Below, one piece after another: positions 1 through 64,000 of a stretch of 64,000 nt of DNA. The notes below the pieces were generated by a model. The model did no database searches and had not been told where the DNA came from. It saw only the letters and a program-made list of their open reading frames with translations. The stretch comes from Collinsella tanakaei YIT 12063 (lineage in GTDB: Bacteria > Actinomycetota > Coriobacteriia > Coriobacteriales > Coriobacteriaceae), in NCBI RefSeq assembly GCF_000225705.1, contig NZ_JH126472.1:1-64000 (forward strand). The letters run 5' to 3'. The position numbers were made by a program, and so were the translations under genes. The first letter of the stretch is position 1. Each line of letters opens with the position of its first letter.

Positions 1-107
1 CAGCCGTTCGCCACTCGCTTCCCTCCGAGGAGGGGTGCCGTTCGACTTGCATGTGTTAGGCGCGCCGCCAGCGTTCATCCTGAGCCAGGATCGAACTCTC
101 CGTCCAA
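1..107 (-). rRNA. rrs: 16S ribosomal RNA, 5' end only
   Basis: Read on the minus strand this is the start of a bacterial 16S rRNA gene. It has the universal AGAGTTCGATCCTGGCTCAG stretch, then GATGAACGCTGGCGGCG and the V1 region with AACACATGCAAGTCGAACGG. The gene runs off the left edge, so only about 107 nt are present. The V1 sequence fits Coriobacteriia. The mature 5' end is placed near 107 by comparison with known 16S genes, not from processing data. Confidence 0.96.
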
Positions 108-562
108 AGTATGTTGGGCGCGGATGAGCCCGTCCGGCCGGCTGTAACGCCGATCGGATCCATTCGAATATAAAAGCCGTTTCCTGCTTGGAAAGGAATC
201 GTAAGGGTTCGCCTTACTCATCTGACTATTCCGTACATCACTGCTCACCATCGAAATGGTTCTTAAGTTCTGTCTCCCGGCGATCGACCATGCTGAAGGC
301 ACGGCCTCTCGCCTCGCAGTATCCGGTTCTCAAGGTACGCGCCGCCGGTCGCTTCGGCGCCGCGCGGCAAGGAGATATATTGCCATACCCGGGGCGCCGC
401 GGGGGCGTCTTTCCCGTCCTCCACGGTTCCTCCATATTTCATGCCGCCAGGCGATTGAATCGAACCGCTCGCCCAACTTGTTTCTTCCTTTATTACATCC
501 ATACAGCGAGCCACTAATATTTCTCTTTTGCCCTAGCGGCTTCACTGCTCTACGAGCGCGCG
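108..562 (-). promoter_or_regulatory. rRNA operon promoter and leader region
   Basis: This 455-nt gap lies between the phosphohexomutase stop and the 16S rRNA start, so it should carry the rRNA promoter and leader. No protein gene is convincing. One weak sigma70-like candidate on the minus strand is TTAGTG (512-517), a 16-nt spacer and TAATAA (490-495). A small GTAAGG/CCTTAC hairpin near 200-216 and a CTTGAGAACCGGATACTGC stretch near 315-335 look like pre-rRNA leader signals. The promoter call is tentative; the leader assignment rests on position. Confidence 0.5.
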
Positions 563-1957
563 CTAGGCGTTCCCCTTGGCCATATCCGCTCCCGCATCCA
601 GAAGCTCATCTCTTATTTCCACTGACGGCGCCTCGGCATACACACGCACGACCGATTCGCTTGCGCTGGGTCGCAAGAGCAGCCATGATTCGTCCTGAAA
701 TTCAAAACGCAGACCGTCCATATGACTCACCGCTACGGGCTTTCGTCCGCCTACGAGCTCCGGATTTAATCCGGGCATTATCGTTCTCAGCATTTCCACC
801 TGTTCGACCCGTACCCGAACGTCCCTCCGGCCGTACCACAGTCTGCCGAAGTTCATTTCCAGCTCATTGACCAGCTCGCCAAGCTTCTTCCCCGTAGTTG
901 CCATCAGCTCACAGAGAAGCACATTGACAAGCAGGCCGTCGCGTTCGGCCACGTGAGACGGTATCGCGAACCCGCCCGACCCTTCTCCACCCAGCAAAAC
1001 GCCTCCCTTTCGCATCTCCTCATATATATAGGTGAAGCCGATGGGGCGCACGGTTACCTTGCACCCAAGCGATTGAGCGACGCGGCGCGCCAACACTGAC
1101 GTTGCCTGGTTCACCACAACCCGCCCGGTCATTCCACGATTGATTACGAGATGCCCAAGCACAAGCGCCATGATCTTTTGGGGGCTTACGTAATTGCCGT
1201 ACTCATCTACCGCGCCAACACGCGCGGCATCTCCGTCATTTATCAATCCCGCATGTGCGGCGCATTCGACAACCGCCTGCTCGCAGTCATCCACCCAAGG
1301 CTCGATTGGCTCCGGCCTTACATCGCGCCAACCTTCATCGTCCGCACCATGAATCTCCTCGACCTCTACACCAAGGGCGCCCAGCAGCTGTGGCATATAC
1401 GTTCGAGCCGCTCCGTACATGGGGTCGTACACCACCCTAAGGCGAGCGCGGGCAATGGCATCGCCGTCGACCAGCGTGCTGAGATAGTCAAAGTAGGGAG
1501 TCACGAAGTCTTTGATCGCATAGTGCTCGCGCACGCCATAGACCTCGGGCTCGATAAGATGCTCTATTTCCTCGATAAAGTCCGGGCAACCGGTGCCTCC
1601 GTCTGCGTTGCACAGTTTCACGCCCAGGTAGTCATAGGGGTAATGCGAGCCCGTAACCGCAAAGCCACCGCACACGCGTGAGTTGCGCGACACGGCCCAG
1701 GTTAACGCCGGCGTGGGCGCCACTCGATCAGACAAAACGGCGGCGACGCCATGGGCGGCAAGCGTCCTGGCCGCCGCCTTCGCGCATTCCTCCGCACCAG
1801 GGCGCGCGTCATAGCACACGTACACCATGGCACCGGGATTTCTTCTGTTCCAATACTCTCCGGCTGCATCAGCGATGCGCACGACGTTTTCCTCTGTGAA
1901 GTCTCCGTCCGTGCGAGCCCTCCAGCCGTCGGCTTCAAAATGTATGATTGCGCTCAT
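563..1957 (-). CDS. Phosphoglucomutase/phosphomannomutase family protein
   Basis: A 464-residue alpha-D-phosphohexomutase, a cytoplasmic enzyme that moves phosphate between C6 and C1 of hexoses (or hexosamines) to feed glycan precursors. All four family motifs are visible. The phosphoserine loop is TGSHYP at residues 102-107 (Ser104 the likely phosphoacceptor). The metal loop is DGDAAR at 241-246, the sugar loop GGEGSGG at 323-329, and the C-terminal phosphate loop RPSASES near 437. Length is typical. Exact sugar specificity (glucose, mannose or glucosamine) cannot be read from sequence. It lies upstream of the rRNA leader on the same strand. The ATG has an AAGGA element about 11 nt upstream. 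Confidence 0.9.
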   Translation of the reverse strand: MSAIIHFEADGWRARTDGDFTEENVVRIADAAGEYWNRRNPGAMVYVCYDARPGAEECAKAAARTLAAHGVAAVLSDRVAPTPALTWAVSRNSRVCGGFAVTGSHYPYDYLGVKLCNADGGTGCPDFIEEIEHLIEPEVYGVREHYAIKDFVTPYFDYLSTLVDGDAIARARLRVVYDPMYGAARTYMPQLLGALGVEVEEIHGADDEGWRDVRPEPIEPWVDDCEQAVVECAAHAGLINDGDAARVGAVDEYGNYVSPQKIMALVLGHLVINRGMTGRVVVNQATSVLARRVAQSLGCKVTVRPIGFTYIYEEMRKGGVLLGGEGSGGFAIPSHVAERDGLLVNVLLCELMATTGKKLGELVNELEMNFGRLWYGRRDVRVRVEQVEMLRTIMPGLNPELVGGRKPVAVSHMDGLRFEFQDESWLLLRPSASESVVRVYAEAPSVEIRDELLDAGADMAKGNA

Positions 1958-2000
1958 TGCGTAACAGCATCCTTACGTTTAGGCATGGCCTATAAAGGTT

Positions 2001-2027
2001 ACCCGTGCTGGCGCATGCCAACACGGG
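2001..2027 (-). terminator. Hairpin after the methyltransferase gene
   Basis: ACCCGTG and CACGGGT arms with an inner TGGC/GCCA extension and an ATGC-type loop. On the minus strand a short AACCTTT follows. It sits downstream of the homocysteine methyltransferase gene and is a plausible, but T-poor, intrinsic terminator. Confidence 0.5.
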
Positions 2028-2103
2028 TGCAAAACAATCACAGAGTTGTCAATTTCCCATCGATGTCCCGCGCGCCGGGTCTCGCGCACGGGCGACACGA
2101 CGG

Positions 2104-3066
2104 TTAGCCGTGCAAGGCGCCCGAGATGGCGCAGGTGGCGATCGGCGTAAAACCGCAGCATGTTCCCACCAGCCTGGCACCGTCGGCCACCCATTGGACA
2201 GACGCCCTGGCTACTCCCTCGACATCCTCATCCCAATGCGGGCAACCGTCTTGGTCCACAGTTGGAGCGCCCGCGTTGGGCCTAACCATTACGGGAAGAT
2301 CGACCGCGCGAACCATGCGGGGCACCGCCTGGGTGGCAGCGCATACGGAACAGCAGTTCACGCCAACCGCTTGGGCGCCCAGATCGCGCGCGGCTTCGCA
2401 CGCTTGCTCAATTGCCGCGCCGTCCCCAAGGAGATGGCACGCATCATCGATAGCGAAGCTAGCCAGCACGGGCATGCCGTGGGCTGCCTCGACCGCACCT
2501 GTCACGGCGGGTTCAAGGTCGTGCAGCGAGCAGAAGGTCTCCAACAGCACGCCGGCGACGCCGGATTCGAGCAAGATGGTCGCCTGGTTGCGATAGGCCT
2601 CGCGCGCAAGCTTGTGCACGGCCGACTCGGCCTCCTTATCCGCTTTGGTTCCCTCTTCGCCCTCCTCCTTATCCGCATCTTCCCACGCTATGCCGCACGG
2701 TCCCACGGAACCCAGCACCAACTTGGCGGGCACCCCCGTGATACGCGAGCACGTAAGAGCACAGTCCGCCCCCGCCCTGTTGACAGAACGATAATCCTGC
2801 AAGATGCTGTCGCGCTTAAGGCAGGGCGCACTCGCCTGAAACGTGTTGGTGATAAGGACATCCGCGCCCGCCATTTGGTAGAGCGCGTGCATGCGCGTCA
2901 ACGCCTGCGGCTCGGCGATGTTCCAAAATGCCGCCGGTACATCCGCTGTGCCCGCCTCATCGGCCAGCAGGCTCCCCGTGGGGCCCTGGGCAACAAGGGG
3001 TCCGGCAGCAAGGCGGTCCATCAGCTCTTTTGCCGCGTCCCTGTTGTAATAATCCTGCGCCGCCAT
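2104..3066 (-). CDS. Homocysteine S-methyltransferase domain protein
   Basis: About 320 residues of the Hcy methyltransferase fold, the zinc-dependent barrel that activates homocysteine thiol for methyl transfer (MetH N-terminal module, MmuM, BHMT families). The expected zinc ligands are present: a Cys in GVNCC near residue 235 and the Cys pair in GTCCG near the C-terminus. It stands alone, without folate, cobalamin or reactivation modules, so it may partner with a separate corrinoid protein or use another methyl donor. It follows the DtxR-type gene almost directly. Two starts are possible: GTG at 3072, touching the upstream stop codon, or ATG at 3066. The ATG is preferred, with modest support. 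Confidence 0.8.
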   Translation of the reverse strand: MAAQDYYNRDAAKELMDRLAAGPLVAQGPTGSLLADEAGTADVPAAFWNIAEPQALTRMHALYQMAGADVLITNTFQASAPCLKRDSILQDYRSVNRAGADCALTCSRITGVPAKLVLGSVGPCGIAWEDADKEEGEEGTKADKEAESAVHKLAREAYRNQATILLESGVAGVLLETFCSLHDLEPAVTGAVEAAHGMPVLASFAIDDACHLLGDGAAIEQACEAARDLGAQAVGVNCCSVCAATQAVPRMVRAVDLPVMVRPNAGAPTVDQDGCPHWDEDVEGVARASVQWVADGARLVGTCCGFTPIATCAISGALHG

Positions 3067-3072
3067 GAGCAC

Positions 3073-3498
3073 CTACTCGTCCACGACCACAACGCCTTGA
3101 GCCTCAAGATAGGCCAACCAGCGATTCATGGTGTCCTCTGACAGCGCGTGCTCCATCATGCATGCCTCCGAGTCCGCGCGGTCATACTCAACGCCAAGCT
3201 CCTGCATAAGAAATGTTCGCAAAAGACGGTGGCGATACCACACCGCCTCGCCAACGCACCTGCCTTCTGGCGTGAGAATCACCTTTCCATAATGCGATTG
3301 CTCAACCAGGCCCTGTCCCTTAAGCGCCGTAACGGCCTTATTGACAGAAGCCTTGGAAACATTGAGTTTTTGGGCGATGTCCACGGAGCGAACGCCACCG
3401 TGCTCGCCATCTTCCTGCTCGATGCGAACCATACATTCAAGATAATCTTCGTTTGCGACCGTAAGGTGGAGCTCGCGGGAGCTATCCGTTGTATCCAT
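3073..3498 (-). CDS. DtxR/MntR-family metal-dependent transcriptional regulator
   Basis: A 141-residue regulator with the DtxR layout. An N-terminal winged helix (VRSVDIAQKLNVSKASVNKAV, then GLVEQSHYGKVILTPEG) is followed by the dimerisation and metal-binding helices (LLRTFLMQELGV, ACMMEHALSED). Proteins of this family bind DNA when loaded with Fe2+ or Mn2+ and repress metal uptake. There is no SH3-like third domain, so it is of the short MntR/IdeR-core type. The start at 3498 has an AAAGGGG ribosome binding site; an upstream in-frame start would add 17 unlikely residues. It is immediately followed by the homocysteine methyltransferase gene and is divergent from pepT. Its target genes are not evident here. 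Confidence 0.88.
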   Translation of the reverse strand: MDTTDSSRELHLTVANEDYLECMVRIEQEDGEHGGVRSVDIAQKLNVSKASVNKAVTALKGQGLVEQSHYGKVILTPEGRCVGEAVWYRHRLLRTFLMQELGVEYDRADSEACMMEHALSEDTMNRWLAYLEAQGVVVVDE

Positions 3499-3635
3499 GC
3501 GGGATTCCCCTTTCTTCACTCTCACGATTCTACCCTCCCGCACCGGCAACTCAACCCCATGCCGGCCCCACGCGGCTTACAAGCGGGTATCCTAGAAAAC
3601 GTACGGGCACGTCAGCCAACACAAGGAGGAACCAC

Positions 3636-4883
3636 ATGCCTATCGAGCATTCCGATGTTCTCGAGCGCTTTTTGCGCTACGTCCAGATTGACACCACCTC
3701 GTCCGAAGAGCACTGCGACCAGGTTCCATCGTCCAAAAAGCAGTTTGACCTGGCAAACGTGCTTTCCAAGGAACTGGAATCATTGGGCGCGGCAAACGTC
3801 CGCGTAAGCGAAAACGCGTATGTTACCGCCCGCGTTGCCGCAAGCAAGGGCTGCGAGCACCTGCCCGCCCTTGGCCTGATCGCCCACCTGGACACCACCG
3901 AGGTCGCGCCTGGAGCCGGCGTAAAGCCCCACATTGTCACGTATACGGGCGGCGATTTGGTCTGCGGCGAAGTGGACGGACACAAAATTGCGATGACTCC
4001 GGCAAAGCTGCCCGCGCTCAATAGCCTTGTAGGCGAGGATCTAGTTTGCACCGACGGCACCACGCTGCTGGGAGCCGACGATAAGGCGGGCGTTGCCGAG
4101 ATTATGGCCCTTGTCGCCCGAATTGCCCAAAACCCCGAGCTCCCCCATCCCGCACTGGGCATTTGTTTTTGTCCGGACGAGGAGATTGGCCACGGCGCCG
4201 AACTGCTGGATATCGAGGACTTTGGCTGCCTATACGCCTATACCGTAGACGGCGGCCCTATCGGCGAGCTGGAATGGGAGTGCTTCAACGCCTGCGAAGC
4301 CACAGTTCGATTTGACGGCTATTCCATTCACCCCGGCGACGCCAAGGACCGTATGGTGAACGCCACCAACCTCTTCACGCGTTTCCACAGCATGCTGCCC
4401 GAGGCCGAGCGCCCCGAGCACACCGCCGGCTACGAGGGCTTCTACCACATAGAGGGCGTCTCTAGCACAGTGGACCACGCCACCGCGCGCTATATTGTTC
4501 GCGACCACAGCGCCGGCAAGTTTGCCCAAAAGATCGACAGGCTGCACCGCATCGCCGACTTTATGAATGCCGATCTGGGCGAGGAACGCGTGCATGTTGA
4601 GATTGAGCAGCAGTATCGCAACATGGCGGAGATTGTCGCCGACTACCCGCAGCTCATCGATGCCGCCAAGCAGGCCTTTGAGGCGGCTGGCGTAGAGGCG
4701 AACGTCATCCCCATCCGTGGCGGTACCGACGGCGCGCAGCTCTCCTTCCGCGGGCTGCCCTGCCCCAACCTGTCCACCGGCGCCTACTGCTGCCACGGCG
4801 TCAACGAGTTCATTCCCGTTAGTTCCCTTGAGCGCATGGTCGATGTGCTTGAGCAGCTGGTCGCCCTGTTTGCCCGCAGCTAG
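3636..4883 (+). CDS. pepT: Peptidase T (tripeptide aminopeptidase)
   Basis: A 415-residue M20B metallopeptidase that removes the N-terminal residue of tripeptides in the cytoplasm. Two-zinc site residues are visible: HLDT (His84, Asp86), the bridging Asp in GADDKAG near 148, the EE pair in CPDEEIGHGAE (about 182-183), DGG near 204 and a late His in YCCHGVNE. Length matches E. coli PepT (about 408). The start is set by a perfect AAGGAGG at 3623-3629; the longer open frame upstream lies in the divergent intergenic region. It is followed by a strong terminator and so is likely monocistronic. Confidence 0.95.
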   Translation: MPIEHSDVLERFLRYVQIDTTSSEEHCDQVPSSKKQFDLANVLSKELESLGAANVRVSENAYVTARVAASKGCEHLPALGLIAHLDTTEVAPGAGVKPHIVTYTGGDLVCGEVDGHKIAMTPAKLPALNSLVGEDLVCTDGTTLLGADDKAGVAEIMALVARIAQNPELPHPALGICFCPDEEIGHGAELLDIEDFGCLYAYTVDGGPIGELEWECFNACEATVRFDGYSIHPGDAKDRMVNATNLFTRFHSMLPEAERPEHTAGYEGFYHIEGVSSTVDHATARYIVRDHSAGKFAQKIDRLHRIADFMNADLGEERVHVEIEQQYRNMAEIVADYPQLIDAAKQAFEAAGVEANVIPIRGGTDGAQLSFRGLPCPNLSTGAYCCHGVNEFIPVSSLERMVDVLEQLVALFARS

Positions 4884-4920
4884 CCCTACGGCCCACATTG
4901 CAAGACCTAATACGGCAAAT

Positions 4921-4962
4921 GCCGGGCGCCGCGTCGATTCGACGTGCGGCGCCCGGCCTTTT
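4921..4962 (+). terminator. Intrinsic terminator after pepT
   Basis: A 12-bp GC-rich perfect stem (GCCGGGCGCCGC / GCGGCGCCCGGC) followed by TTTT, 37 nt after the pepT stop. It may also act for the convergent LCP gene, whose stop lies at 5023. Confidence 0.88.
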
Positions 4963-5022
4963 CATGTTGCATGGGACGATGATGAAGGGGTGTTTACGAA
5001 AACGCCCTCGCGATCGAACTGG

Positions 5023-6177
5023 CTACTCCTCCCCCTCTGCGGAAGAGTCCGTCTCACCGCTTACCGATGCGGTGCCGTTAGACCAATCGGACGCTTCATT
5101 GTTGGAAAGGTCACCGACGGTGGCAGAAGCATCGGTGGTCGATCCAATGGTCTGGGGTCCCCTGGGATCCTCGCCAGCGTCCACGCGCTCCATCATCGCT
5201 GCAAGCTCGTCTTCAAGCGCGACAACGTAGCTCACGCCAGTAGAGTCGTCCGTGGTAGACGGGATGTTCGCAGACCAAATCTCGTCCGTATTCATGCCGC
5301 GCATAGCGTTGGCGAGCGCGACGATATCCTGAATGCTCATATCCGTCTCGACCATGCCGGAAAGCGAGTCGATCAGAGGGAAGATGGTGGCGGCGTCGGT
5401 GTTGTTGAGAACCTGTTTGGCAAGAGCCGCAATGAAGATGCGCTGATGACGCATGCGGGTGTAGTCGCCATCGGCAAAAGCGCGCGAACGGCAGAAGGTC
5501 AGCGCCTCTTCGCCGTTAAGCTTCTGAAGGCCGGGCTCGATCACCACATTGCCCGCCTTGGGGTCATCGATCTTATCCGGAACGTCTACCTCAACGCCGC
5601 CGATTGCATCAACAAGCTGCTGCATGCCCTCGAAACTCACCTCTGCATAGTGGGATATCTCGATGCCGCACAGCTCGTTGACCGCCTTGACAACATCATC
5701 GGGGCCGCCAAGCGCGTGCGCGGAGTTGATCTTCGCCGTTTCGCCGTTACTTAGGGTCACGCGGGTGTCTCGGGGAATGGAAATAAGCGTTACCTGCTTG
5801 TTCTTGGGGTCGATGCGACTAAGGACGATGGTATCCGACCTGAAGCTCGATTCGCCCGGCCTGCCATCTGTGCCCAGCAGCAGCATGTAGAAGGGATCGC
5901 TTGTAACATTGCTATCGACCAACGTTGCAAGCAAGTCGCTTGTGATATTCACTCCATGGAGGTTGCCGGCGATCTTAGAGACCCAAAGGCCAGCTGCGCT
6001 CACGCCGCACAGCAGCACCGCGAGCAGCGTGCAGACGATGGTGCGCCGAATGAGCTTTCCACGACGGCGCTGGCGCGCACGCTCCGAGTAACGGCTCACG
6101 TTATCGCGGCTATAGATGCGACTGCTCGCCCCCACTGAGGGACGACGGGTCTGTTGAACAGGCTTCTTCTTACCCAT
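5023..6177 (-). CDS. LytR-CpsA-Psr (LCP) family cell-wall ligase
   Basis: A 384-residue membrane-anchored LCP protein. Members transfer lipid-linked anionic glycans to peptidoglycan outside the membrane. A basic cytoplasmic N-terminus (RARQRRRGKLIRR) is followed by one transmembrane segment (about residues 47-65). The LCP core contains LLLGTDGR, the DTIVLSRID strand, SIPRDTRV and the CRSRAFADGDYTRMRHQR block with its pyrophosphate-binding arginines. The acidic Ser/Glu tail is likely unstructured. The start at 6177 has AAGGAAA at good spacing; another ATG overlaps the murA stop at 6192. Tight linkage to murA fits an envelope operon. Confidence 0.92.
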   Translation of the reverse strand: MGKKKPVQQTRRPSVGASSRIYSRDNVSRYSERARQRRRGKLIRRTIVCTLLAVLLCGVSAAGLWVSKIAGNLHGVNITSDLLATLVDSNVTSDPFYMLLLGTDGRPGESSFRSDTIVLSRIDPKNKQVTLISIPRDTRVTLSNGETAKINSAHALGGPDDVVKAVNELCGIEISHYAEVSFEGMQQLVDAIGGVEVDVPDKIDDPKAGNVVIEPGLQKLNGEEALTFCRSRAFADGDYTRMRHQRIFIAALAKQVLNNTDAATIFPLIDSLSGMVETDMSIQDIVALANAMRGMNTDEIWSANIPSTTDDSTGVSYVVALEDELAAMMERVDAGEDPRGPQTIGSTTDASATVGDLSNNEASDWSNGTASVSGETDSSAEGEE

Positions 6178-6191
6178 AAGGTTTCCTTGCA

Positions 6192-7475
6192 TTAATCGTC
6201 GATAGAATCGGGCAGCGTAACGCGCTCAACGCAGGCGCCCAGAGCTGTAAGCTTTTCTACAAATCGCTCGTACCCACGGTAAATATGATGGATAGCGGAG
6301 ACTTCCGTCACGCCCTCGGCAATAAGGCCCGCGATGACCAAGGCGGCACCGCCGCGAAGATCCGGAGAGACTACCTGCGCGCCGGAGAAGCCGTCCACGC
6401 CGTGAATGAGCGCATGATGATCCTCAACGCGGATATTCGCGCCCATGCGAGAAAGCTCGGATGCAAACATGAAGCGATTTTCAAAAATGTTTTCCGTGAT
6501 GATGGAGGTGCCGTCTGCCAAGGCGGAAAGGACCATAACCTGAGCCTGCATATCCGTGGGAAAGCCGGGGAAGGGCAGCGTCTGGATATCGACCGGCGCA
6601 ATGCGGTCGGCGCGGTACACCTTCATACCGTTCTCGGTACGTTCCGTGCGTATGCCCATGAGCTCCATCTTGCGAAGCACCATGCCAAGGTGAACGGGAT
6701 TGAACCCGGTAACCTCAACGCCCTGCTCAGACGCCATGATGGCGCCCGCCACCAAAAATGTTCCAGCCTCGATGCGGTCACCCACAACACGATGTTCAAC
6801 GGGGTGAAGCTCGTCCACGCCTTCGATAGTCACCACGGGCGTGCCGGCGCCGGTGATCTTAGCGCCCATCTTATTAAGCATATTGGCGAGGTCGACGATT
6901 TCGGGCTCGCGGGCGGCATTATCGATAACCGTCTCGCCCTTGGCCTTGACCGCGGCCATGATGAGGTTCTCGGTAGCGCCGACGCTTGCGAACTCAAGGG
7001 TTACCGACGTGCCGGTCAAGCCCTTGCTTGCATCCGCGTAGATATAGCCATGATCGGTGTCGAACTCGACGCCAAGGGCCTCAAGACCGAGAATGTGCAT
7101 ATCGATCTTACGGGCACCAAGATTGCAACCGCCCGGCATGGCAATCTTGGCGCGTCCAAAGCGGCCGAGCAACGGGCCCATGACAGCGGTAGAGGCACGC
7201 ATCTTGGCAACAAGCTCATAAGGAGCTTCCCAGGAGTCAACGCTCGAGGTATCGATGACAAGACTGTGCTCGTCCACCACTTCGATAGTGGCGCCCATAC
7301 GCTTGAGGACCTTGCCCATCACGTGAACGTCTGAGATGTTCGGGACATTGGTGAGTGTGGTCTTGCCCGGAGCAAGAAGCGTGGCGGCCATAAGCTTTAG
7401 AGCGGAGTTCTTTGCGCCAGAGACGCAAACCGACCCCTCGATAGCGTGACCACCTTCAACGCGGATGATATCCAA
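6192..7475 (-). CDS. murA: UDP-N-acetylglucosamine 1-carboxyvinyltransferase
   Basis: A 427-residue MurA, catalysing transfer of enolpyruvate from PEP to UDP-GlcNAc, the first committed step of peptidoglycan synthesis. The substrate Lys-Asn pair is in SGAKNSALK (residues 22-23). The active-site cysteine is in MPGGCNLGARKID (Cys117), so the protein should be fosfomycin-sensitive by family knowledge. The start codon is TTG at 7475 with a GGGAAG ribosome binding site. The gene follows the atp operon after a terminator and shares an operon with the LCP gene. Position after atpC parallels murAA in Bacillus subtilis. Confidence 0.97.
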   Translation of the reverse strand: MDIIRVEGGHAIEGSVCVSGAKNSALKLMAATLLAPGKTTLTNVPNISDVHVMGKVLKRMGATIEVVDEHSLVIDTSSVDSWEAPYELVAKMRASTAVMGPLLGRFGRAKIAMPGGCNLGARKIDMHILGLEALGVEFDTDHGYIYADASKGLTGTSVTLEFASVGATENLIMAAVKAKGETVIDNAAREPEIVDLANMLNKMGAKITGAGTPVVTIEGVDELHPVEHRVVGDRIEAGTFLVAGAIMASEQGVEVTGFNPVHLGMVLRKMELMGIRTERTENGMKVYRADRIAPVDIQTLPFPGFPTDMQAQVMVLSALADGTSIITENIFENRFMFASELSRMGANIRVEDHHALIHGVDGFSGAQVVSPDLRGGAALVIAGLIAEGVTEVSAIHHIYRGYERFVEKLTALGACVERVTLPDSIDD

Positions 7476-7489
7476 ACGTCTTCCCTTTC

Positions 7490-7528
7490 AAAAAACATGC
7501 CCGGGAACGCGAGCGCCCCCGGGCATGA
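7490..7528 (-). terminator. Intrinsic terminator of the atp operon
   Basis: On the minus strand a CATGCCCGGG/CCCGGGCATG stem (7496-7527) is followed by a run of five to six T. It lies between atpC and murA, about 15 nt upstream of the murA start, so it separates or attenuates transcription into the murA operon. Confidence 0.88.
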
Positions 7529-7577
7529 TGCTCATCGCAAATAGGTTTGCAATGCTGATACGTATCGCATTGCGCTC

Positions 7578-7976
7578 TTATTTGGAAAGCAAGAGCTTAC
7601 ACCATGCGATTTCATTATAGAGATACGAGCGGTGTGCATCATCCTTCGACAAATTACTCAGCTTCTCTTCAAAACCTTGAATATCAGCTTGAACCTTCTC
7701 GACGTCGAGCTCGCTCAAATCCTGCGCGCGCTCGGCAAGGATGACCACTTCATCACCCGTAACCTCAGCGTAGCCAACATCCACGGCAAACGTATGGCTG
7801 ACCTGCCCTATCGCCTCATCACAGATGGTGACAAATCCGGGCTCGATGGTGCAGATTTCGTTTGCGTGGTGCGGCGCGACACCAAGATTGCCATCGGTAG
7901 ACGGGATGGAGACAAACGCGGCATCCGCGTCGTACGCGCTGTGCTCAGGGCACACAATGCGGATACGCAACGCCAT
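7578..7976 (-). CDS. atpC: F-type ATP synthase epsilon subunit
   Basis: 132 residues with the epsilon fold: an N-terminal beta-sandwich (RIVCPEHSAYDADAAFVSIPSTDGNLGVAPHHA) and a C-terminal two-helix region (LDVEKVQADIQGFEEKLS...). It is part of the F1 central stalk and can inhibit ATP hydrolysis in many bacteria. It starts two bases after the atpD stop (TAGCGATG), showing translational coupling. It is the last gene of the operon, before the terminator at 7490. Confidence 0.95.
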   Translation of the reverse strand: MALRIRIVCPEHSAYDADAAFVSIPSTDGNLGVAPHHANEICTIEPGFVTICDEAIGQVSHTFAVDVGYAEVTGDEVVILAERAQDLSELDVEKVQADIQGFEEKLSNLSKDDAHRSYLYNEIAWCKLLLSK

Positions 7977-7978
7977 CG

Positions 7979-10323
<2,345 letters not shown>

Positions 10324-10328
10324 CGGGC

Positions 10329-11939
10329 TTAGTTCCCCTCATTCTCCACGGACTCAGTGCCCAAAGCGGCACCTGTTGCTGCCAAGAATTCCGCCTTGTA
10401 GTCGGAAATTGCCTGCTCAAGCTTCATGCTCAAAGCATCATCGATCTTGCCCCCGCCGATCTCTGCCAAGACCTTGCCGTAGGCGCCCTCGAGATACTGG
10501 ATCAGACCGTCGCGGAACGGAACCACGTCGGCGATGTCCAGATCGTCAAGGAACCCCTTGTTGCCGGCGAAGAGCACGGCGACCTGGCTGTTGACGGACA
10601 TGGGCTTGAAGCGAGGCTGCTTGAGAAGCTCGGTCATGCGAGCGCCGTGCGTAAGCTGGCGCTGCGTAGCGGCATCCAGGTCGGAACCAAACTGAGTAAA
10701 ACCAGCAAGCTCGCGATACGCAGCAAGGTCGAGTCGAAGGTTACCGGCGACCTGCTTCATAGCCTTGGTCTGGGCGGAACCGCCAACGCGGCTAACGGAG
10801 ATGCCGACGTCGACAGCGGGACGCTGCCCCTGATGGAACAATTCGCCCTGCAGGTAAATCTGGCCATCCGTAATGGAAATCACGTTGGTGGGGATGTATG
10901 CGGAAACGTCGCCATCCTGCGTCTCGATGATAGGCAGGGCGGTCAACGAACCGCCACCGTTCTCCTCGGACAGCTTGCAGGCGCGCTCCAGCAGACGAGA
11001 GTGCAGATAGAAGATGTCGCCGGGGTATGCCTCGCGTCCCGGCGGACGACGAAGCGTAAGCGACATCTGACGATACGCAACGGCCTGCTTGGACAGGTCA
11101 TCGTATACGACCAGCACGTGACCGCCAGGGTTGGTGCGGGACGCAGGGCGTCCGTCCTCACCGTTGTACATAAAGTACTCGCCTATGGCAGCGCCTGCCA
11201 TAGGAGCAATGTACTGAAGCGGAGCGGAATCAGCAGCGGTAGCGCTTACGATAACCGTGTACTCGAGCGCATTGTGCTGAGCAAGGGTCTCGCGAATATT
11301 CGCCACCGTGGATGCCTTCTGACCGATAGCGACGTAAACGCAGATCATGCCTTTGCCGCGCTGGTTGATGATGGCGTCGATCGCGATTGCGGTCTTACCG
11401 GTCTTACGGTCGCCAATGATGAGCTCGCGCTGGCCGCGGCCAACGGGGATCATCGCATCTACAGCGAGAAGCCCGGTCTGAACCGGCTCGCACACCGGGG
11501 TGCGGTCGATGACACCGGGGGCTTTAAACTCAATGGGACGACGATGGGTCTCGCCAAGGTTGCCCTTGCCGTCGATAGGCTGGCCAAGCGGATTGACAAC
11601 GCGGCCGAGCATGCCTCGGCCGACGGGGATGTCCATAACGCGGCCAGTAGTACGGCAGGCGTCGCCTTCCTTGATAGAGTCGACGTTGCCGAACAAAACG
11701 GCGCCGACCTCATCGCGGTCCAGGTTCTGAGCCAAGCCGTAAACGGTCTCTCCCGTCGCGGAACTGGTGAACTCCAGCAACTCACCAGCCATCGCGCTCT
11801 TGAGACCGAAGATGTGAGCGATACCGTCGCCCACCTCGGCTACATGGGATACTTCTTGGGTATCGACGGTAGCCGTCAGGTCAAACAGGCGTTGCCGCAA
11901 GACCTCTTCGATGTTCTCGGCACTGATTGCCTCGGACAT
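10329..11939 (-). CDS. atpA: F-type ATP synthase alpha subunit
   Basis: A 536-residue regulatory nucleotide-binding subunit of F1. The Walker A motif is [11 protein letters not shown], and the alpha/beta signature with the arginine finger is in [11 protein letters not shown]. An acidic C-terminal tail (ESVENEGN) extends slightly beyond E. coli AtpA (513 residues). It lies five bases upstream of atpG on the minus strand and follows atpH. Confidence 0.98.
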
Positions 11940-11943
11940 GTGG

Positions 11944-12426
11944 CTATACCTCCGAATTCTTTACTGCATGAGTCATGACCTTACGGGCCTGCTCAAGTTG
12001 ATGACGCACGGATGCGTCGCGACGACGGCCGTTCACCGAAAGGATCAGGCCGCCGATGATAGACGGGTCGACGCGCTCGATAAGAAACACGTTGCAGCCC
12101 AGATCGAGCTCGCACTTTTGGGTAACCAGCGCACGAAGCTCGTTATCAAGCGGAACAGCGGTCGTGACGGTGACGCCAACGGTCTGCTGATCGCCATCTG
12201 CCATCTCGCTATAGAGGTCGAGGACCTCGGACAGCTTATCCAGGTCGCCGTGAGCGGCCATCTGGGACAGAACCGACAGGACCTCGGGACTCGCCTCTGC
12301 TTCCGCTTTGAGCGGAGCGAGATTCTCGTACACGCGGTTCTCGGTCTTTGCGGCTTCGAGCAGCGTGCGTGCGTAGGTTTCAAGCTTGCGCTTTTCCAGG
12401 CGCTCGCTGATCTGCTTATCGGCCAT
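11944..12426 (-). CDS. atpH: F-type ATP synthase delta subunit
   Basis: A 160-residue OSCP/delta-type stator subunit linking the b subunits to the top of F1. It has an N-terminal helical domain ([21 protein letters not shown]) and the conserved C-terminal segment [28 protein letters not shown]. It overlaps atpF by 11 bases, which fixes their stoichiometric co-translation. Similarity is mainly in the C-terminal motif, as is usual for this fast-evolving subunit. Confidence 0.93.
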
Positions 12427-13021
12427 TGAGGGTGCCTACTTCCAAGAGATACTTCTTGATGAGCTCGCGCTGCTTCTCCTCGTCGTTTGCGAGGGTTTCG
12501 CCAACAATCTTGCCGGCAACGGCGACAGACATCTTCGCGATGGTGTCGGTAGCGCTGGCATAAGCGCGCTTCATCTCGTCATCGGCACGATCATGTGCCT
12601 TAGAGATGATCTCCTCAGCCTCGCCGTGGGCGGCCGCGACGATGCGGGCGCGCTCCTTCTCGGCATCGGAACGAGCATCCAGAACGATCTCAGAAGCCTT
12701 GCGACGCGCGTCGGCGATGATTGCATCCGCCTGATCGCGAATCTCGGCAGCCTCTGCCTTGGTAGCGTCAGCCTCCTCGATACTATCCTCGATCTTGTGC
12801 TCGCGTGCATCGAGCACAGAGATAACCTTTGGCCAAACGAACTTGGCAAGCAGGAACCAGATGATGAGGAAGATAACGAGCGCGGGAACGAACTCCGCCA
12901 TCTTGGGGATAAGGATATCCGCACCGCCCGACTCCGTACCCTCGGCGAATGCCAGGGCGGGCACGCTCGACACCGAGGCGGTGACCCCGAGTGCTATCCT
13001 CACGCGTGTAACGTTCTTCAT
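12416..13021 (-). CDS. atpF: F-type ATP synthase subunit b
   Basis: A 201-residue peripheral-stalk subunit. A hydrophobic N-terminal stretch looks like a cleavable signal peptide (basic MKNVTRVR, hydrophobic core, then ALAFA before EGTESGG). It precedes the usual b-subunit membrane helix (VPALVIFLIIWFLLAKFVWP, about residues 46-65). A long charged coiled coil rich in Ala/Glu/Arg follows (DAREHKIEDSIEEADATKAEAAEIRDQA and on). The extra leader makes it longer than E. coli b (156 residues). Confidence 0.94.
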   Translation of the reverse strand: MKNVTRVRIALGVTASVSSVPALAFAEGTESGGADILIPKMAEFVPALVIFLIIWFLLAKFVWPKVISVLDAREHKIEDSIEEADATKAEAAEIRDQADAIIADARRKASEIVLDARSDAEKERARIVAAAHGEAEEIISKAHDRADDEMKRAYASATDTIAKMSVAVAGKIVGETLANDEEKQRELIKKYLLEVGTLNGR

Positions 13022-13069
13022 GACTCCCCCTCGGGATCTGAAGTCCGGCGTTCTATTTGGAACACCCGA

Positions 13070-13264
13070 CTATTTAACAACCAATGCAACAACAAAGCCG
13101 ATCAGGGCCAGGGCCTCAGCAAAGGCGGCGCCCATGATGAAGACAGTGAAGACGCGGTCCTGAACCTCAGGCTGACGTGCCATGGCGAGCGCGACGCCAT
13201 GAGCGGCCAGGCCGATAGCAAGACCTGCACCGATAACACCAAGACCGTAACCGATAACTCCCAC
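13070..13264 (-). CDS. atpE: F-type ATP synthase subunit c
   Basis: A 64-residue, two-helix c-ring subunit. The first helix has the glycine repeat GYGLGVIGAGLAIGLAAHG, the polar loop is ARQPEVQ, and the ion-binding carboxylate is the Glu in AAFAEALALIGF. The residues near this Glu lack the Gln and Ser/Thr of Na+-type c subunits, so proton coupling is likely. The start is GTG at 13264, set by AAGGAGGAATT; this gives a protein shorter than most c subunits (about 70-90). Confidence 0.95.
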   Translation of the reverse strand: MGVIGYGLGVIGAGLAIGLAAHGVALAMARQPEVQDRVFTVFIMGAAFAEALALIGFVVALVVK

Positions 13265-13360
13265 AATTCCTCCTTGAGTTCATGCGCCATCTTTGACGCA
13301 CTTTGAACACGATACCTATATCAAACGCACTCTATATATATGCGTCTGGTATCCAAAACC

Positions 13361-14161
13361 TTAATGGCCCTCCGCCTCGGCGCCCTGAATGTAGACCGCG
13401 GTGAGGACGGTGAACACGTACGCCTGGATAACGCCGACGAAAATCTCGATTGCATAGATGACAAAGAGAATCGCCGCAAACGCAAGCGACGGAATGGCGC
13501 CAAGCAGATTCGCCGCGGTAAGCTGCTGGATGAGCGGCTCCGCGAACAGCGACACCATGAGGGCGAAAGAACCCAGAACGATGTGGCCCGCGAACATGTT
13601 GCAGAACAGACGAACTGCAAGCGTAATGGGACGAAGCAGGGTGGAGATGAGCTCGATTAACCAAATGAGGATGTTGAGCGGGAACATAACCCCCTTGGGG
13701 GCGAGGCTCTTAATATAGCCCCATACTCCGTGGTTCTTCATACCGATGCAGACAAAGTAAATGAAGACAACGAGGGCGAGCGCCGCAGTGGTAGAAATGG
13801 TGCCCGTACCCGGCTTCATTCCAGGAATGATGCCGATGATGTTGTTCACAAGAATGAACAAGAACAGCGTACCCAGGAACGGCATGTGGCGACGCCAGGA
13901 CTCTTTGCCCAAAATGCCGATTCCCACGTCGTTCTCGAGATACTCGATCACGTACTCGATCGCGTTCGCAAAGCGACCGTGGGGAACCACCGATACGCGG
14001 CGTGCAAACGCGAACATGATGACCAGCAGCACGATCGAAGACACGATGAGCCAGAAAGAATACTGGGTGACTCCGTGCATCAGATCGCCAACCACGGGGA
14101 TCGAGCTAAAGCTCGATACGAGGTGATTGATCTCTCCCGGCAGCTTATCGAACGCTTCCAA
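13361..14161 (-). CDS. atpB: F-type ATP synthase subunit a
   Basis: The membrane stator of Fo that forms the ion half-channels. The essential arginine is in PITLAVRLFCNMFAGH, followed by the C-terminal helices with the family's late polar residues (IQAYVFTVLTAVYIQGA). Several hydrophobic helices are evident. The start is uncertain: the open frame begins inside the preceding gene. A TTG at 14161 has AAGGAAGG at good spacing and gives 266 residues, close to E. coli AtpB (271). An ATG at 14194 would give 277 but has no clear ribosome binding site. Confidence 0.92.
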   Translation of the reverse strand: MEAFDKLPGEINHLVSSFSSIPVVGDLMHGVTQYSFWLIVSSIVLLVIMFAFARRVSVVPHGRFANAIEYVIEYLENDVGIGILGKESWRRHMPFLGTLFLFILVNNIIGIIPGMKPGTGTISTTAALALVVFIYFVCIGMKNHGVWGYIKSLAPKGVMFPLNILIWLIELISTLLRPITLAVRLFCNMFAGHIVLGSFALMVSLFAEPLIQQLTAANLLGAIPSLAFAAILFVIYAIEIFVGVIQAYVFTVLTAVYIQGAEAEGH

Positions 14162-14208
14162 GGTTTCACCTTCCTTTTGTTCGCTCGCACACATGTGCGG
14201 GCTCGCAA

Positions 14209-14514
14209 CTACTTTCGCCTGCCGCCCGTCATGCAATACACGGCGAAGAGCGTCCAGCAGACAAAGAAGCCCACAAGTTCCCCCACTAAACACGCTAGAA
14301 CACGTTTTTGCGAAAACAAGTAGACCACTATAACGCCCGAATGTAGCAAAGCAAGCGAAATCATGATTGAAACAAACCCCTTGGCGAGGCTTGCCTTGCG
14401 CTTATGCCGCAACACCGGCAGCAGCACAGCCATCAGGATTCCAAATGCCAAGACACCTATCGCGACTCCAGAAATCGCAAACGGAATATTGCCCAAGTTG
14501 TCTTGACCAAACAC
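14209..14514 (-). CDS. AtpI-like small membrane protein heading the atp operon
   Basis: A 101-residue protein with about three hydrophobic segments (residues 10-32, 46-66, 77-94). It has no recognisable catalytic motif. It sits between the candidate operon promoter and atpB, the place held by atpI in other bacteria. AtpI proteins are poorly conserved and are thought to help assemble the c ring. The assignment is by position, size and topology, not by a sequence signature. GTG start at 14514 with AAGGGTGA upstream. Confidence 0.6.
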   Translation of the reverse strand: MFGQDNLGNIPFAISGVAIGVLAFGILMAVLLPVLRHKRKASLAKGFVSIMISLALLHSGVIVVYLFSQKRVLACLVGELVGFFVCWTLFAVYCMTGGRRK

Positions 14515-14580
14515 CGTTTCACCCTTCCTGCCGCACGGGCTCCGCCTCTTCAGCGGGACTCGCCGAGCGCTCGAGACCCT

Positions 14581-14608
14581 ATTGTAAGCAGTTGCTTGTT
14601 CATTTCAA
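14581..14608 (-). promoter_or_regulatory. Candidate sigma70 promoter of the atp operon
   Basis: On the minus strand TTGAAA (14603-14608), a 16-nt spacer and TACAAT (14581-14586), about 67 nt upstream of the AtpI-like start. It is the best promoter match in the gap between upp and the operon. Confidence 0.6.
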
Positions 14609-14666
14609 TGGGTTTATTTCACACTGGTTACCTATATCGCCGACCAGTGCGCGTTATGCAACAAAC

Positions 14667-14701
14667 GGGCTGCATATGACGACTAACGGTGCATGCAGCC
14701 C
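14667..14701 (-). terminator. Hairpin after upp
   Basis: GGGCTGCAT and ATGCAGCCC arms about 30 nt after the upp stop. On the minus strand it is followed by GTTTGTTG, a weak T-tract. Probably ends the upp transcript upstream of the atp promoter. Confidence 0.55.
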
Positions 14702-14732
14702 TTGTTTCATGTGGTTGATTTATGGACAACTG

Positions 14733-15380
14733 TTACTTAGTACCGAAGATTCGGTCGCCCGCATCGCCCAAACCGGGAACGATGTAAGCGTTTTCATTCA
14801 GTCGCTCGTCCACCGAGCAGGTGTAGACGCGCACGTCCGGATCCGCGTCGAGGACCGCCTTGATGCCCTCGGGTGCGGCGATAAGAACCAGGAGGCGAAC
14901 ATCCTTGACGCCCTGGCTGCGTAGATACTCAATAGCGGCAGTGGCGGAGCCGCCGGTAGCGAGCATGGGGTCGACCACCAGGCAGGTGCGCTGGTCGATA
15001 TCTGCGGGAACCTTGCAGTAGTACTCGTGAGGCTCGTGGGTTTCCTCATCGCGGTACATGCCCACATGTCCAACGCGAGCTGCGGGGATGAGCTCGAGCA
15101 TGCCGTCGACCATACCCAGTCCGGCACGCAGGATAGGAATGATAGCGACCTTGCGACCGGCGATCTGCTTGGCGGTAGTGGTGCAGATGGGCGTGGTCAC
15201 CTCAACATCCTCAAGCGGAAAGTCGCGCGTCGCCTCATAGCCCTCGAACAGGGCAAGCTCCTTCACTAGCTCGCGAAACTGCTTGGAGCCCGTCTTGACG
15301 TCGCGCATGATGGTAAGCTTGTGCTGCACCATGGGGTGATCGACTACGGTCAAGCGACTCTGGTCAAATTCAACGCTCAT
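14733..15380 (-). CDS. upp: Uracil phosphoribosyltransferase
   Basis: A 215-residue type I phosphoribosyltransferase that salvages uracil with PRPP to give UMP. The PRPP-binding loop is [12 protein letters not shown] (near residue 137). The uracil-recognition end [17 protein letters not shown] is intact. Length is the family norm (about 208-215). GGAGATAT precedes the ATG. Position between rpiB and the atp operon matches Firmicutes gene order, where glyA is usually also present. Confidence 0.97.
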
Positions 15381-15390
15381 ATATCTCCAA

Positions 15391-15442
15391 TCAAAAAGGG
15401 GCCGGCACTGGTTTCATGGCTCCCATAAAACCCGCACCGGCC
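15391..15442 (-). terminator. Terminator after rpiB
   Basis: On the minus strand a GGCCGG(TGC)GGGTTT arm pairs with AAACC(AGT)GCCGGCC around a short loop, followed by CCTTTTTG. It lies between the rpiB stop and the upp ribosome binding site, so upp may need readthrough or its own promoter. Confidence 0.78.
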
Positions 15443-15477
15443 ACAGCCATACAAATGGATACTCGGGATTCGCAACG

Positions 15478-15942
15478 CTACGCAGAGGCCGCGTTCTTAC
15501 CGGTGGTGTCGAGCTTCATGATCTTCTCGACGCGTGCCGCATGGCGCCCGCCCTCGAACTCCGAGGTAAGGAAGACCTTGACGATGTCGCGGTTGACGGC
15601 CGGGTCGACAAAGCGGCCGGAGAGACCGATGACGTTGCCGTCGTTATGGCGACGGAACAGGTCCGCGAACTCGGGCGAGGTGATGGACGAGGCGCGAACG
15701 CCAGCGACCTTGTCCGCCGCAATAGCGATACCGATACCGGTGCCGCACACGCAAACGCCGCGGTCTGCCTCACCAGAAGCCACGCAGCGCGCGACCTTCT
15801 CGCCGTAATCCGGATAATCGACGCGGTCGTCCGTGTCCGGCCCCAGGTCGATGACCTCATGACCGAGCTCGTCCGCAAGATATGCGGCAAGCATCTGCTT
15901 CTGCTCAAAGCCGGCGTGGTCGGAGCCAATGGCGATACGCAT
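15478..15942 (-). CDS. rpiB: Ribose-5-phosphate isomerase B
   Basis: 154 residues of the RpiB/LacAB family, which interconverts ribose 5-phosphate and ribulose 5-phosphate in the pentose phosphate pathway. The N-terminal IAIGSDHAGFEQK motif and the active-site segment RGVCVCGTGIGIAIAADKV (Cys-x-Gly-Thr-Gly) mark the enzyme. The start at 15942 has AAAGGAA upstream; a longer frame would add 12 unlikely residues. Confusion with LacA or LacB is possible, but the context (tsaC, upp, atp) fits rpiB. Confidence 0.93.
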   Translation of the reverse strand: MRIAIGSDHAGFEQKQMLAAYLADELGHEVIDLGPDTDDRVDYPDYGEKVARCVASGEADRGVCVCGTGIGIAIAADKVAGVRASSITSPEFADLFRRHNDGNVIGLSGRFVDPAVNRDIVKVFLTSEFEGGRHAARVEKIMKLDTTGKNAASA

Positions 15943-16022
15943 GGAAACGTTCCTTTCCTCGTTGGTTGCCTGGGTCACTTACATGTGCCCCTCTTGACGG
16001 CGCTCTATTAGCGACACGTGTC

Positions 16023-17567
<1,545 letters not shown>

Positions 17568-17682
17568 AGCGGCACCTTTCTTGAGCACAAAAAGCAACCA
17601 GGTTGCACACCCGGTGAATTTACATCGAATTGTCTGTTGTTGCAGCATTGTGTCACATCGCCCATGCGCACCCTGTGATGGT

Positions 17683-17710
17683 TTTATAGCCACCCGACAA
17701 GCGGGTTGAA
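17683..17710 (-). promoter_or_regulatory. Candidate glpK promoter
   Basis: On the minus strand TTCAAC (17705-17710), 16 nt, TATAAA (17683-17688), about 115 nt upstream of the glpK start. The -35 box is imperfect. Confidence 0.4.
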
Positions 17711-17725
17711 TGGTCGGTTAACGAC

Positions 17726-17752
17726 AAAAGCGACCCTTCGCGCAGGGTCGCT
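17726..17752 (-). terminator. Terminator of the prmC-tsaC operon
   Basis: A perfect GCGACCC/GGGTCGC stem with a short loop, followed on the minus strand by TTTTG. It lies about 90 nt past the tsaC stop and ahead of glpK. Confidence 0.78.
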
Positions 17753-17841
17753 TGCACCAATAGGCACCAACAACGAGGCGATGCGTCCGCTATCGCTCAC
17801 GCTTGAGCACCATGTCTCCATATTGCTGTTGCACGCGCGGC

Positions 17842-18498
17842 CTACGCGAGCGCCGCCCGGATCTCACCGGCAGAGATTGCCCCCTCACGCAGAATCACGG
17901 GCTCGCCGTCGCGCACGGCAACGATGGTCGATGCATCACGGCACGTTGTCCGCCCCGCGTCCACCGCAACGTCCACGCCCGCCACGATACGCTCCTCCGC
18001 CGCCGCAAACGAATCTGGCGCCGGCGCACCATGCGTGTTGGCAGATGTCACCGCCAGCGGGGATCCGCAAGCGCGCACCAGATACTGAATGACCGGAGAG
18101 GCGGAGGCGCGCAGCGCCACGGTATTGTCCGCCGCCCGCATAAACGAGGGAACCAACGGCGACGCCTTCACCACAACCGTCAGCGCGCCTGGCCAAAAAG
18201 CGGATGCCAGCGCGCGAATCTGAGGCGCGACATCCCGCCCAAAGCGATCAAGGTCCTTAGGTCCAGCCACCAGCCACGGCACGGTTTGGGCGACGTCGCG
18301 ATGCTTCAGCGTAAAGATTCTGCCGTATCCCGTTTGGGGTCCCGGCGTCTCCCCGCATGCGCTGTAGGCGCCCACGCACACGCCCACACCATACACGGTT
18401 TCGGTGGGCAGCAGGGCAAGGGCGCCAGCCCTGAGCGCATCCGCAACCCCATCAAGACCGTCTGTGCAACCAGGACCAACTGCAACAACCTTAGTCAT
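17842..18498 (-). CDS. tsaC: L-threonylcarbamoyladenylate synthase (Sua5/YrdC family)
   Basis: 218 residues of the YrdC fold, making threonylcarbamoyl-AMP for the universal t6A37 tRNA modification. Typical elements are the N-terminal LPTETVYGVG motif, the substrate-binding Lys/Arg in the FTLKHRD segment, and AVTSANTHGAPAP. It lacks the extra Sua5 C-terminal domain, so it is of TsaC length. Its ATG overlaps the prmC stop by one base (TAATG). TsaC next to PrmC matches the ywlC region of Bacillus. Confidence 0.93.
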   Translation of the reverse strand: MTKVVAVGPGCTDGLDGVADALRAGALALLPTETVYGVGVCVGAYSACGETPGPQTGYGRIFTLKHRDVAQTVPWLVAGPKDLDRFGRDVAPQIRALASAFWPGALTVVVKASPLVPSFMRAADNTVALRASASPVIQYLVRACGSPLAVTSANTHGAPAPDSFAAAEERIVAGVDVAVDAGRTTCRDASTIVAVRDGEPVILREGAISAGEIRAALA

Positions 18499-19604
18499 TA
18501 AGCCTCTCCAACCGTCGCCAAGATGATACGGGGGCGGCGCGCAAGGTCTTCGATTATCCTAACGTCCTTGAACCCTGCCGCAGTGCAGATAGCCGCCGCA
18601 TCCTGAAGCGACTCCTCGTGCAGCTCGCATGCAAGCAAGCCTCCAGGTCGCAGCATCCTAGGCGCCGCGGCGACTAAGCGGCGGAAGATGTCGAGCCCGT
18701 CTTCTCCGCCCTCAAGAGCTAAATGGGGCTCATAATCGGTCACCTCTAAGGGGAGGACCTCCATCACCTTGCGCGGAATGTACGGCGGGTTTGACACCAG
18801 TACGTCAAACGCCCCGGCCTCATCCGGGCGCACCGGCGACACCAAGTCGCCCAAGCGAAACGCCACCGTCTCCTCGTCCATATGAAGAGCATCGCGATTA
18901 GCGATCGCAAGCTCCACGGCTTTGGGATTGACGTCCGTGGAGACGCAGCGCACGCTCCCCTCTCGCTCCGCGGCGATTGAGAGCGATATGCATCCGGTTC
19001 CGCAACCAACCTCAAGAACTCGCGCCACGCGCTGCCCATCTTGCGCACCGGATTGCCCGGACTCCGCATCCAGCCCAGCCGCGACGTCGGCGGAAATGTC
19101 CTCGGCCACTAGAGCCGTCTCGCCAGCCGCCTCGGTGCCCTCCTCTTCAGCCCGCTTCGCGGCGGCAGCCTCCTCTGCTCGTCGAGCCTCCTCAACCTGG
19201 GCGTTCCAGGGCAGCTCGACGCGCGCTCTACCAGAGGCGGGGCCCGCCCCCAGCACGCTGCGGTCAAGGTAGTCCAGCACCTCGCCCACCAATACCTCGG
19301 TTTCTGGACGAGGAATCAGCACCCCCGGGGCACATTTGATCTCAAGCGTCCTAAACCCGGTTGTCCCCGTAATGTACTGCACGGGCTCACCCTTGGCGCG
19401 TCGCACCACCGCTTGATGCATGCGATCGAGCTCGACGGGAGACATGGGCTTATCAAGCCCCATATAAAGGTCGATGCGCTTCATACCGGTCACGCTGGTC
19501 AAAAGCAACTCGGCCGTATAGCGGGCATGCTCGTCACCTTTCTTGCCCAGGTAATCGCGCGTCCAGTCCAGGCAGCGGCCGATAGTCCATACCTCGTTCG
19601 CCAT
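18498..19604 (-). CDS. prmC: Release factor N5-glutamine methyltransferase
   Basis: A 368-residue PrmC (HemK), which methylates the Gln of the GGQ motif in RF1 and RF2. The N-terminal helical domain includes GEPVQYITGTTGFRTLEI and LIPRPETEVLV. The SAM domain has VLEVGCGTGCISLS and the catalytic NPPYIPR. Between them lies an insertion of about 60 residues rich in Ala and Glu (roughly residues 130-195), making the protein about 80 residues longer than E. coli PrmC. The start at 19604 has GGAAGGG. prfA, its substrate gene, is nearby but separated by yitT. Confidence 0.94.
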   Translation of the reverse strand: MANEVWTIGRCLDWTRDYLGKKGDEHARYTAELLLTSVTGMKRIDLYMGLDKPMSPVELDRMHQAVVRRAKGEPVQYITGTTGFRTLEIKCAPGVLIPRPETEVLVGEVLDYLDRSVLGAGPASGRARVELPWNAQVEEARRAEEAAAAKRAEEEGTEAAGETALVAEDISADVAAGLDAESGQSGAQDGQRVARVLEVGCGTGCISLSIAAEREGSVRCVSTDVNPKAVELAIANRDALHMDEETVAFRLGDLVSPVRPDEAGAFDVLVSNPPYIPRKVMEVLPLEVTDYEPHLALEGGEDGLDIFRRLVAAAPRMLRPGGLLACELHEESLQDAAAICTAAGFKDVRIIEDLARRPRIILATVGEA

Positions 19605-19880
19605 AGCCCAACCCTTCCTCTCGCTCGCCTCGCAACCCGCCAAGGGCGTGAAGGCGCTTCGTGTTTCGCAAGCGATTCTACTTCATGAACAATCACACAA
19701 GGAGAAAACCAGCGCTTTTGCATGACTAGGAGCCGTTTTTTCTTGGCAGCATGTCCCATGTGCGCACAATCTATCAGAAAACTCGTCCGCATCTTCAAAC
19801 GTGCGCCGCTTGTACTACTATGTGCACGCAGCGTCGAGCCGCACCCCATCAGCCTTCCGCCCCAAAGGAGATGACCGCGA

Positions 19881-20903
19881 ATGTCGGGCACCAGCCCCCT
19901 CGAGAGCATCAAGCACCTTGGTCGCTATATCTTTGTCCGCCGTGTTGTCACCCTGCTCTGCGTTCTAGCCTCCGCCCTGCTTCAAACCTACGTGATCCAA
20001 GCGTTTGTCAACCCTGCCAACCTGCTTTCCGGCGGCTTCACCGGCATCGCGCTGCTTATCGACCGCGTCACGTCGCTGGTAGGCGTTAGCTTTCCCACGT
20101 CATTGGGCGTGCTGGCGCTCAACGCCCCCGTCGCCCTCTTCTGCTGGCGCAGCATCAGCAAACGCTTTGTCATCTTCTTCATGATTCAGGTAGCGCTGCT
20201 CAGCCTCTTCCTGCGTATCTTCTCATTCCAGCCTATTCTGGGCGAAACCCTGCTCAACGTCATCTTTGGCGGCGTGCTCAACGGCATCGCCATCGCCATC
20301 GCGCTCAAAAGCGGCGCGTCCACCGCGGGCACGGACTTTATCGCGCTGTACGTCTCCAACAAAACGGGCAAGACCATCTGGCCGTATGTTTTCGCCGCCA
20401 ACTGCTGCGTGCTGGGTATCTTTGGCGCCATCTTTGGCTGGGAGCACGCCGCGTACTCCATAGTCTTCCAGTTCATCTCCACCAAGGCGATCGATGGCTT
20501 CTACCACCGCTACAACCGCTCGACGCTCATTATCACGACCAAGCGCCCCAAAGAGGTGGCGGACATCTACACCGCGACGTTCCACCACGGCGCCAGCATC
20601 ATCGACGGCACCGGTGCGTATAGCGGCGAGGCCGTTGGCATTATCCACGCGGTCCTGTCCTCCTATGAAGTGGGCGATGCCATCAAGACCATCCGCTCCG
20701 TCGATCCGCGCGCCGTCATCAACGTGCTCAAAACCGATGACTTTGCGGGCAACTTCCACCGCGCCGGCGTAGACGAACCCCTGCCCAGCGAAGTGCTGTC
20801 CACCCCCGACGACGATCCGGTGCTAGAAATCGCCCAGCACATCCGCGCCGGCGCCGATCTTGCCAAGACGCCGCGCAAACCCTGGATGCGCCCCCGCGAT
20901 TAG
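19881..20903 (+). CDS. YitT family membrane protein (DUF2179 domain)
   Basis: 340 residues. Five or so hydrophobic segments fill residues 15-200, including the family stretch NPANLLSGGFTGIALLIDR and SGASTAGTDFIAL. They are followed by a soluble C-terminal DUF2179 domain (RSTLIITTKRPKEVADIYTATFHHGASIIDGTGAYSG). Members are widespread; no transport activity is proven by sequence. ATG with AAAGGAGATGA upstream. It is the only plus-strand gene in this stretch and separates prmC from prfA. Confidence 0.87.
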   Translation: MSGTSPLESIKHLGRYIFVRRVVTLLCVLASALLQTYVIQAFVNPANLLSGGFTGIALLIDRVTSLVGVSFPTSLGVLALNAPVALFCWRSISKRFVIFFMIQVALLSLFLRIFSFQPILGETLLNVIFGGVLNGIAIAIALKSGASTAGTDFIALYVSNKTGKTIWPYVFAANCCVLGIFGAIFGWEHAAYSIVFQFISTKAIDGFYHRYNRSTLIITTKRPKEVADIYTATFHHGASIIDGTGAYSGEAVGIIHAVLSSYEVGDAIKTIRSVDPRAVINVLKTDDFAGNFHRAGVDEPLPSEVLSTPDDDPVLEIAQHIRAGADLAKTPRKPWMRPRD

Positions 20904-20947
20904 CGTCCGCGAAGCCACCTTGCACCGTAAGGCCGCTTCTCCCAAAT

Positions 20948-20989
20948 GAAGAGAGCCGGAGCTCCCACACGGACGCCCCGGCTCTCTTC
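20948..20989. terminator. Shared hairpin between convergent yitT and prfA
   Basis: A 12-bp GAAGAGAGCCGG/CCGGCTCTCTTC stem in the gap between the two convergent genes. T-tracts on both sides are weak (CATTG, CATTT), so it is a plausible bidirectional terminator. Confidence 0.68.
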
Positions 20990-21026
20990 ATTGCTATCAT
21001 TGCGCGCGCAGCGACTCTAGAACGCC

Positions 21027-22094
21027 TTAGACGGCGGCGGCGAGCTTCTCCGCGCGGTCGGCAGCGGCGAGCGCCTCGATTACGGTGGACAGTTGGTCGC
21101 CCAGCAGAACGCCGTTGTAGGTGGAGTTGAATCCGATGCGGTGATCGGTCACGCGGTCCTGCGGCTGGTTATAGGTACGAATCTTCTCAGAACGGTTGCC
21201 GTGGCCAATCTGGCTGGAGCGCTCGGCACCCAGCTCTGCCTGCTGGCGCTCAAGCTCCATCTCGTACAGGCGGGCGCGCAGCATCTGCATGCAGACCTCG
21301 CGGTTCTGGATCTGAGAGCGCTGCTCCTGGGACTGCACCACGGTGTTGGTGGGCAGGTGGGTGATGCGCACCGCCGAGTAGGTGGTGTTAACGCACTGAC
21401 CGCCGGGGCCGGAAGCGCAGTAGGTGTCGATGCGCAGGTCGGACTGGTTGATCTGAACGTCGATCTCCTCCGCCTCGGGCAGCACGGCAACGGTCGCGGT
21501 AGAGGTCTGGATGCGGCCCTGGCTCTCGGTCTTGGGAACGCGCTGAACGCGGTGCACGCCGGACTCGTACTTCATAACGGAATAGACCTTGTCGCCCTCG
21601 ACCTTGAACTCGATGCTCTTGAAGCCGCCAGCCTCGCTGGGGCTGGAGTCAAGCACGGTCATCTTCCACTTCTTGGTCTCGAAGAAGCGCTGGTACATCT
21701 TGAACAGGTCGCCGGCAAAGATTGCCGCCTCGTCGCCACCGGCGGCGGAGCGGATCTCGACAATGGTGTTCTTCTCATCGTTGGGGTCGCTGGGGATGAG
21801 CATGAACTTGATGTCTTCCTCCAGCTGGGGCAGCTTGGCCTCGTTCTCGGAGATGTCCATCTGGAGCATCTCCTTCTCGTCCGCATCGCTGGCCTCGCGC
21901 AGCATCTCCTTGGCAGCCTCGATGTCATCCAACGCAGAGATGTACTCGCGTGCGGCGTTCACCAGGTCGGTCTGGTGCGCGTACTCCTTGTTGAGGCGCG
22001 TGAACTCCTTGATGTTGCCGGCAACGGACGGATCGGAAAGCTTCTTCTCAAGCTCCTGGTAGGCGATGATGATCTTCTCGAGCTTATCGCGCAT
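21027..22094 (-). CDS. prfA: Peptide chain release factor 1
   Basis: A 355-residue RF1. The peptidyl-hydrolysis motif is [18 protein letters not shown]. The stop-codon-reading PxT tripeptide is PKT in [16 protein letters not shown], where E. coli has PAT, so this is RF1 (UAA/UAG) rather than RF2 (SPF). An N-terminal coiled coil and the acidic [11 protein letters not shown] segment are standard. ATG with AAGGAGATCAGCT. The Gln of GGQ is the substrate of PrmC encoded about 2 kb away. Confidence 0.97.
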
Positions 22095-22412
22095 AGCTGA
22101 TCTCCTTATTTACATGTGTGGGTCGACTAAGGGCGGCCGCGCGGGGCGGCACATCATATAGCAACTCGGCGTATGGACATGACGGGGCACTCGCGCAACC
22201 ACGGCGCGAGAAAAACCTACCTAGCTAGAGCATGTCGAATGCAAAACGCACGAATAATCCCCTTTCAACGGCTGCTATGATACCCAACCTCGGGGCGCCT
22301 GGGCAACATCGAGCGCGTCTTTGCAGATAAAGCGGGGTGCTATAACGCAAAACGCCCACAGATGGCAGGTCTCGATCAGACCTCGTGCACCAAACGCCGT
22401 CGATAACAAGAA
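22095..22412. other. Intergenic region upstream of prfA, no gene seen
   Basis: This stretch separates prfA from the hairpin at 22413. It contains only short open frames without ribosome binding sites. It should hold the prfA promoter, but no convincing -35/-10 pair was found on the minus strand. Confidence 0.55.
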
Positions 22413-22486
22413 GGCCTCCCCTTCCTCCCCCGGGATGTTCTGAGGCGCAACGCGCCGAACACATCCCGGGGGAGGAAGGGGAGGCC
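22413..22486 (-). repeat. Conserved-loop hairpin, copy 1
   Basis: A perfect 26-bp inverted repeat (22413-22438 with 22461-22486) around a 22-nt loop (22439-22460). The loop carries the core GAGGCGCAACGCGCC, which can fold further. The loop is identical to that of the hairpin at 57371-57446, whose stem is unrelated. It begins 26 nt after the stop of the minus-strand epimerase gene and is followed on that strand by TTCTTGTT, so a terminator role is likely. Confidence 0.9.
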
Positions 22487-22511
22487 CCACCTACTTATAT
22501 ATATTGGTGCG

Positions 22512-23396
22512 CTAATGAACCGTCATCGAGAACGAGCGCTCGTCCACATCGCCCGGAGCCAGAATGATGATGTTGTCGCGATGCTCCAGCACATCGTCCT
22601 CATCCGGCATGCCGGCGTGGCCCGTCCAGGGCTCAACGGCAACAAACGGCGCATCCGGCTTGGCAGACCAAATGCCCACAAAGTCAAAGCCGGGGAAGTC
22701 CAGGCGCACGCCACGGCCGGAGACCTTGCTTACCAGGTCGATGGTATTGTTGGGCACGCTGCGCAGCACCACGGTGTCAAAGTCGAACAGACCGCGGTTG
22801 ACGGCGATGGCGTCGCTGTCCTGCAGGATATGGATGGGATCGGTATAGGAGATCATGCCGCCGTCGACAATCTTGGGGGAGTCGCCCGTCCAGGGCTCGC
22901 AAAAGCGCAGCTCGTAATCGTCAAAAGACTCATCCGTGGTACCGGGCATGGGCACGTTGAACGCGGGGTGGCCGCCCACGGCAAAGGGCATGGCGACGTC
23001 GCTGCTGTTGGTCACCTTGAAGGTTTGGGTAAGCGTGGCGTCGCCGGTGATGGCGTAGGTCATGTTGAGGGTGAAGTTGTAGGGGTACACGGCCAGCGTC
23101 TTATCGCTTTGGGTGAGCTCGAAGGTGACGGAAGACTCGTCCTGGGCGATCACCTTGTGCTCGAAGTCGCGCGCGAAGCCGTGGCGCGGCATGTGGCACA
23201 CGCCGGCAGAGCACTGCAGCTCTTTGGCGCCGGGCTCGCCCACCTGGGGGAACAGGACGGGAGAGGTCTTGGCCCACCATGCGGGGTCTGCCTGCCACAG
23301 GTACTCGTCACCGTTGAGCGCCAGCCCCATAAGCTGCGCGCCCTTGGTGTCAACGCGTGCGACCAGGCCGCCGCGCGAAAGCGTGATGATGGACAT
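22512..23396 (-). CDS. Aldose 1-epimerase family protein (LacX-like)
   Basis: 294 residues of the galactose-mutarotase fold. Recognisable parts are the N-terminal GGLVARVDTKGAQLMGLALNGDEYLWQADPAWWAKTSPVLFPQVG, HGFARD with a substrate His, and the C-terminal VAVEPWTGHAGMPDE. The pattern is closer to LacX/YeaD-like proteins than to classical GalM, so the substrate may be a phosphorylated or oligomeric sugar. The start at 23396 has AGGAGGAGCA, which excludes a 28-residue longer frame. No sugar operon is adjacent. Confidence 0.82.
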   Translation of the reverse strand: MSIITLSRGGLVARVDTKGAQLMGLALNGDEYLWQADPAWWAKTSPVLFPQVGEPGAKELQCSAGVCHMPRHGFARDFEHKVIAQDESSVTFELTQSDKTLAVYPYNFTLNMTYAITGDATLTQTFKVTNSSDVAMPFAVGGHPAFNVPMPGTTDESFDDYELRFCEPWTGDSPKIVDGGMISYTDPIHILQDSDAIAVNRGLFDFDTVVLRSVPNNTIDLVSKVSGRGVRLDFPGFDFVGIWSAKPDAPFVAVEPWTGHAGMPDEDDVLEHRDNIIILAPGDVDERSFSMTVH

Positions 23397-23619
23397 TGCT
23401 CCTCCTAAAAGCCGTGCTTGTGCATCGATTCCAGCTGCAGCGCCGGGTACGGTCGCGCAACACGCGCGGGCACCCGGCATACTTTCTCCATTCTACCGCG
23501 ATGCGGAAGCCCACCGGGTGCACACGCGTCCTCACGCGATGGCTAAACTGGTTAGGATGAGGGCAGCAAGCTCCTATAATGAAGTGCTTGACGACGCAGG
23601 TGAAAGGCATGGCGACATA

Positions 23620-24639
23620 ATGAACGCGCAGGTACAGAACACTTCCGCACATGAAGTTCGAGCGGCATGGATCGAGGCGGCTCGGCTGCGCACCCTACCG
23701 CTGGCGGCGTCGGGCTCGCTCATCGCCGCAGGACTGGCGGCGGCGCGCGGGGCCTTTAGGGTCGAGGTCTTTATCCTCATGCTTGTTGTCTCCGTGCTGC
23801 TGCAGGTTATTGCCAACTTTGCGGACGATTACGGTGACCTTGCGCACGGCTTGGACGATGAGACCCGTGTTGGCCCTAAGCGCGGCATGCAGAGAGGCAT
23901 TATCACACCACGGCAGATGAAGCGCGCGCTCTTTGGCACCTGTGCCCTTACCTTTGCGCTGGGATGCCTGTTGATTTGGGTGTCTTTCCTGCGCGGGCCC
24001 GCGCTTGACGGAAACGCCGTCGCCGCGATGGGCGTCTTTCTGGCATTCGGCGTCGCCGCCATTGCCGCCGCGGTCTTCTACACCGTGGGGCCGCACCCCT
24101 ATGGTTACATGGGACTGGGCGACATTATGAGCTTTATCTTCTTTGGCCTGGTCGCCGTATGCGCAGGCAGCTTTCTGTACCTGCATCGCTTTGATGCCGC
24201 ATCGCTGGTCGCGGGCGTGGCGCTGGGCCTGCCGGTAGCCGCGGTGATGAACATCAACAACATGCGCGATTCGCTGGACGATGCCTCCAAGGGCAAGCGC
24301 ACCATCGCCAACAGGCTCTATGAGCTGGGCGAGGGCTGCGGCGCAACCGTGCACGGACAGCGCGTAAACGGAGAGCAGGCCATGCGGATATACCACACGG
24401 CCCTGCTCTACCTGTCACTTATCTTGTTTGTCGCCTTCATCTTTGTCGTGAAGGGATTCTCGCTGCGCACCTTTGTTGCGGGCGCCGCAATCTGCCTGAG
24501 CTTTCAACCCCTTATGAGCGCGCTGGCAGGCATTGTGCAGGAGCCCGACCACACCAAGCTCGACCGCTTTATGGCGCCCACCAGCCTGGGCACCGTGGCC
24601 GTCGCCATCATGGTGACCATCTGCCTGGTGGTCGCGTAA
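23620..24639 (+). CDS. menA: UbiA-family prenyltransferase, probably MenA
   Basis: 339 residues with about eight hydrophobic helices. The two Asp-rich UbiA motifs are NFADDYGDLAHGLDD (near residue 63) and NNMRDSLDDASKGKRTIANRL (near 210). The pattern resembles 1,4-dihydroxy-2-naphthoate prenyltransferase of menaquinone synthesis, acting in the membrane. No other men genes are in the window, so MenA is inferred from sequence only. The start is uncertain: ATG at 23620 is chosen, with AAAGG rather far upstream; ATG at 23557 is an alternative. Confidence 0.8.
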   Translation: MNAQVQNTSAHEVRAAWIEAARLRTLPLAASGSLIAAGLAAARGAFRVEVFILMLVVSVLLQVIANFADDYGDLAHGLDDETRVGPKRGMQRGIITPRQMKRALFGTCALTFALGCLLIWVSFLRGPALDGNAVAAMGVFLAFGVAAIAAAVFYTVGPHPYGYMGLGDIMSFIFFGLVAVCAGSFLYLHRFDAASLVAGVALGLPVAAVMNINNMRDSLDDASKGKRTIANRLYELGEGCGATVHGQRVNGEQAMRIYHTALLYLSLILFVAFIFVVKGFSLRTFVAGAAICLSFQPLMSALAGIVQEPDHTKLDRFMAPTSLGTVAVAIMVTICLVVA

Positions 24640-24733
24640 CGGCCGTACGCACCGTAGCGAGGCCGCGGTAACGTGGAACCTGCAGCCGAAACATCCGCAG
24701 ACTCCACAGGCACGGCGGCCGCGCGGACGGGAA

Positions 24734-25525
24734 TTACGCCCTCACCGCGTCGGCATCGTCCAGATAACGCTTAAGGAACTCGCGAGTACGGGCATGCTGC
24801 GGGTTGCCAAAGATCTGCGCGGGAGCGCCCTGCTCTGCGATCACGCCCTTGTCCATAAAGACCACGCGATCGGAAACCGTGCGCGCAAAGGCCATCTCGT
24901 GCGTGACCACCACCATGGTCATACCCTCTGCCGCCAGCTTGCGCATAGCCTCAAGCACCTCGCCCACAATCTCGGGGTCAAGGGCGCTGGTGGGCTCGTC
25001 GAACAGCATGATCTTGGGGTTCATGCACAGCGCGCGGGCGATGGCGACGCGCTGCTTTTGACCACCGGACAGCTTGGCTACGGCGGCGTCGGCAAAATCT
25101 GCCAGGCCAACGGACTCCAAATGGTGCATAGCGGTTTGCTCGGCCTCTTGCTTGGTGGCTTTTTTCAGCGTGACCGGCGCCAGGGTGCAGTTGTCCAGCA
25201 CGTCCATGTTGTTGAACAGGTTGAATCCCTGGAACACCATGCCAATGTCCTCGCGCAGCTTATTCACGTCCACATGGTCGGCGGTGAGGTCGGAACCCTG
25301 GAACCACACGTGGCCAGCGTCCGGCGTTTCAAGCAAATTGATGCAGCGCAAAAGGGTCGATTTGCCCGAGCCCGATGCGCCGATGATGGTGACTACCTCG
25401 CCCGGCATAATATCCAGGTTCACATCGCGCAAGACCTCGAGATCGCCAAAGGATTTACGCAACCCCTCGATGCGCACCATGGGCTTAGCGCTTGCGCCGT
25501 CTGCGGTGGTATTGATCTGTGCCAT
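24734..25525 (-). CDS. Amino-acid ABC transporter, ATP-binding protein
   Basis: A 263-residue GlnQ-type ATPase. Walker A is [13 protein letters not shown], the Q-loop is near VFQGFNLF, the signature is [16 protein letters not shown], Walker B is [13 protein letters not shown], and the switch His is in [10 protein letters not shown]. It energises polar amino-acid import with the permease and binding protein encoded just upstream on the same strand. A GGAG element near the permease stop serves as its ribosome binding site. It ends the operon. Confidence 0.95.
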
Positions 25526-25528
25526 GGT

Positions 25529-26731
25529 TTATTTCTCCTCCACGTTGATGGGCTGGTCCGACGTGCCGCCAACCTTGACCGCGGCCACTTCCAAGCGGCG
25601 CGCCAAGCGGTTGAGCAACCACGAGGCAAGCATGGTGAGGCACAGGTAGATGATGCTGGTGATAAGCGCGGCATCAAACTGGCGATAGTAGGTGCCACCC
25701 ACCGTGGTAGTGGCGAACATGAGGTCAAACGTGCCGATGACGGAGAGTACTGACGAGTCTTTGATATTGATGATCAGCTCGTTAGACAGGCCCGGGATGG
25801 CAAACTTGACGCCCTGGGGAAACACAACCTTGCGCATGGCCTGCCACTGGGAGAGACCCAGCGAGCGCGCGGCCTCCGCCTGGCCCATATCCACGGATTC
25901 GATGCCGCCGCGCAGCACCTCCATCATGTAGGCGGTTGAGTTGAGCGTAATGGTCACCAAGCCCGCCGCAAACGTGCTCCAAATGCCGTTGATCTGCGTG
26001 GTGGTGAGATTGGTCATCTTAAAGAGGCCAAACACGCCAAAGAAGATGATCATGGCCTGGACCATCATAGGCGTACCGCGCACCACGGTGCTGTAAACCT
26101 TGGCAAAGCCGGATCCAACCACTTTGAGAAAACGGACAAAGTCGTTATCGGAACGGTCGACAACCTGAATGCGCAGGAACACAAGAAGCAACGCCAGGAA
26201 AAACGCGATGCTGGTACCAAAGACCGCCAACAGCACGGTGGTCTTAAAGCCCTCGTAAAACGTGCCGCGACCCTTGTACAAAACGTAGAGCATGCGCTCC
26301 AGCGTGGTCTCGGGCATAGACGTGGCAGTAGATGCAACCGCCCACGCGGACGCCAGGCCCATGCCAATGCGGTCCACCACCAGTACGGCGACAATAAGCC
26401 ACACCACGTAGGAAACATAACGCAGGAGGCGTGCCACAGCGGGCTTGGTAAACAAAGACTCGTCCGCATAGGTACGCCACTTAGCAAGCTTGAACACCAG
26501 GGCAACAGCGCTTAGCACCAGCCAAGCGATCAAGATGTAGTACATGACCACCTCGACCATGTAGGCGTTTGCCATAAAGCTCATTGCGGGACGAGGGCTA
26601 CTGGAAAGCATCGCGCCCAGGGCGGCGACGGCACTGGTAGCCAGCAATACATAGCGGTGGTCAGACAATATAAACGTTGCTAGACGGCCGCGGCTGTTTG
26701 CGCCTGCCGTCTGCGATTGATTGGAGCCCAT
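25529..26731 (-). CDS. Amino-acid ABC transporter permease with N-terminal membrane extension
   Basis: About 400 residues. The C-terminal half (from TFYEGFKTTVLLAVFGT, near residue 180) is a His/Glu/Gln-type permease with the ATPase-coupling EAARSLGLSQWQAMRKVVFPQGVKFAIPG loop. The N-terminal 170 residues add about three further transmembrane helices that ordinary permeases of this family (about 220-240 residues) lack. The extension has no recognised domain. The start at 26731 is favoured by GGGAG; an ATG four codons earlier is possible. It shares an operon with the ATPase and binding protein. Confidence 0.88.
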   Translation of the reverse strand: MGSNQSQTAGANSRGRLATFILSDHRYVLLATSAVAALGAMLSSSPRPAMSFMANAYMVEVVMYYILIAWLVLSAVALVFKLAKWRTYADESLFTKPAVARLLRYVSYVVWLIVAVLVVDRIGMGLASAWAVASTATSMPETTLERMLYVLYKGRGTFYEGFKTTVLLAVFGTSIAFFLALLLVFLRIQVVDRSDNDFVRFLKVVGSGFAKVYSTVVRGTPMMVQAMIIFFGVFGLFKMTNLTTTQINGIWSTFAAGLVTITLNSTAYMMEVLRGGIESVDMGQAEAARSLGLSQWQAMRKVVFPQGVKFAIPGLSNELIINIKDSSVLSVIGTFDLMFATTTVGGTYYRQFDAALITSIIYLCLTMLASWLLNRLARRLEVAAVKVGGTSDQPINVEEK

Positions 26732-26936
26732 GTCTTCTCCCATACCTCAATCAGTACTGTTGTGTTTGTTCTTGCAAATTGCCGCAAGACGCACGCCGGC
26801 CAATGTTCAACCGACGCGCGTCTGCGCAGTGCTTCTATGTTGCAAATGCACCCGGCCAAAACTTCGTCCGGCCAAGGGGCTGCCATCCAAACGTAGCGAC
26901 CGGAGCTCGCCGCCCCAAGCGCCACGCCGCATCTAT

Positions 26937-27863
26937 TTACATAGGCTGACGATCCATGCAGGCAGTCCACATGGCCTGACGGTCATCCTCGTTGATGCCC
27001 GCGATGATCTCGTTGATCTGGTCCAGCACCGCATCCTGCCCCTTGGCGATGGCGGCGTTGTCCGGCATGACGGAACCCTCGAACTTATCGGTCATCTCAA
27101 GCTCGACAAAGTCCGGGTAGGTCTCAAGCAGCTTGGGAACAGAAAGCATGGAATAGGTGACGATGTCGCAAGTACCGTTGTTGAGGTTCTCAACAACCAT
27201 GGGCACGGTCTCCGCCGGCGTCATATGGTTGATGTTGGGAATCTGGTCGATGACGTCATCGTACATGGTCGCGGCCTGACCCAGGATCGATGCGCCCTCG
27301 AGCTCGGCAAACGTGGTGGCCCCAGCGAAGGCGGAATCCTTCTTGGTAATCATGACAATGTCATCGTCCACGTAGGAGTCAGAGAACGCCGCGGCGGACT
27401 CACGCTCGGGTGTGACGGACATACCGGCGCACACAATGTCGATCTGACCATTGTTAACGGCGTCGATCAAACCTGCAAAGTCAAGTTTGACGGCGACGGG
27501 CTCAAGGCCCAGCTCCTCGGCGATGATCTTGGCAACCTGAACGTCATAACCGTCCGCATAGGCGCCCTTGACGTTCTCGATGGGAATGGTGAAATCGGAC
27601 TCTTCGGTGACCTGCCAGTTGTAGGGTGCGTAAGCCGCCTCCATACCAACTCGCAGGGTCTTGCCATCACCAAGGGTAGCCTTCTTATCGCTCTCCTCCG
27701 CGGAGCCCTTGTCCGCATCGCTCTCAGGCGCGGCGGGGCCGCAGCCGGTGAGAATCAGCATTCCGCCCATACCCAGGGCGGTAACACCGGAAAGCTTGAG
27801 AAAATCTCGACGTGAGCACTGGCTAGTTGCAGCAACCATCTGCTGCTTTGCGTTCTTGGTCAT
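26937..27863 (-). CDS. Extracellular amino-acid-binding protein (family 3), Tat-type lipoprotein
   Basis: A 308-residue substrate-binding protein. The leader holds SRRDFLKLSG, a twin-arginine motif, a hydrophobic stretch and a lipobox LILTGC, so it is probably exported folded by Tat and lipid-anchored at the Cys near residue 42. The mature part is a family 3 periplasmic-binding fold: TLRVGMEAAYAPYNW, GYDVQVAKIIAEELGL, then FAGLIDAVNNGQIDIVCAGMSVTPERE. The ligand is probably a polar amino acid; the exact one is not readable. It is upstream of the permease with a 205-nt gap. Confidence 0.93.
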   Translation of the reverse strand: MTKNAKQQMVAATSQCSRRDFLKLSGVTALGMGGMLILTGCGPAAPESDADKGSAEESDKKATLGDGKTLRVGMEAAYAPYNWQVTEESDFTIPIENVKGAYADGYDVQVAKIIAEELGLEPVAVKLDFAGLIDAVNNGQIDIVCAGMSVTPERESAAAFSDSYVDDDIVMITKKDSAFAGATTFAELEGASILGQAATMYDDVIDQIPNINHMTPAETVPMVVENLNNGTCDIVTYSMLSVPKLLETYPDFVELEMTDKFEGSVMPDNAAIAKGQDAVLDQINEIIAGINEDDRQAMWTACMDRQPM

Positions 27864-28435
27864 GGCGGTTCCTTCCGTTTATGAGCGCAATATCCCCTTC
27901 CGTGCCCCGCAACCGGAGGGGACCCATTCCCCTCCCCCTTGCAACTTAATGCGAGAAAGTTACGTGCACAATCGCCAAGGATAGCGTGAATGCGCAGCAG
28001 ACGCTAGCGCGCAATAAAGCGGCAACATTCACTTTTTGGCTCATTTGATGCGCTAACGGCGGCTCTTTTTTCACAACGAACAACGTCGGCGCCTCGCCTC
28101 TCACCATTCTCTTCATCCAATACCGCTTACGCATCGCTCGGTACACTAATAGTGCATTAATGCCTGTCATTCATTCATTACATCTTTGGACGAGTGCTTG
28201 AAGCATAGATATCTATTCATTAAAAGTTGCTTATTATCTATCTTTTATACAATAGCATGCGGAAGCATCCCCACCGGCCCCTCGACATATGCGCCACACC
28301 CCATGACACCCGCGCCGCGGCCGGGCATTCAAAAAAGAACATGATTCGCACACTAACGCTGCCACTATTTACGCACGCGGTCACGCCCTCTGCCTCGCCC
28401 CGCCCAGCGTCCCTGAGCCCCGCACCGCGCAACCG
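27864..28435. other. 572-nt intergenic region upstream of the binding-protein gene
   Basis: An AT-richer stretch (notably 28180-28260) with no supported gene. A GGAGGGG/CCCCTCC hairpin near 27914-27938 lies in the presumed leader of the amino-acid transporter operon. On the plus strand a TTGCTT-TACAAT pair with a 15-nt spacer occurs near 28228-28254, but no gene follows it. No T-box or amino-acid riboswitch signature was recognised. Confidence 0.5.
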
Positions 28436-28903
28436 CTACGCAAGCATCTCGAGCAACGCCGTGCAGCCGTTGACCACGTCCGCGTACGTCGCGTCAAAAT
28501 TGCCCGTGTACCAGGGATCTGCCACATCGCGCGATGAACCCGCGAACGAGAGCAGCTTTGCCAACTTGGCGCCGCCGTCTGCCCGGCACGCAGCATTGGA
28601 CGAGAATATCCTGGAAAGGCCGCGCATGTTCTCGCCATCCATACCAACAATGTAATCCCAGTCGCCATACTCGTCCCCACGCACCTGTCGGGCACGGTGC
28701 GGCACCACCGCGATGCCGGCGCGCTGCAAGCGCGAAACCGTGCCGCGATGCGGCGGGTTGCCGATCTCTTCCCTACTGGTCGCTGCAGAATCGGTGCGAA
28801 ACTCGCCCTCGCGACCCGCCTCTGCCACCAGGTGCGCCATCACGGACTGAGCCATGGTGCTCCTGCAGATGTTGCCGTGGCATACAAAGAGAATGCGGTA
28901 CAT
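28436..28903 (-). CDS. Low-molecular-weight protein tyrosine phosphatase
   Basis: 155 residues. The P-loop VCHGNICRS at residues 7-15 (Cys8 nucleophile, Arg14) and the general-acid Asp in VADPWYTGNFD near residue 125 define the LMW-PTP family. In bacteria these often act on tyrosine kinases of envelope polysaccharide synthesis, but no such kinase is adjacent. The start at 28903 (MYRILFVCHGN) has GGAGGACCC; the frame extends far upstream without a start signal. Confidence 0.93.
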   Translation of the reverse strand: MYRILFVCHGNICRSTMAQSVMAHLVAEAGREGEFRTDSAATSREEIGNPPHRGTVSRLQRAGIAVVPHRARQVRGDEYGDWDYIVGMDGENMRGLSRIFSSNAACRADGGAKLAKLLSFAGSSRDVADPWYTGNFDATYADVVNGCTALLEMLA

Positions 28904-28988
28904 GGGTCCTCCAGATTCGTCCGCGATGACGTTGCCACAAGCTAGCTTACCCGCAAACCGGCTTATCCACTGGAGTCGACAAACCTTG

Positions 28989-29162
28989 GGTATTAAGAAG
29001 GACCGTTTTTCAATGCCTAAGTGGTCCGTTTTAATACCTCTGTGAAAATCGGTATTATCCTTTACCACTTTTCTACGATTTTTTGGTCATCTTTAATACC
29101 GATTTCCAAATCGGTATTACAGCGTGTCATTTTTAGCATTCAAAATGGCACGCTGTAATACC
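28989..29162. repeat. Repeat island 1: three 50-nt dyads at 62-nt period
   Basis: Three units of exactly 50 nt (28989-29038, 29051-29100, 29113-29162) each begin GGTATTA and end TAATACC, separated by 12-nt linkers. Each unit is a symmetric dyad with its own inner arms: GGACC/GGTCC in unit 1, ACCA/TGGT in unit 2, and CAGCGTG/CACGCTG in unit 3. The central loops differ. The second linker extends the ends into a perfect AATACCGATTT/AAATCGGTATT palindrome. AT-rich, intergenic, between two minus-strand phosphatase genes. No flanking cas or transposase gene. Confidence 0.88.
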
Positions 29163-29244
29163 CATGCCACATGAAGCGCGCAAGTCAGTCTGCGGCCTCA
29201 ATCATGGACGTAGGACCAGGGCGGTATCTTGGCCACAGCTGACG

Positions 29245-29817
29245 CTACTCCAAGCGAATCGCCTGTTCAAAGCTAAAGACGCCGTCTTCAAAATCAAACA
29301 CCAAGATTAGACAGTTTCCCCAACCGCGGGCAAGCTCCTCTTTGGCGGCATGGTAGACCGCGCGCAAGAAGTTGTAGTTTGCGCCCCCATGGCTCACGGC
29401 AAGCACGCGCTCGTGCCCCTCTTGGCTCATAACCTGGGTTAGGGTCTCCACCATACGGTCTCGCACCCAATCCGACGAGTCGCCGCCAAACGGCAGGTAA
29501 TAGCTCACGCACTCCTCGGGCGTTTTGGCGCACAGGTAATCTGGCAGACCCTCTAGCTTGCCAAAGTTCATCTCCTTAAGACCGCGCAGACGCGTGTACG
29601 GCATGCTGGTCATAAGCTCAAGCGTATCGCTCGCGCGCTCGGACGTTGAGCAGTACACATGATCAAATGCGATGCCCCGCTCTTCAAAATACCTGCCTAC
29701 CGTACGAGCCTGCTCTCGTCCGCGGGCGGTAAGGGGCGAGTCGCACCACCCCTGCACGCGATGCTCAACATTGAACTGCGTCTCACCGTGACGTACCAAA
29801 TACAGTTTCTTGCCCAT
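29245..29817 (-). CDS. Histidine phosphatase family protein
   Basis: A 190-residue member of the phosphoglycerate-mutase-like superfamily. The phosphoacceptor motif is LVRHGETQFN (His near residue 9). The acid EMNFGKLEG and the second catalytic His in VLAVSHGGANYNF are present. The sequence resembles small broad-specificity phosphatases rather than true glycolytic mutases, so the substrate is open. The start at 29817 has GGAGGAGCACGC. It is divergent from the MarR gene. Confidence 0.9.
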   Translation of the reverse strand: MGKKLYLVRHGETQFNVEHRVQGWCDSPLTARGREQARTVGRYFEERGIAFDHVYCSTSERASDTLELMTSMPYTRLRGLKEMNFGKLEGLPDYLCAKTPEECVSYYLPFGGDSSDWVRDRMVETLTQVMSQEGHERVLAVSHGGANYNFLRAVYHAAKEELARGWGNCLILVFDFEDGVFSFEQAIRLE

Positions 29818-30032
29818 GCGTGCTCCTCCTCCGCATCGCGCCTTCACCGCAATCCAATCTTTGCGCCGCAGGCTTATCGTGCCACCTTGATAAAGAACCT
29901 TACGCACGGGCTAGACACATGTCCAATACCTATATCTTATCCAATGACATGCATAGCTGTTATAAATACTGGTATGTAAAACAGGTGACCATATCTTTTA
30001 GAGGGGCAGGTCGCAATATTTAATTCGGTACC

Positions 30033-30060
30033 TTGACATCTATCGAGCGCGGATTATACT
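30033..30060 (+). promoter_or_regulatory. Promoter of the MarR-ABC exporter operon
   Basis: A perfect -35 TTGACA (30033-30038), a 16-nt spacer and TATACT (30055-30060), about 32 nt upstream of the marR GTG start. The AT-rich stretch just upstream (ATACTGGTATG) could hold an operator, but no clean dyad over the promoter was fixed. Confidence 0.82.
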
Positions 30061-30091
30061 TGCCACGGCAATCAAAGGTAAGGAGAATTTT

Positions 30092-30607
30092 GTGAACGGT
30101 TCTGAAGAAGAGCGCAGAGAGGTGACGGCAAGCAACGCGATGCGCGGGCCAGTGTGCCCGGACCTGCCGGACGCCCCCGCCCTAGAGGAGGACCCCGTGA
30201 TGGCTCGCGCCGCGCGCATCCTCACCAACCTGGGATTCTGCGGTCACTACATGCACTTTCATCGCGGCGGCAGATCGGGCCGGGCGCCCATTTTGTGCCT
30301 GCTGGAGAAAAACGGCGGCACCATGTCGCAGCAAGCGCTTGGAGCGTCCTTTGATCTTAAGGCCGGATCGCTTTCAGAAATCCTTTCAAAAATGGAGGGC
30401 GGCGGACTCATCACCCGTACGCGCGACCGGCAAGATCGCCGTCAGCTCACCGTCTGCTTAACCGAAGCTGGCGCAGAGGCGGCCCGCTTGGAGACCGAAG
30501 CGCGCATTCGCTTTAGAACCCGCGCGTTTTCAAATCTCACCCCAGAAGAACAAGACCAGCTGGCCGACCTGCTCGACCGCGTGAAGTCCCGTTGGGAGGA
30601 ACTATGA
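30092..30607 (+). CDS. MarR-family transcriptional regulator
   Basis: 171 residues with a winged helix near the middle: SQQALGASFDLKAGSLSEILSKMEGGGLITRTRDRQDRRQLTVCLTEAG. The wing DRQDRRQ is typical of MarR. The C-terminal helices form the dimer. It starts with GTG behind AAGGAG and its stop overlaps the ABC gene start (ATGA), so it probably autoregulates the exporter operon and relieves it on ligand binding, as in other MarR-efflux pairs (inference). Confidence 0.9.
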   Translation: MNGSEEERREVTASNAMRGPVCPDLPDAPALEEDPVMARAARILTNLGFCGHYMHFHRGGRSGRAPILCLLEKNGGTMSQQALGASFDLKAGSLSEILSKMEGGGLITRTRDRQDRRQLTVCLTEAGAEAARLETEARIRFRTRAFSNLTPEEQDQLADLLDRVKSRWEEL

Positions 30608-32475
30608 TCAAAACCCTTGCGGCATCGATCCGTGACTACATAAAGCCCACCATAGCCACGCCGCTACTGGTGCTCTGCGAGGTTGCCTGCGAGATGGCCA
30701 TCCCCTTTGTGACGGCAAACCTCATCGACACCATTAAGGCCGGCGCCTCGGTGGAACAGATCCTGCCCACCGCCGGCATCTTGGTGCTCCTCGCCCTTGT
30801 CTCGTTGTTCTTTGGCGCCGCCGCTGGCATCACCTGCAGCCATGCCAGCTGCGGCTTTGCCAAAAACCTGCGCCATGATTTGTTCTACAAGATCCAGACC
30901 TTCTCGTTCGCCAACATCGATGCGTTCTCCAGCTCCTCGCTGGTCACGCGCCTCACCACCGACGTCACCAACGTGCAGCAGGCGTTCATGCTCATCATCC
31001 GTATCGCCGTGCGCGCGCCGCTGGTGCTGATCTTCGCCTTTGTCATGGCCTATGCCATGGGCGGCTCCATCTCCTTTGTCTACCTTGCAATGATTCCGCT
31101 GCTGGGCTTTGGCCTGGGCTTCATCATCCACAAGGTGGGACCCATCTTCACCCGCGTGTTCCATAAGTACGACGCGCTCAACGAATCGGTAGAAGAGAAC
31201 GTCACCGGCATGCGCGTGGTCAAGAGCTACGTGCGCGAGGACTACGAGAAGCAGAAATTCGCCGTCGCGGCGCAGGACGTCTGCGCCGACTTCACCCGTG
31301 CAGAGAAGTTGCTCGCCTTCAACAACCCCATGATGAACCTGTGCGTCAACGGCGCCTTTGTCCTCATCATCTACCTGGGTTCCAAGCTCATCATCACCAG
31401 CCAGGCGACCGCCTTCGACGTGGGCCAGCTCTCCTCTACGTTTACGTACGGCTTTCAAATCCTGATGAGCCTCATGCAGCTCTCCATGATCTTTGTCATG
31501 GTCACCATGGCGGAGGAAAGCGCGCACCGCATCAACGAGGTCTTGCATGCAACGCCCACCATCGCCAACCCCAGCGAGCCCGCTACGCAGGTCGCCGACG
31601 GCTCCATCGATTTCGACAACGTGAGCTTCAAATACTCCAAGAATGCCGAGCGCCAGGCCCTTGATAGCATCGACCTGCACATCAAGAGCGGCGAGACCAT
31701 CGGCGTCATCGGCGGCACCGGCTCGGCAAAGTCCACGCTGGTCAACCTTATCGCCCGCCTCTATGACGCCACCTCCGGCACCGTCCGCGTAGGCGGCATC
31801 GACGTCCGCGACTACGACCTGGACGCCCTGCGCCATCAGGTAGCCATGGTGCTGCAAAAGAACGTGCTGTTCAGCGGTACCATCGCCGACAACCTGCGCT
31901 GGGGCGATGCGAATGCCACGGACGAAGAGATTCGCGAGGCGGCACATCTCGCCTGCGCGGACGAATTTGTCGACGGCTTCCCCAAGGGCTACGACACCTG
32001 GATCGAGCAGGGAGGTTCCAACGTCTCCGGCGGTCAGAAGCAGCGCCTCTGCATCGCCCGCGCCCTGCTGCGCCGACCCAAGATCTTGATCTTGGACGAC
32101 TCCACCAGCGCCGTCGACACCAAGACCGATGCCAAGATCCGCGCCGGGCTGGCCACTTACCTGCCCCAGACCACCAAGATTATCATCGCCCAACGCATCT
32201 CCAGCGTGCAGGACGCCGACCGCATCATCGTCATGGAAGGCGGGCGCATTGCGCAGATTGGCACGCATGAAGAGCTGCTCGAGACCTCGGACATCTACCG
32301 CGAAACCTACACCTCGCAAAACAAGATGAGCGAAGAGGCGCAAGAAGTCGAGGAGGCGGCCGCTGAAGCCGTTGCCGAAATGACCCAGAGCGCGCTCGTC
32401 GCAGGCCAGACTCAAATAGACAGGGCAACCACGTTGCAAGACATCGACCAGAAGGGAGGCGAGGCAAATGAGTAA
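30604..32475 (+). CDS. ABC exporter half-transporter, degenerate-site subunit
   Basis: 623 residues: six-helix type I exporter membrane domain (about 1-320) then an ATPase domain. Walker A is GGTGSAKST (Ala replaces the usual second Gly). The signature is VSGGQKQRLCIARAL. Walker B is LILDDSTSAVD, where Ser replaces the catalytic Glu. Such a change marks the degenerate half of heterodimeric exporters (BmrC, TM287 type). It starts inside the marR stop and overlaps its partner by 8 bases. The acidic C-terminal tail (about 60 residues) is not part of the fold. Likely a multidrug or peptide exporter; substrate unknown. Confidence 0.92.
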   Translation: MIKTLAASIRDYIKPTIATPLLVLCEVACEMAIPFVTANLIDTIKAGASVEQILPTAGILVLLALVSLFFGAAAGITCSHASCGFAKNLRHDLFYKIQTFSFANIDAFSSSSLVTRLTTDVTNVQQAFMLIIRIAVRAPLVLIFAFVMAYAMGGSISFVYLAMIPLLGFGLGFIIHKVGPIFTRVFHKYDALNESVEENVTGMRVVKSYVREDYEKQKFAVAAQDVCADFTRAEKLLAFNNPMMNLCVNGAFVLIIYLGSKLIITSQATAFDVGQLSSTFTYGFQILMSLMQLSMIFVMVTMAEESAHRINEVLHATPTIANPSEPATQVADGSIDFDNVSFKYSKNAERQALDSIDLHIKSGETIGVIGGTGSAKSTLVNLIARLYDATSGTVRVGGIDVRDYDLDALRHQVAMVLQKNVLFSGTIADNLRWGDANATDEEIREAAHLACADEFVDGFPKGYDTWIEQGGSNVSGGQKQRLCIARALLRRPKILILDDSTSAVDTKTDAKIRAGLATYLPQTTKIIIAQRISSVQDADRIIVMEGGRIAQIGTHEELLETSDIYRETYTSQNKMSEEAQEVEEAAAEAVAEMTQSALVAGQTQIDRATTLQDIDQKGGEANE

Positions 32476-34381
32476 GCCCGCTGCAAGCGCCAAATCCAGC
32501 ATGCCCGGCACCATGTCGCGTCTTATCAAGATGCTGTTCTCGTTCTTCCCCGTGCTGCTGCCCTTGGTCATGGCCGGAGTCATCCTCTGCGGCCTGATCA
32601 ACTCCATCGGAGCCGTGTTCCTACAAAGCGCGCTCGAGGTCATCTCCACCTCTTGGCAGACCGGCGACTGGGCTGCCGCACAGCCCAAGATCTTGAAGAT
32701 CGTCCTCACCCTGGGCGCCATCTACCTTGTGGGCAACCTCTCCTCGCTGTTCTGGAACCGCTACATGGCGGTCATCACCCAAGGCTCGCTTGAGAAGCTG
32801 CGCGAGAAGATGTTCAACCGCATGCAGGACCTGCCGATCCGCTACTTCGACACCAACCAGCGCGGCGATATCATGTCGCATTACACCAACGATATCGATA
32901 CGCTGCGCCAGATGATCTCGCAGTCTCTGCCCAACCTGCTGCAGACCGTCATCGTCCTCACCACCGTGCTGTGCATCATGCTGTACTTCTCCGTATGGAT
33001 GTGCCTGGTCATCATCACCGGCATCGCCTGCATGGTCGCGCTCACCAAGCTTTTGGGCTCCAACTCGGCGCGTTTCTTCATCGCGCAGCAGCGCGAGCTG
33101 GGCGTGGTCGAGGGCCACATCGAAGAGGTCATGAACGGCCAGAAGGTAGTCAAGGCGTTCTGCCACGAGGCCGCGGCCGAGGCGGATTTCGACGAGCGCA
33201 ATGAGAAGCTCTTCGAGGTCTCCCAGAAGGCCAATATGTACGCCAACATCCTCATGCCCGTCCTCATGAACCTGGGCAACCTCATCTACGTGGTGGTCGC
33301 GCTGGCCGGCGGCGTCTTCCTCGCGCTCAACGTTCCCAACCTCTCCTTCTCCGGCCTGCCCCTCAGCATCGCCGTGGTGGTTCCCTTCCTCAACATGACC
33401 AAGCAGTTCTGCGGACAGATTGGCCAGGTCTCCCAGCAAATAAACGCCGTGGTCATGGGCCTTGCCGGCGCCAGCCGCATCTTCGAGCTCCTTGACCAGG
33501 AGCCCGAGGTGGACGAGGGCTACGTCACCCTGGTGAACGCCCGCGTGAACCCCGACACCTGGGAACTCGAGGAGACTGATGAGCGCACAGGCATGTGGGC
33601 CTGGAAGCATCCGCACAAGGCCGACGGCACCGTCACCTACGAGCCCCTGCGTGGAGACGTGCGCATGGTAGACGTCGACTTTGGATACACGCCGGACCAC
33701 GACGTCCTGCACGGCGTCTCCGTCTATGCCAAGCCCGGTCAGAAGGTCGCCTTCGTCGGAGCCACGGGTGCCGGCAAGACCACCATCACCAACCTCATCA
33801 ACCGCTTCTACGACATCGCCGACGGCAAGATCCGCTACGACGGCATCAACGTCAATAAGATCAAGAAGGCGGACCTGCGCCGCTCGCTGGGCGTTGTCCT
33901 GCAAGATGTCAACTTGTTCACCGGCACCGTAATGGACAACATCCGCTACGGCAAGCTGGATGCCACGGACGAGGAGTGCATCAAGGCGGCCAAACTCGCC
34001 GGCGCGGACGACTTCATCTGCCGCCTGCCCGAAGGCTACAACACCATGCTCACCGGCAACGGGTCGCAGCTCTCCCAGGGCCAGCGCCAGCTGATCTCCA
34101 TCGCTCGCGCCGCCGTCGCGGATCCCCCGGCCATGATTCTGGACGAGGCCACCTCGAGCATCGACACCCGCACCGAGGCCATTGTCCAGCGCGGCATGGA
34201 CGCCCTCATGCAGGGCCGCACCACCTTTGTCATCGCGCACCGTCTGTCCACGGTCCGCAACTCCGACGTCATCATCTGCCTTGATCACGGACGCGTGATC
34301 GAGCGCGGCAACCACGATGAGCTCATCGCTAAGAAGGGGTACTACTATCAGCTCTACACGGGAGCGTTCGAGCTGGAGTAG
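32468..34381 (+). CDS. ABC exporter half-transporter, canonical-site subunit
   Basis: 637 residues. Six-helix membrane domain, then a segment of about 45 residues before the ATPase (VNPDTWELEETDERTGMWAWKHPHK). Walker A is GATGAGKTT, the signature is LSQGQRQLISIARA, Walker B is MILDEATSSID with the catalytic Glu. With the upstream degenerate subunit it should form a heterodimer with one consensus ATP site. ATG overlaps the partner's end. A strong terminator follows at 34513. Confidence 0.93.
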   Translation: MSKPAASAKSSMPGTMSRLIKMLFSFFPVLLPLVMAGVILCGLINSIGAVFLQSALEVISTSWQTGDWAAAQPKILKIVLTLGAIYLVGNLSSLFWNRYMAVITQGSLEKLREKMFNRMQDLPIRYFDTNQRGDIMSHYTNDIDTLRQMISQSLPNLLQTVIVLTTVLCIMLYFSVWMCLVIITGIACMVALTKLLGSNSARFFIAQQRELGVVEGHIEEVMNGQKVVKAFCHEAAAEADFDERNEKLFEVSQKANMYANILMPVLMNLGNLIYVVVALAGGVFLALNVPNLSFSGLPLSIAVVVPFLNMTKQFCGQIGQVSQQINAVVMGLAGASRIFELLDQEPEVDEGYVTLVNARVNPDTWELEETDERTGMWAWKHPHKADGTVTYEPLRGDVRMVDVDFGYTPDHDVLHGVSVYAKPGQKVAFVGATGAGKTTITNLINRFYDIADGKIRYDGINVNKIKKADLRRSLGVVLQDVNLFTGTVMDNIRYGKLDATDEECIKAAKLAGADDFICRLPEGYNTMLTGNGSQLSQGQRQLISIARAAVADPPAMILDEATSSIDTRTEAIVQRGMDALMQGRTTFVIAHRLSTVRNSDVIICLDHGRVIERGNHDELIAKKGYYYQLYTGAFELE

Positions 34382-34512
34382 GCACCTGGGCGCGAGACCC
34401 CGACCGATGTCCCCGCACGCGCGCCTCGCGAAGCTTTTCGGGAACATCGCCGGGGACCTCGCCGCCGTAAAGCGCCTTCTCTTCTCGAAGCGCCTTGGTT
34501 GATACCTTGATT

Positions 34513-34560
34513 GAAGAACCCCGTAGGATGGCTTGTACCAGCCGCCTGCGGGGTTCTTTT
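34513..34560 (+). terminator. Terminator of the MarR-ABC operon
   Basis: AAGAACCCCG(TAGG) pairs with (CCTG)CGGGGTTCTT, followed by TTTTGTT, about 130 nt after the ABC stop. Confidence 0.85.
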
Positions 34561-34611
34561 GTTAGCCATGGCGAACAGAGCCTCTGGCCTTAAGCGTGAT
34601 TCCAGAAATAA

Positions 34612-35004
34612 TCTCCGTATTGGGAGATTTTTTCTCGAAACGATGCATCTCCCAGCGACTTCGACGGCAAAGACCACCGCAGCGCGCGCTTTCGCGGGGG
34701 CATGGCGGAGAACTACGTCATGCAGCAGCTAGTATCCACCGGCGCAAAGCCATACTACTGGGGCATGCAGAGCGTCCAGAAGGTCGAGTTTGTTCTCAAA
34801 TTCCCCAACGGCATCGCTCCCATCGAGGTCAAATCTGGCAAACGCGTCTCAAGTTCAAGCGCTAAAAAGTTTGCAGACAAATATAACTGCCCGCGCGTCA
34901 TTCGCGTGACTGAGAAGAACTATGGAATGGACGAGGGAATCAAGAGCGTACCTCTATATGCTGCGCTACTCATTGGCGAGGAGGCCATAGGGCTAACCAG
35001 CTGA
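34612..35004 (+). pseudogene. Remnant of a DUF4143-type AAA ATPase, C-terminal piece
   Basis: An open stretch of about 130 codons whose translation from about 34684 reads ARFRGGMAENYVMQQL, then YYWGMQSVQKVEFVLKF and IAPIEVKSGKR. It matches the C-terminal end of DUF4143 ATP-binding proteins (ExVLQxL, the EVDF strand, PIEVKSG). A stop at 34609-34611 closes the frame upstream, and no Walker motifs exist nearby. The first ATG is at 34702 (100 residues) without a good ribosome binding site. It follows the terminator of the exporter operon. I read it as a relic, not a working gene. Confidence 0.72.
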
Positions 35005-35217
35005 CAAGAGGTAAAACGGATGAGTTGCAACCAATCCCCAGCAGACAGTGGATAGCGCCGAGTCGCGCCTTCTTCATCTTGATAAAAACTAGGCGGAACC
35101 GCTTGCGCGACCCCGCCTTACAAAACCCAAAGGTTATTCTGTCTGACTCCATTATGGAAGATCGGGGCCACTTGTCAAACAAGCCCACCACTACGGTCGC
35201 CCCTCCTCGTCCACGCG

Positions 35218-36093
35218 CTAGATCAGTCCAAAGTGGCGCAGGGCCGCCGGAACGCCGTCCTCTTGAACCGAGGCCGTTACGTAGCTCGCAGCCTGTTTGA
35301 CCGAATCCAACGCGTTGCCCATCGCCACGGGATGATCCACCACGCGCATCATGGGCAGATCGTTCTCGGAGTCGCCAAACGCAAAAGTACGGTACGCCGC
35401 ATCTGCAGCGGCATCCGTGCCATCCAGCTTCGCTAACGCCTCGAGCGCATGGTGAATGCCGGATCCCTTATCGGTGCCGATCACGCTCATCTCGCCCACG
35501 CCTACGCCCAAATCGCAGATGGTGTAGTGCTTGCCCAGAAAATCCCACGCGCTCCGCAGCGCCGGGACCTCGCTGTTCATGAACGAGATCTTGTCGAACA
35601 CCTCATCGCCCGCCAACGCATAGAAATCTTCGACGGTGTGCACGGTCGCCACGCCGGGAAAATCATCATAGGGCACGCCCGCGGGCACAAGGCTCACGCA
35701 CAGGCTCGCGCCTTCATACATCACGCCCGCGCCTGCCTCGAAGACCACCTTGAGGGTTTGGTCCAACAACTCGCGCGCGATGCCGTTTTGGTAGACGATC
35801 TTTCCGTCTATAACAATAGTTGCCCCCGCGCCGCTGATAAGGCCCGCGGGCTTAAGGTCGAGCAGATCCTGTGCCACCAGGCTCAACGGGCGCCCCGTAC
35901 AGATAAACGCCTTGTGGCCGTTGTCCGCCAGCGCGTGAAACGCCTTGTATACCTCGGCCGACGGAGGATTGCTAACGATGTTCTCGCCCGTCGCGGCATC
36001 CGGATCATGCCACACCAACGTACCATCCACATCAAAGAACAGCGCCGCCGGCATAGCCAGGTCGGCAGGTTTTGATCCAAACGCGGTCATGTA
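35218..36093 (-). CDS. HAD-superfamily hydrolase, Cof type
   Basis: 291 residues. The nucleophile motif is FFDVDGTLVW near residue 17, followed by CTGRP (motif II), a type IIB cap, and the late metal motif AFGDSENDLPMM. These fit Cof/YidA-like sugar or nucleotide phosphatases, substrate unknown. The start at 36093 has a G-rich ribosome binding site (GGGGGG); the frame extends further upstream. Divergent from the rlmKL-like gene. Confidence 0.9.
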   Translation of the reverse strand, partial: YMTAFGSKPADLAMPAALFFDVDGTLVWHDPDAATGENIVSNPPSAEVYKAFHALADNGHKAFICTGRPLSLVAQDLLDLKPAGLISGAGATIVIDGKIVYQNGIARELLDQTLKVVFEAGAGVMYEGASLCVSLVPAGVPYDDFPGVATVHTVEDFYALAGDEVFDKISFMNSEVPALRSAWDFLGKHYTICDLGVGVGEMSVIGTDKGSGIHHALEALAKLDGTDAAADAAYRTFAFGDSENDLPMMRVVDHPVAMGNALDSVKQAASYVTASVQEDGVPAALRHFGLI

Positions 36094-36268
36094 GTCCCCC
36101 CTTATAACGCAGTTATCCTCCCATATTGTAGCGGTCAGGTGGGGGCGAGCTGCCCCGCGCGCCACTATGCGATAATGGCACCTTGAACACGTACGCGCCC
36201 GCGCCGATGCCATCGAGCAGGCCTCGCAGCATCGGCATCATCGCGGCGCCCTTATGAAAGGCAGCACC

Positions 36269-38659
36269 ATGAACGAAGCAACGCAAGCCGCGCTCACCGC
36301 GACATACCTGGAGTTCTACGCCAGCTGCCCGGAGGGGTTCGAAAGCGCGCTCGACGCGGAACTGCGCGCCATGGGTCTGCGCAAGACCCGCCGCCTTAAG
36401 GGCCGCGTCACCTTTACTGGTACGGTTGCCGACGCCTACCGCGCCTGCCTGTGGTCGCGCCTGGCCAGCCGCGTCTTTGTGGTCCTTGGCCGCTTTGATT
36501 GCTGGGACGCCAACGCCCTGTATGACGGCGCCTACGACATGCCCTGGGAATCTATCCTGGTCCGAGGCGCCAGCATCGCCGTGACCGCCCGTGGCTCCAA
36601 CAAAGAACTGCGCAACTCGCACTACGCCGCGCTGTGCGTGAAAGACGCTATCTGCGACCGCCTGGCAGACGAGGCCGGCGCCCGCGCCAACGTCGACACC
36701 GAGCATCCGGACGCGCGCATCGCCCTCTCCATCCGCGGCGAACGCGCCAGCATCCACCTCGACCTCTCCGGCGAGCCCCTTTTCAAGCGCCTGCCGCGCG
36801 AAGCCACCCGATCCGGCGCCAAGGCGCACGTGCTCCGCCCGGACTACGCCGCCCTTATGCTCGCCCAAACCGGCTGGTCGCAGGCGGTGTCATCGCTTGA
36901 TAGGAATCAGGACTCCCCCACGGCGCCCGCCCTAGTGGACCTCTCCTGCGCCGGCGGCGGGCTGGAGCTCGAAGCCATCAGCCAGCTTATCGACCGCGCA
37001 CCCGGCTTATTGCGCCAGCAATGGGGCTTCACCGGTTGGCAGCGCCATGACGAGGGCGCATGGAACGCGCTTATCGCGGAGGCGGACGGGCGCGCAGAGG
37101 CGGGCAGAAACCGTCGAGCCGTTATAATCGCCACGGATGCAGACCCGGCGTCCGTAAGCTACGCCGCCCGCGTGCTGCGCTCCGCCGGCATGGCCAAGCA
37201 CGCCACCCTGGTCGCCGCCCGGGCGGAAGACGTGCTCGCCGCCCTAAAAAGCGAGGACGCCGACGCCATCTCGCTGCTCGCCGACACCACCGAGGTCCCC
37301 TTCACCCAAACAGCGGGCATCCTCTCCCTTATCACCAAGGTCCGCACCGCATGCGGTTGCTCTCAGCTGGTCGCGCTCACCCGCGACGATTTCCTTTCGC
37401 GCAGTCTCAACCTTGAGCCCAGTGCGTCCATTTTGGTGAAACCCAACAACGAAGAGGCCCACATCACCGTATTCTCGTCCGCAGAATCATTGGACGAGGA
37501 GGGGGCGAACGAAAAGCTTGTCCAACCCGTCACGCATGCCGTAGATTTGGGCGATGGCAAGCAAGTCGCCGTTTTGGTGCCCGAATCCGACCAATTCGCC
37601 GCGCGCCTGAAAAAGGTTGCCAGGCTGCGCCGCAAATGGGCCAAGCGCGCCGGCGTCACCTGCTACCGCGTCTACGACGCAGACCTTCCGGATTACGCCG
37701 CGGCAATCGACCTGTACCAGGGCAGCGACGCCACGCCCGGCCGATGGCTGGTAATCGCCGAGTACGCCGCGCCCAAAACGGTAGACCCCTCGCTGGCCCG
37801 CGCGCGTCTGCTCGATATCCTCACCATCGCTCCTATCGTCCTAGACGTTGACCCCGACCACGTCTACGCCAAGGCGCGCACGCGCTCGCGCGGCGGCTCG
37901 CAATATGCCGACGCCGGCCGCAGCTCCATGTCTCGAAGCGGTCGCGGGCCGCAAGATGCCGTCGACGAGGACTCGCGTCGCAGACTGCCCCGCATCCAGG
38001 AGGGCGGCCTTACGTTCCTGGTCAACTTTGACGACTACCTGGATACAGGCATTTTCTTGGACCACCGCGTCACGCGCGACCTGGTGCGCGAGCACGCTCG
38101 CGGCAAGAAGCGCTTCCTCAACCTATTCGCCTACACCGGCACCGCCACCTGCTATGCAGCGGACGGAGGCGTTGAGGAAACGGTTACCGTCGACCTCTCC
38201 AACACGTATCTTGATTGGGCCGACCGTAACATGCGGCTCAACGGCTTTACAGGCCGCAACCATGAATTTGTCCGCGCGGACGTACGCTGCTGGATCTCGG
38301 AGCAGCGGGAGACCCGCAACCGCTGGGACCTCATCTTCTGCGACCCGCCCACGTTCTCCAACTCGTCCAAGATGGGCAACCGCACCTTCGACGTGCAGCG
38401 CGACCACACCGAGCTCATCATCGGCCTGTCGCGCCTGCTCACCCGCCAAGGCGAGGCGATCTTCTCGTGCAACCTCCGCACCTTCAAGCCCGATATCGAG
38501 GGCCTGGCGCGCGCAGGCGTGGTCTTGACGGATATCACCACGCAGACGATCCCAGAGGATTTTGCCCGCAACCCGCGCATCCACAAGTGCTACCTGGTCA
38601 AGCGCTACACGGTTGAAGAGGCCATGCAACGCGCGGGCATCGAGGCGGACCCCCGCTAA
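36269..38659 (+). CDS. RlmKL-like 23S rRNA methyltransferase, first domain degenerate
   Basis: About 796 residues in the order THUMP (roughly 1-170), a first Rossmann methyltransferase-like domain (about 200-390), then a RlmK/RlmI-type domain. In E. coli RlmKL the first domain makes m2G2445 and the second m7G2069. Here the C-terminal SAM domain is intact (FLNLFAYTGTATCYAA, VDLSNTYLDWADRN, FCDPPTFSNSSKMG). The first domain keeps a weak motif I (VDLSCAGGGLELEAI) but has no NPPYGER; its place is taken by LLADTTEVPFTQ. ATG at 36269 has GAAAGG; an ATG at 36254 is possible. A strong terminator follows. Confidence 0.83.
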   Translation: MNEATQAALTATYLEFYASCPEGFESALDAELRAMGLRKTRRLKGRVTFTGTVADAYRACLWSRLASRVFVVLGRFDCWDANALYDGAYDMPWESILVRGASIAVTARGSNKELRNSHYAALCVKDAICDRLADEAGARANVDTEHPDARIALSIRGERASIHLDLSGEPLFKRLPREATRSGAKAHVLRPDYAALMLAQTGWSQAVSSLDRNQDSPTAPALVDLSCAGGGLELEAISQLIDRAPGLLRQQWGFTGWQRHDEGAWNALIAEADGRAEAGRNRRAVIIATDADPASVSYAARVLRSAGMAKHATLVAARAEDVLAALKSEDADAISLLADTTEVPFTQTAGILSLITKVRTACGCSQLVALTRDDFLSRSLNLEPSASILVKPNNEEAHITVFSSAESLDEEGANEKLVQPVTHAVDLGDGKQVAVLVPESDQFAARLKKVARLRRKWAKRAGVTCYRVYDADLPDYAAAIDLYQGSDATPGRWLVIAEYAAPKTVDPSLARARLLDILTIAPIVLDVDPDHVYAKARTRSRGGSQYADAGRSSMSRSGRGPQDAVDEDSRRRLPRIQEGGLTFLVNFDDYLDTGIFLDHRVTRDLVREHARGKKRFLNLFAYTGTATCYAADGGVEETVTVDLSNTYLDWADRNMRLNGFTGRNHEFVRADVRCWISEQRETRNRWDLIFCDPPTFSNSSKMGNRTFDVQRDHTELIIGLSRLLTRQGEAIFSCNLRTFKPDIEGLARAGVVLTDITTQTIPEDFARNPRIHKCYLVKRYTVEEAMQRAGIEADPR

Positions 38660-38718
38660 GCGCTCTGACCACGACCGCCAGACGGAAGGCTTCGCCCGTC
38701 GATATAAACCCATCCAAC

Positions 38719-38760
38719 GCCGCTGCCCGCCCTTTTCCATGTGCGGGCAGCGGCGTTTTT
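38719..38760 (+). terminator. Terminator after the rlmKL-like gene
   Basis: A perfect 12-bp stem GCCGCTGCCCGC/GCGGGCAGCGGC followed by GTTTTT, about 60 nt past the stop. Confidence 0.92.
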
Positions 38761-38835
38761 CATACCGCATGGCAAGGCGCAATTAACCTGCATAGCATCG
38801 GCATCCAATGAATGGCGAACTACTTCCAATAAGGC

Positions 38836-38841
38836 TATAAT
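38836..38841 (+). promoter_or_regulatory. -10 box of the kup promoter
   Basis: A perfect TATAAT about 103 nt upstream of the kup start. No good -35 is seen at 17 nt. The leader contains an ACCAAGG/CCTTGGT inverted repeat around 38850-38884. The consensus of the cyclic-di-AMP riboswitch often found before potassium genes was not recognised. Confidence 0.55.
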
Positions 38842-38943
38842 CTCGTGCCACCAAGGCGTGCAACCCACGACGCGCGACCTTGGTATCGATTCGCCCCACG
38901 TCCAACCGGACTGAGGCCCGTTTCATCAAGGAGCATAGAACCG

Positions 38944-41079
38944 ATGACGCAATCGACTGCCTCCGATCAAAAGGAGCACACGAGCGGCACGCAGGGCACG
39001 CGCAAGCCCGATGACCACGGCGCAGCCGCAATTAAACGAAAATCTAAAAATGAATCAAAACACGGGGATGGGGATGACAAAAGCCACAACATTCCGGTAA
39101 GCATCGCCGCCATGTTGGTAACGCTGGGCGTCGTTTACGGCGATATCGGCACCTCGCCCATGTACGTCACCAAGGCGCTGCTCGCCGGCCAGGGTGGCAT
39201 CATGCAGGTTACCGAGGAGTTCATCCTGGGAGCCTTGTCGCTGGTTATCTGGACGGTCACCCTGCTGACCACGGTAAAGTACGTGTTGATCTCGCTCAAA
39301 GCCGGAAACCATGGCGAGGGCGGCATCTTCGCTCTGTACAGCATCGTCCGAAAATATGGAAAATGGCTCATCATCCCTGCGATGCTGGGCGGCTCCGCGC
39401 TGTTGGCTGACGGCATTCTCACTCCCGCCGTCACCATCACCACGGCCGTCGAGGGCCTGAGGACCATTCCCGCCATGCGGTCGTTGATCGGCGATGGGCA
39501 GACCAACGTGGTCATCATCACCCTTATCATCGTCAGCCTGCTGTTCGCCGTGCAGCGCGCGGGCACCAGCAAGATCGGCCGCGCCTTCGGCCCCGTCATG
39601 ACCTTCTGGTTCTTGTTCCTGGGCGCTAACGGCTTGGTCTACGTACTGGGCAACCCCGCTATCCTGCTGGCTTTCAACCCGCTGCGCGGTATCGCGTTTT
39701 TGCTCTCGCCCAACAACCACGCCGGCGTCATGATCTTGGGCAGCTGCTTCCTCGCCACCACCGGCGCGGAAGCCCTGTATTCCGACATGGGCCACGTTGG
39801 CCGCGGCAACATCTACGCCACCTGGCCGTTCGTCAAGATCTGCCTGCTTTTGTCCTATCTGGGCCAGGGCGCTTGGCTGCTCGCCAACGCCGGCAACCCC
39901 GAGCTTGCCGCCATCCAGGACCTCAACCCGTTCTTTGAGATGCTGGGAGAGGGCATGCGACCGTTCGCCGTCGGACTGTCCACCTGCGCGGCCATCATCG
40001 CCTCTCAGGCGCTTGTTACCGGAGCCTTCTCGCTGGTCTCCGAGGCGAGCCGCCTGGACCTCATGCCCCATATGCAGATCTTCTATCCCGCCGAGACCAA
40101 GGGCCAGCTCTATATCCCCATGGTGAACAACGTCATGTGGGTTGGCTGCATCGCCGTCGTCCTGCTGTTCCAGTCCTCCGCGCACATGGAGGCGGCGTAC
40201 GGCCTGGCGATCACCATCACCATGATCTGCACGTCGATCCTGTTGTTCTTCTTCCTGCATAACATTCGCAAGCGCAAGATCGCAGCCTGGATCTTCGTCA
40301 TCTTCTTCGTCGCTCTGGAAGGCTTCTTCTTTGGTGCATCGCTCACCAAGTTCTTCCACGGCGGCTACTTCACCATCCTCATGGCTGCCCTCATCATGGG
40401 CATCATGGTCAGCTGGTACAACGGCACCTCCGTCGAGCGCCGTCAGGCAACCTTGCTGCCCATCCGCTCCTATCTGGGCCAACTTGACAGTCTTCGCAAC
40501 GACGAGACCTATGAGCTCATGAGCGACAACCTGGTGTACCTCACCAACGAGACCAACACCAACTACCTTGACCGCGACATCCTCTACTCCATCTTGGACA
40601 AGCACCCCAAGCGCGCCCGCGCCTATTGGTTCCTAAACGTAGAGGTAATGGACGAGCCGCACACGTTCTCCTACTCGGTCGAGACCTTTGGTACCGACTA
40701 CGTCTTCCGCGTCCATCTCTACCTTGGTTACAAGGTTAACCAGCGCGTGAACGCCTACCTGCGCCAGGTGGTCTCCGACCTGTCCGCCTCCGGCGAGCTG
40801 CCGCCGCAGACGCATGAGTACTCCGTGTACAAGAAGCCCGGCCCCATCGGCTCGTTCCGCTTCTGCATGCTCCGCAAGATGCTGGCGCCCGAGAGCGACG
40901 TGGACAGCCGCGAGCGTTCCGCCATCGCCCTCAAGTACACCATCCGCCGCTTTGCCGGCTCTCCGGCTCGCTGGTTTGGCCTTGAGAGCTCCAGCGTGTT
41001 CTACGAGTACGTGCCCTTGTTCACCAAGTTCAAAGAAGTCGACCGCATGACGCGCATCGACCCCAACACGCGTCCGTAG
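38944..41079 (+). CDS. kup: Kup-family potassium transporter
   Basis: 711 residues. A charged cytoplasmic N-terminus (about 45 residues) precedes twelve or so membrane helices, starting with LVTLGVVYGDIGTSPMYV, the family hallmark, and including GNHGEGGIFALYSIVRKYGKW. A cytoplasmic C-terminal domain of about 200 residues follows (EVMDEPHTFSYSV, RVHLYLGYKV). It imports K+, probably with protons. The ATG at 38944 has AAGGAG ten bases upstream; the frame is open further left. Terminator at 41209. Confidence 0.95.
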   Translation: MTQSTASDQKEHTSGTQGTRKPDDHGAAAIKRKSKNESKHGDGDDKSHNIPVSIAAMLVTLGVVYGDIGTSPMYVTKALLAGQGGIMQVTEEFILGALSLVIWTVTLLTTVKYVLISLKAGNHGEGGIFALYSIVRKYGKWLIIPAMLGGSALLADGILTPAVTITTAVEGLRTIPAMRSLIGDGQTNVVIITLIIVSLLFAVQRAGTSKIGRAFGPVMTFWFLFLGANGLVYVLGNPAILLAFNPLRGIAFLLSPNNHAGVMILGSCFLATTGAEALYSDMGHVGRGNIYATWPFVKICLLLSYLGQGAWLLANAGNPELAAIQDLNPFFEMLGEGMRPFAVGLSTCAAIIASQALVTGAFSLVSEASRLDLMPHMQIFYPAETKGQLYIPMVNNVMWVGCIAVVLLFQSSAHMEAAYGLAITITMICTSILLFFFLHNIRKRKIAAWIFVIFFVALEGFFFGASLTKFFHGGYFTILMAALIMGIMVSWYNGTSVERRQATLLPIRSYLGQLDSLRNDETYELMSDNLVYLTNETNTNYLDRDILYSILDKHPKRARAYWFLNVEVMDEPHTFSYSVETFGTDYVFRVHLYLGYKVNQRVNAYLRQVVSDLSASGELPPQTHEYSVYKKPGPIGSFRFCMLRKMLAPESDVDSRERSAIALKYTIRRFAGSPARWFGLESSSVFYEYVPLFTKFKEVDRMTRIDPNTRP

Positions 41080-41208
41080 CGCTTGCTTCTATCGCGCTTC
41101 CGGCAACCGGCGCGACGCGCGCGTTCGTGCGCCACTACGGGTTGCATCCTGTGCCAGGGCTGCACCTTGCGTATAGCCTCGCCGCCCACAAGCTGGCGGC
41201 GCAAAAAG

Positions 41209-41242
41209 ACCCGTCGATCTGCAAGAGATCGGCGGGTTTTTG
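41209..41242 (+). terminator. Terminator after kup
   Basis: ACCCG(T)CGATCT pairs with AGATCG(G)CGGGT with one mismatch and is followed by TTTTTG. It is 130 nt past the kup stop. Confidence 0.85.
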
Positions 41243-41335
41243 CTTGCCAAACGTGCCGCACGTACCACGTGCCCACCGCGCACCCGCCGTTCGCAGGCCG
41301 CGTGGGCGCCTCTCAAGACCCCGCGCGCGGACGAT

Positions 41336-41618
41336 GTCAAAAAGAGCCTTAGTGCGGAAGGCGGGCTGGGACAAATATCGAGTTAGTGCGGAAGTTAGGT
41401 CAAATAATGCCTTAGTGCGGTCCCTAGAGTGTCAAATAGTGCGTTAGTGCGGAACGAGAAGAGGATAGTAAGGGTACCTTGTGAATAAAGTATTCTCTTA
41501 ACGCATGGTAGAAAGCTTAAGTGATTACGCTCGATGCATAAAGATACGCGACCAAAGCGCCTCCAAACCGCACTAACGCACTATTTGTCCTAACCTCCGC
41601 ACTAAGGTGTTTTTTGAC
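41336..41618. repeat. Repeat island 2: six 22-nt units, four direct and two inverted
   Basis: Plus-strand units at 41336, 41370, 41399 and 41431 and minus-strand units at 41568-41589 and 41597-41618 are all 22 nt. Each has the form GWCAAAWA, five variable bases, then TTAGTGCGG, and several continue with a GTTAG-like tail. Start-to-start spacing is 34, 29 and 32 nt on the plus side and 29 nt on the minus side. The two groups face each other across about 115 nt of AT-richer DNA without a supported gene. It lies between convergent kup and the nitroreductase gene. Confidence 0.9.
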
Positions 41619-41700
41619 ACGCGCGAGCCTGTCGTCCTTTTCGCAGCGGCTCTATATTTGCCCCGCGGGCGCGTAACTACGTGACCGCCAAGCCCATCTA

Positions 41701-41745
41701 CGAGAAATCGCCGTGAAGAACCCTTCGAGAGGGCCTTCACGGCGA
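41701..41745 (-). terminator. Terminator after the nitroreductase gene
   Basis: A 12-bp ATCGCCGTGAAG/CTTCACGGCGAT stem (41706-41745) with an inner CCCT/AGGG extension. On the minus strand ATTTCTC follows. It lies about 95 nt past the nitroreductase stop. Confidence 0.72.
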
Positions 41746-41839
41746 TTGAGCGAGGCGCAATCTGCAAAGAAAGAAGAGCCGCCCCCTACAGAGCAACTTA
41801 AGCAAACGCCAGTATCAAGCATGAATGAGGAGCGAGGGG

Positions 41840-42643
41840 CTACGCCTTCTCCTCAGCGCTCCAATTGGCAAACCACTGTTCCATAGAGCGATTCATCTCA
41901 GCCATAAAATCGCTTGTATGTTTACGAGTGTAGATATCGACCACGCGCGCGCCCGCCTCAGTTGCGTGCGGACGGAACATGGCATCCATTTCCGCTATCT
42001 GGGCATCCATAATCGCGGCGTCCGCACGGCGATAGCGCTCGCTCATGACCAGGTTCTCAACCGGATGCGGCGTGGCAGGGCGCTCCTTATGCGGCACGCC
42101 AAAAACCAGCATGCTGAGGGGCATGGTGTGCGCGGGCAACCCCAGCAACTTGCCAACCTCTTCAGCGTTCTCCACAATGTCGCCGATATAGCAGCTGCCC
42201 AGGCCCACGGCCTCCGCAGCTATCACAGCGGTCTGCGCTGCGATAACGGCATCCTGCGCAGCGATCGCAAAGTCACCAAGACCGCACGTGCGACGGGCAG
42301 AGCGGCCCGTTTTCTGTACAAACTCATCTGCGAAGCACCCCGCGTGCTCAAAAAGATCGATCCACTTGCAGTAATCAACCACAAAGACAAGAGCCCATTT
42401 GGCCTTGGCGATGAAAGGCTGATTATCGCAGAGCACAGATAGGCGATCGAGGGTCTCCTGCCTCTGGATGTCGATAATCGAATACATCATCATAGCGCCG
42501 GCAGATGGGGCTCGCGTGGCGGCATGGAGCACCGCAGCGCGCTGCTCATCGGTAATGGCCACGTCGGCGAATTTGCGTGTGGACGAGCGCCGATCGATAA
42601 GGTCGAGCATGGGTGCGGGCGCGGCGGCAGCGATTTCAGCCAT
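41840..42643 (-). CDS. Nitroreductase family protein
   Basis: A 267-residue FMN-dependent oxidoreductase fold. The FMN-phosphate-binding RRSSTRKF at residues 18-25, TRAPSAG, and GLGSCYIGDI are seen. The layout resembles NfsA-like or FRP-type NAD(P)H:flavin/nitro reductases, likely a homodimer in the cytoplasm. Natural substrate unknown. Its ribosome binding site GGAGGG is the 3' arm of the terminator-like hairpin at 42646-42699, so its expression may depend on that structure. Confidence 0.88.
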   Translation of the reverse strand: MAEIAAAAPAPMLDLIDRRSSTRKFADVAITDEQRAAVLHAATRAPSAGAMMMYSIIDIQRQETLDRLSVLCDNQPFIAKAKWALVFVVDYCKWIDLFEHAGCFADEFVQKTGRSARRTCGLGDFAIAAQDAVIAAQTAVIAAEAVGLGSCYIGDIVENAEEVGKLLGLPAHTMPLSMLVFGVPHKERPATPHPVENLVMSERYRRADAAIMDAQIAEMDAMFRPHATEAGARVVDIYTRKHTSDFMAEMNRSMEQWFANWSAEEKA

Positions 42644-42645
42644 AG

Positions 42646-42699
42646 AAAAACCCTCCTACGGGATGTCTCGGGTACACCGAGCATCTTACCGCAGGAGGG
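42646..42699 (-). promoter_or_regulatory. Terminator-like hairpin overlapping the nitroreductase ribosome binding site
   Basis: On the minus strand CCCTCCTGCGG (42699 to 42689) pairs with CCGTAGGAGGG (42661 to 42651) with one mismatch. An inner GATGCTCGG/CCGAG(A)CATC stem lies between them, and the structure is followed by TTTTTC. The AGGAGGG is also the ribosome binding site of the nitroreductase ATG at 42643. Folding would both end transcripts arriving from the LTA-synthase-like gene and hide the ribosome binding site. No ligand-binding domain was recognised, so whether it is regulated is unknown. Confidence 0.75.
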
Positions 42700-42800
42700 C
42701 TGATGCTTTACGTGTCTTGCCGCCAAGCGGACACGCGGATACCGGACCCATTGCCCCGGCTCGCGATTAGGACAAGCCTGACCGGCGCGCGGTGACGGAA

Positions 42801-45020
42801 CTACTTGATCTGCGTTGTGCCGGGCGCCAGGTTGGGGTCGGTCTCGTTCGCGGCGGATTGATACATCTTGGTGTAAATGTCCTTGCCATCGCGGAACAGC
42901 TCGTAGTACTGCATCTTAGCGTAATCGCTGCGAGCCTGGACGGCATCCGCCGCCGCGCTCCCCGCGGGATATCCGTCGTACGTCGCGGCGCTAGAGAGGT
43001 ACCATTGCAGGCTCTTGTCCTCATAGCCGGTGGCGTTGATGGCGGGCAGGGCCTCGCGCAGGGTAATATGCGCCTTCTGGTAGCTGGTCAGCGGCGCACC
43101 GATGAGATCCATCAAGACGCTGCTGAGGTAGTTGACGGAGAGATCGTCTTGAGCGCTTTCCTGGTCGCGGCCGGCGACGTCGTAGTTGGCCCAGATGAAG
43201 TAGTCGGTCTGCCACAGCCGCTCGTTATGGACCGCATCGCTCTCGCCTGTAAACCAGGCGTCGTTGAACTCGTCCGGGAAGAACGGCTGATGATCGCCGA
43301 AGAAGACCAGGATCACCTTGCGGTCGAGCTTGCGCAGCTGGTTCACAAAGTCCTCCAGCGCACGGTCGGACTCCTCGATAAGGGCCAGGTACTCGTTGAC
43401 CTCCGGATCGCTCACGCCATCGATAACGTAGTTGACTTGTTTATCGACGGGAATCAAGCCGGTGTCGTAACCGGAATGGTTCTGCATGGTCACGTCGAAG
43501 ATGAACTGCGGATTGGAATTCTCGTCCAGCATCTGCAGGATCTTGTCATAGGTCGCTGCGTCCGTCACCATGCCGCGAAGCTTCCCGGCGTCCTGGAAGT
43601 CCTGGATGGTAAGGAAGTTGTCAAAGCCAAACGCGCTGTAGACGTTCTCGCGGTTCCAGTTGGTGCCATGGTTGGGATGGATGGCCGTGGTGTCGTAACC
43701 AAGGTCCCTGAACTGCTGGGACAGGGTCTCGGTGCGGGTGAGGTCGTAGATGGTGTACGGATAGGTGCCCGTGCCCAAGAACGCCATGGAGTTTCCGGTG
43801 AGGTATTCGAATTCGGTGTTGCAGGTGCCGCCGCCAAACGCGGAAACGTAGAGCACGCCGCGCTGCAGAGTGTCGGACAGGTTCTTGAAGAACTGCGGGC
43901 CCTGATAGTCCGCATGCAGGTTCTGGTAGATGGAGAGATCCGAGAAGGTCTCGTTCATGATGGTGATGACCGTGGGCTTTTCCTCATCAAACTGCGAGAC
44001 GGCTTGCGTGCGCTCAACGCTTGCAGCCCGGTTGGCATCATACTGGTCCGCGTAGTCAGAAATGAGCTCCTTAGCCTGGTCCATGTCATAATCCTCGGGC
44101 ACGGGAGGCTTGATGGTCTGGGCGCCAGAGATAAAGCTGGGCAAGAAACCCTGACGGTAGTAGCTCTCAAGCGGGCGCCAGGTATAAACCTGAATGCTAA
44201 GCGTGTTGTAATAATCGACCAGCGTCACGTGGGCACCCACGCCCGCCAAGCATGCGATGCCCACCATAAGGTTGATGAGCAGCGCGCGGCGATTGCCGCG
44301 ATCGCGCTGGGGACGAAGCATAGCGGCCATGCGGCACAGCTGCACGGAGATGGCCATGAACGCCATGCCATACAGACAGAAGGGCGACAGGATGTAGGAG
44401 TAGCCAGTGCCGGCAACGGCCATCGCAGTAGACAGGGCGGAAATGTCACCCGGAGCGATGGGCATGGACTTGAAAGTGATGATGAAATACTCGACGATGC
44501 CCAAAATGCTCATGAGCACGGCGACGACCGCGGGCGGGGTATGACGGCGCTGGGAGATGAAGAACACGCCAGCCATGATAGCGGTGATAATCGCCCACTC
44601 GAGCAGCAGGCAGAGCGGATACATCCACAGCAAGTTGTGGTTGCTGGGAATCTCCAGGCCCAGTGTGGCGCCCACGCCCGCCAAAAACAACAGGATCACG
44701 CACGCGATGAGCGGATGGGCGAAGCGGCCGGCAGGACCCGCGATCTTAAGCAGGCGCTCGCGCACCAGATCGCGCTCAAGATTAAGCCAGGCGCAACCCG
44801 TAAGAACCGCGTTGAGGACAAGCGGCGACAACACGTCGTTGGCGACGCCGCCCATTGCCGCGTAGAGCCCTACAGCAAGCTGCAGCACGGCGAAAAACAC
44901 AACCGAAAGCACGGTCGATCGGCGTGCGGAGCGCGCGTCCTGGTCCAAGGTGCGTACCTTGCGGATGGTCAAGGCGACCGTTGCCGCAAAGGCAACAAGG
45001 GAGATGATGGCTACGAGCAT
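42801..45020 (-). CDS. LTA synthase family phosphoglycerol transferase-like membrane enzyme
   Basis: 739 residues: about eight hydrophobic helices in the first 270, then an extracellular sulfatase-type domain. Metal and nucleophile motifs fit LtaS/MdoB: IMNETFSDLS (metal Glu), GGGTCNTEFEYLTG (Thr nucleophile), the HPNHGTNWNRE segment and FFGDHQPF (metal Asp/His). Such enzymes polymerise or attach glycerol phosphate on lipids or glycans. The long membrane part resembles MdoB-like sulfatases found in Coriobacteriia. ATG has AAGAAGG. The hairpin at 42646 probably ends its transcript. Confidence 0.88.
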   Translation of the reverse strand: MLVAIISLVAFAATVALTIRKVRTLDQDARSARRSTVLSVVFFAVLQLAVGLYAAMGGVANDVLSPLVLNAVLTGCAWLNLERDLVRERLLKIAGPAGRFAHPLIACVILLFLAGVGATLGLEIPSNHNLLWMYPLCLLLEWAIITAIMAGVFFISQRRHTPPAVVAVLMSILGIVEYFIITFKSMPIAPGDISALSTAMAVAGTGYSYILSPFCLYGMAFMAISVQLCRMAAMLRPQRDRGNRRALLINLMVGIACLAGVGAHVTLVDYYNTLSIQVYTWRPLESYYRQGFLPSFISGAQTIKPPVPEDYDMDQAKELISDYADQYDANRAASVERTQAVSQFDEEKPTVITIMNETFSDLSIYQNLHADYQGPQFFKNLSDTLQRGVLYVSAFGGGTCNTEFEYLTGNSMAFLGTGTYPYTIYDLTRTETLSQQFRDLGYDTTAIHPNHGTNWNRENVYSAFGFDNFLTIQDFQDAGKLRGMVTDAATYDKILQMLDENSNPQFIFDVTMQNHSGYDTGLIPVDKQVNYVIDGVSDPEVNEYLALIEESDRALEDFVNQLRKLDRKVILVFFGDHQPFFPDEFNDAWFTGESDAVHNERLWQTDYFIWANYDVAGRDQESAQDDLSVNYLSSVLMDLIGAPLTSYQKAHITLREALPAINATGYEDKSLQWYLSSAATYDGYPAGSAAADAVQARSDYAKMQYYELFRDGKDIYTKMYQSAANETDPNLAPGTTQIK

Positions 45021-45342
45021 ACGGATCCTTCTTTACTTGGGATGCCGCGAGCGGCTGCTTGCGGGTGATCTCTGTTAAGAACCTGTTAGGTTTGCCCTAT
45101 AGGTTTGCAGCCCACCATACTAGCGCCCGATTATCGAGTTTTTGTCAATGTGTGGAGACGGACCGCATGTAGCGAGCCTAATCCAACGAATGTACACAAG
45201 GGGAAACATTTGTGTGACACCCAAGCGTCGCACCACGGGAGCCCGCGGCGCCTAACGTTATGCTTGCACACCACTTACGCGGGCATGATGTCCCGGCGCG
45301 CACGGCGTCTGTAGCAGCGCCGCAGCCCGCTCCCAACCCGGT
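45021..45342. other. Intergenic region upstream of the LTA-synthase-like gene
   Basis: 322 nt without a supported gene. On the minus strand a perfect TTGACA occurs at 45143-45148, but the nearest -10 match (TAGTAT) is at an unfavourable 20-nt spacing. A related pair of words, AACCTGTTAGGTTTGC and CTATAGGTTTGC, lies at about 45079-45107. Confidence 0.45.
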
Positions 45343-46113
45343 CTAAAGCCCTTCGCCACGCAGCTTTGCGGTAAGGCGGTCGAGAAGGGCGGGATCGCAC
45401 CCCGCATAATCCTTCAGATACTCGCGCGCGGTGCCATAACGAGCATGCAGATGCTCAAGCGTGCGCTCCATCTCTACGGGGGCAGACTCGAACAGGCAGC
45501 GAGGCGCCTTTTTGAGCAGCAGAATCGAGACGCCGGCACGCTGGGCTCGCAGGCCGCGACCCATGTAGTCCTGCGTCACACGATAGTCCGCAACTATAAA
45601 TTCATCGTCCACGCCCGCCAGGCCAAGCAAAAGCATGGCGATCACACCGGTGCGGTCTTTGCCTGCGCGGCAATGGAACAGCGAGCAGCCGGGGCCGTCG
45701 AGCGCTTCCATAACGGAGCGGATGCTGGAGGCGTCGTTATCCAAAAGCGACTGGTAGACGTCGAACATGCAGGCGGGCAGCGCGCCGCGAAAGCCACTTG
45801 AGTTGAGCTGATCGAGCATGGGGATATGCGTGTAGAAGACGCCTTCTTCCGGACGCTTGGCGTACGGATCTGGCCAATGCTTGAGTTCGAAGTTGCTGCG
45901 CAGGTCGATGACGCGGCGCAGGCCGTAGCACCGCAGCGCCTCGCGGTCGCCCAAAGTGAGCCTGCCCAGCGTGCCCGAGCGCAAAAAGGCGCCAAACGCC
46001 GTGGTTCCGCACTCGCCCGCTTGGCGCGTATATGGATATCCTCCAAGATCGCGCACGTTATGGGCCCCCTTGAGGGGCAGCGGGATCGATGCAAAGGGTT
46101 TGTCGCCTGCCAT
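45343..46113 (-). CDS. Tyrosine-protein phosphatase (Y_phosphatase3 type)
   Basis: 256 residues. The P-loop is FHCRAGKDRTG (Cys near residue 147, with the CxxxxxR pattern). The N-terminal NVRDLGGY and FLRSGTL are hallmarks of the MptpB/LipA-like phosphatase family, whose members act on phosphotyrosine and phosphoinositides. No export signal, so cytoplasmic or leaderless release. Its target is unknown. TGAGG sits close to the ATG. Confidence 0.9.
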   Translation of the reverse strand: MAGDKPFASIPLPLKGAHNVRDLGGYPYTRQAGECGTTAFGAFLRSGTLGRLTLGDREALRCYGLRRVIDLRSNFELKHWPDPYAKRPEEGVFYTHIPMLDQLNSSGFRGALPACMFDVYQSLLDNDASSIRSVMEALDGPGCSLFHCRAGKDRTGVIAMLLLGLAGVDDEFIVADYRVTQDYMGRGLRAQRAGVSILLLKKAPRCLFESAPVEMERTLEHLHARYGTAREYLKDYAGCDPALLDRLTAKLRGEGL

Positions 46114-46157
46114 AGAGCCTCACCGTACAGGGCGCGGCACGAGTAACGCCGCGCGTG

Positions 46158-46192
46158 AAAACAAAAGCGCCCCGGCGCCATGCCGGAACGCT
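46158..46192 (-). terminator. Terminator of the GntR-ABC operon
   Basis: On the minus strand AGCG(TT)CCGGC pairs with GCCGG(GG)CGCT, allowing G-U pairs, and TTTTGTTTTC follows. It lies 190 nt past the permease stop. The stretch 46193-46383 between shows no gene. Confidence 0.75.
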
Positions 46193-46383
46193 CTTACTAT
46201 AGTCGAATTGATTTTGCGTGTGCCTCCCCCGCTACGCGGGCTTACCGTCCCTTTACGCGAACGGTCATGCAGACGAGGGCGGACGGGTGCGGGTCTATCG
46301 CAGGCTCGGCGGGAACAGACCGGGCGAGCACGGGGCGCAGCAACTCAAAGTCGCCGCGAAAGCCGTAATCGAGCGGCCGGGGC

Positions 46384-47100
46384 CTAAAGGTCGCGGCGAG
46401 CGGAGATACGCATAGAGACCGCGGCGCTAACGGAGAGAACAAACGCGGTGAGCACAATGAGAACGAGGGAGAGGACCGCAGTCCCCGCATAGCTCTCCAT
46501 CCAGGATGCGAAGCGGGCCAACACTTCCGCAGCGTCTATATGGTCGGCAATCTGCCCAAAGCCAACCATGCAGATAAAGTATGCAAGCATTACAAACATG
46601 GGCAGGAATTGCGTCGCTTTGGTGTTGCCGAACTTGAAATACGCCGGAATAGTAAAAGCCGCGGCCGAAGCCCCCATAAACAAGCACAGAAACAGCGAGA
46701 AGATGCTTGCGAGAACATCCGCCTGGGTCATATGCAGAACGTCTCGAAGGTCCCCGGGAAGAATATTCAACGCGCCAACTGCCACAGCCAACACTTGGAG
46801 GGCAATCCCAAGCGCGACACCGGCACCTGCCATGGCAATCACCGCAACATACCTGCCAAGCACCACGTCGCGACGGGATAAAGGCAGCGTAAGGCGATAG
46901 GCACCCCAGTTGTTCGCGTCGTCGTACGCGCTTGCCGCCATCGCCCCCATCATGCTGAACATGGTGACAAAGATACCGGCAAGCGGAACTACGGTCCCCA
47001 TGCCAAAAGCAACAAAAAACCCCACGATCGCCGCTATAGGCAAAAGCTGCTTGATATAACCGGTGAGCACCGTCAGCTCGACCAAAAAAGCCTTTTTCAT
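46384..47100 (-). CDS. ABC-2 type transporter membrane protein
   Basis: 238 residues with six hydrophobic segments (around 14-34, 38-58, 88-108, 135-158, 168-190, 205-228) and the loop AASAYDDANNWGAYRLTLPLSRRDVVLGRY seen in ABC-2 permeases. The start at 47100 (MKKAFLVEL) has AAGGG. It follows the ATPase gene by 84 nt and the YtrA-like regulator, forming a regulator-ATPase-permease operon. The substrate could be a cell-wall antibiotic or a bacteriocin, by analogy with YtrA and Bcr systems, but this is inference. Confidence 0.83.
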   Translation of the reverse strand: MKKAFLVELTVLTGYIKQLLPIAAIVGFFVAFGMGTVVPLAGIFVTMFSMMGAMAASAYDDANNWGAYRLTLPLSRRDVVLGRYVAVIAMAGAGVALGIALQVLAVAVGALNILPGDLRDVLHMTQADVLASIFSLFLCLFMGASAAAFTIPAYFKFGNTKATQFLPMFVMLAYFICMVGFGQIADHIDAAEVLARFASWMESYAGTAVLSLVLIVLTAFVLSVSAAVSMRISARRDL

Positions 47101-47184
47101 AGTGAGTCCCTTCAAAAGGAAGCAGAGATGGACAAGGACATCGTCCAAAGAAGCGCGGACAAGAAGGCCGCGGGCGCGGAGCAG

Positions 47185-48111
47185 CTAGCAGTAGCGCTCG
47201 CCCTTGATCATGAACACCATGTACTCGTCGATGCCCATGCGGTCGCACGGGATGGACGGGAAGCTTTCCGCAAACGCGAAGCGATCGGGCACCAACAGGT
47301 CGATGCCGTAATCCTGCCGCATGATGCGCATGGCCCCAGGGGCGATGACGCCGGAACAAGCGATCTGCTCAAGTTCCGCGGCGCGGCAGCGGGCGACGCC
47401 CATGAGGTCGCAGACCTCGTCCTTAGCGATGTTGAAGACGGGATGCCCGGCGTCGATGCAAAGCACCGTGTCCGCGATCTTATCCAGGTCGCTAGTGATA
47501 TGGCTGGACATGAGGATGCCGTTCACGGGGTTGCCCTGGGCATCCTCGACCGCCACGAAATCGCGCAGCGCGTCGAGCACCTCATCGTGAGCTATGGGAT
47601 CAAGGCCCGCCGTCGCCTCGTCCAAAATGAGCAGGCGAGGGTTGTGCGACAGCGCGCAGGCAAGAGAGAGCTTCATGCCCATACCGCGGGAGAGGTCCTT
47701 GACGGCTTTTTTGGGGTCGAGGTCCGCGGCGCGAAGGCGCTGCTGAAAGCCGGCGGCATCCCAGGTTGAATACGCGCGGGCCATAAGCTTGCCCACCTCT
47801 TCGATTTTAAGGTGACCCGGCAGGGAGATGGTGTCGAACACCACACCCACCTGCTCTTTTGCCCTGGCGGATGCCGTGTTCGCAAGATCACGGGGCGAGT
47901 AGCCCAGGACGCTTGCCTGGCCGGCGTCCAGCGAGATGAGGCCCAACAGGGCTTTGATGGTGGTCGACTTGCCGGAGCCGTTCTTGCCGACAAAGCCCAC
48001 CACCTGGCCGGGCTCGACCGTGACGTTGACGCCCGCGAGCGAGAAGCCGGGATAGTGCTTGGTAAGGCCGCTTGCCTGGATAAGGGGCGCGGCAGCAGTT
48101 ACTTGGTTCAT
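47185..48111 (-). CDS. ABC transporter ATP-binding protein (BcrA-like)
   Basis: About 308 residues. Walker A is GFVGKNGSGKSTTIKALLGL, the signature region is KDLSRGMGMKLSLACAL (LSRGM in place of LSGGQ, common in this group), and Walker B is LLILDEATAGLDPI. The C-terminal 80 residues are a family-specific extension. It pairs with the ABC-2 permease. Two starts nine bases apart are possible; ATG at 48111 has GGAG at better spacing than 48120. Confidence 0.9.
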   Translation of the reverse strand: MNQVTAAAPLIQASGLTKHYPGFSLAGVNVTVEPGQVVGFVGKNGSGKSTTIKALLGLISLDAGQASVLGYSPRDLANTASARAKEQVGVVFDTISLPGHLKIEEVGKLMARAYSTWDAAGFQQRLRAADLDPKKAVKDLSRGMGMKLSLACALSHNPRLLILDEATAGLDPIAHDEVLDALRDFVAVEDAQGNPVNGILMSSHITSDLDKIADTVLCIDAGHPVFNIAKDEVCDLMGVARCRAAELEQIACSGVIAPGAMRIMRQDYGIDLLVPDRFAFAESFPSIPCDRMGIDEYMVFMIKGERYC

Positions 48112-48195
48112 GGTCTCCATCCTTGGTATGGCTGGATTACGTGTTGGTTTGGCTTGGACAAGGTGGACGAGGTGGGCTTGCGCTCACAGCGAGGG

Positions 48196-48573
48196 CTACT
48201 CGTCCTGATCGAGCAGGAGGTCGAGCATCTCGCGCAGTTCCGCCGGCTCAAGGCCCAGGTCGCGCCCGGCTTCGACCGCGCGGGAGAGATGCCCCTCGAT
48301 CTCACGCAGGTGCTCCTCGCGGATGAGCTCCTTGTTGCCACCGGCGACAAAGCTGCCTTTGCCCTGGACGGTCTCGATGAAGCCCTGGCTTTCCAGGTCC
48401 GCATAGGCACGCTTGGTGGTGATGGCGCTCACCCGCAGGCTGTTTGCCAGCGCGCGGATAGACGGGAGCTGCTCGCCCTCCGCCAGCTGGCCCGCGATGA
48501 TCTGCGCCTTGATCTGGCTGGTGATCTGCTCGTAGATGGGCTTGCTGCTGGAGTTTGAAATGATGAGTTCCAC
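48196..48573 (-). CDS. GntR-family regulator, YtrA type
   Basis: A 125-residue short GntR protein. The N-terminal winged helix is PIYEQITSQIKAQIIAGQLAEGEQLPSIRALANSLRVSAITTKRAYADLESQGFIETVQGKGSFVA (read in pieces). The C-terminal helical tail of about 50 residues is typical of the YtrA subfamily, which controls adjacent ABC transporter genes. GTG at 48573 with AAAGGGA upstream. Its own operon has a perfect dyad over the promoter at 48698-48729. Confidence 0.92.
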   Translation of the reverse strand: MELIISNSSSKPIYEQITSQIKAQIIAGQLAEGEQLPSIRALANSLRVSAITTKRAYADLESQGFIETVQGKGSFVAGGNKELIREEHLREIEGHLSRAVEAGRDLGLEPAELREMLDLLLDQDE

Positions 48574-48697
48574 GTTGTTGGTCCCTTTCCCTACATACCG
48601 CCGCCGCGGGGCGTCCCCCAGTCGGTGGCGGCCCGCCGCCCGACGTCTCGAGCGACTCGCGGTTGGCGCCCGTCGGCACTGCCCGCTACTGAGCATA

Positions 48698-48746
48698 GTG
48701 TATATACTCGTTAAGTACAGTATATACACACGCATACACAGTGCAA
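48698..48746 (-). promoter_or_regulatory. Promoter and operator of the YtrA-ABC operon
   Basis: A perfect inverted repeat GTGTATATACT (48698-48708), 10 nt, AGTATATACAC (48719-48729). It overlaps a minus-strand promoter TTGCAC (48741-48746), 16 nt, TATACT (48719-48724), so the operator covers the -10 box. The layout predicts autorepression by the GntR protein. Confidence 0.82.
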
Positions 48747-49003
48747 GAGATTTTTTGGGATTTTGCCGCGCCGACTCATAGGGTAAAGGGCGTGCTGCCA
48801 GGGTCCGGACCCACCGACCCTCGCGCGCGAGAAAAGATGCGGCGCTGCAGAGGAATTGCTGGTCAGAGGCATGTATAAAGCATTTTGACGAGGTTTTTCA
48901 TCCTTGTGAGAAGGCGCTATAAACACCTTTGATGGTACGATTCCCCCGTCAATGCCATGGTGACTCTCGACAGGGGTCACCCCGACCCCCAAGGAGCAGG
49001 AGC

Positions 49004-49624
49004 ATGGAGCTGGGCTCGCACATCAAGGAGCACCGCAAGGAGCTGGGCCTCTCCCAAGACGATCTGGCGGAGCGCATCTACGTGTCGCGCCAGACCATCA
49101 GCAACTGGGAGTGCGGGCGCACGTATCCGGACGTCCAGAGCCTGCTTCTGCTCTCGAACGTGTTTGGGGCGACCGTAGACTCCCTCATCAAAGGAGACGT
49201 GGAAACCATGGCACAGGTAATGGATGCAGCGGTCAAGAAGTACAACAACCTCTCGACGGTGGCGGTAGTGAGCGCAGCGGCCTTTTTGCTGCTGGGAATC
49301 TGGGGCGCTTTCCAATACGAATGGGGATGGGGCGAGCACACGATCCCCACGGTGGTGTTCGCGCTTGCGTCCCTGTTTGTGATGTTGATTGCGTTCGCCA
49401 ACCTAGAGCGCTTGAAGAAGCAGCATGACCTGGCCACCTATCGCGAGGTTTTGGCATTCAGCCGCGGTGAACACGTGGACCGCGACACGCCTGCCGGACA
49501 GCACGCGCGCGAGATGAAGCCGTGGAAGAAGGGCGTGATCAACAGCCTGAAGATCATCCTCGGCGCCGCCGTGGGCGGTGCTATCGGCATCGGCATCGGC
49601 ATGCTCATCAAGATGCTGGCCTAA
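49004..49624 (+). CDS. HTH (XRE-type) regulator with membrane domain
   Basis: 206 residues. An N-terminal Cro/CI-type helix-turn-helix (LGSHIKEHRKELGLSQDDLAERIYVSRQTISNWECGRTYPDVQSL in pieces, residues 3-48) is followed by two adjacent helices (about 84-103 and 112-130) and a third near the C-terminus (about 185-205, GAAVGGAIGIGIGMLI). Membrane-bound regulators of this layout may sense envelope state; this is inference. ATG at 49004 with AAGGAG. Divergent from the YtrA operon. Confidence 0.87.
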   Translation: MELGSHIKEHRKELGLSQDDLAERIYVSRQTISNWECGRTYPDVQSLLLLSNVFGATVDSLIKGDVETMAQVMDAAVKKYNNLSTVAVVSAAAFLLLGIWGAFQYEWGWGEHTIPTVVFALASLFVMLIAFANLERLKKQHDLATYREVLAFSRGEHVDRDTPAGQHAREMKPWKKGVINSLKIILGAAVGGAIGIGIGMLIKMLA

Positions 49625-49688
49625 GTTGCCATGCATGCACAGCGCAAAGACAGTGCGCGGGGTTTGGGATTTCGCTGATCCGCGCCCT

Positions 49689-50019
49689 TGCTAAAAACAG
49701 CCTTCAGTTGGAGTTGCCCTCCAGCCGAGCACGCTAAAAACGACCTTCAGTTGGAGTTGCTGCTAAAAACGAGGTCCAGTTGGACTTGGACTCTGCTGAA
49801 ATCGAGCTCCGTTTCACCCGTAGCTCTAAAAACGAGGTCCAGTTGGACTTGCGGCATCGAAGTATCTGAAGACGCACCGCTCCTACCTGCGACTTCTTCA
49901 AAGACAGCCTCGCAAGAGACCACGCCAAGTCCAACTGAAGGGCGATTTCAGCAGCACCAACTCCAACTGAAGGCCAAAACCAGCAAGCGAACGCGAACGG
50001 AGGCCGTTTTCAGCAAGGC
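49689..50019. repeat. Repeat island 3: CAGTTGGA units in both orientations
   Basis: Plus-strand units start with CTAAAAAC or a variant at 49691, 49734, 49763, 49796 and 49826. Four continue through a few variable bases into TCAGTTGGAGTTG or CCAGTTGGACTTG; the one at 49796 is degenerate. Inverted units (CAAGTCCAACTGAAGG, CAACTCCAACTGAAGG and a partial one) lie at about 49924-49954, 49956-49987 and 50000-50019. About 70 nt separate the groups. Some units hold the dyad GTCCA/TGGAC. It lies between a plus-strand regulator and a convergent ABC gene. No gene is supported in it. Confidence 0.87.
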
Positions 50020-50098
50020 AGCAGCGGCATCCCAGCCGTGCTTGCCCACAGCGCTGGCGACCGCGCATTGAAGCCGCGTGTTGAGGCCGCTATCAACA

Positions 50099-50173
50099 GG
50101 GCCGCAGCTGCTTTCCAAGGGATGCCCCGAGGCGCGAGGCGCCGGTGCGCATCCCGTGAAACAGCTGCGGCCC
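50099..50173 (-). repeat. Conserved-loop hairpin, divergent copy 3
   Basis: Outer arms GGGCCGCAGCTG (50099-50110) and CAGCTGCGGCCC (50162-50173) and inner arms GGGATGC/GCATCCC enclose a 23-nt loop with GAGGCGCGAGGCGCCG. This resembles the loop core GAGGCGCAACGCGCCG of the hairpins at 22413 and 57371. It lies 21 nt after the stop of the minus-strand ABC gene. A terminator-like role is inferred from position. Confidence 0.7.
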
Positions 50174-50193
50174 TCCATTAAACCCCGCTGTCC

Positions 50194-52116
50194 TTACTCG
50201 TCCACCCACTGGCTGTTATAGAGCTCCGCGTAGAACCCGCCCTGGGAAAGCAGCTGCTCATGGGTACCGCGCTCGATGATTCGACCATCGCGCATGACCA
50301 AGATGCGGTCAGCCTCGCGGATGGTGGAGAGGCGATGCGCCACCACAAAGCTGGTGCGACCGTGCATAAGCTCGTCAAAGGCCGCCTGCACCTGCGCCTC
50401 CGTACGGGTGTCAATAGAGCTGGTCGCTTCATCAAGCAGCAGGATCTCTGGGTCGCAGAGCATGACGCGGGCGATGCACAGCAGCTGCCGCTGGCCTTGC
50501 GACAACGTGCCTCCGCCCTCGCCTATCACCGTGTCGAACCCCCGGGGCAGTGCGCTGATGAAACCGTCCGCATGCGCCCGGACAGCCGCCCGCTCAACCT
50601 GCTCGCGCGTTGCGCCCGGGCGGCCGTAGGCGATGTTGTCGTGCACGGTGCCTTCGAACAGCCAGGTATCTTGCAAGACCATGCCAAAGCGCGAACGCAG
50701 GTCCGCACGAGCGTAGGAGGCGATGTCGACGCCGTCGAGCTCTATGCGTCCCCCTTGCACATCGTAGAAGCGAAGCAGTAGGTTGATAAGGGTGGTCTTG
50801 CCGCAGCCCGTGGGTCCCACCAGGGCAATGCGCTGGCCGGGGGCGGCGTGGATGCAGATGTCTTGCAGCAGCGGGCGCTCCAGCGTATAGCTGAAATTGA
50901 CGTGGTCAAAAACCACCTCACCGCGGGCAGAACTGGCAGGCCCGGCAAACTCGGCAGGCCCGGCAAACTCGGCAAGCTGGACGGCAGGAGCTGCCAGAGC
51001 CTCCCGATCAGCCTTCTCCGGCGATTCCTCGTCCGCATCGAGCAGTGCAAACAGACGACGGGCGGAAGCATAGGCGGTCTGCAGCTGGGTGATGACGTTG
51101 GTGACCTCGTTGAACGGCTTGGTGTACTGGTTGGCGTATGACAAGAAGGTCTGCACGCCGCCCACCGTGAGCGGGGCCGGCCATCCGGTGATGACGCACA
51201 TGCAGCCAATGACCGCGACCGCCGCGTAGATAAGGTTGTTGATAAAGCGCGTACCGGGGTTGGAAAGCGAGCTTAGAAACTGCGCGCGCTCGCCCGCCGT
51301 GTACAGCTCGCCGTTCATGGTGTCAAAGCGCTCCTGTGCGCGGTCGCCGTAGCAAAACGTGCTCACCAGACGCTGGCTGCCAACATATTCCTCAATATGG
51401 GCGCCCAGCTGACCCTGGATACGCTGCTGTGCTGCAAAGCTCTTGTTGGAGAACTTGGCGATCAGCGTGGCCGCCATTATGGAAAGCGGGGTCACCAACA
51501 CAACCACTACGGCCATGGGCACGGAGATGGAGAGCATGAACAGCAACGTTCCCACAATGGTCACCACGCCGGTGAACAGCTGGTTGAACCCCTGCAGCAG
51601 GCCATCGCCAATTTGGTCGACGTCGTTGACCACACGCGAGATCAAATCGCCGTGCGGATGCGCATCGATGAAGCTGACGGGCATGCGACCGATCTTCTCG
51701 CTGGCGTCCACGCGCATATCGCGCACACAGCGGTACGTAAGCAGGTTGACGCAATACCCCTGCACCCATTGCAGGGCAGAGGCGGCAAGCACCACCAGGG
51801 CAAGCTGGACCAGCAGCGGTGCCAAGGCGGCAAAGTCAACGCGGCCCATGCCTATGATGAGGTCGATGGCGCGCCCTACCACAATGGGCACGTAAAGCTG
51901 CAGCACCACGGAGAGGCCGGCGGATACAAACGACGTTGCAAACGATGCCGCATGCGGGCGCACGTAGGCCATGAGGCGCCGCGTCACCTGCTTGGTGGTA
52001 AGGGGCACGGCGGGCGCGAGCACGCCGGCGGCGCGGACGTTGTTTTTGGACGATGACCCGCCCGCGATGTTCGACGTGACGGTCGACACCGATCCAGTGG
52101 ATGTATACGGGTTCAC
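50194..52116 (-). CDS. ABC exporter half-transporter, canonical-site subunit
   Basis: 640 residues: type I exporter membrane domain then ATPase. Walker A is GPTGCGKTTL, the signature LSQGQRQLLCIARV, and Walker B ILLLDEATSSID with the catalytic Glu. Between the two domains lies a short Ala-rich linker with a tandem duplication (EFAGPA twice). The start is GTG at 52116 with GAGGAGG inside the end of the upstream gene. It pairs with the degenerate-site subunit encoded just before it. Confidence 0.93.
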   Translation of the reverse strand: MNPYTSTGSVSTVTSNIAGGSSSKNNVRAAGVLAPAVPLTTKQVTRRLMAYVRPHAASFATSFVSAGLSVVLQLYVPIVVGRAIDLIIGMGRVDFAALAPLLVQLALVVLAASALQWVQGYCVNLLTYRCVRDMRVDASEKIGRMPVSFIDAHPHGDLISRVVNDVDQIGDGLLQGFNQLFTGVVTIVGTLLFMLSISVPMAVVVVLVTPLSIMAATLIAKFSNKSFAAQQRIQGQLGAHIEEYVGSQRLVSTFCYGDRAQERFDTMNGELYTAGERAQFLSSLSNPGTRFINNLIYAAVAVIGCMCVITGWPAPLTVGGVQTFLSYANQYTKPFNEVTNVITQLQTAYASARRLFALLDADEESPEKADREALAAPAVQLAEFAGPAEFAGPASSARGEVVFDHVNFSYTLERPLLQDICIHAAPGQRIALVGPTGCGKTTLINLLLRFYDVQGGRIELDGVDIASYARADLRSRFGMVLQDTWLFEGTVHDNIAYGRPGATREQVERAAVRAHADGFISALPRGFDTVIGEGGGTLSQGQRQLLCIARVMLCDPEILLLDEATSSIDTRTEAQVQAAFDELMHGRTSFVVAHRLSTIREADRILVMRDGRIIERGTHEQLLSQGGFYAELYNSQWVDE

Positions 52117-52117
52117 G

Positions 52118-53905
52118 CTACGCCACCTCCTCGCGCTCAAGCTGGGACTCGCAGATCTCGCGATAGACGTCGCAGGCGCTAAGCAGCTGGGCATGCGTAC
52201 CCAGACCCACCGCACAGCCGCGACGCATAACGCAGATAAGGTCCGCGTCGCGCACGGAAGACACGCGCTGCGACACGATCACCGTGGTAAGGGGCACGGG
52301 CGCATCTGGACGAGGATCCTTCGCGGAGCTCGCGGCAAGCTCGCGCAAGGCACGGCGCAGGCGGGCGTCCGTTTGCAAATCGAGCGCGGAGGACGAATCA
52401 TCAAGCACCAAGATCTTAGGGTCTCCCACAAGAGCGCGGGCGATGGTGAGGCGCTGGCGCTGGCCTCCGGAGAAGTTCTTGCCGCCCGCCTCTACCGGGG
52501 CATCCAAGCCGGCCTCGAGCGCACGAACAAAATCGGCCGCCTGGGCAACCTCGAGGGCGCGCCAGAGCTCGCGATCATCCGCATTCGCTTTGCGCCAACA
52601 CAGGTTTGAGCGCACCGTGCCAGAGACCAGCTGCGCCGTCTGGGGCACCATGCCTATAACGCCGCGTAGCTGGTGCAGCGGCCAGGCGCGCACATCCGTG
52701 CCAAATACCTCCACGCCACCGCGGGCCACGTCATACAGGCGCGGCAGCAACGATACCAACGTGGATTTGCCAGAGCCCGTACCGCCGATGATGCCCAGCG
52801 TTCCGCCAACGGGCAGCTGCAGGGTGATATCGCCCAGCGCATCTGCAGAGGCGGAGCCGTAGCGAAAACTCACATGGTCAAAACGCAGCGCCGGCACCGC
52901 GGCGGCCTCGAGCGCGCACGCGGGGAGCGCAACCGGGGCGGAACCGGTATCCGTGATGGACGGCTCGCACGCCAGCACCTGGTTGATACGCGACGCACTG
53001 GCGCTTGCCTTGGTAAAGATCACCACCATATTGGCCACGTACACAATAGAGAGCAACGTCTGGGTCATGTAGTTCACAAACGCGATCACCTGGCCCTGGG
53101 TAAGGTCGCCCACGTTCACCGCCGCGCCGCCGCTCCACAAAATGGCGCACACCCCCAGGTTCATGACCAAAAAGGTCACGGGATTAAGCACGCTCGACAG
53201 CTTGCCCACCGCGATGGCGGTCTGCGCCTGGTCGGCAGCGGCGGCGGCGAAACGCTCGCGCTCGTGCTGCTCGCGGGAGAACGCGCGAATCACGCGGACG
53301 CCGGAAAGCCCTTCGCGCTGCACCAGGCCAACGTGGTCGAGCTTTGCCTGCATGCTCTTAAAATACGGCACGCTCTTAGCCATGACCAGCCAGAACACCA
53401 CGGCGATAAGCGGGGTGGTCACCAAAAAGATCAGCCCCAGGCGGACATCGATCAACAGCGCGGCCGCCATGGAGCCCACCGCCAAGAACGGCCAGCGAAT
53501 CAACATGCGTATAGTCATGGCAATGGCCAGCTGCACCTGGTTGACGTCGTTGGTGATGCGGGTGATGAGGGACGGCGTGCCAAAGCGATCAAGGTCCGCA
53601 AAGGACAAACGGTTGATGTGCGCATAAAGCTCGCGGCGCATGTCCGTACCCATACCCTGCGACGTCAGCGCGGCCACCTTTTGGCAAACCAGCGTGACCG
53701 AGATGCCCACCACGGCCATCGCCACCAGCACCAACCCGTGGCGCACCACAGAATCCATGTCGCGCGCGCCCACGCCGTTGTCGATCATGCTTGCCACCAC
53801 CAGCGGCGTAATAAGGTCAAAGCACGCCTCTACCAGCTTGGCCAGGGGCCCTATGATGAAATACCGGCGGTACGCGCCGGAAAAACGCCTCAACAGGTTC
53901 AGCAT
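52118..53905 (-). CDS. ABC exporter half-transporter, degenerate-site subunit
   Basis: 595 residues. Six-helix membrane domain with the family coupling segment LTSQGMGTDMRRELYAHINR, then ATPase: Walker A GGTGSGKSTL, signature FSGGQRQRLTIARAL, and Walker B LVLDDSSSALD, where Ser replaces the catalytic Glu. It is the first gene of a two-gene operon for a heterodimeric exporter, as at 30.6-34.4 kb but in the opposite orientation. Start ATG at 53905 with GCGAGG; a TTG one codon upstream is possible. No regulator is adjacent. Confidence 0.9.
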   Translation of the reverse strand: MLNLLRRFSGAYRRYFIIGPLAKLVEACFDLITPLVVASMIDNGVGARDMDSVVRHGLVLVAMAVVGISVTLVCQKVAALTSQGMGTDMRRELYAHINRLSFADLDRFGTPSLITRITNDVNQVQLAIAMTIRMLIRWPFLAVGSMAAALLIDVRLGLIFLVTTPLIAVVFWLVMAKSVPYFKSMQAKLDHVGLVQREGLSGVRVIRAFSREQHERERFAAAAADQAQTAIAVGKLSSVLNPVTFLVMNLGVCAILWSGGAAVNVGDLTQGQVIAFVNYMTQTLLSIVYVANMVVIFTKASASASRINQVLACEPSITDTGSAPVALPACALEAAAVPALRFDHVSFRYGSASADALGDITLQLPVGGTLGIIGGTGSGKSTLVSLLPRLYDVARGGVEVFGTDVRAWPLHQLRGVIGMVPQTAQLVSGTVRSNLCWRKANADDRELWRALEVAQAADFVRALEAGLDAPVEAGGKNFSGGQRQRLTIARALVGDPKILVLDDSSSALDLQTDARLRRALRELAASSAKDPRPDAPVPLTTVIVSQRVSSVRDADLICVMRRGCAVGLGTHAQLLSACDVYREICESQLEREEVA

Positions 53906-54074
53906 CAAACGCCTCGCTGCTCATTGGAATTCACGGACCCATCAATGATATGCCAGCGCGCAGGCACCCATCCGGTAAAACACGGTGCCCGTGCCTTGGA
54001 AACCAATGAGAAACGCATCGCCCTGACGCGGGTACCATATCCTCAAATGCGCCGTCACGCTCAAAGGGGCCGCC

Positions 54075-55385
54075 ATGTTCAGTCCGTTTCGCACCGCCAG
54101 CGGCAAGCCCAAAACGCTCGCCCAAGTTACGTGGGATGACCTTGCCCAGCTTGCAGATTTGGACGAGGGCTTCGCGCTGGAGTTCAAGCGCTCCTACAAC
54201 GCATCCGTGCAAAAGAAGATCCCCAAGATCATCGCGTCGTTCGCCAATTCGCGCGGTGGCTGGCTGGTAGTGGGCATTGCGGACGATGACAAGTCCATCT
54301 GCCCCATCCCCAAGCCCAATGCGGACTTTAGCCAGATCATCGGCGAGCTGTGCCGGCGCCACGTCTCGCCCATACCCCACTTTGACGCACGCTTTATCTG
54401 CGACCCCGCTAACACCTCGCAAGGCGTGCTGGTCATGCAGGTTGCAGAGGGAAACTTCCCTCCCTATATCGCCAACGGCATTGTAGAGGTCCGCGAGGGT
54501 TCCACTTCCGGGCCGGCCCAAAGCCCCGCGCTGGTAGAGCTCTACGGCAAGGCTACCAAGCGCCGTGGCGAGATCGCGGGGTTCTGCCAGCGATCCGTCT
54601 ACTATCCAACGGCAGACCGCTTCTTTGCCGCACAGGGCCACGCGCCCGCCGCGCCCAAGCCTTCCAACCCAACGCCCCTTTTCGACCTTTATTTCTACCG
54701 CATGAGCAAGCGCGCCGCAGAGGCCCCGTCGCGCGGCGACATCAACCAGCACGTCGCCACCATGCGCAAGGTCTTTACCGACCGCGGCATGGGGTGCCAC
54801 GTGCAGCACGCGCACGACTCGCGTATTATCCGCGCGTCCGCCCTGGCGGGCGCCTTGGACGTCCACTCCGCTATCGAGCTGTTTGGGGATGAGTCAATCA
54901 AGCTCACCGTGCCCGCCGTGCTGTTGGATGGCAGGGAACTTGAACGCGCCAACATGCGCCTGCGCGCCGCAGGGCTTGCCGTGGACGATGAGAACCGGTT
55001 GATAGACGCGCGCGACACCCTGTGCCGCGTCACCCGCATGGCCACCGTGCTCGATAAATACGTACGCGAGCGCGGCATCGCCTGGCAGCAGTACGCCGTG
55101 GCCTACGAACTTGAGAACATGGCCGGCGTAATGCTGTGGAGCGACTCGCCCCTCTACCTGGATTACGTCGCCAAGCGCGGAGCCCTCTTTTGCGGCACCA
55201 CGGATTGTCGCAGCCGCATTCGCTATCTAGACGATGGCGAGCACGAATCCTTTCGCGCTCGGCAGTTTGCGGGCAGCCATTTCTTCGAAGCGTGCGGTCT
55301 GCCCTTAGGATCGGACGATGACGAGGATAACGCGCTGGTAGACGCCTTGCTTAGCACCAGCCCCCAAGCTACGCTCAAGGAATAG
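54075..55385 (+). CDS. AlbA_2/Schlafen-type putative DNA-binding domain protein
   Basis: 436 residues. The N-terminal 135 residues fit the AlbA_2 domain: EGFALEFKRSYN, ASFANSRGGWLVVGIADDD, and FIPP-like FPPYIANGIVEVREGSTSGPA. The rest (about 190-436) has no domain I recognise; it is soluble and ends in an acidic patch. AlbA_2 proteins include regulators and defence-associated proteins; no defence partner is seen next to it. ATG with AAAGGGG. Function unknown. Confidence 0.75.
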   Translation: MFSPFRTASGKPKTLAQVTWDDLAQLADLDEGFALEFKRSYNASVQKKIPKIIASFANSRGGWLVVGIADDDKSICPIPKPNADFSQIIGELCRRHVSPIPHFDARFICDPANTSQGVLVMQVAEGNFPPYIANGIVEVREGSTSGPAQSPALVELYGKATKRRGEIAGFCQRSVYYPTADRFFAAQGHAPAAPKPSNPTPLFDLYFYRMSKRAAEAPSRGDINQHVATMRKVFTDRGMGCHVQHAHDSRIIRASALAGALDVHSAIELFGDESIKLTVPAVLLDGRELERANMRLRAAGLAVDDENRLIDARDTLCRVTRMATVLDKYVRERGIAWQQYAVAYELENMAGVMLWSDSPLYLDYVAKRGALFCGTTDCRSRIRYLDDGEHESFRARQFAGSHFFEACGLPLGSDDDEDNALVDALLSTSPQATLKE

Positions 55386-55437
55386 CGACCGCGCCAGAAT
55401 TGAGCTCAAGACACCCCTTAACGCAAAAACGCCCCGT

Positions 55438-55537
55438 GTGCTCAATGGGAACGGGTGCCCGGCAGAGGCTCCTTATGGCTGCTTCCTTCCGGACCTGACC
55501 AGATTCGGAACATATCGTCACCCGAACCCATTGAACG
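55438..55537 (-). ncRNA. ffs: Signal recognition particle RNA (bacterial small type)
   Basis: On the minus strand the conserved apical domain GGTCAGGTCCGGAAGGAAGC and AGCC are present. The closing stem pairs TTCAATGGG..CGGGTG with CACCCG..CCCATTGAG. The size, about 100 nt, is that of 4.5S RNA, without an Alu domain. A GGGGCGTTTTTG tract directly downstream acts as terminator. It binds Ffh for co-translational targeting. Ends are estimated from the closing stem. Confidence 0.96.
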
Positions 55538-55836
55538 CGCGAAGCGTGTAAAAGTTATCCTACCCTATTTGGGGTGCATAAGTCGAGATGCAATTCTGCT
55601 CGGGCACATCATCATCGCAACCGCCGAGCCTGCGACCCATCTTTGTAAGTCGCCCGCAATAGTATGGACGAGTCTTTTCGCATGCCCCGCGTTATCGTTT
55701 GATAAACGCTCGCTCACAACAGCCTTCGCCACAAGCACAAGCGTCACAATGTACCGCTGGATTAATCTTGGCCAAAGTCTGCCCAATTGGCGTCGGCGAC
55801 GGCTACCAGCACTACATTCGGGAGCGAACACGCAGC

Positions 55837-57267
55837 ATGAGCACATCAACTCTTACGAGCACATCCAGCACGACAACCCAAACCGCAACCACGCCCGCAG
55901 CCAAAACCAAAACGCCGGCGGCGACGCCGTACAATCCAACGGCGACCATCGTCGCGTCCTCCGCGATGTTTCTCGCCTGCATGGACACTCTTATCACCAA
56001 CCTGGCGCTGCCCTCCATCCAAGAGGAGCTTGGTGCCAGCCTGGCCGCGCAGCAGTGGATTGTAGACGGTTACACTCTGCCGTTCGCAACGCTTCTGCTA
56101 CTCGCCGGCAACCTGTCAGATCGTTTTGGAGCCAAGCGTGCGTTTATCTGCGGGACCGCCGGGTTCGCCCTTAGCTCCGCCATCTGCGCGCTCGCCAACT
56201 CGGTAGAGATGCTTGTCCTCGGCCGCGCCCTCATGGGCGTCGCCGCAGCGCTGATCCTGCCCAGCTCCATGTCGCTCATCAATGAGGCGTACCTCACAGA
56301 GGGCCATCGTAGGCGCGCGCTCGCCGCATGGGGCATTGGCGGATCTGCCGCCACCGCGGTGGGGCCTTTGCTGGGAGGCCTTTTGGTCCCTATTCACTGG
56401 AGCTTGGTCTTTTCCGTCAACATCCCCATCTGCCTGGCTATTCTTCTTATGAGCGGCAAGCTTGCCACCTCGCCGCGCGTACCGCAGCCAGTGGATTTAA
56501 TCGGCCAAATCCTGGCGATTGTGGCGCTCACCTGTCTTGTGGGCGGCATTATCGAGGGCGGGGCGCAGGGCTTTACCCAAACCATCCCCATGGCCCTGCT
56601 CATTGCGGGCGCGGTCGGACTCGCCCTGTTCATCTTCTCGCAGTCGCGCGTCGCATCACCTCTGATGCCCTTGTCGCTATTCAGTTCCGCGGGAATTCGC
56701 CTGGCGCTGCTGGGCGGTTTCTCGATGATCCTCAGCTGGAACGGATGTGTCTTCCTTAGCACGCTCTTCTTGCAGCAAGAGCTCTCTCTATCCCCGCTTG
56801 TATGCGGCCTGTCCTTTATTCCCAGCGCGTTTTCCGGCGCCTTTGGCAACCTTATGTCAGACCGTTTGGCGGGTGCGCGCGGTTCGCGCTTCGCCCTTAT
56901 GGTGGGCACGGCGCTCCTCACGCTGGGCTACGGCCTCATCATAGTATTTGCGGGCCTAGACGTGCTCGATGCCCCTCTAATCGCCCTGGCCGTGTGCCTG
57001 GCGGGCATGGGCGGCGGCATCAACACGCCCTGTTTGGCAAACCTGGTACTTAAATGCACGGATGCCCAGCACAGCGGAATCGCCAGCGCCGTCTTCAACG
57101 CCATGCGCCAGGTTGGCGGCGCCATTGGCATCGCTGTTTTCGGCACGCTCACATCCGTGATGGCCACCATGAGCCTGGGCATAGCGACATCGCTTGGCAT
57201 CTCCATCCTGCTGATGGTATTGCTCTTCATCACCAACCTCCGCACCCGCGAAAAGTCCGCGGCATAG
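55837..57267 (+). CDS. MFS transporter, DHA2-type (14-helix) drug exporter
   Basis: 476 residues. After a Thr-rich cytoplasmic N-terminus of about 35 residues come about 14 hydrophobic helices. Motifs include LACMDTLITNLALPSIQEELGAS, the motif A loop GNLSDRFGAKR, and motif C-like GPLLGGLLV. These fit EmrB/QacA-type proton antiporters that expel toxic compounds. The start at 55837 is chosen by GGGAG, though spacing is long. It stands alone, without a regulator next to it. Confidence 0.88.
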   Translation: MSTSTLTSTSSTTTQTATTPAAKTKTPAATPYNPTATIVASSAMFLACMDTLITNLALPSIQEELGASLAAQQWIVDGYTLPFATLLLLAGNLSDRFGAKRAFICGTAGFALSSAICALANSVEMLVLGRALMGVAAALILPSSMSLINEAYLTEGHRRRALAAWGIGGSAATAVGPLLGGLLVPIHWSLVFSVNIPICLAILLMSGKLATSPRVPQPVDLIGQILAIVALTCLVGGIIEGGAQGFTQTIPMALLIAGAVGLALFIFSQSRVASPLMPLSLFSSAGIRLALLGGFSMILSWNGCVFLSTLFLQQELSLSPLVCGLSFIPSAFSGAFGNLMSDRLAGARGSRFALMVGTALLTLGYGLIIVFAGLDVLDAPLIALAVCLAGMGGGINTPCLANLVLKCTDAQHSGIASAVFNAMRQVGGAIGIAVFGTLTSVMATMSLGIATSLGISILLMVLLFITNLRTREKSAA

Positions 57268-57370
57268 CACAGGCGCGCCACGCTACATCGCCACGTGGCC
57301 CATCCCGCGATAGCCACGCGTCAGCCATCCCACAGAGCGGCCGCGGCGAACGGAGCCGCGGCTACGCAAA

Positions 57371-57446
57371 GAGGGGGCGGTGCTTGCATCAGAGCGTTCT
57401 GAGGCGCAACGCGCCGAACACGCTCGGATGCAAGCACCGCCCCCTC
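57371..57446 (-). repeat. Conserved-loop hairpin, copy 2
   Basis: A 20-bp perfect outer stem (57371-57390 with 57427-57446), one mismatch, then 6 bp (GAGCGT/ACGCTC), enclose a 22-nt loop at 57398-57419. The loop is identical to that at 22439-22460, with core GAGGCGCAACGCGCC, while the stems are unrelated. It lies 15 nt from the stop of the minus-strand aminotransferase gene, between convergent genes. Confidence 0.9.
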
Positions 57447-57461
57447 GCTTGGCACAAGGCC

Positions 57462-58703
57462 CTATTCCGCCAGCACGGCGGCAATGCGCTCGCAAGCCTC
57501 CATCAACACGGAACGCGGGCTGGGCACGCACATGCGCTGGAAGAATTCGCCGCCATCCGGATCAAAATTAAGGCCGTCTTGCAAGATGACCTTTGCCTCC
57601 TCGTAGATACGCCGATGCAACTCATCCCCATCAATGCCCAGCGCGCGGCAACGCTGGGTAAAGTCAAACCACAAAATATAGGTGCCCTCGGGGCGACGCA
57701 CGCCCACGTCCGGCAACTCGCGCTCAAAGAAATCAATCACGTCGTCGATGTTCCGGTCAATATATGCGCAGCACCGGTCAACCCACTCCTCGCCCTGGTT
57801 ATACGCAGCGATCACCGCACTGATGGCAAAGGGGCTGGGCTCGGCATGGCCCAAAACGCGGCTGAACAAAGCCTTGTCCTTTGCATCGCTGAACACCAGG
57901 TTGGTGGCAGCAAGACCCGCCAAGTTAAACGTCTTGTTCACCGCGGTGCACGTCATCACGCGAGCGTGGGGCGCCACCTGAGCCAAATGATGCACCTTCA
58001 CGCCAGCGCGCAACAGGTCGCCGTGAATCTCGTCCGCGATGATCATCACCCCGTTGCGCGTGCAGATATCCGCCACGCGAACAAGCTCGTCCACGCTCCA
58101 AACGCGGCCCACGGGGTTGTGGGGATTGCACAAAATCATGAGCTTGGCGTCATCTCGCTGGGCCAGCTCCTCCAGGCCGTCAAAGTCCATGGCGTAGTAC
58201 AAGTCGCCGCACTCATCTTGATTAGTGTGGCGAATAAGCTGGTTGTTGAGTACGTTGCGCCCAAGCTCCTCAACGCTGTGAGTAAAGGGCGGGTAGACGG
58301 GACGCTGGATAATAACGCCATCACCCGGTTCGGTAAAAGCTTCGACAGCATACTCCAGCGCTCGGACGGTGCCCGGGCAATACAACATCAAATCCGTGTT
58401 GATGGTCCATTGGTCACGACGCGCAAACCAATCACGCACGGCGTCCGCATAGGACGGGCAGCCATCGATGGTGCTGTAGCCAAAAATGCCATGGTCAACC
58501 GTCGCGTGCAGCGCATCCAAAATGGCGGGCGCGCAGCGAAAGTCCATGTCTGCCGTAAAAAGAGCAATATGATCATCGGTAATCTCGCGCAAGCCGCAGT
58601 GCTCCGCGATCTCTCGAGACGTGCTCCATTTGCTGGAGTAGCTGTATGCGTCGTGCCTGCGATCAATGACCTGGTCAAAGTCGATGCATTTCTCTTGAGT
58701 CAT
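57462..58703 (-). CDS. MalY/PatB family PLP-dependent enzyme (probable C-S lyase)
   Basis: A 413-residue fold-type I aminotransferase. The N-terminal ALFTADMDFRCAPAILDAL matches MalY/PatB. The PLP lysine is in VNKTFNLAGL. LCNPHNPVGRVW and IIADEIHGDL are cofactor-binding motifs. Homologues cleave cystathionine or cysteine to pyruvate, ammonia and a thiol, and may also act in regulation (MalY). The substrate is not certain. ATG with AAAGGGGGGG. Confidence 0.9.
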   Translation of the reverse strand: MTQEKCIDFDQVIDRRHDAYSYSSKWSTSREIAEHCGLREITDDHIALFTADMDFRCAPAILDALHATVDHGIFGYSTIDGCPSYADAVRDWFARRDQWTINTDLMLYCPGTVRALEYAVEAFTEPGDGVIIQRPVYPPFTHSVEELGRNVLNNQLIRHTNQDECGDLYYAMDFDGLEELAQRDDAKLMILCNPHNPVGRVWSVDELVRVADICTRNGVMIIADEIHGDLLRAGVKVHHLAQVAPHARVMTCTAVNKTFNLAGLAATNLVFSDAKDKALFSRVLGHAEPSPFAISAVIAAYNQGEEWVDRCCAYIDRNIDDVIDFFERELPDVGVRRPEGTYILWFDFTQRCRALGIDGDELHRRIYEEAKVILQDGLNFDPDGGEFFQRMCVPSPRSVLMEACERIAAVLAE

Positions 58704-58791
58704 GTTGCCCCCCCTTTTTTAACGCTTGCGTACTGCATGGTATCACGCTCGGCGCGCGATACCGCACCGCCACGGCAGACGGTAACGCGGC

Positions 58792-60591
58792 CTAGCGCCC
58801 CAACAGCAGCGCTCGCGCCGCCGTCTCACCCGCACACACCAGGTTATGGCGCGTCTCGCGAGGCTGCACGGCGCGATCAAGCGGCATGGGCCTGCGCAGC
58901 GCCGTCACCACCACATCGACGCCGCACTTGTACACCGGGTCCAGCTCATAGGCTCGCGACGCCGCGATCAGGGCCACCGGCTTGTGCTGGCGTTTCGCCC
59001 GCCTCGCCACGCCCACGGGGGCCTTCCCATCAGCCGTTTGGCCGTCCACGGCGCCCTCGCCCGTAATGATCAGGTCTGCATCGCGAATAAGGTTGTCAAA
59101 ATCGAGCAGATCGAGCATGGCCTCGACCCCAGAGGTAAGGGAGCCTCCGCACGCAAGCACCGCTGCGCCCATGCCGCCCGCGGCGCCCGCCCCAGGAACC
59201 CCCGCCACGCTGCCAAAGCGCCTTGCTTTGGGCAAAGGTTCGGGCAGCAGGTGGGCATGGCGCTCGCGCGCATCATCAAGCAGACGGGCAAAGGCGATCA
59301 TCCAGCGATCGTAGGATGCATAGGTGGTTGGATCCGCTCCGCGCGGGGTGGGCAGGTCTGCCAAACCTTTTTGCTCGCCAAAGACGCGCACCGCGCCGCG
59401 GCGCCCCACCAGCGGGTTGCTCACGTCGGTAAGGGCCACAAGCTCTACACCCGCGAGCACGCGTAGCGCCGGCTCCAAATCCAAGGCTGCAGCGCGCTCC
59501 AAGCCCGCGAGCCCCCACGGCACGTCTCGCCCTTCCTTGTCCAGGACGCGGGCGCCCAGAGCGCGCAAAAAGCCCTGTCCGCCGTCCGTGGTGGCGCTGC
59601 CCCCCAACCCCAGGTAGATAGCGTTCGCGCCGGCGCCCATGGCATCCATGACCAGCTGGCCCACGCCATAGGTGGAAGCTCGCAGGGCGGCATCATGCGT
59701 GCAATCGGAAAACTCTATGCCTGCGGCAGACGACATCTCGAGAACCGCCTGTCCTGCCGCCGTCAACAGGTAGCGCGCTTTTACGGGATTGCCCATGGGG
59801 TCCGCAACCTGGACAACGCGATAGGTTCCATCCAGCGCCGCGCACGCGGCGTCAACCGTGCCCTCGCCGCCATCGGCCAAGGGAATACACGTGATATTGG
59901 CATTGGGGAATACGCGGCGCACGCCCGTGGCGATCCAGCGCTCCGCCTCCTCGCTGGTAGCAGAGCCTTTAAACGAATCACTTGCCACAACAATGGCTGG
60001 CTCCAGGACACTTGGGTCCGCAGCGGCAGCGGATGCTCCCTGCCGGCGCCGGGGGTAATCATCCGGAATAACAAGGTTGCGCTCGCCGTGCGCGCGCTGG
60101 GCGCGAACTTGGGAGAAAAACCGGCTCAGCTGGGCTGCGCACTCATTTTCAAGCACTCCTTTGGTTACCGAGAACGCATGGTTGAGGCGCTGGTCGCTAT
60201 TGAGGTTATAGAGGCTCCCCAGCGCACCGCCCTTGGGGTCCGCTGCTCCATAGACGCACCGGTCTATGCGCGCGTTGACCATAAGGCCCGCGCACATGAG
60301 GCACGGCTCCAGCGTCACGTAAACCGTGCAGCCCGCCAGGCGCCAGCGGCCCAGTACTCGCGACGCTTCCACCATGGCCGAAAACTCCGCATGGGCAGAT
60401 GGGTCCTCATTGCATTCGCGCAGGTTGTGAGCGCGGGCGATAACCTCGCCGTTGTAAACCACCACGGCGCCAATGGGTACCTCGCCCGCGCGCGCAGCGG
60501 TTCGCGCCTGCTCCAGGGCCTCTTGCATAAAGCGTTCGTCTGCGGCGCGCTGGCCGCCCGCTGCGGCACCGCGTGTATCTTGTTGAAGCAT
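58792..60591 (-). CDS. TadA-glycerate kinase fusion protein
   Basis: A single 599-residue frame with two complete enzymes. Residues about 20-165 are a TadA-type tRNA adenosine deaminase: HAE at 67-69 (zinc His, catalytic Glu) and PCLMC at 96-100 (zinc Cys pair). A basic linker (about 166-197) leads to residues 198-599, a GckA/GlxK-type glycerate kinase (VVASDSFKGSATSEEA, IPLADGGEGTVDA, GLGGSATTDGGQGFL, ITGEGAVDGQT). TadA makes inosine-34 in tRNA-Arg; glycerate kinase phosphorylates D-glycerate. No internal start was identified at the junction. The start at 60591 has GAAGGGG. A wrong join is unlikely in continuous sequence. Confidence 0.9.
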   Translation of the reverse strand: MLQQDTRGAAAGGQRAADERFMQEALEQARTAARAGEVPIGAVVVYNGEVIARAHNLRECNEDPSAHAEFSAMVEASRVLGRWRLAGCTVYVTLEPCLMCAGLMVNARIDRCVYGAADPKGGALGSLYNLNSDQRLNHAFSVTKGVLENECAAQLSRFFSQVRAQRAHGERNLVIPDDYPRRRQGASAAAADPSVLEPAIVVASDSFKGSATSEEAERWIATGVRRVFPNANITCIPLADGGEGTVDAACAALDGTYRVVQVADPMGNPVKARYLLTAAGQAVLEMSSAAGIEFSDCTHDAALRASTYGVGQLVMDAMGAGANAIYLGLGGSATTDGGQGFLRALGARVLDKEGRDVPWGLAGLERAAALDLEPALRVLAGVELVALTDVSNPLVGRRGAVRVFGEQKGLADLPTPRGADPTTYASYDRWMIAFARLLDDARERHAHLLPEPLPKARRFGSVAGVPGAGAAGGMGAAVLACGGSLTSGVEAMLDLLDFDNLIRDADLIITGEGAVDGQTADGKAPVGVARRAKRQHKPVALIAASRAYELDPVYKCGVDVVVTALRRPMPLDRAVQPRETRHNLVCAGETAARALLLGR

Positions 60592-60642
60592 CGAACCCCT
60601 TCTCGTCATTTTCTATGATTCGATGCTATCATTACCAAACAC

Positions 60643-60732
60643 GGAGAGATGGCAGAGCGGTTGAATGCGGCGGTCTTGAAAACCGTTGGGCGCGTAAGCG
60701 TTCCGGGGGTTCGAATCCCCCTCTCTCCGCCA
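60643..60732 (+). tRNA. tRNA-Ser (anticodon UGA)
   Basis: A 90-nt class II tRNA. The acceptor GGAGAGA pairs with TCTCTCC, followed by discriminator G and encoded CCA. The anticodon loop is CTTGAAA with TGA at 60677-60679. A long variable arm precedes the T-arm GGGGGTTCGAATCCCCC. The large variable arm and anticodon identify serine. A TATCAT -10 element lies just upstream. Confidence 0.98.
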
Positions 60733-60743
60733 TTTAAAAAACA

Positions 60744-60781
60744 AGCGCGCCGGGCCCGTTCTCAAGCCCGGCGCGCTTTTT
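60744..60781. terminator. Bidirectional terminator for tRNA-Ser and TetR
   Basis: A 12-bp perfect AGCGCGCCGGGC/GCCCGGCGCGCT stem is followed by TTTTT on the plus strand (after the tRNA) and by TTGTTTTTT on the minus strand (after the TetR gene). Confidence 0.92.
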
Positions 60782-60783
60782 AC

Positions 60784-61368
60784 CTATTCGCCCAGCAGGC
60801 GCTCGGCAAGCTGGTTGCACGTGCGCACAAACTCATCTTTACCAGAGCGACGGTCCTCTTGGTCCCACCACAAAAGCAATAGGCGGATGATACCGCCGGC
60901 CGCGAATTCGCAACGGCAGATCAAGTCATCCGGGCCGGGAGCCTCTATCCTCAAGTCGTGAGCGGCCTTCTCATTAAAGGACTGGGCCATCTTTTCGCAA
61001 ATCACCACAAGCATCATGCCACAGGTAGAGCTGCTAAAGATGTTGTCCATGAGCGTCTCGTGCTCAAGGAAGTAATCTGCCATGGCGTCCAGAATGGCAG
61101 CGCGCTCCGCGAAAGCGGTGTGGGCGGCGCCGGGTTCGAGCTCGTCGATGGCAAGGCGACCGCGCTCGACCATATCGCCGCGCAGGCTGTCGACGTAGAA
61201 GGAGAAGAACTCCGATTTGTCAGCAAAGTGCTTGTAGAAGGTGGTGCGCCTAATCATTGCCCTGTCGCACAGCATGGCAACGGTAATGTCCTCAAAGCGC
61301 ATGTCAGACATAAGGTCCGTGCATGCGGCGATGAGAGCACTATACGTCTTACGCACGCGAAGATCCAA
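60784..61368 (-). CDS. TetR-family transcriptional regulator
   Basis: About 194 residues. The helix-turn-helix is RVRKTYSALIAACTDLM, then FEDITVAMLCDRAMIRRTTFYKHFADKSEFF (residues about 5-60). The C-terminal ligand domain has no identified ligand. TTG at 61368 with GGGGGA is favoured because it gives the usual short TetR N-terminus; an ATG at 61410 would add 14 residues. No target gene is adjacent in the same direction; LemA is divergent. Confidence 0.85.
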   Translation of the reverse strand: MDLRVRKTYSALIAACTDLMSDMRFEDITVAMLCDRAMIRRTTFYKHFADKSEFFSFYVDSLRGDMVERGRLAIDELEPGAAHTAFAERAAILDAMADYFLEHETLMDNIFSSSTCGMMLVVICEKMAQSFNEKAAHDLRIEAPGPDDLICRCEFAAGGIIRLLLLWWDQEDRRSGKDEFVRTCNQLAERLLGE

Positions 61369-61412
61369 TCGTATCCCCCGATCTTTATGGAAACATATGC
61401 AGCTAGTCATAG

Positions 61413-61440
61413 ATTTTGTATTTTAGAAAACAATTGTCAA
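61413..61440 (-). promoter_or_regulatory. Promoter of the TetR gene
   Basis: On the minus strand TTGACA (61435-61440), 16 nt, CAAAAT (61413-61418), 45 nt upstream of the TTG start. An opposing TTGTCA-TGATAA pair on the plus strand overlaps it, with TTGT/ACAA dyads between. The overlap could let TetR control both directions. Confidence 0.6.
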
Positions 61441-61670
61441 CGAACAATTTCTGTGTGATAAAAGACTTTTCTAACGAGAATAATCTTTTCGCTCTTCCGG
61501 AACGGCTGTGGTGAGCAGTGCATCGCATGACGCGAGGGGAACGACGGTCTCGCGTGTGGCGCGACCGCGCTTTCGACCCCACCGTCTGGCGCCTTTTGCG
61601 CACGCGGTTATACTATGAAACATCTATATATCGCGCACTATCGACCGCGTGAGCAGGACAGGGGTAACTC

Positions 61671-62219
61671 ATGGGCTGGATTATTGGAATCATCGTCCTT
61701 GTTGCGATCGGCATCGCCGTCGCCGGCATCTACAACAACATGGTCACCTTGCGCAATCGCATCGATAACGCATGGCAGAACATCGATACGCAGCTGCAGC
61801 GCCGCAACGACCTTATCCCTAACTTAGTAGAGACCGTCAAGGGCTATGCCGCGCACGAGAAGGAGGCGCTTGGCGCCGTGGTCTCCGCGCGCAACGCCGC
61901 CGTATCCGCCTCGAGCCCCGATGATAAGATCGCCGCGGACAACGTCCTCTCCGGCGCGCTTCGCCAGCTCTTTGCCGTCGCCGAAGCCTACCCCGACCTT
62001 AAGGCAAACGCTAACTTTGCCCAGCTGCAGAGCTCTCTTGAAGATACCGAGAACAAGATTTCCTACGCTCGCCAGAGCTACAACGATTGCGTGCTGAACT
62101 ACAACAACGCAATCCAGACCTTCCCCGGAAACATCTTCGCCGGCGTCTTCCAGTTTAAGGAGCGCTCTGGATTTGAAGCCGCCGAGGCTGCGCGCGAGGC
62201 GCCCAAGGTCAAGTTCTAA
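61671..62219 (+). CDS. LemA family protein
   Basis: 182 residues. One N-terminal membrane helix (residues 3-22) is followed by a long alpha-helical domain with the family's NNMVTLRNRIDNAWQNIDTQLQRRNDLIPNLVETVKGYA and FPGNIFAGVF. LemA proteins sit in the cytoplasmic membrane with short N-terminus; their biochemical role is unsettled. GGGG lies before the ATG. A strong terminator follows. Confidence 0.93.
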   Translation: MGWIIGIIVLVAIGIAVAGIYNNMVTLRNRIDNAWQNIDTQLQRRNDLIPNLVETVKGYAAHEKEALGAVVSARNAAVSASSPDDKIAADNVLSGALRQLFAVAEAYPDLKANANFAQLQSSLEDTENKISYARQSYNDCVLNYNNAIQTFPGNIFAGVFQFKERSGFEAAEAAREAPKVKF

Positions 62220-62237
62220 CGCACACGAAAACCCGGG

Positions 62238-62276
62238 ACGCCCCTTTGCCGCAAGCCTGCGCAAAGGGGCGTTTTT
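62238..62276 (+). terminator. Terminator after lemA
   Basis: ACGCCCCTTTGC pairs with GCAAAGGGGCGT around a short loop and runs into TTTTT. It lies 20 nt past the stop. Confidence 0.93.
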
Positions 62277-62339
62277 ACACCGTCGACTCGCACCCAAACC
62301 GTACCAAAACCGCACCCCGCCACACCCAATGGACTGCAT

Positions 62340-64000
62340 ATGAATGAACAGCAGCTAGAACCCCATACCACCGCGAACCAGCCCGAGCCCCGGCCGATGC
62401 CTCAGGCGAGGCCCCAAGCCGCCCAAGCCGCCCATCACGCCTCCCGTCCGCACGCGTCGCAAACCAGGCCGACCGCGCAGGCAAGGCGGCATGCGCAAAC
62501 CGGTCATCGTCCAAAAACCGAACACGCCCGCGCAAAGGCGGTGAAGGCGCCAAAAGAAAAGCCGCAAGGCGGCAGATCGCGCTACCTGCCGGCACTCGAC
62601 GGCGTCCGCGCGCTGGCGGTTGTTGCCGTGGTTCTGTACCACCTTAACTTCACGTGGATTCAAGGCGGCCTACTTGGCGTCACCATGTTCTTTGTGATCT
62701 CCGGCTACATCATCACGCGCCTTCTTTTGAACGAATTCGAGCAGAGCGGGCGCATTGACCTTAAGTCCTTCTGGATTCGCCGCGCTCGGCGCCTGCTGCC
62801 CGCAATTGGCGTCCTTATGGTGGTCACCATTGTGCTGTGCACGTTCTTTAACCACGTGATGCTCACCAAGATGCGGCCGGACATACTGCCCTCGCTTTTC
62901 TTTGTGAACAACTGGTGGCAGATCGCGCAGAACGTCTCGTACTTCGACGCCCTGGGCGACCCCTCGCCGCTTACGCATTTTTGGTCGCTCGCCATCGAGG
63001 AGCAGTTCTACCTTATCTGGCCGCCCTTGCTTTTGGGCCTGCTCTCTATGCATGTGAAGAAGCCGACCGTCCGCCGCATAGTCCTGAGCTTGGCCGCTGT
63101 ATCCGCGCTCGCCATGACGCTGCTGTACAACCCCGCCGTTGACCCCAGCCGCATCTACTACGGAACGGACACGCGCGTTTTCTCGTTGCTTTTGGGCGTT
63201 TGGCTTGCCTTTATTCCGCCGCGCGACATGTCTCCCGCACGCCTAGCGCGCGCCTTGGGCCTGGATTTGCTTGCGAACAAGGTCAAGGCCGCAGCGGAAA
63301 AGGAAAGCGCGCTCAAGGACACGGGTGCCACCGTGGCAAACGCCGCCGGTGACGCAACCATGGCCGAATCTCTCACCGATACGCCCGCGCGCGGCACCAT
63401 CGCCCTCACTTCCGTCGACCTTGTTGGCGTGGCGGGGCTTGCCGGCCTGCTTGCCCTGTTTACCATGAGCAACGGCTACTCGGCCTTTCAATACCGTGGC
63501 GGAATGCTGCTGTGCTCCGTCTTCACCATGATGCTTATCGCCGCCTGCGTTCAGGACGATGGCCTGTTGGTGCGCTTGTTCTCACTCAAGCCCTTCATTT
63601 GGATTGGCAAGCGCTCCTATAGCATCTACCTGTGGCACTACCCCTTGCTGCTCCTTATGAACCCCGTTGCCGACATTCGCCAGACCCCTTGGTGGATGAC
63701 GGCGATTCAGCTGGCCGTTGTCCTTGCGGTGGCCGAATGCTCCTATCGCTTCATCGAGACGCCGTTTAGGCGCGGGGCGCTTGGAGCGTTTTTCCGCCAC
63801 GTCCGGCAGGGCGAGGAGCCGCTGCAAATCATTCAAAAGCACGTTATCCCCTTTGGCATCGCCGGCGCCACGCTGCTGCTTGCGCTGGGCGGCCTGGTAT
63901 TTGTTCCCGACACCTCGGCGCTAAGTGAAAAGGGGGCAGCGTTGCTTGAGGGTAACGCCGGGAACGAGTCTCAGCAGCCGTCCGCAACCGCCGACGCACC
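62340..64000 (+). CDS. OafA/YrhL-type acyltransferase, truncated at window end
   Basis: At least 553 residues, cut by the right edge. The first 80 residues are a Pro/Gln/Arg/His-rich disordered region (repeated PQAAQAA, ARRHAQTGHRPKTEHARAK). Then comes the Acyl_transf_3 membrane domain: YLPALDGVRALAVVAVVLYHL (Arg and catalytic His), FFVISGYIIT, FWIRRARRLLP, and PLTHFWSLAIEEQFYLIWP. About ten helices follow. Enzymes of this family O-acetylate peptidoglycan, teichoic acids or other surface glycans. A C-terminal SGNH domain may lie beyond the window. ATG at 62340 lacks a clear ribosome binding site. Confidence 0.9.
   Translation, partial: MNEQQLEPHTTANQPEPRPMPQARPQAAQAAHHASRPHASQTRPTAQARRHAQTGHRPKTEHARAKAVKAPKEKPQGGRSRYLPALDGVRALAVVAVVLYHLNFTWIQGGLLGVTMFFVISGYIITRLLLNEFEQSGRIDLKSFWIRRARRLLPAIGVLMVVTIVLCTFFNHVMLTKMRPDILPSLFFVNNWWQIAQNVSYFDALGDPSPLTHFWSLAIEEQFYLIWPPLLLGLLSMHVKKPTVRRIVLSLAAVSALAMTLLYNPAVDPSRIYYGTDTRVFSLLLGVWLAFIPPRDMSPARLARALGLDLLANKVKAAAEKESALKDTGATVANAAGDATMAESLTDTPARGTIALTSVDLVGVAGLAGLLALFTMSNGYSAFQYRGGMLLCSVFTMMLIAACVQDDGLLVRLFSLKPFIWIGKRSYSIYLWHYPLLLLMNPVADIRQTPWWMTAIQLAVVLAVAECSYRFIETPFRRGALGAFFRHVRQGEEPLQIIQKHVIPFGIAGATLLLALGGLVFVPDTSALSEKGAALLEGNAGNESQQPSATADA

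Follow-up and report, generated by a model that had tools for sequence, protein, structure and literature searches.

The array of inverted repeats in the 64,000-nt stretch of Collinsella tanakaei YIT 12063 analysed here (the window) belongs to a genuine family of dispersed palindromic repeats that is restricted to one species and unusually rigid. All three of its units (Table 1) begin with GGTATTA and end with TAATACC, and the 50-nt units, 12-nt linkers and 62-nt period described by an earlier sequence-only reading are exact in window coordinates. The 64-kb window has six copies of GGTATTA, all of them in the array, against a mean of 1.67 in shuffled sequences, which never reached six. A genome-wide search, which that reading had proposed, returned 12 dyads of the form GGTATTA-N22..50-TAATACC in 2.49 Mb (eleven of 50 nt, one of 49 nt) against one in the reversed control, so the motif is not randomly frequent. 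Read in register, all these places give 13 intergenic arrays on eight contigs, with three units in the same register in 12 of the 13 and two in the C7 copy. A covariance model built for the linker-centred 62-nt module recovers the arrays in this genome, adds to many of them a terminal outer hairpin (50 or 59 nt, on one side or both) and finds a 14th locus, a lone hairpin with an altered core (C6:66669-66730, corresponding to L127:6670-6731). This hairpin has the 62-nt layout, lies between convergent genes and carries the core CGATACC/TGTATCG, in which both arms are changed at pairs that are otherwise nearly invariant.

Table 1. Arrays of the family, components of the window array and its flanking genes.
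Feature	Position	Strand	Description
Arrays, contigs C1-C2	C1:20359, 27281, 62711, 549741; C2:153366, 214286
Arrays, contigs C3-C5	C3:143479, 224380; C4:30851; C5:67410
Arrays, contigs C6-C8	C6:28989 (window); C7:94761; C8:112662
Unit 1	28989..29038	none	half-sites h1 (GGTATTA-AGAAGG-ACC) and h2, inverted
Linker 1	29039..29050	none	12 nt, TCTGTGAAAATC; centre of inner hairpin 1
Unit 2	29051..29100	none	half-sites h3 and h4
Linker 2	29101..29112	none	12 nt, GATTTCCAAATC, itself palindromic; centre of inner hairpin 2
Unit 3	29113..29162	none	half-sites h5 and h6; 21-bp near-perfect inverted repeat
Linker-centred 62-nt module 1	29014..29075	none	covariance-model match, 58.1 bits; hexamers match 0/6
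Linker-centred 62-nt module 2	29076..29137	none	covariance-model match, 56.4 bits; hexamers match 2/6
Low-molecular-weight protein tyrosine phosphatase (PF01451)	28436..28903	-	start codon faces the window element, 85 nt off; context only
Histidine phosphatase (PF00300)	29245..29817	-	stop codon faces the window element, 82 nt off; context only

What repeats along an array is a half-site of 31 bp, GGTATTA-N4-G-N-RCCA-YTTT, whose orientation alternates. Over 50 half-sites the consensus is (AT)-N-GGTATTA-N4-G-N-RCC-A-Y-TTT, with GTATT and CC near-invariant and N4 free. Exact matches to GTATTANNNNGNRCC number 58 in the genome (18 in the reversed control), and since 55 of them sit in arrays and only three outside, a regulator with solitary operators was rejected. 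The 25 inner hairpins align without gaps over 62 columns, with zero length changes, while 440 of the 1000 letters in their 40 non-core columns depart from the majority. All 25 inner linkers have 12 nt, in a search that assumed this length; spacing was left free in the covariance model and in the search for units. Every middle unit has 50 nt; 51 nt occurs in some units at the ends. Fixed length kept together with diverged but matched arms agrees with the impression from the letters that the array is not one repeat in decay. The constant 26+36 period would also suit a CRISPR-like array of 26-nt palindromic repeats (TAATACC-N12-GGTATTA) and 36-nt spacers. The 36-nt intervals, however, share RCCA-TTTT...AAAA-TGGY in nearly every copy and so are not independent spacers, and there are only two to three such repeats; these conserved blocks contradict a CRISPR array, a reading we regard as hardly tenable.

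A pair of blocks spaced by roughly one helical turn and recurring every 31 bp in alternating orientation suggests a bipartite protein site presented on one face of the DNA. The elements are short, non-coding and dispersed, bear terminal inverted repeats and are globally symmetric in their 13 copies, as expected of a MITE; the copies showed no common reading frame, and same-strand alignment was no better than reversed, so that the near-symmetric arrays have no consistent orientation. Our leading account, which we put forward tentatively, is a MITE/BIME-like, lineage-specific interspersed family whose half-sites are recognised by a protein, whose arms are equalised by template switching and whose copies are kept at gene 3′ ends. 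An element is 174 nt of non-coding DNA (about 224 nt at most with outer hairpins), a run of six to eight half-sites, each of 31 bp, that alternate in orientation. Each half-site (GGTATTA, with RCC about one helical turn on) would most likely be recognised as double-stranded DNA by a putative protein, which may be the enzyme behind the element's past spread or a DNA-binding protein resident in the cell. As 31 bp is close to three turns, it would lie along one face of the DNA, and such an arrangement, with half-sites every 31 bp, could explain why the spacing is frozen while the spacer letters drift.

Within the half-site, variation is greatest in the hexamer that separates the conserved blocks. 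Hexamers facing each other across a linker agree beyond shuffled expectation (h2-h3, P=0.0024; h4-h5, P<0.0002), whereas those within a 50-nt unit show no such agreement (P=0.35-0.73). At least five of six positions match in 9 of 25 linker-facing pairs (1.1 expected, P=6e-7), in 2 of 38 unit partners (1.7 expected) and in 7 of 9 outer hairpins. A search for homologous loci in related genomes, where compensatory changes were to be sought, found none; the comparison was run on the 13 paralogues instead and covariation appeared in the linker phase, with a linker-centred score of 0.224 against 0.148 for shuffles (0 of 500) and no unit-centred covariation across the 13 copies (0.171 against 0.165). 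Since matching and covariation lie mostly across the linker, the 50-nt unit that the sequence-only reading had taken as the paired dyad corresponds to the less common phase, which the window happens to represent.

The claim that each unit stays base-paired holds for two of the three in the window: unit 1 folds with 10+6 pairs and one mismatch between them, and unit 3 with 21 continuous pairs, one of them G-T, but unit 2 forms only 7+4 pairs with six unpaired letters per arm (hexamers match 1/6). Three copies, the window's included, combine high unit-phase with low linker-phase scores (P=0.04 for three such elements), and across elements the two scores are mutually exclusive (rho -0.76, permutation P=0.007). 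Each half-site thus seems to match one neighbour at a time. Our account would have the N6 stretches drift and then become equal again through hairpin template switching at replication, which would copy one inverted arm into the other, in most cases across the 12-nt linker and, in a minority that includes the window, within the 50-nt unit; this unit-phase minority amounts to three elements only, at the P=0.04 given above.

The type of pairing bears on what maintains the matched arms. Among hexamer pairing cells, Watson-Crick combinations are in excess (86 against 55 expected), and G-T and A-C are equally low (9 against 14.8 and 9 against 12.2), with no G-T excess in the variable arms. Had selection acted on a single RNA strand, G-U pairs should have been favoured. 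Such selection is therefore disfavoured here, and copying of arms at the DNA level fits the wholly Watson-Crick excess better; of the possibilities raised from the letters (selection for structure or for a paired binding site, or copying of arms), copying fits better, and selection for structure is not supported in its one-strand RNA form. The matched arms may also come from selection for a cruciform in the DNA or for RNA of both strands. Template switching is known to make imperfect inverted repeats more perfect (PMC7202029, PMC3820800).

Every copy adjoins a gene 3′ end and none lies between divergent genes. Seven arrays and the lone hairpin are placed between convergent genes and the others between tandem ones. 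With gene calls from a home-made codon-usage caller and element E06 set by hand (counted as tandem because of a long minus-strand frame to its left, itself without a Pfam match), convergent neighbours flank 7 of the 12 clear arrays, against 11 of the 73 intergenic regions that these loci otherwise contain (P=0.003), and a divergent setting is found at 0 of 14 loci against 21 of 73 (P=0.02). The elements have 37.5% GC in surroundings of 60% GC. Read mostly by eye, the neighbouring genes (uvrA, recR, polA, tRNAs, the low-molecular-weight phosphatase and others) share no theme. The pneumococcal repeats BOX, RUP and SPRITE are likewise enriched between convergent genes, a pattern typical of parasitic repeats that Croucher et al. 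attribute to insertion tolerance downstream of genes (PMC3049150). Copies of the present family may similarly survive at gene 3′ ends because insertions are tolerated there.

Other features lie near some of the copies. The window holds a Corio-PBP RNA (RF02945) at 27896-27969 on the minus strand (L022:7897-7970; 101 bits against a gathering threshold of 63.5), and a solute-binding-protein-like gene of the same strand (26937-27863) follows just downstream of it. A Collinsella-1 RNA (RF01700; L023:5425-5587, minus strand, 44.8 bits) stops some 40-50 nt short of the outer hairpin in element E13, probably by coincidence, since none of the remaining Rfam-scanned loci has one. After polA, a very long perfect inverted repeat (GGGAGGTCCCCTTCCCCTGGAGTAT..., L021 about 5700-5765) precedes the element.

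The constant adjacency of a gene 3′ end, often in convergent arrangement, invites a reading in which the hairpins are transcribed and serve, between genes, to terminate transcription in both directions or to stabilise mRNA; the stems are stable, and many linker-centred ones have an A-run before and a T-run after them. We consider it unlikely. No intrinsic terminator (G+C-rich stem, short loop, T-run) was called in window positions 28300-30200, and the 12-nt loops and A+T-rich inner stems contrast with the G+C-rich hairpins after polA in relatives, while the copy by polA in this genome lies beyond an ordinary long hairpin. An RNA element would leave loop length free to vary, yet it is constant in all inner hairpins, and the missing G-U signature counts against transcribed stems as well. 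Rfam 15 covariance models gave no match at E<=1 in window positions 28000-30500, nor did gathering scans of the 13 element loci match the elements.

The family is confined to one species in our searches. A degenerate unit pattern finds 28 units in this genome, none in the control and none across 44 congeneric species, and the covariance model has no match in 66 other genomes of the family. Across 397 genomes of the order its sole match outside this genome is a weak one in G194 (L138), which at E=4.6e-4 per genome over that number of genomes we take as chance. The site, in another family of the order (G194:C2:27383-27439, L138 about 1475-1545), is a nested GGTATCA/TGATACC palindrome and possibly belongs to a different repeat family. 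A pattern search over 84,980 other species and viral contigs gives only lone matches with differing spacings, also taken as chance; the linker-centred pattern has no match in viral contigs, and phage and plasmid collections yielded none. The polA 3′ intergenic region, which holds a copy here, is without the element in the relatives examined, and the orthologous regions there are too diverged to place the insertion, an exact empty site or a target-site duplication.

The strict spacing speaks against our leading account, since a neutral MITE should have gained indels by now; it asks for continuing selection, which is more in keeping with a host function than with a parasite. The elements might be presently immobile chromosomal sites, fixed-size platforms of six to eight protomers for a lineage-specific nucleoid, segregation or regulatory protein, as three units in 12 of 13 arrays, the frozen 31/62-bp register, the bipartite motif and the scarcity of solitary half-sites elsewhere would suggest. 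Against this stand the lack of a common theme among neighbouring genes, a placement that tracks insertion tolerance, and the absence of sites from every relative, though nucleoid-protein sites tend to be shared; we judge it rather improbable. A more specific version of events, in which the 13 arrays form a chromosome-wide set of docking sites of fixed size where a putative DNA-binding protein assembles on alternating half-sites every three turns and switching between two hairpin phases equalises the spacers, is likewise doubtful. If true, it would describe a lineage-specific chromosome-organising or mobilising system without a described counterpart.

Bacterial dispersed palindromic repeats are mostly known as near-identical or decaying copies. 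In this family the spacer letters have drifted far, the inner-hairpin length is unchanged and many facing arms are still equal, so that protein contacts, geometry and pairing, normally confounded, can be told apart. Its 50 half-sites form a natural set for finding the binding protein and for measuring hairpin arm copying in a living chromosome. The family, its architecture and spacing, the covariation and its phase, the missing wobble signature, the positions and the restriction to one species are observed; from them we infer protein binding, past mobility, template switching and a function, and any benefit is hypothetical. The family was not found described in the literature searched, which held nothing on point about such repeats in Collinsella.

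Among known systems, REP/BIME/REPIN elements resemble the family in their inverted REP-like half-sites, clustered in extragenic space and predicted to form hairpins (PMC3116915). The intergenic, palindromic, dispersed and hairpin-forming elements described here, and the presence of Y1_Tnp genes in 39 of 45 genomes of the genus, would suit REP/REPIN-type elements mobilised by a Y1 (RAYT) transposase. The source genome, however, has no PF01797 match, and a search for a mobilising enzyme that covered Y1_Tnp (PF01797) identified none in it; most REPs carry a GTAG/CGTC tag (PMC3733652), which the half-site consensus GGTATTA-N4-GNRCCA does not contain. A current REP/RAYT system is thereby contradicted, and we hold this origin very improbable. 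The fixed alternating arrays, with a half-site every 31 bp, are a further difference.

Compared by features rather than by sequence, the family is close to BOX, RUP and SPRITE of Streptococcus pneumoniae, which are also short, non-coding, hairpin-forming intergenic repeats, nearly limited to one lineage and enriched between convergent genes; RUP and SPRITE share its A+T-richness and BOX its modularity (PMC3049150). It differs from them in copy number (13 here, 30-125 there), in its fixed module number and global symmetry, in hexamers that match facing arms, and in strong divergence outside the core without indels. Quasipalindrome correction by template switching would explain hexamers that are equal and perfect by Watson-Crick pairing; it is known as a mutational process acting on single inverted repeats (PMC7202029, PMC3820800), whereas here it would be repeated in a chain in which each half-site has two possible partners.
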